From positions 1-27,951 of the IMG/VR virus record IMGVR_UViG_3300030419_006268: 27,951 bases of DNA. One strand, given 5' to 3'. Below the pieces are notes generated by a model, which saw only the letters and a list, made by a program, of their open reading frames with translations, had not been told where the DNA came from and made no database searches. Position 1 is the first letter of the stretch. Each line of letters starts with the position of its first letter. The position numbers were made by a program, and so were the translations under genes. Source of the DNA: a virus. This document shows positions 1-27,951 of the stretch, piece after piece.

Positions 1-345
1 GATACCAGCATTGGCGGGTAGTGATTGATTGATAACATCCACCATTTCACCACACGATAGTTTACGCAACGAATCAAAATTGTGTTTGCGTAAATTGTAC
101 ACGTTAGTGTACTGCACTTCTTGAGAAGCTGAGAAGCAACGGAACTCTGTATTTTTTCCGTCTTGGATTTTACGTTTACCGTCTGATTGAACAACGGCAC
201 GACTGAGGCATTGAGATGCGAACGGGCAAGAATAGCCACTGAGAAGGTCAAGAGAATAGACTTTGCGACCGTGTAAAAACGGTGTCAATTCATCAATTTG
301 TTTTAGGGCTTCAATTTTAGCGTTTGCTTTTGAGAATTTTAACAT
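1..345 (-). CDS. GP88-like phage protein, partial (3' end beyond window)
   Basis: The reading frame opens with ATG at 343-345 and stays open for 115 codons to the left edge, so the C-terminus is missing. The start follows an AACAAAGGATA ribosome-binding stretch. Residues 33-47 (LDLLSGYSCPFASQC) and 60-75 (KIQDGKNTEFRCFSAS) match my memory of the GP88 (gene product 88) family found in many tailed phages. These motifs are a cysteine-bearing segment after LLSGYSCP, then IQDG and FRCFSASQE, then VYN.RK.NF. The molecular role of that family is not established. The gene is served by a strong promoter at 379-406 and is the last leftward gene visible. I am fairly sure of the family and make no functional claim. 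Confidence 0.72.
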   Translation of the reverse strand, partial: MLKFSKANAKIEALKQIDELTPFLHGRKVYSLDLLSGYSCPFASQCLSRAVVQSDGKRKIQDGKNTEFRCFSASQEVQYTNVYNLRKHNFDSLRKLSCGEMVDVINQSLPANAGI

Positions 346-378
346 GCTTATATCCTTTGTTGTGTTGCTTACAATACC

Positions 379-406
379 ATTCTACTATATATTATCGGAA
401 TGTCAA
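379..406 (-). promoter_or_regulatory. sigma70-type promoter P1
   Basis: Read on the minus strand: TTGACA (complement of 401-406), a 16-nt spacer containing CCGATAAT, then TAGAAT (complement of 379-384). It lies about 34 nt upstream of the GP88-like start and belongs to the repeated promoter family of this block. Confidence 0.85.
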
Positions 407-437
407 GAGGTAATCTTTAACTTTTTTCCGTTTATTT

Positions 438-523
438 TGGCGACGGGAGCAGGGGATCGAACCCTGCACACATAGGCACTGAATGGGATTAGGCTTGAGC
501 AACCCCGCAACATTCCTCCCACC
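438..523 (-). ncRNA. tRNA-like element lacking a D-arm
   Basis: Read on the minus strand, an 86-nt segment has a 7-bp acceptor stem (GGTGGGA with TCCCGTC, two wobble pairs), then G and an encoded CCA. It also has a textbook T-arm (CAGGG, loop TTCGATC, CCCTG). In the middle, GGGGTTG pairs with TAATCCC around the loop CTCAAGCC, which would present CAA after U33 as in a leucine tRNA. The loop is 8 nt instead of 7, and only about 10 nt separate the acceptor from this hairpin, so no D-arm can form. It is either a decayed or unusual tRNA or a tRNA mimic. Promoter P2 points at it and no protein frame explains it. Confidence 0.45.
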
Positions 524-603
524 GCGTCCGATAGGCCGGTCTTGTTGTCAATCTTATCAGTGTCTCATCCTATGAGACCAATTTCCCGCCATGTTGTTTT
601 CTT
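524..603 (-). other. transcribed leader between P2 and the tRNA-like element
   Basis: This stretch is downstream of P2 and holds no convincing open frame. It contains a perfect 7-bp hairpin, GTCTCAT at 562-568 with ATGAGAC at 572-578 and a 3-nt loop. It is probably the 5' part of the RNA that carries the tRNA-like element. The gap between 346 and 838 holds this RNA, two promoters, a dispersed repeat and a terminator, and no protein gene that I can support. Confidence 0.4.
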
Positions 604-609
604 TCCCCC

Positions 610-637
610 ATTATAATATATATCGGCTATTTGTCAA
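610..637 (-). promoter_or_regulatory. sigma70-type promoter P2
   Basis: TTGACA (complement of 632-637), a 16-nt spacer with GCCGATAT, and a perfect TATAAT (complement of 610-615). It points toward the tRNA-like element, with no protein start close behind it. Confidence 0.85.
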
Positions 638-687
638 GGGGAACTTCAATATTTTTATGGATTTTTTCTTTTTATTTTGCCGGTTGC

Positions 688-755
688 CCACCCTTTAGGG
701 GGGTCGCGGGGCTGCCGCGCCGGTCGTAAGTCCTTTAGTTTCAAGGGTTTACGTC
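688..755. repeat. dispersed hairpin repeat copy R1 (inverted orientation)
   Basis: A GC-rich arm at about 688-715 is followed by GTAAGTCCTT (726-735) and AAGGGTTTAC (743-752). These form a 10-bp stem with two G-U wobbles in plus-strand RNA. The GC-rich arm is the reverse complement of the one at 3963-3990, so this whole block is flipped relative to R3. It lies between the terminator at 779-815 and promoter P2, outside any gene. Confidence 0.7.
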
Positions 756-778
756 GATTAGCGGAAAAAACAATTCGC

Positions 779-815
779 GGGGAAAGAGAAGCCGCCCGAA
801 GGCGGCATTCTCCCC
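779..815 (-). terminator. hairpin terminator of the 839-1386 operon
   Basis: On the minus strand GCCGCC, loop TTCG, GGCGGC (positions 806-791), extended outward by GGGGAGAA pairing with TTCTC...CCCC. It begins about 24 nt past the stop of the last gene of the three-gene operon. The U-tract is short and interrupted. Confidence 0.75.
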
Positions 816-838
816 ACAACACGAAAGGTTAGCTTAGT

Positions 839-1042
839 TTAGAGTGAAGCCACGCACTTCGTCAGTGAGAAGGACTTGTGTAAGCCGTTATCTTCTTTGA
901 CGGTAATTCCACGACCACTCGGGCCGGTGAAGCTCTTGACCTTTGTTCCGCTTACGGAACGTAGGACATTTTTAGACCCATTCACAGGGTACAGAAAAGA
1001 AACTTTGCGTTCGTTACGCTTGTGATAAAGTTCGTTCAACAT
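839..1042 (-). CDS. small basic phage protein of unknown function
   Basis: A 67-residue product starting MLNELYHKRNERK. The ATG at 1040-1042 is chosen because GAAAGG stands 7 nt upstream; a longer frame to 1084 would start without a site. The protein is lysine/arginine-rich with a central GTKVKSFTGPSGRGITV segment that looks like a small beta-fold. I do not recognise it. Its first 29 nt overlap the end of the preceding gene (1014-1190), so the two are probably translationally coupled. It is the third and last gene of the operon from promoter P3 and ends just before the hairpin terminator at 779-815. Confidence 0.75.
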   Translation of the reverse strand: MLNELYHKRNERKVSFLYPVNGSKNVLRSVSGTKVKSFTGPSGRGITVKEDNGLHKSFSLTKCVASL

Positions 1043-1190
1043 AAATAAACCTTTCGATCTGAGAAAAAGAAAACTTCTTGACACCTTCGCTAGGTGTCTC
1101 TAACAATACGTGGTCATTTTTTATGGCTTTGACCTTGCCCGCCGCTAATTCTGTACCGATAGCGACAATCGGCTTTTGTGCGTTACTCAT
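1014..1190 (-). CDS. small phage protein of unknown function
   Basis: A 58-residue product starting MSNAQKPIVAIGTEL. The ATG at 1188-1190 overlaps the stop of the upstream gene by 8 nt (ATGAGTAA), a classic coupling arrangement; the upstream in-frame extension has no ribosome-binding site. The sequence alternates beta-like stretches (IVAIGTEL, GKVKAIKNDHVLLET, VKKFSFSQIERFI), which suggests a small beta-barrel such as a KOW- or SH3-like fold. That is only an impression from pattern. It is the second gene of the P3 operon. Confidence 0.72.
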   Translation of the reverse strand: MSNAQKPIVAIGTELAAGKVKAIKNDHVLLETPSEGVKKFSFSQIERFIYVERTLSQA

Positions 1191-1386
1191 CCACGCTCTC
1201 CTCTGCTGGTTCTCGTTCTGCTCGAATCGACGATGCCTTCTCAAGCAACTTATCAGACAGTGCTAAAATCTGGTCGTCAGTAATTTCGACCTTGACCTCA
1301 TTGGAATTCACATCAGTGAACGATAAGTTGTTCCAACCGAGATAAACGTGATGAAACTGAGTTTCAACAATTTGTTTGACTTTCAT
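1183..1386 (-). CDS. small acidic phage protein of unknown function
   Basis: A 67-residue product starting MKVKQIVETQFHHVYLGW. The ATG at 1384-1386 has GAAAGG 8 nt upstream, which decides it over a possible start 15 nt further up. The N-terminal half looks like beta-strands and the C-terminal half a charged helix (DDQILALSDKLLEKASSIRAERE) with an acidic tail. It is the first gene of the P3 operon and follows a leader of about 115 nt that can fold (1437-1482). The family is not recognised. Confidence 0.75.
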   Translation of the reverse strand: MKVKQIVETQFHHVYLGWNNLSFTDVNSNEVKVEITDDQILALSDKLLEKASSIRAEREPAEESVDE

Positions 1387-1436
1387 ATCAAAACCTTTCA
1401 AAAAAATGTGTTGCGGATGCAGTGGCTCTTAACCCT

Positions 1437-1482
1437 AACTCACTTGCTTGATATTCTTCGCCTCAAGACGGGCGGGTGAGTT
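1437..1482 (-). promoter_or_regulatory. structured 5' leader of the P3 operon
   Basis: AACTCAC (1437-1443) and GTGAGTT (1476-1482) are perfect 7-nt inverted repeats enclosing a nested CTTGA/TCAAG stem. The fold lies in the long untranslated leader between P3 and the first ATG. Most other leaders in this block are only about 30 nt. It could be a cis-regulatory RNA or a stabilising 5' hairpin. Confidence 0.45.
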
Positions 1483-1508
1483 CCAGTTCCGTGTTATGTT
1501 ATACTACC

Positions 1509-1536
1509 ATTATACTATATTTATCGGCAATGTCAA
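1509..1536 (-). promoter_or_regulatory. sigma70-type promoter P3
   Basis: TTGACA (complement of 1531-1536), a 16-nt spacer with GCCGATAA, and TATAAT (complement of 1509-1514). The -35 element contains the TGA stop codon of the upstream gene (1533-1535), which shows how compact the block is. Confidence 0.87.
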
Positions 1537-1685
1537 GCGGTAACTTGAGAAATTTCCAAAATAATTTCGGAATCTTTTGCGAGTTCTGAATCCTTCTCAA
1601 TATAGATCGAACCTGATACATCGCCGGTTGCTGTAAAGCGTACCTTTGTCTTTGTCTCTTTGTCTTTGATAAATGTGATTGTCAT
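1533..1685 (-). CDS. small phage protein (KDKETK type), unknown function
   Basis: A 50-residue product starting MTITFIKDKETKTKVRF and ending in a beta-like segment EIILEISQV. The ATG at 1683-1685 has GAAAGG upstream. The opening resembles small conserved proteins I recall from other tailed phages (a TFxKDKETK..VRF start followed by GxxYI). The function of those is unknown. The TGA stop is embedded in the -35 hexamer of promoter P3. It probably belongs to the transcript from P4 behind the two genes at 1707-1953. Confidence 0.7.
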   Translation of the reverse strand: MTITFIKDKETKTKVRFTATGDVSGSIYIEKDSELAKDSEIILEISQVTA

Positions 1686-1706
1686 ATTAAAAACCTTTCG
1701 CTAAAA

Positions 1707-1832
1707 TTAAAACTCACTAATGGCCGCCCTACGTTGTGCTGACCGTGTACGTTGTCGCTTTGGCCGGTTGTCATGCACTTGGTGCGTGTTGGCCTGATGG
1801 CCGACTGACGGTTTCCCGACCTTAATCTTCAT
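1707..1832 (-). CDS. very basic 41-residue peptide, unknown function
   Basis: MKIKVGKPSVGHQANTHQVH opens a frame of 42 codons ending at 1707. It is rich in Arg, Lys, His and Gln, with a KRQRTRSAQRRAA tail typical of nucleic-acid-binding peptides, though no domain is recognisable. The ATG at 1830-1832 overlaps the end of the upstream frame by 11 nt, so coupled translation is likely. Its short length and lack of an independent ribosome-binding site keep the confidence moderate. Confidence 0.5.
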   Translation of the reverse strand: MKIKVGKPSVGHQANTHQVHDNRPKRQRTRSAQRRAAISEF

Positions 1833-1953
1833 CGTTATTGTTTTCTTCTGCCTTCGCATCTCTTGCTCTTTCAATCTCGTCCTGCAAGGCTAGCCAACGT
1901 CGCTTCTGTGCCATGCTCGTGAATGTTCTGTGTTTTGCTCGTTCGTCTTTCAT
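1822..1953 (-). CDS. 43-residue charged protein on an apparently leaderless mRNA
   Basis: MKDERAKHRTFTSMAQKRRW opens a 44-codon frame; the C-terminus is a helix-like acidic stretch (EIERARDAKAEENNNDED). The ATG (1951-1953) lies only 6 nt past the -10 hexamer of P4. Transcription would therefore start at or within a nucleotide or two of the start codon, leaving no room for a ribosome-binding site. The function is unknown. It overlaps the next frame by 11 nt. Confidence 0.65.
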   Translation of the reverse strand: MKDERAKHRTFTSMAQKRRWLALQDEIERARDAKAEENNNDED

Positions 1954-1959
1954 GTCTTT

Positions 1960-1987
1960 ATTATACTATTATTATCGGCAATGTCAA
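1960..1987 (-). promoter_or_regulatory. sigma70-type promoter P4
   Basis: TTGACA (complement of 1982-1987), a 16-nt spacer with GCCGATAAT, and TATAAT (complement of 1960-1965). The start codon of the first gene follows after 6 nt. Confidence 0.87.
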
Positions 1988-2018
1988 GGGGTAAACTTTA
2001 ATTTATTTTGACTTTTTT

Positions 2019-2036
2019 CGCTGACCCGCTGGCTGT
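2019..2036. repeat. 18-bp direct repeat, copy 1
   Basis: CGCTGACCCGCTGGCTGT occurs here and again, identically, at 2444-2461. In both places a GTTAAGACA word follows about 32-38 nt later on the plus strand, so a longer, partly decayed element seems to be duplicated. On the minus strand both copies lie at the downstream end of a transcription unit. Confidence 0.7.
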
Positions 2037-2049
2037 GTTCTATACGCTT

Positions 2050-2309
2050 TCTATTCTTTAGGATAAGTTAAGACAGGCATCACGATGGCAGGCCTTACCA
2101 TCTGCACCAAGCACTGCGTCCTTTTTTAAGTTCACTAGGAACCGGATTTGGCTTACGCCTCGATGCACCCCTAAACCGTCTTACCGATTCTGTCCTTACG
2201 TAATGGCGACAAAGGCCTTGACGGGGTTGTGATGTTGTCTTGTGTAAGACGCCCCTTTCGGGGAACCAAGTCCAGCGGCGTAGTTCCAACTGGGTTGTAG
2301 CTGACTTAC
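2050..2309 (-). ncRNA. candidate structured non-coding RNA of about 260 nt
   Basis: P5 fires into a GC-richer stretch with no credible protein. The only frame (2095-2289) needs a TTG without a nearby ribosome-binding site, and its translation is dominated by Arg and Trp. The minus-strand RNA can form a series of local hairpins: AAGTCAGC with GCTGGACTT (near 2304-2266), CCCC GAAA GGGG (about 2261-2250), GTCTT ACAC AAGAC (about 2247-2234), GGC GTAA GCC (near 2160) and GATGG with CCATC (about 2102-2084). I know no phage RNA class that matches. The 3' end is uncertain. The gap between 1954 and 2503 holds this unit, P4, P5, two copies of an 18-bp repeat and hairpin repeat R2. Confidence 0.5.
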
Positions 2310-2315
2310 TCCTCT

Positions 2316-2343
2316 ATTATAATATATATCGACCAAATGTCAA
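2316..2343 (-). promoter_or_regulatory. sigma70-type promoter P5
   Basis: TTGACA (complement of 2338-2343), a 16-nt spacer with GTCGATAT, and TATAAT (complement of 2316-2321). No start codon follows closely; it drives the candidate RNA at 2050-2309. Confidence 0.85.
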
Positions 2344-2394
2344 GGGGTTCTTTAGTATTTTCTTGTGGTTTTTCATATTTTTCTCAAAATAGTC

Positions 2395-2461
2395 GTAAGT
2401 CCTTTGCCTGTAAGGGTTTACGTCGCGGCGGGCAGCCGCTCGGCGCTGACCCGCTGGCTGT
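2395..2461. repeat. dispersed hairpin repeat copy R2 plus 18-bp repeat copy 2
   Basis: GTAAGTCCTT (2395-2404) and AAGGGTTTAC (2412-2421) form the hairpin. The flank CGTCGCGGCGGGCAG is shared with R4, yet the hairpin core is in the opposite orientation to R4. The second copy of CGCTGACCCGCTGGCTGT follows at 2444-2461. It lies just downstream of the 2504-3423 operon on the minus strand. Confidence 0.7.
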
Positions 2462-2479
2462 TTCCTATTGCCTTTTATT

Positions 2480-2499
2480 TGTCTTGTTAAGACAAGACA
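2480..2499 (-). terminator. weak hairpin after the 2504-3423 operon
   Basis: TGTCTTG and CAAGACA pair perfectly over 7 bp around a 6-nt loop, starting 5 nt past the last stop codon on the minus strand. There is no clear U-tract, so its role as terminator is a guess. Confidence 0.35.
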
Positions 2500-2503
2500 G
2501 CCC

Positions 2504-2593
2504 CTACTTATAGTGACCCATTACGAACACGGCGAATGATACCCAACCGGCGGAGAAGGCGAACCACAAAACTGATTTTAACGTGTCTTTCAT
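2504..2593 (-). CDS. 29-residue single-span membrane peptide, nested frame
   Basis: ATG at 2591-2593 follows AGAGGAAAAAAGAAA, a good ribosome-binding site. The peptide starts MKDTLKSVLWFAFSAGWVSF and has one hydrophobic segment of about 19 residues (7-25) behind a positively charged N-terminus. It lies almost entirely inside the frame 2508-2675 in another register, and both frames end within a few nucleotides of each other. The clean site and clear membrane segment argue that this frame is real. Function unknown. Confidence 0.55.
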   Translation of the reverse strand: MKDTLKSVLWFAFSAGWVSFAVFVMGHYK

Positions 2594-2675
2594 TTTCTTT
2601 TTTCCTCTTTTCAATATTTTCTAATCTTTGATAATAACGTGCGAGTTCCATAGATTGGCATCGTCTCATTTTCAT
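2508..2675 (-). CDS. 55-residue highly basic protein, overlapping frame
   Basis: MKMRRCQSMELARYYQRLEN opens a frame of 56 codons; ATG at 2673-2675 overlaps the TGA of the membrane peptide before it (ATGA junction). The product is very basic, with a helix-like ENIEKRKKENERHVK middle and an RRLGIIRRVR end. The last 86 nt are also used by the nested membrane peptide at 2504-2593. If only one frame is used downstream of 2593, the membrane peptide is the better supported one. Confidence 0.5.
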   Translation of the reverse strand: MKMRRCQSMELARYYQRLENIEKRKKENERHVKISFVVRLLRRLGIIRRVRNGSL

Positions 2676-2758
2676 AATATGATCCCCGACACTATACAAC
2701 CGGCGATAAACGCCGCTAAACAAAAATAAATACCTGTCCTCTGTTCTTTGTTGTTCAT
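2672..2758 (-). CDS. 28-residue membrane peptide
   Basis: ATG at 2756-2758 overlaps the stop of the upstream gene (GTATGA) and lies 4 nt behind GGAGGAA. The peptide has MNNKEQRTG followed by one hydrophobic span from residue 10 to 28, with an IAGC lipobox-like tetrad at 18-21. Mature protein after that cysteine would be only eight residues, so a simple membrane anchor is likelier than a lipoprotein. Function unknown. It is part of an operon with coupled stop/start junctions from 3423 to 2504. Confidence 0.6.
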   Translation of the reverse strand: MNNKEQRTGIYFCLAAFIAGCIVSGIIL

Positions 2759-3015
2759 ACTTCCTCCAGTAAAGCGTCAACGTGTTCCTGTGTGTGGCAT
2801 GGAATCATATTTCCGTACGCCATAAAAGTCCAATTAAATTCTTCGCCTATCCATTGGTGGATAGCTGTGGGATCGCCAGAGTGCGAGATATGAAACGGTA
2901 ATTCTAGCCACATCCTTGTAAAATGTTCATGGTCTTGATATTCACCAAGTGCCGGATTAATGTTTCGCTTACTTACTTTGCAAAAAACTCTAGGGTAAAT
3001 TGTTTTGGTTTCCAT
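2755..3015 (-). CDS. 86-residue phage protein of unknown function
   Basis: METKTIYPRVFCKVSKRNIN begins at 3013-3015 behind GGAGGACTAAGAG. The sequence is rich in aromatic residues and histidines (EYQDHEHFTRMWLELPFHIS, AIHQWIGEEFNW). It looks like a compact globular protein with mixed alpha/beta character. No family recognised. It follows the 3019-3423 gene with 3 nt between and overlaps the following membrane peptide by 4 nt. Confidence 0.7.
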   Translation of the reverse strand: METKTIYPRVFCKVSKRNINPALGEYQDHEHFTRMWLELPFHISHSGDPTAIHQWIGEEFNWTFMAYGNMIPCHTQEHVDALLEEV

Positions 3016-3018
3016 CTC

Positions 3019-3423
3019 TTAGTCCTCCAGTAAATCGTCTGCATCAATCATGCCACTGTTAACCATACCGCCAACCATAGCCATCATGTTTTTATGAAGC
3101 TGAACCTCATCGGCTTCGTTGTCGCTGTAGTCCAAACCTTCGGACAAGTCAACGAAATCCGTGCCGCCTTTATGCGTGGTGAAGATAGATTTTTCTTCTA
3201 CCTGCTTGCGGAGCTTCTCAACATTGCGAGCCTTTGCCGCTTTCGCTTTTTGGTGTGCGGTTTCACCGTCTGCAATATCTTCGCACATCTCATCCAAACG
3301 GGCAAGAGTACGACCGCCACGAACGTCATCATGGAATGATTCCGGCAACATATCATTAGGGACAACGATACATTCTAGAACGGCAACTTCTAATTCTTTC
3401 AACATTTGTTCAACGCTTTTCAT
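3019..3423 (-). CDS. 134-residue acidic phage protein, unknown function
   Basis: The start MKSVEQMLKELEVAVLEC at 3421-3423 is set by AAAGGAAAA 8 nt upstream. A long helical middle (EDIADGETAHQKAKAAKARNVEKLRKQVEEK, given here in part by its ends) suggests coiled coil between about residues 50 and 80. An acidic C-terminus follows (MIDADDLLED). I recall similar small proteins in phage early regions but cannot assign a function. First gene of the operon driven by P6. Confidence 0.75.
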   Translation of the reverse strand: MKSVEQMLKELEVAVLECIVVPNDMLPESFHDDVRGGRTLARLDEMCEDIADGETAHQKAKAAKARNVEKLRKQVEEKSIFTTHKGGTDFVDLSEGLDYSDNEADEVQLHKNMMAMVGGMVNSGMIDADDLLED

Positions 3424-3460
3424 AATCAATTTTCCTTTGTGTTGTGTTTTGTATACTTAA

Positions 3461-3489
3461 ATTTTAATCTATGGAATTGTATTTGTCAA
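3461..3489 (-). promoter_or_regulatory. sigma70-type promoter P6 (variant spacer)
   Basis: TTGACA (complement of 3484-3489), a 17-nt spacer and TAAAAT (complement of 3461-3466). Unlike most other copies the spacer lacks CGATAAT; it reads AATACAATTCCATAGAT. Confidence 0.8.
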
Positions 3490-3494
3490 GGGGT

Positions 3495-3647
3495 CTAAGA
3501 GACTTTCTCCAATCTTTTTTCTTCCGCTTCTTTATCAGCGATAACCATAACGTCAAGGATAGCGTTGGTTACTTTTCTCGAAGCACCTTCATCCTTGGCG
3601 GTGTAGTATGCTTGCCATAGTTGTTCTTTTAGTTCTTTCGTTTTCAT
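3495..3647 (-). CDS. 50-residue helical phage protein, unknown function
   Basis: MKTKELKEQLWQAYYTAKDE begins at 3645-3647 behind GAAAGGAAAT. The product looks entirely helical and strongly charged, without recognisable motifs. It is a single-gene unit with its own promoter P7; the stop lies 5 nt short of the -35 hexamer of P6. Confidence 0.72.
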   Translation of the reverse strand: MKTKELKEQLWQAYYTAKDEGASRKVTNAILDVMVIADKEAEEKRLEKVS

Positions 3648-3672
3648 TTTATTTCCTTTCGTTATGTTTATC

Positions 3673-3701
3673 ATTATACCATAATTATCGGCATTTGTCA
3701 A
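3673..3701 (-). promoter_or_regulatory. sigma70-type promoter P7
   Basis: TTGACA (complement of 3696-3701), a 17-nt spacer with GCCGATAAT, TATAAT (complement of 3673-3678). Confidence 0.87.
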
Positions 3702-3713
3702 TAGCAAACTTAA

Positions 3714-3830
3714 CTAATTCTCATAATAATTTAATATTTTTGTGACAATCCAGCCGACTGGAATCATCAAGATTGGCACGACAACAAACATCATAAATTC
3801 TTCGTTTTCAATCATCCATTCGTAGCTCAT
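3714..3830 (-). CDS. 38-residue single-span membrane peptide
   Basis: MSYEWMIENEEF leads into MMFVVVPILMIPVGWIVT, a hydrophobic span covering about residues 13-30, then a short KILNYYEN tail. ATG at 3828-3830 follows AAAGGAAAATT. The upstream sequence keeps CGATAAT and a TATAAC box in the usual register but has no TTGACA, so this unit may be weakly or differently expressed. Function unknown. Confidence 0.6.
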   Translation of the reverse strand: MSYEWMIENEEFMMFVVVPILMIPVGWIVTKILNYYEN

Positions 3831-3925
3831 AATTTTCCTTTCTTGTTATATATATATTATCGCACATGGGTGTGACACGTTAGGTCAATCGAGCACATAA
3901 AAATATAATTTTTCTCTAAATAGTT

Positions 3926-3990
3926 GTAAGTCGTTGCTACATAAGGACTTACGTCAATTTTGGCAGCCCCGCGACCCCCTAAAAGGGTGG
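3926..3990. repeat. dispersed hairpin repeat copy R3
   Basis: GTAAGTCGTT (3926-3935) and AAGGACTTAC (3943-3952) pair with one mismatch. A GC-rich arm (3963-3990) follows, which is the reverse complement of the arm of R1. The stop codon of the gene at 3979-4125 lies inside this arm. Confidence 0.68.
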
Positions 3991-4125
3991 TTCGTCGACG
4001 ATTTCAATCTCTATAGATTCATCATCATCGTCCGCGTGGGCTAGTTCGCTTTGTTCTTCGCACCACATCCAGAAGTCCAAAGCTCCGTCATCTTCGGGCT
4101 GTTGGTATTCTCTTGGATCACTCAT
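3979..4125 (-). CDS. 48-residue very acidic protein, unknown function
   Basis: MSDPREYQQPEDDGALDFWM opens a frame whose second half is almost purely acidic (ADDDDESIEIEIVDEPPF). ATG at 4123-4125 overlaps the end of the upstream gene by 8 nt (ATGAGTGA). Small acidic early phage proteins often mimic DNA or bind host enzymes, but nothing in the sequence shows that here. The C-terminal codons run into repeat R3. Confidence 0.65.
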   Translation of the reverse strand: MSDPREYQQPEDDGALDFWMWCEEQSELAHADDDDESIEIEIVDEPPF

Positions 4126-4429
4126 AGTCACAATACTCCTCCCACGCGCTGTAATCGTTGTAATTGTCGTCCCACGGTTCAGAGGGATATTCTACACCAT
4201 ACAGTTCATCATCGGGATAGCCGTCGATGGTGTCAAGCTCACCGATGGAAAGCTCATCGTCATCTTCCCACCCTTCGGGTGCGGAAAGCTGGAAGTCCTC
4301 CGGCTCCGGCATAGGCTCACCGGCTTCTTGTTCCTCAAGCCATTCGTGATATTCCGCCCAATCTGCGGCAGTTGGTTCGTAGTTGGCGGTTTCGTCGCAA
4401 GTGATTTGTGCGTCAAATTTAGAAAACAT
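4118..4429 (-). CDS. 103-residue acidic protein, unknown function
   Basis: The start MFSKFDAQITCDETANYEPT at 4427-4429 is preferred because AAGAGG lies 6 nt upstream. The frame is also open for about 50 codons further up into the leader (GTG at 4508-4510 and beyond), so an N-terminal extension cannot be excluded. The product is dominated by Glu, Asp, Tyr and Trp (YHEWLEEQEAGEPMPEPED, SEPWDDNYNDYSAWEEY). No domain recognised. It forms a two-gene unit with the acidic protein downstream, transcribed from P8 after a leader of about 160 nt. Confidence 0.65.
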   Translation of the reverse strand: MFSKFDAQITCDETANYEPTAADWAEYHEWLEEQEAGEPMPEPEDFQLSAPEGWEDDDELSIGELDTIDGYPDDELYGVEYPSEPWDDNYNDYSAWEEYCDYE

Positions 4430-4594
4430 AAAAAACCTCTTAAAAAAGTGTTGTGAAAAATTCTTACGGGTGCGGGTTTCACCTACTGAATATTGAGCTT
4501 TTCGCTCCACCGCTTTAGAAATCCATTGGATCGTGTCTCCTTGTGTTAGGGTGCTGTCGGTTACCCCAGTTGAATGTTGCCTTGTTATGTCTTA

Positions 4595-4623
4595 AGTATA
4601 CTATAATTATCGGCGTTTGTCAA
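4595..4623 (-). promoter_or_regulatory. sigma70-type promoter P8
   Basis: TTGACA (complement of 4618-4623), a 17-nt spacer with GCCGATAAT, TATACT (complement of 4595-4600). The leader down to 4429 is unusually long. It contains AAGGAG followed by a three-codon ATG frame (MDF, then stop) near 4536-4525. Confidence 0.85.
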
Positions 4624-4652
4624 GGGGAATCTTTAATAATTCCCAAGTTTTT

Positions 4653-4961
4653 TTATCCTGCTACCCATGCATGTAGATCTTCTTTTGTCCATTTGCGTGG
4701 AAAGCCCATAGCATCGCAATCGCTAGGGCAACCACAATCACACCACACCTTAACCATTGTGTAAAGGTCATACAGCTTAATGTATGGCGAAGTATTGAAC
4801 ACCATAGCATCATCGCCGCGTATAACGTAGGCGATTAACTTATTAACTTCGGCATTGCCGTTAATATCCAAATCGGTAATTCGGTCGATATGGATGACAA
4901 CGTTACCCATTGAAGTTGCGTAGTCAAATTTGAAAAGGTTTTTTACAGCTTGAGTTTTCAT
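4653..4961 (-). CDS. 102-residue phage protein of unknown function
   Basis: MKTQAVKNLFKFDYATSMGN begins at 4959-4961 behind AAAGGAAATGATT. It has beta-like segments in the first 70 residues (VVIHIDRITDLDI, NKLIAYVI). A cysteine cluster follows at about 80-89 (WCDCGCPSDCD) that could bind a metal or form disulphides. The end is KWTKEDLHAWVAG. I do not recognise the family. Single-gene unit from P9. Confidence 0.72.
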   Translation of the reverse strand: MKTQAVKNLFKFDYATSMGNVVIHIDRITDLDINGNAEVNKLIAYVIRGDDAMVFNTSPYIKLYDLYTMVKVWCDCGCPSDCDAMGFPRKWTKEDLHAWVAG

Positions 4962-4996
4962 AATCATTTCCTTTGTGTTGTTTTTGTTATGTCTTA

Positions 4997-5025
4997 ATTA
5001 TACCATAAAAACTTAGTTTTGTCAA
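4997..5025 (-). promoter_or_regulatory. sigma70-type promoter P9 (variant spacer)
   Basis: TTGACA (complement of 5020-5025), a 17-nt spacer and TATAAT (complement of 4997-5002). The spacer is A/T-rich and lacks CGATAAT. Confidence 0.83.
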
Positions 5026-5054
5026 CCCCTATTCGGGAATTTTTTCAAAGTTTT

Positions 5055-5129
5055 TTATTGGGCGTTCATAACCTCCGCACCAATTAAACCAATCAAACAA
5101 GCCGCAAACAGTAAACAGAAAAACGTCAT
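5055..5129 (-). CDS. 24-residue membrane peptide
   Basis: MTFFCLLFAACLIGLIGAEV then MNAQ, behind AAGGAGATTGAT; ATG at 5127-5129. Nearly the whole peptide (residues 2-20) is hydrophobic. The strong promoter P10 and good ribosome-binding site argue for expression in spite of the small size. Function unknown. Confidence 0.55.
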   Translation of the reverse strand: MTFFCLLFAACLIGLIGAEVMNAQ

Positions 5130-5142
5130 ATCAATCTCCTTT

Positions 5143-5171
5143 ATTCTATTATATATTATCGGCATTGTCAA
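5143..5171 (-). promoter_or_regulatory. sigma70-type promoter P10
   Basis: TTGACA (complement of 5166-5171), a 17-nt spacer with GCCGATAAT, TAGAAT (complement of 5143-5148). Confidence 0.85.
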
Positions 5172-5222
5172 CCCCATAACATTAATAAAAATCGGAAAAA
5201 AGATAATTTTCTCATAATTGAC

Positions 5223-5265
5223 GTAAACCCTTGTGGCGTAAGGACTTACGTCGCGGCGGGCAGCG
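5223..5265. repeat. dispersed hairpin repeat copy R4
   Basis: GTAAACCCTT (5223-5232) and AAGGACTTAC (5240-5249) form a stem that is complete, with two G-U pairs, only in minus-strand RNA. The flank CGTCGCGGCGGGCAG matches R2 exactly while the core is inverted relative to R2. A GGCCCC/GGGGCC type inverted repeat lies nearby at about 5268-5288. Confidence 0.7.
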
Positions 5266-5376
5266 TCGGCCCCTGCCTCTGGGGGGCCTCTAGCTGTCTG
5301 GGTTAGCTGAGACTATAGGGCTGGGCAGTAGGGGACATTGAGCAACAGAGCTTTATCCCCTTACTACCTGCTACAC

Positions 5377-5667
5377 CTACAGGGGCATACACCCCACAGC
5401 TATACCACCGTGAGCATCAAGCTCTGCCTGTACTACCTCAACCGGCACATAACCGTATACGGTCGTGGTGTAATCACTATCACCAAAGCACTCTGCATAA
5501 TCAAGCAGTGCCTTAGTAGTAGGCTTAGACGATGGGAAGCCACACTCAACATGAGTGTACCCATTGGGCGGATTGTCCTCGCGTGGAGTAGCGTAACTGA
5601 ATGAGCTACCCTGTACGCTGATACTAAAGCCATCTTTGCAAGTGATTCTAGGATTGTGAGATTTCAT
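5377..5667 (-). CDS. 96-residue conserved-type phage protein, unknown function
   Basis: MKSHNPRITCKDGFSISVQG begins at 5665-5667 with TAAGG 9 nt upstream. The pattern of an SISVQGS start, a TPRED motif, YTHVECGFPSSKP, and a closing TVYGYVPVEVVQAELDAHGG resembles a small family I recall from other siphophages. Those proteins have no known function. No TTGACA promoter lies just upstream, so it is probably read with the gene at 5764-6033 and that at 6115-6294 from P11. GC content is higher than its neighbours. Confidence 0.72.
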   Translation of the reverse strand: MKSHNPRITCKDGFSISVQGSSFSYATPREDNPPNGYTHVECGFPSSKPTTKALLDYAECFGDSDYTTTVYGYVPVEVVQAELDAHGGIAVGCMPL

Positions 5668-5763
5668 AATTAAAACCTTATAAAAGAATTGTGTTGTGTG
5701 GTGCGTATCTTGAATAGCTCGCCAGCTATGCTTGCGACTAGGGCAAGGCTTGCGGGTTAAACC

Positions 5764-6033
5764 CTATCCGCTACTATCTACATCGTAGCTAATACCACAC
5801 TCATTACAAGTGTGATTGTGGTAACAGTTACCTTTACGGGTAACAGTCATATCGTAACGCCGAGTAATCTCTTGGCGTTTTTTTGGTGTGCTACCAATGC
5901 ACTTACCATTGTCATCATACTTATACTCCATGTAGCACATGGTTGTTTCGTACTCAGTACCACACTCGGCCAAGTGCCTAGTGTATTCTGTTGGTGTTTC
6001 TTTCCAACCGTTAGCAGTTCCTAGTTTAATCAT
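5764..6033 (-). CDS. 89-residue cysteine/histidine-bearing phage protein
   Basis: MIKLGTANGWKETPTEYTRH begins at 6031-6033 behind GAAAGGAAAATT. It has Cys at about 23, 31 and 43, then a C-terminal CYHNHTCNECG cluster (about residues 71-81) that could form a zinc site with one of the earlier cysteines. A basic TPKKRQEITRRYDMTVTRKG segment lies between. A small nucleic-acid-binding protein is possible but no family is recognised. No promoter of the repeated family lies directly upstream; the interval to the preceding gene holds a 33-bp tandem duplication instead. Confidence 0.65.
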   Translation of the reverse strand: MIKLGTANGWKETPTEYTRHLAECGTEYETTMCYMEYKYDDNGKCIGSTPKKRQEITRRYDMTVTRKGNCYHNHTCNECGISYDVDSSG

Positions 6034-6056
6034 AATTTTCCTTTCTATTGTGTTAT

Positions 6057-6122
6057 GATTCAAGTGCTGGCAACATTGACCCTATAGGGGATTCAAGTGC
6101 TGGCAACATTGACCCTATAGGG
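6057..6122. repeat. perfect 33-bp tandem duplication
   Basis: Positions 6057-6089 and 6090-6122 are identical. Each unit ends in the palindrome CCCTATAGGG. The stop codon of the gene at 6115-6294 falls inside the second palindrome, and the first unit sits about 20 nt upstream of the ribosome-binding site of the next gene. No divergence between units suggests a recent event or selection. Confidence 0.9.
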
Positions 6123-6294
6123 CGAATTCTTGCAAGGCTTTTTTGCAATCCCATAAACCTTGAAGATCGGCCATCAGACAACTCTTATTGTGTTGTCCTA
6201 ATTCCTTATTGTAACGAATCAAAGTCTTTTCGATTCGTCGGTCAATTTTGAACAGTTCTAGTTTAACGTTTTGTTTTGTAATCTTCTTAATCAT
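6115..6294 (-). CDS. 59-residue basic helical protein, unknown function
   Basis: MIKKITKQNVKLELFKIDRR begins at 6292-6294 behind GAAAGGAAAATAAA. The protein appears helical throughout, basic in the first half, ending DLQGLWDCKKALQEFAL. No family recognised. It is the first gene behind P11. Its last codons are part of the duplicated 33-bp unit. Confidence 0.72.
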   Translation of the reverse strand: MIKKITKQNVKLELFKIDRRIEKTLIRYNKELGQHNKSCLMADLQGLWDCKKALQEFAL

Positions 6295-6319
6295 TTTATT
6301 TTCCTTTCGTTGTGCTTTC

Positions 6320-6348
6320 ATTATACTATAATTATCGTCACTTGTCAA
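6320..6348 (-). promoter_or_regulatory. sigma70-type promoter P11
   Basis: TTGACA (complement of 6343-6348), a 17-nt spacer with GACGATAAT, TATAAT (complement of 6320-6325). Confidence 0.87.
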
Positions 6349-6361
6349 TAGCAATCTTCAA

Positions 6362-6469
6362 TTATTTTTCAAAAATATTGAAATAAATAATGTGTGCTCC
6401 AAGCGTTGCGATTGATACGATGATGCCGGTTGAAACGATAATCTTTGAGAGGATTTCTAATTGTGCCAT
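6362..6469 (-). CDS. 35-residue single-span membrane peptide
   Basis: MAQLEILSKIIVSTGIIVSI then ATLGAHIIYFNIFEK; the hydrophobic span covers about residues 10-30. ATG at 6467-6469 follows AAAGGAAAACAAA and the unit has its own promoter P12. Function unknown. Confidence 0.62.
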   Translation of the reverse strand: MAQLEILSKIIVSTGIIVSIATLGAHIIYFNIFEK

Positions 6470-6503
6470 TTTGTTTTCCTTTGTGTTGTTTTGTTATGCT
6501 TTA

Positions 6504-6532
6504 AGTATATCATACTTATCGGCATTTGTCAA
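6504..6532 (-). promoter_or_regulatory. sigma70-type promoter P12
   Basis: TTGACA (complement of 6527-6532), a 17-nt spacer with GCCGATAAG, TATACT (complement of 6504-6509). Confidence 0.85.
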
Positions 6533-6545
6533 GAGCAATCTTTAA

Positions 6546-6590
6546 TTATTCTGAAAGTTTTTTTAATTTCTTTTTGTTGTTGATTGTCAT
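6546..6590 (-). CDS. possible 14-residue lysine-rich micro-peptide
   Basis: Behind P13 the first ATG (6588-6590) opens a frame MTINNKKKLKKLSE with a weak AAGGGA site 8 nt upstream. It may be a real micro-peptide or a chance frame in an untranslated RNA. Nothing else follows before P12. Confidence 0.25.
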   Translation of the reverse strand: MTINNKKKLKKLSE

Positions 6591-6619
6591 TAACTTATTC
6601 CCTTATTAATTATATCGAC

Positions 6620-6648
6620 ATTATAATCTAAAAACTTTAACTTGTCAA
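6620..6648 (-). promoter_or_regulatory. sigma70-type promoter P13 (variant spacer)
   Basis: TTGACA (complement of 6643-6648), a 17-nt A/T-rich spacer and TATAAT (complement of 6620-6625). It is the rightmost leftward promoter visible and probably the first of the leftward block. Confidence 0.78.
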
Positions 6649-6699
6649 CACCTATCAACTTATTTTCTCAAAATAAATAAGTTTTTTCTCTTAATCGAC

Positions 6700-6726
6700 G
6701 TAACTCCTTTGATAGCAACGACTTAC
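6700..6726. repeat. dispersed hairpin repeat copy R5 (diverged)
   Basis: GTAACTCCTT (6700-6709) and AACGACTTAC (6717-6726), flanked by CGAC and GACG, form the same kind of interrupted stem with two mismatches. It is preceded by the same TTTTCTC..AAT lead-in as R2-R4 and followed by a GCAG word. It marks the right end of the leftward block. Confidence 0.55.
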
Positions 6727-6760
6727 GACGATTTTTGCAGCAAAAGGTGTGCCAAAGAGG

Positions 6761-7058
6761 GTGGGGGGTTTTATTTTCGCAGTTTTTTACCCTCCACTGA
6801 GGAAAAAACCCTTGGGTGGTTCAGACACAATTACCTCGCTCCCATAGGTGTGTCTTAGCTAAACCACTCCATTAAATAAGAATAAATAAATATAGATCGC
6901 CCCCTTAGAACCTAACGCGCCTAATGGACGCACCAAGACCATTTATACCTGTGAAGAAGAGATAGGTACTTGGTTGGGTTAGTAAGCGGCTAGGTCTTAA
7001 ACACTAAAACTCAAATTTCAACTTTTGCCCTCTAGGGGTCTTCACAGGTACTAGGTTG
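6761..7058. other. gene-free structured region between the two transcription blocks
   Basis: Between 6649 and 7318 I find no supportable gene. Within it are three inverted repeats. GTGGGGGGT (6761-6769) pairs with ACCCTCCAC (6789-6797). A two-part stem is GTGGTT/AACCAC with GACACA/TGTGTC (6816-6867). A perfect 12-bp pair lies at 6946-6957 and 7039-7050 (TACCTGTGAAGA type). A direct repeat AGGTACTTGGTTG / AGGTACTAGGTTG lies at 6964-6976 and 7046-7058. The arrangement suits a structured RNA, a replication origin or a regulatory region; the sequence alone does not decide. Confidence 0.5.
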
Positions 7059-7281
7059 TCATGGTGGGACATTGCCTAGATTCAATTTTTGCCTAACCTT
7101 GGAGTTCTTGGACACTCTCAGGTCACTTACTACTCAGATGGACTTGGACTCGATACCACAGCCCCATTAACGGTTTTATACGAATATTTACTGAATTTGG
7201 CCGCTTTTCAACCATCGGCCTGTCTTATTATAGCTGTTTTTACGTAATCCACAAATTCCTTTTTGGAAATTTTGCCCTAGC

Positions 7282-7291
7282 TGTGTATTAT
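7282..7291 (+). promoter_or_regulatory. candidate late promoter box L1
   Basis: TGTGTATTAT about 28 nt upstream of the first rightward gene, with no TTGACA-like -35. It matches boxes at 15345, 17451 and 20593. Confidence 0.5.
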
Positions 7292-7318
7292 ATAGTGTAC
7301 TTAAGAAAGGAGTATACC

Positions 7319-7486
7319 ATGAAAAAGAAGTGTTGTAACGCTAAAGGCGATAAATGCGACATCACAGTCGAAACGAAATTGGAATGCAAAGCTACAGCTG
7401 CCCTAAATGCACAGGTAGACGAGGAATTAAAGGAAGAGGATAAACCAATACAGGAAATACTTAACAATGCACAAGATCCGGAATAA
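7319..7486 (+). CDS. 55-residue small acidic protein, unknown function
   Basis: MKKKCCNAKGDKCDITVETK begins at 7319 behind AAAGGAG, which decides it over an upstream ATG at 7283. Cysteines at 5, 6, 13 and about 23 are followed by an Ala-rich and acidic helix. No family recognised. First gene of the rightward block, directly behind candidate late box L1; it overlaps the next gene by 20 nt. Confidence 0.7.
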   Translation: MKKKCCNAKGDKCDITVETKLECKATAALNAQVDEELKEEDKPIQEILNNAQDPE

Positions 7487-8249
7487 GAATTTCGCGGTAA
7501 GCCCCGGCAAGTTCGGCTCCAACAAGGTTGAACTTCTTGATGTAAGTGACTTCAAACACACAGGGAGTCACTTTACTGGCTATATACCAGAAGAGGATAG
7601 CTTAAGACAGGTATTTGATGAAGATGTAAGCTTTTTTTACACAATTGAGACCTTTGACAGTACAAATACAGACTCCAGAAAGCTAACTAGTCTAGAAAGA
7701 GGTCTTGGCCGCGTAAAAAGAGTTAAGGATAAGTTCTTCCTAGTGAGAGAAGTGCCCCTAGAGACAAGAACACAAGACGATACCATACATAGAGATAAAG
7801 CAAATTTCTTTTCATACTCTGAAGGCACATATCTAGTAATTGGCTCTTATATTCCCACTAATTACGTAGATTTATTCTATAGAGAACACTCTATTATATG
7901 CAGCACAGATAAATTAACGCCCTCACCCATACAACTAGAGGAAAATTCCGTCATTGGTAGAATTGATGGAGAAATAAAGTCCCTAGACTCTGACGATATA
8001 TCTTTTATACTATCCTCAGATTATGTTATTAGATCCTTACACTCAAATAACGACCCTATTTTAATCTCTTCCGACCATGTTGAGCTTACAAATGAAAAGT
8101 CTAAGCTGTTTATAGCTCACGCTGTCCTAAAACCACGTCGTGGTAAGCCTAGAAATCGAGAACAAGGCTCGTTGATCTTTAATTCCACGTCAAATAGACT
8201 AGAATATTACGATGGAACTAAGTGGAGAAAGGTTGCGATAGAGGAATAA
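7467..8249 (+). CDS. probable virion-associated protein
   Basis: A 260-residue product starting MHKIRNKNFAVSPGKFGSNK. The C-terminus GSLIFNSTSNRLEYYDGTKW (about residues 235-254) is the pattern often found at the ends of phage fibre and structural proteins (G..YNSTTN.LEYYDG..W). The rest is beta-rich and low in cysteine, with no catalytic motif. A structural or fibre-associated role is an inference from that tail motif and from its place at the head of the late block. The start has AGGAAA 9 nt upstream. Confidence 0.65.
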   Translation: MHKIRNKNFAVSPGKFGSNKVELLDVSDFKHTGSHFTGYIPEEDSLRQVFDEDVSFFYTIETFDSTNTDSRKLTSLERGLGRVKRVKDKFFLVREVPLETRTQDDTIHRDKANFFSYSEGTYLVIGSYIPTNYVDLFYREHSIICSTDKLTPSPIQLEENSVIGRIDGEIKSLDSDDISFILSSDYVIRSLHSNNDPILISSDHVELTNEKSKLFIAHAVLKPRRGKPRNREQGSLIFNSTSNRLEYYDGTKWRKVAIEE

Positions 8250-8250
8250 T

Positions 8251-8775
8251 ATGCATATACCAAAAGGAATGACAGAACAACAGGTTATAGACACAATTAC
8301 ACTAGTTTGTGATAGGATTGCCCCTAGATATACATTCTATGGATATACTGTTAGTGATATGAAACAGGAATCTTTTATTATTTGTATGGAAGCCCTAAAT
8401 AGATATGAAGAAGGTCGCCCTCTGGAAAACTTCCTCAGTGTCAATTTATCCAATAGACTCAAAAACTTCGTTAGAGACAATCATTTCTTGACTAGCTCTG
8501 ATGAAGACAGGGTAAAAGTACTTAAACCAGCTCAGTTGGACTATGAAGACTCCATCATTGATGACCATGAGAAATATTCTATATCTTATAATGACATAGA
8601 AAACAAAGATATTGTTGATTTAGTTAATAAATACCTACCAGCACAAGTAAGAATGGACTATCTTAAGATAATAAACGATGTGTACGTGACGAAACAACGT
8701 AGAGAAGAGATTATAGACATGATTCTAGAGATTTTAGAGGAGCATGGGTACCATGAAGACAGGGCGGATCTCTAA
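8251..8775 (+). CDS. sigma-70 region-2-like factor, probable late transcription factor
   Basis: A 174-residue protein. Residues 23-80 show the layout of sigma region 2: IAPRYTFYGYTVSDMKQESF, then ICMEALNRYEEGRPLENFLS and VNLSNRLKNFVRDN. This corresponds to the acidic/aromatic helix, the ALNRYE..R core-binding segment and the following -10-reading helix. There is no clear region 4, which fits minimal phage sigma factors such as T4 gp55. It would direct the host RNA polymerase to late promoters; the TGTGTATAAT boxes in this block are natural candidates. It is 1 nt behind the upstream gene and overlaps the next. The family call is from pattern only. Confidence 0.72.
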   Translation: MHIPKGMTEQQVIDTITLVCDRIAPRYTFYGYTVSDMKQESFIICMEALNRYEEGRPLENFLSVNLSNRLKNFVRDNHFLTSSDEDRVKVLKPAQLDYEDSIIDDHEKYSISYNDIENKDIVDLVNKYLPAQVRMDYLKIINDVYVTKQRREEIIDMILEILEEHGYHEDRADL

Positions 8776-9568
8776 AGAAGAGGAAAATTTCATAAAAGAG
8801 AACATAGATCTCGGTTTAGACCAGATAGCAACCGAGCTGGACCGAAATCCAGACAGCGTTCTCGGTTTTATCAAGAAGAAAATATCCAAGGGCGAACTTG
8901 AAACCCCAATTTGGATGAAAAATCAGGTCTCAACAGAGGAACAAGCTCGATTTGACCTTCAGTTTAGGCCGTACTGGTCAGAACTCAAGCAGCAGTTCAC
9001 CGAAGAAGAGCTAGAACTGTTCAAATACCATTGGGCGAGGATAATTTCTCAGTTTAGAGACGATGTTATACCCACAGAAGAACTTCAAGTAGTTGATTTG
9101 ATTAAACTTGAACTACTTATGAACAGATCTCTTAAACACAATAAAGATAATATAGAACAGATTGCCGCATTAGAAGCTCTCATATCGTCTGAGAGGGCAC
9201 ATGACCCCGATCAGATTGATATGGATCAGGTATTTAACATGGAGCGTCAGGTGGCTTCTTTGAAGGCGTCACAGGAATCTCTCAATAAAGACTACCGCGA
9301 ACTCCAGACCAAGAAGAACTCGATGCTCAAAGAGATGAAAGCTACTAGAGAGCAGCGTGTCAAAAGGCTAGAAGATAGCAAGACGAGCTTTTCAGGATGG
9401 ATGGCTTATCTTGTAGCAAACCCCGAAGTAACAAAGTCTTATGGTCTTGAAATGGAAAAAATGAAACTGGCGATGCAAAAAGAGATAGAACGATTAGCTA
9501 ATTATCACAAATACCAAGATGAGTTAGTGGATCAACCCTTTTTGACGCCTGATACAGTTAAAGAATAG
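8753..9568 (+). CDS. helix-turn-helix/coiled-coil protein, possible small terminase
   Basis: The start MKTGRISKEEENFIKENIDL at 8753 is chosen because GAGGAG ends 10 nt upstream; an in-frame ATG at 8744 is only 1 nt from that site. The first 40 residues (EEENFIKENIDLGLDQIATE, then LDRNPDSVLGFIKKK) form a Myb/homeodomain-like helix-turn-helix. A long coiled coil follows at about 155-215. A DNA-binding N-terminus, a coiled-coil middle and a position upstream of the large terminase fit the small terminase subunit. The distance (five accessory genes and more lie between) and weak conservation of that family keep this tentative. Confidence 0.6.
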   Translation: MKTGRISKEEENFIKENIDLGLDQIATELDRNPDSVLGFIKKKISKGELETPIWMKNQVSTEEQARFDLQFRPYWSELKQQFTEEELELFKYHWARIISQFRDDVIPTEELQVVDLIKLELLMNRSLKHNKDNIEQIAALEALISSERAHDPDQIDMDQVFNMERQVASLKASQESLNKDYRELQTKKNSMLKEMKATREQRVKRLEDSKTSFSGWMAYLVANPEVTKSYGLEMEKMKLAMQKEIERLANYHKYQDELVDQPFLTPDTVKE

Positions 9569-9577
9569 GATAATATC

Positions 9578-10243
9578 ATTAAACAAAAAAACATACTATA
9601 TATTGGCAGCGGAAAGTCGGCCACCCTAGCAAAGGAATTGGATCTAAGCCGTTACACCGTCTGCTGTGTTAATAATGCTTGGAAGCTATTTGACAATTAT
9701 ACTTTTGAACACTGGATTCATAGCGGCGATTTTCCCTATGAGAATAGACCCAAAAGACAGGACATTAACTTCCATAACGAGGTTACTTACCACCACTACA
9801 AGATATCTTCCGAAGAGATTGTGAAACAATTAGGTGTAGAGTGTCACTCTCCGCAACATTACTTAGGATATACAATTTTCTTTTTAGGGTTATATTGGAT
9901 AATACATACTCTAAAACCAGAAAAAATTAGTTTGCTTGGATTTGACCACGACTACAACAGTATGAAGGTAAAGAAGTGGAACGATAACGGCAGACCCAAC
10001 CCACAGAATAACTTTCAAAGAGAACCTGAGCAAAGTATTAAGGATTGGTCTAACAACTTCTTCCTAGGAATGGAGTCAGACTTTTTCTATGGTCACGGCA
10101 CACCAGATCCTATAAGACTCGGTGAGAGCCATTTGATCTCAAAGTTTCAACAGGCAATTGATATATGTGAAAGATTAAATGTCGAATTGGTCAATCTATC
10201 TCCGATAGAATCAAAAATAAATATAATCAAGAAGGAAAAATAA
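9578..10243 (+). CDS. putative sugar-transferase-like protein with an ATT start
   Basis: The protein reads convincingly from KQKNILYIGSGKSATLAKEL onward, a glycine-rich beta-alpha opening. The region upstream contains no ATG, GTG or TTG. The best start is ATT at 9578, placed 7 nt behind AGGA; ATC at 9575 is the alternative. A TTG at 9638 would remove the conserved-looking opening. A second strand-like motif, PEKISLLGFDHDYN (about residues 114-127), recalls sialyltransferase-like or MptE-like proteins that handle nucleotide sugars. The next gene makes a nucleotide sugar, which supports a glycan role, but the assignment is tentative. Confidence 0.6.
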   Translation: MKQKNILYIGSGKSATLAKELDLSRYTVCCVNNAWKLFDNYTFEHWIHSGDFPYENRPKRQDINFHNEVTYHHYKISSEEIVKQLGVECHSPQHYLGYTIFFLGLYWIIHTLKPEKISLLGFDHDYNSMKVKKWNDNGRPNPQNNFQREPEQSIKDWSNNFFLGMESDFFYGHGTPDPIRLGESHLISKFQQAIDICERLNVELVNLSPIESKINIIKKEK

Positions 10244-10252
10244 GAGGACACA

Positions 10253-11248
10253 ATGAAAAAAGCTATCATTTTTGGAATAACAGGACAGGACGGTAGCCAT
10301 CTGGCGGATTTGCTGCTTGGGAAGGACTACAAAGTAGTCGGAGTATGCAGGAGATCTAGCACAGAGAATACCAGTAGAATCAAGCACATTCTGAATAACC
10401 CGAATCTCCAACTCTCTCAAGGTGATTTAACAGATGCGCATTCGATAAATAGTATTCTTAAAGAACACGCCGATGTAGATGAAATCTACAACTTAGCCGC
10501 TCAGAGCCATGTAGCTGTATCCTTTAAGCAGCCCGCTTTAACTTGGGATATTACGGGTAAGGGATGCCTAAACATTCTTCAATCAATCATTGATAATGAA
10601 ATGGTCAACGTGAGGTTTTACCAAGCTAGCAGCAGTGAGATGTTTGGCAAGAACTACGATACAGACAGAGAACAAAACAAATACCAGAGCGAAGAGACCA
10701 AATTTTTACCACAAAGCCCATATGCGATAGCTAAATGCGCCGCTCATTATATAACAAGACTTTTTAGAGAAGGATATGGCTTGCACGCAAGTTCCGGAAT
10801 CCTATTTAACCACGAAGGTCCGAGAAGAGGCGAGACTTTTGTCACAAGAAAGATAACGAAGTGGATCGGAGATTTTGTTAAGAGTGGTAAGTCAGATAGT
10901 TTTCCAAAATTAAGATTAGGAAATTTAGAAGCCTTTAGAGATTGGGGGTATGCGGGAGATTACGTAGAAGCCATGTGGATGATGCTCCAGCAAGATGTCC
11001 CAGAAGATTATGTTATATGTACCGGGGATACACACACTATTAGAGAGTTTCTAGACGTAGCGTTCAAACACATAGGTGTTGAAGACTGGTCTAATCATGT
11101 TGTCCAAGATCCCGAGTTTTATAGGCCAGCAGAAGTAGACTACTTACGCGGCGATTGCTCGAAAGCAAATGGTAAGCTAGGATGGACTCCAAAACACAGC
11201 TTTGAAGATCTCGTAAAAATGATGGTGGAACACGACTGTGAGACATGA
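10253..11248 (+). CDS. gmd: GDP-mannose 4,6-dehydratase
   Basis: A 331-residue extended short-chain dehydrogenase. The NADP-binding GITGQDG motif lies at 8-14 and VCRRSS at 31-36. The catalytic Ser/Glu segment SSSEMFG is at 126-132 and YAIAK (Tyr157, Lys161) at 157-161. LFNHEGPRRGETFVTRKI and RDWGYAGDYVEAMW are hallmark segments of this enzyme. It converts GDP-mannose to GDP-4-keto-6-deoxymannose, the precursor of GDP-fucose, rhamnose or perosamine. It is slightly shorter than typical bacterial forms. The start has GAGGA 5 nt upstream; the stop overlaps the next start (ATGA). Phages use such enzymes to modify virion or host glycans; which applies here is unknown. No fucose synthase lies next to it. 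Confidence 0.93.
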   Translation: MKKAIIFGITGQDGSHLADLLLGKDYKVVGVCRRSSTENTSRIKHILNNPNLQLSQGDLTDAHSINSILKEHADVDEIYNLAAQSHVAVSFKQPALTWDITGKGCLNILQSIIDNEMVNVRFYQASSSEMFGKNYDTDREQNKYQSEETKFLPQSPYAIAKCAAHYITRLFREGYGLHASSGILFNHEGPRRGETFVTRKITKWIGDFVKSGKSDSFPKLRLGNLEAFRDWGYAGDYVEAMWMMLQQDVPEDYVICTGDTHTIREFLDVAFKHIGVEDWSNHVVQDPEFYRPAEVDYLRGDCSKANGKLGWTPKHSFEDLVKMMVEHDCET

Positions 11249-11490
11249 AGATATATAAAGTCACATTAGATATGTCCTTGGTTCTATCGAGATTAAGGGA
11301 ATTTGATCTAAAAGAATTTAACTCCCAAAAACCGATAATTTTCATTGAAGCCGATGATCCAGATGACGCATGTTTTAAATCCCATTACAAGCTTGCAGCA
11401 GTAATTTTAGCACAAGACGCAAAGATGGCAACGCAAATGAAGGAGATACTTGCGGACATAACAATAAGAAAAATAGTGGTACCTACATGA
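11245..11490 (+). CDS. 81-residue protein of unknown function
   Basis: MKIYKVTLDMSLVLSRLREF opens a frame with ATGA overlaps at both ends (with gmd and with the HNH gene), so it is translated within this coupled cluster. It reads as a small alpha/beta protein (YKVTLDM, KPIIFIEADDPDDA, VILAQDAKMATQMKEIL). The acidic ADDPDDA turn is the only striking motif. No family recognised. Confidence 0.7.
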   Translation: MKIYKVTLDMSLVLSRLREFDLKEFNSQKPIIFIEADDPDDACFKSHYKLAAVILAQDAKMATQMKEILADITIRKIVVPT

Positions 11491-11753
11491 GAAGAAACTA
11501 CGACGATCCAGTTTATAAGGACTGGAGAAAAAAAGTATATAAGCGGGATGGTTTTAAATGCCAGATGCCGCAATGCGGATCTAATTTTAGACTACAAGCA
11601 CACCATATTAAAAAGTGGGCAAGCGCATCTACGTTGAGATATGATATTGATAATGGCATAACCCTATGTCGTTCTTGTCACGAAAAGATAACGGGACATG
11701 AACATTTTTATGAAAATCTATTTTCTCAGATAGTGAGACAAAAAAATGCCTAA
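11487..11753 (+). CDS. HNH endonuclease
   Basis: An 88-residue protein with the complete HNH zinc-finger nuclease signature: CQMPQC (Cys25, Cys30), LQAHHIKKW (His39, His40), then NGITLC (Asn56, Cys61) and CRSC (Cys61, Cys64) with a following His72. The size and isolation of the domain fit stand-alone phage HNH proteins. They can act in packaging with the terminase or as homing endonucleases. Placement upstream of the large terminase fits the packaging role, as known for HK97-like phages. It overlaps both neighbours by 4-8 nt, so it is built into the operon and does not look like an inserted homing element. Confidence 0.88.
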   Translation: MRRNYDDPVYKDWRKKVYKRDGFKCQMPQCGSNFRLQAHHIKKWASASTLRYDIDNGITLCRSCHEKITGHEHFYENLFSQIVRQKNA

Positions 11754-12258
11754 GATACAACCCTTTACAATAATCAAAGACACCAGAGAGCAAGAAGGCT
11801 ACACCTTTGAAGCCAGCAGCTCTAGATACCACAAATGCAACGGAATGGTTGTCAGGAAGCTAGACACAGGAGACTACAGCCTAGAAGGTCTAGAAGACAA
11901 GGTATGCATAGAGAGAAAGGCGAGTGTAGTTGAATTCGCAAATAACATAGGCCATGATACGGTAAGATTCTCAAATGAAATAGAAAGAATGAAATCTTTC
12001 CCCCATAGATTTATGATATTTGAGTTCTCTCTGTCAGATTTAATGGATTTCCCTGAGAGATCAGGCATACCAGAGGAGGACTGGGGAAAGCTAAAAGTCA
12101 CAAATAAGTTTATGCTTAGAAGAATAATGGAGTTTCAAATGCACCACGGAATACATGTGATGTTCTGTGATTGCAAAAAACACGCTAAATGGGCGGTTCT
12201 CAGTATTCTAAAAAGAGTGAACGAACTATACGATTTAGGAGAAGAAAATGCAACTTAG
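11746..12258 (+). CDS. ERCC4-type (XPF/Mus81) nuclease
   Basis: A 170-residue protein. Residues 9-58 carry the signature: IIKDTREQEGYTF (Asp12), KLDTGDYSLEG (Gly42-Asp43) and CIERKAS (Glu56-Arg57-Lys58). HDTVRFSNEIERMKSFPHRF follows, typical of the core nuclease domain. The usual ERKxxxD has Val at the final position with Glu one residue later, which could weaken or shift the metal site. There is no helicase or helix-hairpin-helix domain, as in other stand-alone phage versions. Family enzymes cut branched DNA, so a part in recombination or in debranching replicated DNA before packaging is plausible. Confidence 0.82.
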   Translation: MPKIQPFTIIKDTREQEGYTFEASSSRYHKCNGMVVRKLDTGDYSLEGLEDKVCIERKASVVEFANNIGHDTVRFSNEIERMKSFPHRFMIFEFSLSDLMDFPERSGIPEEDWGKLKVTNKFMLRRIMEFQMHHGIHVMFCDCKKHAKWAVLSILKRVNELYDLGEENAT

Positions 12259-12901
12259 CGTAGATACCATATCTGATATACACAGTCATGGATTAGACGT
12301 TAAAAACAGGGAAATTTATCTTCATAGTTATATAGCAAATTCAGAAGAAGATCCGGGCGTCGATTACAAGATGGCGGCCAATTTCTATAAAAACATACGA
12401 CTACTAGACACAATAAGCAAAGACCCAATCTTAATCCACATGCACAGCATTGGTGGTAATTGGAATGATGGCATTGCTATTTTTGATGCAATACAGATAT
12501 GCAGCTCACACGTTACAATCATAGCGTACGGCCAAGCTGAATCAATGAGCAGTATTGTGCTACAGGCGGCAGATCAAAGAGTCATGATGCCAAACTCCTA
12601 TTTCATGTGTCACTTTGGTTCCAGTGGGTACTCTGGAAATTATCTAGATGTCCAAAAAGGGGCCGCCTTTGAAAAAAGAATGACAGACACGATGTTAGAT
12701 ATATATACCGATGCGGCTATCGAAGGTAAATATTTCAAAGAGCAATATACAGAGCCAACTCTTGATAAGGTAAAAAATTACCTAAAGAGAAAACTCAAAG
12801 ACGGAGACTGGTACTTAGATGCCAACGAAGCAGTTTTCTATGGATTTGCAGACTGTGTTTTAGCAACAAGGAAGTGTTCAAATATAGACAAACTAAAATA
12901 A
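12248..12901 (+). CDS. ClpP-like serine protease
   Basis: A 217-residue protein with the ClpP/crotonase-like fold. HMHSIGGNWNDGIAIFDAI (64-82) matches the GG oxyanion loop. GQAESMSS (95-102) supplies Ser99, MMPNSYFMCHFG (113-124) supplies His122, and KDGDWYLDANEA (184-195) supplies Asp187, so the triad is intact. It overlaps the ERCC4 gene by 11 nt. In some phages a ClpP-like protein is the prohead protease. Here a second protease-like domain is fused to the scaffold at 17477, so this enzyme may have another substrate, including host proteins. No ClpX/ClpA partner is in view. Confidence 0.85.
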   Translation: MQLSVDTISDIHSHGLDVKNREIYLHSYIANSEEDPGVDYKMAANFYKNIRLLDTISKDPILIHMHSIGGNWNDGIAIFDAIQICSSHVTIIAYGQAESMSSIVLQAADQRVMMPNSYFMCHFGSSGYSGNYLDVQKGAAFEKRMTDTMLDIYTDAAIEGKYFKEQYTEPTLDKVKNYLKRKLKDGDWYLDANEAVFYGFADCVLATRKCSNIDKLK

Positions 12902-12910
12902 AGGGGCAAT

Positions 12911-13369
12911 ATGTATGAGGCTTTAATCTGGTTAACGACATGGTATCTTGTAATGGCATTTGCCGAATACTTTATCCACAGATACACAATGCACAAGAGG
13001 ACGTTCTTACCCGAATGGATATGGAGAAACCACGCGATTGATCACCATAGGGATGGCAGAAATGACTTAAATGTTGACCTACCGTTTTACATGCATCTCA
13101 CAATAGGGTCACCTTTAATAGCTACAACTTATTTTTACTTTGGCTTGATAGCTACACTATGCCTGTTGTTCACATTTTTTTACCATTCATACATCTGGAC
13201 ACACATGCACAGGGCTATACACGACCTTGAAGATCACTGGATAACAAAGACTAAATATTACCAAAGAGCAAAGAGACACCACTTACTCCATCATAGAAGA
13301 CCCGCCAGCAATTTTGGAGTGGTTTTCCTGTGGACTGATTACATTTTTAACACTAAAAACAAAATATGA
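12911..13369 (+). CDS. fatty acid hydroxylase/sterol desaturase-like membrane di-iron oxygenase
   Basis: A 152-residue membrane protein with the histidine boxes of the family: HRYTMH (23-28), NHAIDHH (40-46), HMHRAIH (98-104) and RHHLLHH (122-128). Hydrophobic spans lie at about 3-20 and 62-96. Eight or more histidines of this spacing bind a di-iron centre in fatty acid hydroxylases, carotene hydroxylases and sterol desaturases; beta-carotene hydroxylase-like proteins are also this short. The substrate cannot be told from sequence. It sits between the ClpP-like gene and the large terminase, overlapping the latter by 4 nt, so it is co-expressed with packaging genes. Such an enzyme is unusual in a phage and suggests alteration of host membrane lipid or pigment late in infection. 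Confidence 0.85.
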   Translation: MYEALIWLTTWYLVMAFAEYFIHRYTMHKRTFLPEWIWRNHAIDHHRDGRNDLNVDLPFYMHLTIGSPLIATTYFYFGLIATLCLLFTFFYHSYIWTHMHRAIHDLEDHWITKTKYYQRAKRHHLLHHRRPASNFGVVFLWTDYIFNTKNKI

Positions 13370-15342
13370 GCGAACTAAGAAAAATAGACGAAGCTTGGCT
13401 AAAGCTAGACGACCTAAATGAGTCTGAGCTTATTAACCCGTTTGACATTGTGAACTTTAACGATGACAACGTTCAGTATAAAATCCTTTGGCTTATGACT
13501 AGACCGGAATACTTCTCTTTCCTATGTAAACATGTCTTCAACATAAATTTGTTACCTTCACAGGCATTATTCCTGTGCGAGTTATGGAATAGGAAGTTCC
13601 CTATGCTTATAGCCAGTCGTGGTTTTGGCAAGTCTTTTATCCTATCTTTATATGCTATGATAAGAGCGTTAATATTACCAGAAAGAAAAGTGGTGATTGT
13701 CGGTGCGGCGTTCAGACAATCTAAAGTTCTTTTTGAGTACATGGAAACAATTTGGAACAACGCCCCAATTTTAAGGAGTATGTGTGATGGAAGTAGTGGG
13801 CCGAGACGTGACGTTGACCGTTGCGTCATGCGTATTAATAAATCTCGTGTCACTTGCCTTCCTCTGGGGGACGGACAGAAAATTAGAGGCCAGCGTGCTA
13901 ACGACATTATCTCTGATGAATTTGCTAGCATCCCGAGGGACATTTTTGAAACTGTGGTTGCAGGTTTTGCGGCGGTTAGTTCTGATCCCATCGAAAATGT
14001 TAAAAAGTTAGCAGCCAAAAAGAAGGCTAAGGAGCTAGGGATAGAGCTAGAGGAAAATAACGACAACGTACTAGAAAAGAAGAACAACCAGATTATTCTT
14101 AGTGGAACTGCGTACTATGATTTCAATCATTTTGCTGAGTACTGGAAAAAATGGAAGTCTATAATCAAAAGCCAAGGAAAACAAAGCAGGTTGCGAGAAA
14201 TATTTGGCGACGACCCCCCAAAGGACTTCAACTGGAAAGACTACTCTATCATCAGAGTTCCCTACGAACTCCTACCAGAGGGCTTCATGGACGCCTCACA
14301 GGTCGCCAGATCCAAAGCTACGGTACACGCTGGTATATATCAAATGGAATTTGGAGCGTGCTTTACACGGGACTCTCAGGGCTTCTTCAAGCGTACTCTG
14401 ATAGAGAGCTGCGTTACAAGTGAAGAAGGAAACCTCAAGGATTCAAACGATAGAGACATATGCTTTCAGGCACAGTTAAGAGGAGATCCGAATAAACAGT
14501 ATATATTTGGTGTTGACCCAGCTTCTGAGGTTGATAACTTTAGTATCGTTGTCCTAGAAGTCAATCCCGACCATAGACGTATAGTACATTGCTGGACAAC
14601 TAACCGTGAGCAGCATAAGGAAAAAGTTAAGAGCGGATTCTCTAGTGAAACAGACTTTTATGCTTACTGTGCTAGAAAGATTAGAGACCTGATGAGATTA
14701 TTTCCATGTATACATATATCTATGGATGCCGGGGGTGGTGGAATAGCTGTAATGGAGTCACTTCATGATAAAGACAAAATACAGGAAGATGAATTTGCTA
14801 TTTGGCCAGTTATTGATGAGGACAAAGAAAAAGACACTGATGACCAGAGAGGTTTACACATTCTAGAAATGTGCCAATTTTCAAAGTATGATTGGTTAGC
14901 TGAGGCGAATCATGGCCTAAGAAAAGACTTTGAAGACAAAGTAGTTCTATTTCCCATGTTTGACACAATAAGCTTAGGTATAGCCAATGCAGAAGATGGT
15001 CTCAAAGGTAGAACTTATGACACCTTAGAACAATGTGTAATGGAAATAGAAGACCTCAAAGATGAACTAACCATGATTCAAATAACTCAAACAGCGAGTG
15101 GAAGAGATAAGTGGGACACACCAGAAACCGTTATAGGTACCGGAAAGAAGGGGAAACTAAGAAAAGACCGTTACTCCTCCTTAATTATGGCTAATATGGC
15201 AGCTAGAACACTAGCAAGAATGCCTACACCCGCCGAGTACAACTTCTACGGAGGTTTCGCCACCATAGAAAAAACTGAGAAAGAAGGAGACCTGTACTCC
15301 GGACCTAACTGGTTTACAGATAATACGCAAAATTTATATTAA
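13366..15342 (+). CDS. terL: terminase large subunit
   Basis: A 658-residue packaging motor. The ATPase domain has the Walker A motif ASRGFGKS (83-90), an R-rich QKIRGQRAND segment, Walker B IISDE (181-185) and the coupling-type SGTAYY motif (246-251). The RNase H-like nuclease domain has FGVDPAS (Asp384) and HISMDAGGGG (Asp454) plus a late KDRYSSLIMANMA segment that carries a third acidic position. It cuts the replicated concatemer and pumps DNA into the prohead through the portal encoded next. The length is at the long end for the family. The start overlaps the hydroxylase gene by 4 nt. Confidence 0.93.
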   Translation: MSELRKIDEAWLKLDDLNESELINPFDIVNFNDDNVQYKILWLMTRPEYFSFLCKHVFNINLLPSQALFLCELWNRKFPMLIASRGFGKSFILSLYAMIRALILPERKVVIVGAAFRQSKVLFEYMETIWNNAPILRSMCDGSSGPRRDVDRCVMRINKSRVTCLPLGDGQKIRGQRANDIISDEFASIPRDIFETVVAGFAAVSSDPIENVKKLAAKKKAKELGIELEENNDNVLEKKNNQIILSGTAYYDFNHFAEYWKKWKSIIKSQGKQSRLREIFGDDPPKDFNWKDYSIIRVPYELLPEGFMDASQVARSKATVHAGIYQMEFGACFTRDSQGFFKRTLIESCVTSEEGNLKDSNDRDICFQAQLRGDPNKQYIFGVDPASEVDNFSIVVLEVNPDHRRIVHCWTTNREQHKEKVKSGFSSETDFYAYCARKIRDLMRLFPCIHISMDAGGGGIAVMESLHDKDKIQEDEFAIWPVIDEDKEKDTDDQRGLHILEMCQFSKYDWLAEANHGLRKDFEDKVVLFPMFDTISLGIANAEDGLKGRTYDTLEQCVMEIEDLKDELTMIQITQTASGRDKWDTPETVIGTGKKGKLRKDRYSSLIMANMAARTLARMPTPAEYNFYGGFATIEKTEKEGDLYSGPNWFTDNTQNLY

Positions 15343-15344
15343 TT

Positions 15345-15354
15345 GGTGTATAAT
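15345..15354 (+). promoter_or_regulatory. candidate late promoter box L2
   Basis: GGTGTATAAT starts 3 nt past the terL stop and about 50 nt upstream of the portal start. The -35 region is not TTGACA-like. Confidence 0.5.
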
Positions 15355-15362
15355 CTAATACC

Positions 15363-15384
15363 ATTTCAATTACATTTCAATTAC
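15363..15384 (+). repeat. two tandem copies of an 11-bp word
   Basis: ATTTCAATTAC is repeated head to tail in the untranslated leader of the portal gene. It could be slippage or a binding site. Confidence 0.8.
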
Positions 15385-15403
15385 CTAGGATTGGCCCCAA
15401 AAA

Positions 15404-17419
15404 ATGTCAGAAGAAAAAAAAGAAGACCCATTTATAACGTGGAATGACTCAGATCAGGGCAGCAAAGCCCGAGCCTTTGACAACTTCTCAGACGCCCTAG
15501 ATTCTTACGACGGCATATCCAAAGGGTATCATAGAGACTTTCTAGACATTGAGCCAAATAGGTCAGTAAGACCACAGTTTGGAGCGAGTGACTATTATGC
15601 GTTTAGACCTGAAGAGGCCACACCAAGAAAACAGAAGAAGGCTATAAAACTATGCATGGACGCCTACGAAAAGGTTGGAATTGTCCGTAACGTGATAGAC
15701 CTAATGGGTGACTTTGGGTGCCAAGGTATAGACATAGTGCATGAGAGCAAGAGCGTAGAGAAATTCTTTAAGCAGTGGTTTAAAAAGGTTCAGGGTAAGG
15801 AGAGGTCGGAAAGATTTCTAAATAATCTCTACAAAACCGGTCAAGTTTTCGTATACAGAAGTACGGCTCACATAACGCCAGAAATCAAAAAGTACATGAG
15901 ATCTATGGCTCATGATATCAGGATTGATGTTCCAGTTACAGAGAGCAATGTAGTACCGTGGAGGTACAATTTCTTTAATCCTCTCAACCTTGATATAAAA
16001 GACGGTAATATCAGCATGTTTTTGGGGAGAAAGAACTACGAGCTAACTGCAAACTCGTTTTTTGACAACTTCAAAGACGGGGCGGTTCCAGCAAAGATTA
16101 TGGACACCCTGCCACCAAATGTAAAAACCGCAATAAAATCAGGCAAAAAGAAAATAGAACTAGATGAAGATAGACTCTCTATTTTCTATTACAAGAAAGA
16201 CGATTGGCAGCAATGGGCTTATCCCTTAACCTATGCGATCTTAGACGACATAATCATGCTTGAGAAAATGAAGCTAGCAGACCTGTCTGCTTTAGATGGT
16301 GCAATATCAAACATCAGACTGTGGACTATCGGTAGCTTAGATCACAAAATTCTCCCGAACAAAGCTGTTATCAATAAGCTGCGAAACATACTTGCTAGCA
16401 ATGTGGGCGGCGGTACAATGGAACTAGTTTGGGGTCCAGAGCTATCTTACACGGAATCAAATAGCCAAGTCTATAAGTTCCTAGGCTCTGAAAAGTATCA
16501 ATCTGTACTTAACAGTATATATGCAGGACTCGGTGTTCCTCCCACCTTAACCGGTATTGCCGGACAAAGCGGTGGCTTCACCAATAACTTTATATCCCTA
16601 AAAACACTGGTAGAAAGATTGCAATATGGCAGGGATCAGCTAACGAAATTCTGGCAGGCGGAAATGGAGATCATTAGAAAGTCTATGGGCTTCAGGAAAC
16701 CTGCGCATGTAGTGTATGACCAAATGAGCTTATCTGACGAAGCCTCAGAAAAGAACTTATTGATTCAACTTGCTGATAGAGATATCATTTCTCACGAGAC
16801 CGTTCTTGAAAGATTTAAGGAAATCCCAGCAGTTGAAAAGGTTAGGCTCAAAAGAGAGGACAAAGACAGGGATGCAGAGAGAATACCTCCTAAAGCAAGC
16901 CCCTTCCACAATGCCAATCATGACAAAGAGATTGAAAAGATCCAAAAACAGGGTGACGTAAACAGAAAAAATCAAGAGCAGAAGGAAACACAAAAGCCCT
17001 CTAACGACAATGGCAGACCACCCTTCGCTCCAGACGAAGGACCAAGAAAGAAGAGAGTCGATACCCCAAGGTCTAAACCGGGAGTTGCAGAGCTGTTCAT
17101 CTGGACATCCGACGCGTTAGATAAGATCTCTGAAATTTCTACAGCTTTCCTTGAGGTTAAGGGTAAAAGCAATATGAGACAGTTAACAAAGGCCGAATTT
17201 AAAGAGCTGGAGGAGTTAAAACTGTCTATTCTTACAAACCTAAAACCAATGCAGGACGTTAGCGATGCCGCTATCCACAAGATACTTTCCAATAACATGC
17301 AAACTCCTAGGGAGTTCAAGAAAATATTAGCATCAAAAAATGTATCAATAGAGAAGATGGCGGTCGAGGCTTATAAAAAACACATAATTAGCCTGTTTGC
17401 GGACTTCTGCCTTACTTAA
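15404..17419 (+). CDS. portal protein
   Basis: A 671-residue protein between the large terminase and the prohead protease/scaffold, the usual place of the portal. YEKVGIVRNVIDLMGDFGCQ (about 87-106) is the early stem-like segment. GLGVPPTLTGIAGQSGGFTN (about 376-395) is the conserved loop before the long helix SLKTLVERLQYGRDQLTKFW. DQMSLSDEASEKNLL is also typical. The C-terminal 170 residues, with a charged EKIQKQGDVNRKNQEQKETQ linker and then a helical module, are extra to the core. It forms the dodecameric DNA channel. The start has only a weak AGGA far upstream. Confidence 0.88.
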   Translation: MSEEKKEDPFITWNDSDQGSKARAFDNFSDALDSYDGISKGYHRDFLDIEPNRSVRPQFGASDYYAFRPEEATPRKQKKAIKLCMDAYEKVGIVRNVIDLMGDFGCQGIDIVHESKSVEKFFKQWFKKVQGKERSERFLNNLYKTGQVFVYRSTAHITPEIKKYMRSMAHDIRIDVPVTESNVVPWRYNFFNPLNLDIKDGNISMFLGRKNYELTANSFFDNFKDGAVPAKIMDTLPPNVKTAIKSGKKKIELDEDRLSIFYYKKDDWQQWAYPLTYAILDDIIMLEKMKLADLSALDGAISNIRLWTIGSLDHKILPNKAVINKLRNILASNVGGGTMELVWGPELSYTESNSQVYKFLGSEKYQSVLNSIYAGLGVPPTLTGIAGQSGGFTNNFISLKTLVERLQYGRDQLTKFWQAEMEIIRKSMGFRKPAHVVYDQMSLSDEASEKNLLIQLADRDIISHETVLERFKEIPAVEKVRLKREDKDRDAERIPPKASPFHNANHDKEIEKIQKQGDVNRKNQEQKETQKPSNDNGRPPFAPDEGPRKKRVDTPRSKPGVAELFIWTSDALDKISEISTAFLEVKGKSNMRQLTKAEFKELEELKLSILTNLKPMQDVSDAAIHKILSNNMQTPREFKKILASKNVSIEKMAVEAYKKHIISLFADFCLT

Positions 17420-17450
17420 AACGACGTTTTTTTAACTTTTTTTGTAATTT

Positions 17451-17460
17451 TGTGTATAAT
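17451..17460 (+). promoter_or_regulatory. candidate late promoter box L3
   Basis: TGTGTATAAT, 16 nt upstream of the protease/scaffold start, preceded by a long T-rich stretch and a small AAAAC/GTTTT hairpin with T-run that may end the portal transcript (17418-17435). Confidence 0.55.
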
Positions 17461-17476
17461 GTCATGAGGTTTTAAT

Positions 17477-18952
17477 ATGGCTATAAAAATATACCAAAAA
17501 GAAATAGACGACGGAATCGGTGATCTTGTAAAAAGTACCGCCAGTGTTGCATATTGCTCTGAAGCGACTTTGCACAAAGGCGGTCTAGAATCAGCCAAAG
17601 AAGTCATATCTGATAAAGATATTCTTGACAAGGTGCTGGCGGAGAATAAAGATCAAATAGACCTATATTATCTAGAGTCTGTTTTGGTCTCAACCGGCTG
17701 GAACAAGAATGACGACGTATTCCTCGCTAAGGCGACTTGGAACGCCAGAAATACACCGGAGGATAAGCAATTTAATTTTATGCACGATGAGAATGATATC
17801 ATCGGACATATTACCGGTAGTTATGTGCTCACTAAGGATGGTAAAGCTGTAGCAGATGATGATACAGAAGGTCCAGACGAATTTGACATCATAACGCAAG
17901 CCGTTCTCTACAACAGTTGGACCAACGACGATAATAGAGAGCGAATGGCTAAAATTATTGCTGAAATTGAAGAAGGCAAATGGTACGTTTCTATGGAATG
18001 TCTGTTTGCCGGTTTTGATTATGCACTAACAGATGAGGACGGACACGCCAAAATCTTAGCTAGAGATGAACAGTCTGCGTTCTTGACTAAACACCTCAGA
18101 GCTTACGGCGGAAAGGGTGAATATGAAGGGTACAAGGTTGGCAGAGCCTTGAGAAACATTTCTTTTTCAGGCAAAGGTCTAGTGGCCAAACCAGCTAACC
18201 CAAGAAGTATAATCCTTAAATCTGTCGCGTTCGACATAGACCACAATTCTAATTTCAATATAGGAGAATTTACAATGGCTGATAACGTTTTGGAAAAGCA
18301 GTTAGAAGAAGTTCGAGCAGAACTCGCTGCATCAAAAGCGGAGAACGAAGCTATCAAAGCCCAGATTGAAGAAGCTAAAGACGCTGAGTTCGCTTCTAAG
18401 GTAGAGGCTTTTGAAAGTACTATAAATGATAAAGACTCAAGCATTGCCGAACTGGAAGAAAGCATCAAGAGCACCCAAGCTCGCGTTGCCGAACTAGAAG
18501 ACGCTCTTGCTAAGTCACAAGAAGAACTGACTGTCGCCATGAAAGACATGGAAGACATGAAGATGAAAGAGAAGATGGAAAAGAGAAAAGCTGCTCTTGT
18601 TGAAGCTGGAATCAGCGAAGAAGATGTAGAAGATTCTCTAGCAAGCTTTGACGCTTTGGATGACGAAGCTTTTGATTCTGTCGTTGCTCTTATGGCTCCC
18701 TCAAAAAAGCCAAAAGCAAAAGACGACAAAGAAAATCCTTTTGACAAAAAGAAGAAGGATAAAGATGAAGAAGTTAAAGCTGAAGAAGAAGTTGAAGTAG
18801 ACGAAGAAGAGGCTGAAGCTGAAATTACGCAGGAAGCCTTTGAAGAGGTCGAAACATCGGAAGCAACTTTGGTCGAAGCCGAAGTAGACGAAATGGAAGC
18901 GACCAGAGCTAGTGTTGCTAGCTGGTTAGAAAATAACGTACTTAACAAGTAA
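17477..18952 (+). CDS. prohead protease-scaffold fusion
   Basis: A 491-residue protein with two parts. Residues 1-260 resemble the HK97/T4-type prohead protease fold: FMHDENDIIGHITGSYV (His103 or so) and WYVSMECLFAGFDY (Ser about 174) supply the His and Ser expected for that class, and RNISFSGKGLVAKPANPRS closes the domain. Residues 267-491 are a coiled-coil, lysine/glutamate-rich scaffold (KQLEEVRAELAASKAENEAI, then VKAEEEVEVDEEEAEAE). The scaffold guides capsid assembly and is removed by the protease. The protease call rests on motif spacing only. An internal start gives the scaffold alone (see 18275). Confidence 0.82.
   Translation: MAIKIYQKEIDDGIGDLVKSTASVAYCSEATLHKGGLESAKEVISDKDILDKVLAENKDQIDLYYLESVLVSTGWNKNDDVFLAKATWNARNTPEDKQFNFMHDENDIIGHITGSYVLTKDGKAVADDDTEGPDEFDIITQAVLYNSWTNDDNRERMAKIIAEIEEGKWYVSMECLFAGFDYALTDEDGHAKILARDEQSAFLTKHLRAYGGKGEYEGYKVGRALRNISFSGKGLVAKPANPRSIILKSVAFDIDHNSNFNIGEFTMADNVLEKQLEEVRAELAASKAENEAIKAQIEEAKDAEFASKVEAFESTINDKDSSIAELEESIKSTQARVAELEDALAKSQEELTVAMKDMEDMKMKEKMEKRKAALVEAGISEEDVEDSLASFDALDDEAFDSVVALMAPSKKPKAKDDKENPFDKKKKDKDEEVKAEEEVEVDEEEAEAEITQEAFEEVETSEATLVEAEVDEMEATRASVASWLENNVLNK
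18275..18952 (+). CDS. internal in-frame start for scaffold protein alone
   Basis: ATG at 18275-18277 is residue 267 of the fusion, in frame, with AGGAG (18262-18266) exactly 8 nt upstream. The product (225 residues, MADNVLEKQLEEVRAELAAS onward) is the complete coiled-coil scaffold. This is the nested arrangement known from lambda C/Nu3 and other phages, where protease-scaffold and free scaffold share a C-terminus. Confidence 0.78.
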   Translation: MADNVLEKQLEEVRAELAASKAENEAIKAQIEEAKDAEFASKVEAFESTINDKDSSIAELEESIKSTQARVAELEDALAKSQEELTVAMKDMEDMKMKEKMEKRKAALVEAGISEEDVEDSLASFDALDDEAFDSVVALMAPSKKPKAKDDKENPFDKKKKDKDEEVKAEEEVEVDEEEAEAEITQEAFEEVETSEATLVEAEVDEMEATRASVASWLENNVLNK

Positions 18953-18972
18953 TTTAACAGGAGATTTTAATC

Positions 18973-19485
18973 ATGGCTCTTAAAGCAGATAGATATGAAG
19001 AATCAACAGATATCAGCTTTTTCTACAATGCTGGAACTGCCACTCGCGGCGGCGTTGTTGTTCTAGCTGACCAAGGTCAGGCTTCTGGTGCAGCACTGGA
19101 TCAGGGCGAAAACCTCGTAGAGTATAAGAAGGCAACCGGCGCATCCATCGCCGTTGGAGTTCTTCTTAACGACGTTGTCAATAAAGACCTTACTAGAACT
19201 CATCTTAACCAATACAAAGATGAAGTTCAAAAGGGCGGAAAAGTTACTGTTATGACTCGTGGTTGGGTTGTGACAAGCAATATTGACGGAACACCTAAAG
19301 CTGGAGACATTGCTTATGCCTCTAATGAGAATGTATCAGCACATATAGCTGGCAATATTACGCCGACTGTTATTCCGAACGGATCTGGTAATTTGGCTAT
19401 TGGCCGATTTATGTCCCGTAAGGATGCAGACGGATATGCCAAAGTGTATATCAACCTTCCGTTGGCCGCCAATTCCATTAACTAA
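18973..19485 (+). CDS. probable capsid decoration/stabilisation protein
   Basis: A 170-residue protein starting MALKADRYEESTDISFFYNA behind AGGAG. It is glycine- and valine-rich, with segments such as TRGGVVVLADQGQASG, GASIAVGVLLNDVVNK, GGKVTVMTRGWVVTSN, PKAGDIAYAS and AIGRFMSRKDADGYAKVYIN. These match the small beta-rich proteins (DUF2190 type) that sit between scaffold and major capsid genes. It probably trims or cements the capsid surface, like lambda gpD in role and not in sequence. The position between scaffold and capsid genes supports this. Confidence 0.8.
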   Translation: MALKADRYEESTDISFFYNAGTATRGGVVVLADQGQASGAALDQGENLVEYKKATGASIAVGVLLNDVVNKDLTRTHLNQYKDEVQKGGKVTVMTRGWVVTSNIDGTPKAGDIAYASNENVSAHIAGNITPTVIPNGSGNLAIGRFMSRKDADGYAKVYINLPLAANSIN

Positions 19486-19511
19486 TCGCCCATAAATAAG
19501 GAGATAATAAT

Positions 19512-20525
19512 ATGTCACTTACAGAAAGACCTAGTGATGAATTCATTTCATTGCTTAAAAAATCGGGCGACAGCGATCAAAACGTCGCATACGCCGCTCA
19601 GAGAGAGTTTGCTAAGGCGCTTGAATTACCTTTGCGTAAAGGTGTTCTTGTCGGAAATATTCTTGGCGATATCTTTGAAACTATTAATGTCGAGCCGGGA
19701 GCCTCTACTGAGTATCCTCTCGATCTGATTTCTCCCGGACTTGAAGGTGAGCATGTAGCTTACACCAATCCGGGTCATGGTCGCGTACCTGAAAGAGCGG
19801 TAGAGAGCGACTATGTCATGATCCCGACTTACAGCATCACAAGTAGCATCGACTACTTACTTCGTTATGCTCGTGAAGCTCGTTGGGATATTGTTGGTCG
19901 CGCTATGCAGGTGCTTGAAGCTGGATTCGTTAAAAAGATGAACGATGACGGCTGGCACACGCTGCTTGCAGCAGGCGTTGACCGAAACATTTTGGTGTAC
20001 GATGGCGATGCCACGGCTGGAATGTTTAGCAAGCGATTGGTTTCCTTGATGCAGACTGTTATGCGACGAAATGCGGGCGGTAACACTGGATCAGCTAATC
20101 GCGGTCGTCTTACTGACCTCTACGTCTCTCCAGAGGCTCTTGAGGACGTAAGAAACTGGGGACTTGACCAGATTGACGAAGTAACTCGTCGAGAGATCTA
20201 CACTGCCAGCGAAGGTGGTGCTCCCATCACGCGTATCTTTGGCGTGAACTTGCATGATCTCGATGAACTTGGTGAAGGTCAAGAATACCAGACTTTCTTC
20301 TCAGCATCAGATGGCCTTGGAGGTTCTTTGCAATCTTCAGACGTTGAACTGGTTGTTGGTCTTGATCAAGGCGCTAATGATAGCTTTATCATGCCAATGA
20401 AGCAGCAAGTAGAAATCTTTGAAGATCCTACGCTTCATCGTCAACAAAGAGCTGGTTACTATGGTTTCGCTGAACTTGGATTTGGCGTACTCGATAATAG
20501 ACGGGTCATTCTTGGCTCCTTCTAG
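19512..20525 (+). CDS. major capsid protein
   Basis: A 337-residue protein starting MSLTERPSDEFISLLKKSGD behind AAGGAG. It follows the scaffold and decoration genes and is followed by a strong terminator, the usual place for the capsid gene. It has a helical N-terminus, a central YPLDLISPGLEGEHVAYTNP region, LEAGFVKKMNDDGWHTLLAA (spine-helix-like) and TDLYVSPEALEDVRNW, which recurs in HK97-fold capsids. The C-terminus IFEDPTLHRQQRAGYYGFAE then LGFGVLDNRRVILG is also typical. The pronounced shift to GC-richer codons compared with its neighbours suggests high expression. Confidence 0.88.
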   Translation: MSLTERPSDEFISLLKKSGDSDQNVAYAAQREFAKALELPLRKGVLVGNILGDIFETINVEPGASTEYPLDLISPGLEGEHVAYTNPGHGRVPERAVESDYVMIPTYSITSSIDYLLRYAREARWDIVGRAMQVLEAGFVKKMNDDGWHTLLAAGVDRNILVYDGDATAGMFSKRLVSLMQTVMRRNAGGNTGSANRGRLTDLYVSPEALEDVRNWGLDQIDEVTRREIYTASEGGAPITRIFGVNLHDLDELGEGQEYQTFFSASDGLGGSLQSSDVELVVGLDQGANDSFIMPMKQQVEIFEDPTLHRQQRAGYYGFAELGFGVLDNRRVILGSF

Positions 20526-20556
20526 TATCAATTAAATATTGACCGCTACCTTAAAG

Positions 20557-20593
20557 AGAGTCACTTCCATTTTTTTGGGAGTGGCTCTTTTTT
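20557..20593 (+). terminator. rho-independent terminator after the capsid gene
   Basis: AGAGTCACTTCC (20557-20568), an 8-nt loop, GGGAGTGGCTCT (20577-20588) and a run of T. It is the clearest terminator in the window and separates the head genes from the fibre genes. Confidence 0.92.
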
Positions 20594-20602
20594 GTGTATA
20601 AT
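20593..20602 (+). promoter_or_regulatory. candidate late promoter box L4
   Basis: TGTGTATAAT begins at the end of the T-run of the terminator, 49 nt upstream of the next gene. It is identical to box L3, so a new late transcript probably starts here. Confidence 0.6.
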
Positions 20603-20650
20603 ACTATATAATAAAACCTCGTTTTTAGGACTTTACTAGGAGTTTTAACT

Positions 20651-21169
20651 ATGGCAGCTTTATCAGATTACTTAGAATCTGGACTTTTACACCACATTTT
20701 TAGAGGGCAAAGTTTTCCAAAACCAGAAAATATTGCTATTGCCCTAACTAGCGGTGTGCCAAGTGATGCAAACACCGGAGTTTCACACTATCAGATGGGT
20801 GGGGCTTATGACGCAAGCCTACTACCAGAACTCCCCTCTGGAGACGCAAATGGCAACGATACTGGTTACAGACGACTAAGCCTTGGTAAACCACTCACTG
20901 CTGGAAATGGTATTTGGACATATCATGAAGATGACCATGAAGCAGGCAGCGGGTTAATAAAAAATACTGATTCTTTATTGTTTGACGCTGGAGATGGTGC
21001 TCCAGCACTCGTTGACTGGGGATGGGTTTCAGGTATTGCAATCGTTGATTCTGGCGAATATGGTACCGGAAATCTACTTATGCACGCCCAATTAGACAAC
21101 CCCCGTGTTATATATACTGGAGATACTGTAAAGTTTGACTTATCAACTTTACAAATTAGCTTTAAATAA
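20651..21169 (+). CDS. phage tail fibre-type structural protein
   Basis: A 172-residue protein starting MAALSDYLESGLLHHIFRGQ. The opening (LS.YLES.LL.HIFR followed by FPKPENIAIALTSGVPSD) matches a small structural family commonly annotated as tail fibre protein in marine and other tailed phages. It is beta-rich, ending in VKFDLSTLQISFK. ATG is at 20651 behind an AGGAG 8 nt upstream. It starts the tail/fibre unit behind terminator and box L4. Confidence 0.75.
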   Translation: MAALSDYLESGLLHHIFRGQSFPKPENIAIALTSGVPSDANTGVSHYQMGGAYDASLLPELPSGDANGNDTGYRRLSLGKPLTAGNGIWTYHEDDHEAGSGLIKNTDSLLFDAGDGAPALVDWGWVSGIAIVDSGEYGTGNLLMHAQLDNPRVIYTGDTVKFDLSTLQISFK

Positions 21170-21189
21170 AAACAATAAAGGTTGCTTGA

Positions 21190-22845
21190 ATGACTATTCT
21201 ATCTAAGTCTGAGTATATAGCAAAAATAAATGGTTTATTACCAGACAACTCTACTCAACAAATCTCACCAGAAGATTTAAGAGAAAGTCTTGTTGATTTA
21301 ATAGACTCTGTTCATCTATTCTTAGATGGAAACGAAATTATAAGTGCCAATTTCGCCTCTCCTGATTTCAGGACGACGAGGGGTGGGGACTGGGCTTTAG
21401 GTAAAATGTCGCTTGCTAATAGGCTAAGTATTGATAATACGGCCTATGGCTATTATGCACTTGGGGCTAACTATGTAAGTAGCGGAAATACCGCTATTGG
21501 CTCTTACGCGCTTGGCTGTAACCTACAGGGTACACACAATGTAGCCGTTGGCTATAACGCGGTAGCTGGAAATGTTAATGGCTCAGGCAATGTGGGGATA
21601 GGGAACTTTTCCCTGATGACCAATAAGCATGGCGATTTTAACATAGCCATAGGTCACGGGGCTGCCTTCTATGCATCAGGAAATGAGAATAATAAGTTTT
21701 TCTTAGGCTCTTATCCGGGTTTTGATCAAGATCACACATGTGACATTGAGCTTTCTGGTAACAAAAACCCTCTTCTGTATGGAGAGCTAGATAATTTAAG
21801 ACTTGGGGTTGCAGTTCCTTCAACGCACGCTGATGGAGGAACATTGCAGGTCTCTGGTGACATTACTCCCCTCTGGAGCGGGGTGAACAATATTGGAACG
21901 TCTAAATATTCTTGGGGTTCTATAAACGAGGTTGTTCACTTCTCTGGCGGGGAGAATGGCCCTTTTGTTGGCATAAATACCGTAAGTCCTTCTGGAGCAC
22001 AAGGTATCATGACCGTTCAGGGTCATGTTGTTCCAGTAGAAGACAGCATATACTCTTTAGGTCATAGAGAACTGAAGTGGGACGGGTGGTTTAACGACGT
22101 TGTAATTAGCGGACAGCTACACGCAAACGATGTTAATTATAATCATATAAATGAATGCCTGTATGATTGTAAGACCCTACACTTAGCAACCAGTGGATTC
22201 TGCAATAATGATGACTTAGGTTTTCATAATGACGCTATATGCGGATATCTTAGTGATGAAGCTATCGACGGTGGCGGTTTTGAGATACACTCTAGCGGAT
22301 CTGACTATCAGAGAGATTACAAGTTTCTATTTAAGTTTCCTGACTCCACGATAAAGTCCTGCGCCTTAGAAGTGGATGACCACTACTCCAGAGCTAGATG
22401 GCAGTCAAATATTTCTCTAGAAGTTGTATCAGGAAGGCATGTACAAACGGAAAGAGTGTTAGGGCCGAGAGACAAATTGTCCCTAGTAACTCATAGTGGC
22501 TGCTTTGGCATTGGCATAAGAACAGACTTCCTTGATTCAGGCAACCATCTAGGTTTTGGATCAATGGAAATTATAGACAGTGGCTATTGCAATAAAGACA
22601 TTGACTTCCTATCGCCTTCAGGTGATTATTTACTGACAGACGGGAATCCTAGCGGACACGACCTTTCTGTCCTCTTTGGTAGCGTAGATTCCGGGGTACA
22701 GATCTCTAATCAATTCGCCTCTAGGATAAAAAGCTGCAATACTTTACGAGGCTTTAGCTGGGTTTACCATGACGAGATAGATAAGCTGGCCTCCAATTGT
22801 GATGATAGCAATTCAGCCTTAGCCTCTATTCCATTACCCGGATAA
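21190..22845 (+). CDS. tail fibre protein with YadA-like head repeats
   Basis: A 551-residue protein. Residues 83-159 contain five repeats with an exact 17-residue period beginning NTAYGYYAL (83), NTAIGSYAL (100), NVAVGYNAV (117), NVGIGNFSL (134) and NIAIGHGAA (151). This is the left-handed beta-roll repeat of trimeric adhesins and many phage fibres. The N-terminal 60 residues, with SPEDLRESLVDLIDSV, could attach to the virion. The later part is beta-rich with repeated SG-rich turns. It probably forms a trimeric fibre and may recognise the host surface. It has AAAGG about 9 nt upstream of the start. Confidence 0.82.
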   Translation: MTILSKSEYIAKINGLLPDNSTQQISPEDLRESLVDLIDSVHLFLDGNEIISANFASPDFRTTRGGDWALGKMSLANRLSIDNTAYGYYALGANYVSSGNTAIGSYALGCNLQGTHNVAVGYNAVAGNVNGSGNVGIGNFSLMTNKHGDFNIAIGHGAAFYASGNENNKFFLGSYPGFDQDHTCDIELSGNKNPLLYGELDNLRLGVAVPSTHADGGTLQVSGDITPLWSGVNNIGTSKYSWGSINEVVHFSGGENGPFVGINTVSPSGAQGIMTVQGHVVPVEDSIYSLGHRELKWDGWFNDVVISGQLHANDVNYNHINECLYDCKTLHLATSGFCNNDDLGFHNDAICGYLSDEAIDGGGFEIHSSGSDYQRDYKFLFKFPDSTIKSCALEVDDHYSRARWQSNISLEVVSGRHVQTERVLGPRDKLSLVTHSGCFGIGIRTDFLDSGNHLGFGSMEIIDSGYCNKDIDFLSPSGDYLLTDGNPSGHDLSVLFGSVDSGVQISNQFASRIKSCNTLRGFSWVYHDEIDKLASNCDDSNSALASIPLPG

Positions 22846-22865
22846 CAAATAAAAAGGTTTATTAG

Positions 22866-25502
22866 ATGAAAGATAGATTTTCACTACATGTACACGATGG
22901 GCAGAGCGAGATACTCGAAGCCCTGACCGTTATGAGAAATGGGTTTACCAGATCGCAATCCGGTCTGGTTGGGGTGACCAACGTTACTCATGCGGAAGAC
23001 GAGCAGCCCACACTGCCAGAAACGATATTTAACGTTCAGACTACCGGTGACTCTACCGTGAGATTTGCTAGCGTTTCTAGCTCAAACAGTGTTCTACAGT
23101 TATTAGGTAACGGAAACACGAGAGCTTCAGGTCTTGAAATATCCTATTCTCCATCAAATGATTATATAAATTTTTCTCACTTGAGGCCTAGCGGGTGTGC
23201 CGGTATAGAATCTGGCTTCATGGTAGTCACACCAAATAACTTTGTGGGAATCGGTACGACTAAATTTAAAAATTCTTACAAGTTTACACCAAATTCCCCG
23301 CTTACCATCTGGCATAGCGGAACTACTAATAGCGGAACGATAGCTTTAAAAGAACAGCAAACCTCTCCTGAAGGTACCTCCAGCTTTGGTAAAATCTTTG
23401 TTAAACCAGACATCGGCTGCTCCAACCGCCAAAGCTTCTTTTTCTTAGATGATCAAGGCAACGAGTTTAATCTTTCCCATCCTACCGGAATGGTCCAAGC
23501 GGATTCCGAGAGGTTGAACACTTACGCCGGTTATCAAGCCCCTTTTTCAGAATGGTTGTGCGAAGAAAATCCTTCACTGAAGTGTAATACCACGTATGGC
23601 CATGCGGCTGGATGGTATCTAACCACCGGAGACAATAACACCCTAATTGGATGTAAGGCTGGTAGTGGCGTAACACTCGGAGAAAAGAACGTAGTTGTAG
23701 GCGCAAACAACCTTACCCACCGCAATACATCGAACTGCGTGATTATAGGTACGAACCTGATTTCCCCAGACGACGTAACAGAAGACCATCAAGGTGAATA
23801 CTTTTCCAACAATATTCTCATAGGTCAAGATATAGAGTTCGACACCTTAAATAATAGTCATGCATTACTGATAGGGTTTGGCGATGACCCCGTAATTCAG
23901 GGTGGCCTTGGTGGAGATCAAAATAGATTCCTTGCAGTAAAATCAATTGCGGGCCACGAAGCGTTTTTAGCGGTTAATGACGCTAATAATTCTTTTGCGA
24001 CAAAGATAACAGAAAAAGAAGAGACTACAACCGTAGGGACCACCAATGTAGGACAGTTTCTGTTTAGTGATAATACTTCTGCCCTACAACATAAGGGCAT
24101 GGCATCCCTTAGATTTGAAAATAGATTTGCTCACAAACAAACGCTCGTTGACTTTGTTCCTAGCGGCAATGTCCCGACTACATCTCCGTCTTGGTATCTA
24201 CCAACCTACGACACTCCATATATAGCAGTAAGTGGAGACATAAGAGTTCTAGGAGCTATCAGGTTTGCTAACGGTACAGTTTTAGAGTCAGCTCAAGACT
24301 TCCAAATAGAAGCAACATCTGGCGTTGGAAAGAGAACCTCCGCAACCACATCTTCTTTTATACTTGATTTTGATGAGCTTTCTATGGCTCATTCTTTAAC
24401 TCCAAGTATAGATACTACTGCTAGTTACTTTGCGTTAGAGGTTCCTTCTGGTAGCAGTAGGTTTGTAGGTAAGTTTAGCTTAGACTCTATTGCACAACAC
24501 ATAACAAGTGGTTATGCCAGTGTCGCAAATAATTGCAATCTTATATTTGCAGATGCGGGCTCAGAAGTTGAAATTGATTCCGTAAATAACTCCGGCATGG
24601 TATTCATTGGTTGTGGCGTAGGCGTTAATTCTACCGGTTGGAAAAATGGTATCTTCTTAGGGCCAGAAGCGGGTGTCAATAGCGTTACCCCAAATACCAA
24701 TCTCGCAACAGATACGTCTCCGGTATTTATTGGTTATAGAGCAGGTTATGATTCTGACAGCTTAGAGAACACTATCGCCATTGGTAGCAACGCAGGTAAA
24801 AACGCAGACGCCTCTTCAGACTCTATATTTATAGGCTCTAATGCCGGTTTAAATGCTTCTGGAAATAGAAATTGTATAGGTATAGGTGAGTTTGCACTGG
24901 ATGGCGAGGAGACTCCGGGACATGATTCTCTATACGGAAATAACAACATAGAGATTGTTACCGGCCTAAGAAGCAATCAAAGACTGTTCTACGCAAGTGG
25001 AAATGTAAATTCACGAATTAATATACAAAATGTGATCGCGGGAAATCACGGAAGAAGGATGATTTCCATAGGCGATGGCAGACTATCTCCGCAAGCCCCT
25101 CTTGAAGTAAGAAGAGATGTAGGATTAACTGGACATGCTGACACCGATAATATCCAAGCTTGGCAAAATAACGATGTTACGGTCAGTAGAGTAGACGCTT
25201 CCGGTGACTACATAAGAAGAGACGAGCAGGGGTCAGACGCTTGGTTTGGTCAGTATGAAGGCTTTATGGTTGACTATATTTATGCTCCGGATTCTTATAC
25301 AACGCCCAAGAGTGGCGTCATGAGGACAAGGACATATAAAAATGGGTTTGCTGCGGACAAGCTCATATGGGTAACAAATAGAGACACAAAACTAAACATT
25401 CATGGGGAAGGAGCTACGGGTGGAGCAGCATTTGTTGTAACTAACAGGGTAAATGGAGAAAACAGGCCTATTTATGTAAGCTGCTCTGGCGATGGATCTT
25501 AG
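22866..25502 (+). CDS. large tail fibre/adhesin protein
   Basis: An 878-residue protein with the same kind of beta-roll repeats as the preceding fibre: a first block around residues 255-330 (NTLIGCKAGSG, NVVVGANNL, NCVIIGTNL) and a second block around 570-690 (SGMVFIGCGVG, SPVFIGYRAGYDS, NTIAIGSNAGKNA, DSIFIGSNAGLNA, NCIGIGEFALDG). Between and after them are SG- and NN-rich beta segments. The N-terminus MKDRFSLHVHDGQSEILEAL may be a docking region. It is likely a second trimeric fibre or a baseplate-bound adhesin. ATG lies 9 nt behind AAAAGG. Confidence 0.8.
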   Translation: MKDRFSLHVHDGQSEILEALTVMRNGFTRSQSGLVGVTNVTHAEDEQPTLPETIFNVQTTGDSTVRFASVSSSNSVLQLLGNGNTRASGLEISYSPSNDYINFSHLRPSGCAGIESGFMVVTPNNFVGIGTTKFKNSYKFTPNSPLTIWHSGTTNSGTIALKEQQTSPEGTSSFGKIFVKPDIGCSNRQSFFFLDDQGNEFNLSHPTGMVQADSERLNTYAGYQAPFSEWLCEENPSLKCNTTYGHAAGWYLTTGDNNTLIGCKAGSGVTLGEKNVVVGANNLTHRNTSNCVIIGTNLISPDDVTEDHQGEYFSNNILIGQDIEFDTLNNSHALLIGFGDDPVIQGGLGGDQNRFLAVKSIAGHEAFLAVNDANNSFATKITEKEETTTVGTTNVGQFLFSDNTSALQHKGMASLRFENRFAHKQTLVDFVPSGNVPTTSPSWYLPTYDTPYIAVSGDIRVLGAIRFANGTVLESAQDFQIEATSGVGKRTSATTSSFILDFDELSMAHSLTPSIDTTASYFALEVPSGSSRFVGKFSLDSIAQHITSGYASVANNCNLIFADAGSEVEIDSVNNSGMVFIGCGVGVNSTGWKNGIFLGPEAGVNSVTPNTNLATDTSPVFIGYRAGYDSDSLENTIAIGSNAGKNADASSDSIFIGSNAGLNASGNRNCIGIGEFALDGEETPGHDSLYGNNNIEIVTGLRSNQRLFYASGNVNSRINIQNVIAGNHGRRMISIGDGRLSPQAPLEVRRDVGLTGHADTDNIQAWQNNDVTVSRVDASGDYIRRDEQGSDAWFGQYEGFMVDYIYAPDSYTTPKSGVMRTRTYKNGFAADKLIWVTNRDTKLNIHGEGATGGAAFVVTNRVNGENRPIYVSCSGDGS

Positions 25503-25512
25503 GAGGCCGTAA

Positions 25513-27951
25513 ATGACTATATGCTGTCAGTGTGATGGTGTCACACCTCCACCAGAGGTGACCGGAGCCTGCTGTTATGATGACGGCGGGGTTTCATTGG
25601 CCTGTGTAGATTCCGTATCAGCGGGCGATTGTTTATCCAGACCTAACTCTACTTTCTTTCCTAATAAAACATGTTCTCAGGTTTCCTGTGTGGATGGAAT
25701 AGATTCCATTTGCTGTCTTTACAAAAACCCAACAACTGGGGTGGAAACCAAATTGGGCTGTATACCAGACGATGGCGATCCGGATCAAAGAATAGCAGAT
25801 TGTATTGACGCTGGTCACTCTACTACTAATCTTGTAAGAGTTTTTACAAATGAAGCCACCTGTGATAGTAGCTGCCTAACCACGACCAGCACAACGCCCG
25901 CCCCTCCTGAAGGGAGATGCTGCGAATGTCACAAAGGTATGGAGCCGGGGGATGAGACTTACACCTGCACAAATGGCATGACAGAGCAAGATTGTCTCAA
26001 CTTGGGCTCGACGTTACTGGGAGGTCAAAGTTGCACTCATCTATGGAAAGAAGGAGCAACTTGTGCCAGTGATCCATGTCCCACCCCTCCGTCTCCGACA
26101 GAAGGCTGCTGTATTGATCAAGAGTGCAGTGATCTTGATAAACAGACTTGTTTAGATCTTGGAGGTATACCTTTAGGCAAGTCTTGCTCGGAAGCTGGTG
26201 AAGGTGCTTGTATTGACCCAACCACCACTACTACTACCACAACAACCACCACAACGACCACGACCACAGAAGCTCCATGCCCGAGCTGTAGAACGTGGCC
26301 AGAGTGCTCTAGCGCTGATGGATGTGCGTCCACCGGTGGCTGCGTAAAGGTTGAGACAGCGGGTCAGAAAATCTCTTGTTGTAGCGATATTGGTGGCGTG
26401 ATAGAAGTTACGTGCAATTTACAATCTGGTCCCGGCTGCTGCTGTTGCTGTCCAGAATTCTTTGAACCCTGTACTACAACGGCGAACCCCTGTGATAGTA
26501 GATGTAGCCTCTCCTGTGGCGCACACTGGGATGGCGAATACAGATGGGTACATCCTATAGATGGTTATATCTGCCCCGGAGAATGTCCATGCGAAGTAGT
26601 AATTGAGGGTGTAACATACCGCCATATGGATTTGTGTGACCCATTCGACGAATCAACTCCCGACGGTTTGCACAGCGGCTTCTGCGGAGGAGATGGAGGT
26701 CCGGATGGAACGACCACCTCCGCGCCGACCACCACAACGGTTTGTCCTGATTGCTTTGATCCCACGTCGGGAGCAGAATGTTCGTCAGATGAACTGTGTG
26801 GTTCTATCACTTGCTGTGGCGCTGGTGGCTCTGAAGCAATCTACGAATGCCCAAGACCGGGAGGTGGCGGATGTTGCTGTTCTTGCCCCGATGGGGAGCA
26901 GCCCAAACACACAATGCCAGACGGAATATGCATGGGCTCGGACGGAGGTCCGGATGGCGGTGGCGGCATGGGCGGCGGTGATGGCGGCATGGGCGGCGGT
27001 GATGGCGGCATGGGCGGCGGCGATCACTCGATAGCAGCCTGCGTTCCTTGCAATTGCCCAAAGTCAGTAAATGTAAAATTTGACATAAATGTACTTGGAA
27101 ATTGCGATTATGATATTAACTTTGACGAGACCACTTCGCTTAAAAATGGAGCGTGTTGCTTAATAGACTTGTTTGACGGCAGCACTGACAACTGTTCTTC
27201 AAAAGCGGCTGAGGAATGCGATACCAGCGGCTATACAGACGGAGACCAGTACAAGAGATTCTTCCGTAGCGGAAAAGGTTGTGGTGAAGGCTGTGGACCG
27301 GCATGGGACGCGGAGCATCAAAACGATTGCGAATATGGTGAAATTGTTCATTATTATAGAGTATCAAAGGACATGAGCTATTGTGCACCATTTAATGATG
27401 GACAGGAGCAAGAACAGGTCATGGCCGATATAACCTGCGATTCCTCAAAAGCAGCTAATGATCCAGATCGTTGGTCAATAAATATAATGACTGATCACGG
27501 GAATTTCAACGAAGACTCTGCGAATAACCCAGATGCTGCCGGTACTTGTGACGCGCCACCCCACTGGACTTTTGATTTAGATGGGTTCAACACCAGCGCC
27601 GGTTGTTGCAAAGAGGGTAATACTCATGGAGCTTGCTGTAGATCATGGATTGTCCCCGACATGCAGGACGGTCTTGATTTTATGGAGCACACCCAAGGTA
27701 ACGAGTGGATTCCTAACAACTTCCGCCCGTTCTTTAAACGTTATCGTAAATTTACATGTGACTATGTTGGTAAAGCAGTTTGTGACAACTACTGCGGAGA
27801 TGAAGGCGAGGATCAGTGCGGGTTCATTACTGAATTTACCGCTGGCCAGAAATGTGAACAGACAGACTGTGGAGGTACCTGCTGCCATTGTAATCAGTCG
27901 ATCTTCACGGAATTAGGAGACTGTGGAGCGGGTTATAAATATTACATCGGG
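25513..27951 (+). CDS. giant cysteine-rich, Thr/Gly-repeat protein, partial (continues past window)
   Basis: The start at 25513 is behind AGGAGG with 6 nt spacing, and the frame stays open for 813 codons to the window end. The protein is packed with cysteine, often paired or in runs (MTICCQCDG, TGACCYDDGG, EGCCIDQECSD, GPGCCCCCPEF, GGGCCCSCPDG, NGACCLIDL). Small modules opening with (G)ACC or CC recur about every 60-100 residues. They are joined by Pro/Thr linkers, including 16 threonines in a row (237-252), and by three GGMGGGD repeats (about 484-504). No enzyme motif is visible. By position it is a virion surface or fibre protein, probably stabilised by disulphides or metal. I know no named family for it. 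Confidence 0.82.
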   Translation, partial: MTICCQCDGVTPPPEVTGACCYDDGGVSLACVDSVSAGDCLSRPNSTFFPNKTCSQVSCVDGIDSICCLYKNPTTGVETKLGCIPDDGDPDQRIADCIDAGHSTTNLVRVFTNEATCDSSCLTTTSTTPAPPEGRCCECHKGMEPGDETYTCTNGMTEQDCLNLGSTLLGGQSCTHLWKEGATCASDPCPTPPSPTEGCCIDQECSDLDKQTCLDLGGIPLGKSCSEAGEGACIDPTTTTTTTTTTTTTTTTEAPCPSCRTWPECSSADGCASTGGCVKVETAGQKISCCSDIGGVIEVTCNLQSGPGCCCCCPEFFEPCTTTANPCDSRCSLSCGAHWDGEYRWVHPIDGYICPGECPCEVVIEGVTYRHMDLCDPFDESTPDGLHSGFCGGDGGPDGTTTSAPTTTTVCPDCFDPTSGAECSSDELCGSITCCGAGGSEAIYECPRPGGGGCCCSCPDGEQPKHTMPDGICMGSDGGPDGGGGMGGGDGGMGGGDGGMGGGDHSIAACVPCNCPKSVNVKFDINVLGNCDYDINFDETTSLKNGACCLIDLFDGSTDNCSSKAAEECDTSGYTDGDQYKRFFRSGKGCGEGCGPAWDAEHQNDCEYGEIVHYYRVSKDMSYCAPFNDGQEQEQVMADITCDSSKAANDPDRWSINIMTDHGNFNEDSANNPDAAGTCDAPPHWTFDLDGFNTSAGCCKEGNTHGACCRSWIVPDMQDGLDFMEHTQGNEWIPNNFRPFFKRYRKFTCDYVGKAVCDNYCGDEGEDQCGFITEFTAGQKCEQTDCGGTCCHCNQSIFTELGDCGAGYKYYIG
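26221..26268 (+). repeat. 16-codon threonine run
   Basis: Sixteen consecutive ACN codons with mixed third positions encode a poly-threonine linker inside the cysteine-rich protein. The mixed codons indicate selection on the protein and argue against simple nucleotide slippage. Confidence 0.9.
26962..27024 (+). repeat. three 21-bp tandem repeats encoding GGMGGGD
   Basis: Units at 26962-26982, 26983-27003 and 27004-27024 differ by a single third-position change. They encode three GGMGGGD blocks in a flexible linker. Confidence 0.92.

Follow-up and report, generated by a model that had tools for sequence, protein, structure and literature searches.

A cysteine-rich, threonine-tethered mosaic protein in a variable slot beside the fibre genes of uncultured phages

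Phage adhesins are known mostly as rigid, beta-rich fibres. Marine phages carry metaviromic islands with variable receptor-binding or accessory tail-fibre genes, of C1q, lectin, carbohydrate-binding and YadA types (Mizuno et al. 2014, PMC3909814). The gene described here shares with these island genes a tail-fibre neighbour, a conserved N-terminus with a variable remainder, rapid divergence and adhesion-type domains; none of the island types, however, combines a Cys/Thr mosaic with an associated glycosyltransferase (PMC3909814). Phage-encoded glycosylation of the virion has been described for mycobacteriophages such as Che8 (Freeman et al. 2023, cited in PMC11256854). Phage-borne glycosyltransferases are thought to decorate virion proteins there, as we propose for our protein; the acceptor in the Che8 type is the capsid protein, whereas the enzyme of our phages is paired with a Thr/Cys-rich protein and its activity is predicted. 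Eukaryotic secreted mucins alternate Thr/Pro tethers with Cys-rich domains, and in our protein Thr/Ser/Pro-rich linkers likewise alternate with Cys-rich domains, but it has no Pfam match to mucin domains and no signal-like N-terminus.

The window, which is the whole stretch of DNA analysed (27,951 nucleotides of IMG/VR record IMGVR_UViG_3300030419_006268), derives from an uncultured, probably marine tailed phage. Its virion genes lead up to the cysteine-rich gene as follows.

13366-15342: terminase
15404-17419: weak portal-like match
18973-19485: virion protein
19512-20525, + strand: putative major capsid protein, 337 aa, our anchor for finding related phages
20651-21169, + strand: Gp80-like head/fibre protein (Pfam PF23140, E=1.4e-20; PHROG 240 "head protein", E=2.4e-8)
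21190-22845, + strand: fibre-like protein 1 with NTAIGYYAL repeats (PHROGs tail spike, E=3e-12; virion structural protein, E=2e-15)
22866-25502, + strand: fibre-like protein 2, directly upstream of the cysteine-rich gene (PHROG 4636 tail spike, E=2.4e-9)
25501-25506, + strand: Shine-Dalgarno AGGAGG, read from the sequence, overlapping the stop codon of fibre 2 and 10 bp 5' of the ATG
25513-27951, + strand: cysteine-rich mosaic protein, at least 813 aa, with its 3' end beyond the contig

The putative capsid protein has no family match in Pfam or PHROGs; we assign it from its size, its place among virion-protein genes and the 85-98% identity that it shows across the 80 relatives retained. The cysteine-rich frame starts with ATG and runs for 813 stop-free codons, still open at the contig end, while over the same stretch the other two plus frames hold 30 and 74 stops and the three minus frames 20, 31 and 34. 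The protein contains 91 cysteines (11.2% of 813 residues), gathered in CC, CCC and CCCCC clusters, much as the first-pass annotation had described it from the letters alone; thirteen other checked genes of the window have 0-2.0%. Homologues in independent contigs share both the start (MTxCCQCDGVTPPP) and the neighbouring genes, which confirms that the gene is real. A low-complexity translation or a misassembly would fit the fact that at least seven contigs besides the window (which ends at 27951) break inside this gene (L003, L008, L019, L032, L082, L085 and L104), a sign of hard assembly and probably the result of repeated modules defeating it. We give such an artefact next to no credence, given the long open frame and complete homologues of 300 to 1833 aa that have conserved ends and synteny and come from independent samples.

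Within the protein, we distinguish the following parts.

25513-25563, + strand: conserved N-terminus MTICCQCDGVTPPPEVT, a possible anchor (ten relatives aligned)
25564-25689, + strand: six-cysteine module M1 (GACC...C...C...C...C; 41 examples in relatives)
25690-25710, + strand: site corresponding to that of the Hint (intein-like) domain in relatives; no insertion in the window
25912-26079, + strand: M1-like module GRCC
26104-26211, + strand: short GCC...LGG module
26221-26268, + strand: 16-threonine linker (codons ACC x7, ACA x4, ACT x3, ACG x2)
26278-26472, + strand: module M2 ending CCCCCPEFFEPC (iterative HMM: eight copies in six proteins)
26491-26646, + strand: Cys module M4, by eye like the "W...C.CP.PP" modules of relatives
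26743-26901, + strand: second, divergent M2 copy (weak HMM match, E=0.014)
26962-27024, + strand: three GGMGGGD linker repeats, a 21-bp DNA tandem repeat with 97% match
27046-27609, + strand: predicted beta domain M3, interrupted in the window by a GACC insert (HMM E=1.2e-25)

The recurring ACC-type modules with Thr/Pro/Gly linkers, the threonine run and the GGMGGGD linkers had all been noticed at first pass, and the repeat detection suggested there now defines the modules: M1, M2 and M3 return in relatives, in differing orders. M2 closes with CCCCCPE, and M4 had no second copy in the HMM search. The mixed threonine codons had been taken as a mark of selection on the amino acids, and this stands for the 16-threonine run, which uses all four codons. 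The argument is valid for that run only, because the GGMGGGD units are a near-perfect 21-bp tandem repeat; this array is a recent DNA duplication, and selection on it was dropped as an explanation. M3 occurs in 20 copies in 14 proteins (HMM). The copy of relative L002 gave an AlphaFold2 (AF2) model with pLDDT 83.6 and pTM 0.78, for which a fold search of PDB and BFVD returned no match at E<=0.001; as modelled, M3 is a new beta domain without structural match.

The cysteine counts of complete proteins range from 15 to 126, yet parity is largely kept within sub-classes. Members with the MTxCC-type start and no Hint domain have an odd count in 5 of 6 cases, and MGRP-type Cys-rich members in 8 of 8; with the Hint domain removed, 7 of 8 Hint-bearing members (L084 counted by hand) have an even count, the exception being L141, and these carry one extra cysteine at the +1 position. 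The related pair L120/L125 (MTCCC start, even) is left out of this comparison. Such parity is suggestive of even-cysteine modules, whether disulphide or metal, that would be gained and lost whole. Even-numbered units compatible with metal sites, together with 11% cysteine and the CC and CCCCC clusters, are what a metallothionein-like or zinc-cluster protein acting in the infected cell might display, and metal binding was among the functions first offered. We find it very unlikely: metallothioneins are small single-domain cysteine proteins, whereas this one is large, modular and multi-domain, spans more than 813 residues with extended Thr/Gly linkers, lies in an adhesin-like slot and matches no metal-binding family.

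Relatives of the protein were reached through the capsid gene only. With the whole protein as query against viral contigs nothing was found, nor with fibre-like protein 2, and the conserved N-terminus returned 10 loci only. The capsid-anchored scan of viral contigs gave at least 600 matches, of which the best 80 loci were kept. The phage group carrying this capsid gene is abundant, as this number of matches indicates, yet it has no match in the cultured-phage collection searched. Against 298 Phycisphaerae genomes the capsid gene gave one weak match at 28% identity, and a look for psbA in 11 large contigs of relatives found none. About 40 relatives of the cysteine-rich protein occupy one and the same position, the slot, in contigs of uncultured phages; the usual order there is putative capsid, Gp80-like head/fibre protein, fibre 1, fibre 2, Cys-rich protein, family-2 glycosyltransferase and a large virion-like protein. 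The protein itself matches no family in Pfam (E<=1), PHROGs (E<=0.1) or NCBIfam (E<=1), so that no cysteine-rich family of these collections covers it end to end, and no credible PDB chain (one chance match, E=0.44). Its architecture had been called very unusual for a phage virion protein; it has no match in 50,697 phage genomes, but a family does exist in uncultured contigs.

The contents of the slot differ between relatives. One class is a Cys-rich mosaic with the start MTxCCQCDGVTPPPP, and other slot proteins have FG-GAP repeats, Thr runs of 24-32, or an N-terminal Cys module followed by RCC1-like repeats and dockerin. The RCC1-like type with a dockerin type I domain is seen at L127:3801-6998 and L131:4299-6992, and the FG-GAP type at L016:15933-20315, without an adjacent glycosyltransferase. 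At L141:1451-6949 a slot protein of 1833 aa has a matrixin (M10) protease domain (Pfam E=1.6e-11) in addition to its GACC modules and Hint domain. Compared with the nearest relative, L002, identity is 98% for the capsid, 84% for the head/fibre protein, 84% for fibre 1, 73% for fibre 2 and 45% for the cysteine-rich protein (alignment covering 84% of the shorter protein), which makes the last the least conserved of the five structural genes compared. The capsid is nearly constant between relatives while modules of the slot protein are gained, lost and replaced, and this is the pattern expected of an outermost, environment-facing part.

A Hint domain of 141-144 aa is present in L003, L005, L006, L009, L010, L017, L090, L100 and others, and absent from the 813 residues of the window protein. 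It usually follows the first M1 module without a gap, at a site left vacant in the window and in L002. The domain starts with CF, contains a (T/S).DHP block and ends in HN|C; Pfam Hint models recognise it below their curated cut-offs, and intein/HINT structures match it at E=1.5e-4 or weaker. Six relatives (L003, L005, L006, L009, L010 and L017) have the features of class 1 inteins, namely Cys1, a TxxH-type block B, a C-terminal HN and a Cys/Ser/Thr at +1, this last being Cys in 6 of 6. With class 1 inteins and bacterial intein-like (BIL) domains as the nearest known kinds, the relatives' domain has Cys1, the TxDHP-type block, the HN end and Cys+1, and it is without a homing endonuclease. BIL domains lack the +1 nucleophile (PMC4031507), and because Cys+1 is present the relatives' domain is separate from them.

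Modules of the GACC type are also abundant in Planctomycetota proteins. A degenerate GACC pattern picked out at least 118 stretches, most titled Phycisphaerae or Planctomycetota; the phage M1 HMM matched 48 of those proteins at E<1e-3, and 0 after shuffles preserving the cysteine positions, in a set pre-chosen with a similar pattern. Phage and planctomycetal modules likely share descent, a conclusion short of proof because the cellular proteins had been selected with a related pattern. Common to both is the six-cysteine layout GACC-C-C-C-C; in Phycisphaerae and other Planctomycetota the arrays are regular tandem repeats and lack M3, whereas the phage protein is a mosaic with M3. A search of 198 Phycisphaerae genomes, run without a positive control, returned no M3.

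The window ends before the position where relatives carry the glycosyltransferase. In the capsid-anchored set, a hand count of slots places an enzyme of Pfam PF00535 next to 6 of the 8 that are rich in cysteine and next to none of the 17 that are poor in it (Fisher p=1.6e-4 with relatedness ignored, and such p-values are optimistic because the contigs are partly redundant and related). A scan anchored on the enzyme gave 52 loci, in which the cysteine content of the adjacent slot protein is at least 4% in 35 of 46 cases; the remaining slot proteins carry a GxCC module, except L121 (Thr run plus M3 domain) and L128 (frameshifted fragment). In one clade (L047, L104-L115) the gene order is reversed with the linkage kept. 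PF00535 is matched by 34 of 34 enzymes, and their alignment has a D-C-H motif in which D100 and H102 are invariant and C101 is present in at least 90%. A DxH motif is known from polypeptide GalNAc-transferases, which is a lead at most. The nearest PDB entry to the profile is a different GT2 enzyme, weakly matched (E=0.02), structure prediction gave no usable model (pLDDT 49.5), and matches of the profile in Phycisphaerae cover the general GT2 N-terminal part only. Many of these enzymes (L088:13087-14253 and relatives) end in a Cys-Cys-Lys tail, e.g. KKCCKK.

It is possible, but to our judgement rather unlikely, that the slot protein is the same variable virion adhesin in unglycosylated form, its Thr runs serving as flexible tethers while the enzyme modifies a neighbouring fibre, a host surface glycan or something else. 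The enzyme also stands beside RCC1-type slot proteins with few threonines (L119, L123, L127, L133), so that we dropped the simple rule of an enzyme exactly where there are Thr runs, and the Thr-run slots L058 and L074 have no such enzyme within 51 and 73 kb. The enzyme's strong association with Cys-rich slots, which holds for both gene orders, speaks against it, as does the enzyme relative found elsewhere in the contigs (G008, G011) of the Thr-run phages L052 and L062, which have none adjacent. Those two genes (G008:C1:107110-107952 and G011:C1:13486-14325) lie far from the slot and lack about 65 central profile positions. The acceptor may be another protein or residue, since few-Thr slots of the RCC1 type have the enzyme and the Cys-rich slots L054 and L080 have none adjacent.

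We propose the following scheme for the slot protein, in which a glycosylated adhesin is assumed. The conserved Cys/Pro segment at the N-terminus would probably attach the protein to the virion, and the remainder is, by its sequence, a string of small Cys-braced domains (M1, the CCCCC module M2, and M3) spaced by Thr/Pro/Gly tethers. Before lysis, the family-2 glycosyltransferase most likely adds sugars to Thr residues, as its association in relatives suggests, and these sugars would stiffen and protect the tethers. In some relatives the intein-like Hint domain, whose residues are observed, may first splice itself out. Once the particle is released into oxidising water, disulphides would form, and the sugar-coated modules would help it adhere to particles, mucilage or glycans of the host surface. 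Because a Cys/Thr mosaic adjoins the fibre genes and its neighbour in relatives is nearly always a sugar-adding enzyme, the particles of this phage probably carry a sugar-coated adhesive that changes fast.

A surface fibre or adhesin was one of the functions first suggested, and it agrees with the mucin-like modular build, modules as in secreted-looking bacterial proteins, the place beside fibre genes in the structural block, and a conserved N-terminus with a variable remainder that diverges fastest, faster than the capsid. Location on the virion is suggested by synteny. Secretion from the infected cell was another suggestion; the product could be freed at lysis as a matrix protein, decoy or agglutinin acting outside the cell, in keeping with the likeness of its modules to secreted-looking Planctomycetota proteins and with the matrixin protease domain of one slot relative. 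We give this little weight, since the gene is embedded among structural genes, with fibre genes on one side and another virion-like gene on the other, its ribosome-binding site overlaps the fibre stop codon, and the MTxCC class shows no hydrophobic N-terminus that would stand out as signal-like. That the protein is an exposed, disulphide-braced, mucin-like and probably O-glycosylated accessory adhesin of the virion we consider an even call. Beyond the first-pass annotation, the sequences point to a protein family that is paired with its own glycosyltransferase next door and that in some members carries an intein-like domain. More tentatively, and with rather less confidence than in the adhesin itself, these may form a "virion mucin" system, a shuffling, disulphide-braced and Thr-tethered glycoprotein with its own polypeptide glycosyltransferase and sometimes an intein, giving an uncultured lineage an evolvable adhesive coat that includes at least one new fold, M3. 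If so, a Cys-braced, Thr-tethered mosaic with a glycosyltransferase would be a different route to an evolvable virion surface, and phage mucin-type glycosylation would become directly testable.

Elsewhere in the window, a GDP-mannose 4,6-dehydratase gene lies at 10253-11248 (Pfam E=4e-116) and is a possible source of a deoxy-sugar donor. Just before the terminase, at 12911-13369, lies a gene of the fatty acid hydroxylase family (Pfam E=1e-14), and positions 6057-6122 hold a perfect 33-bp tandem duplication.
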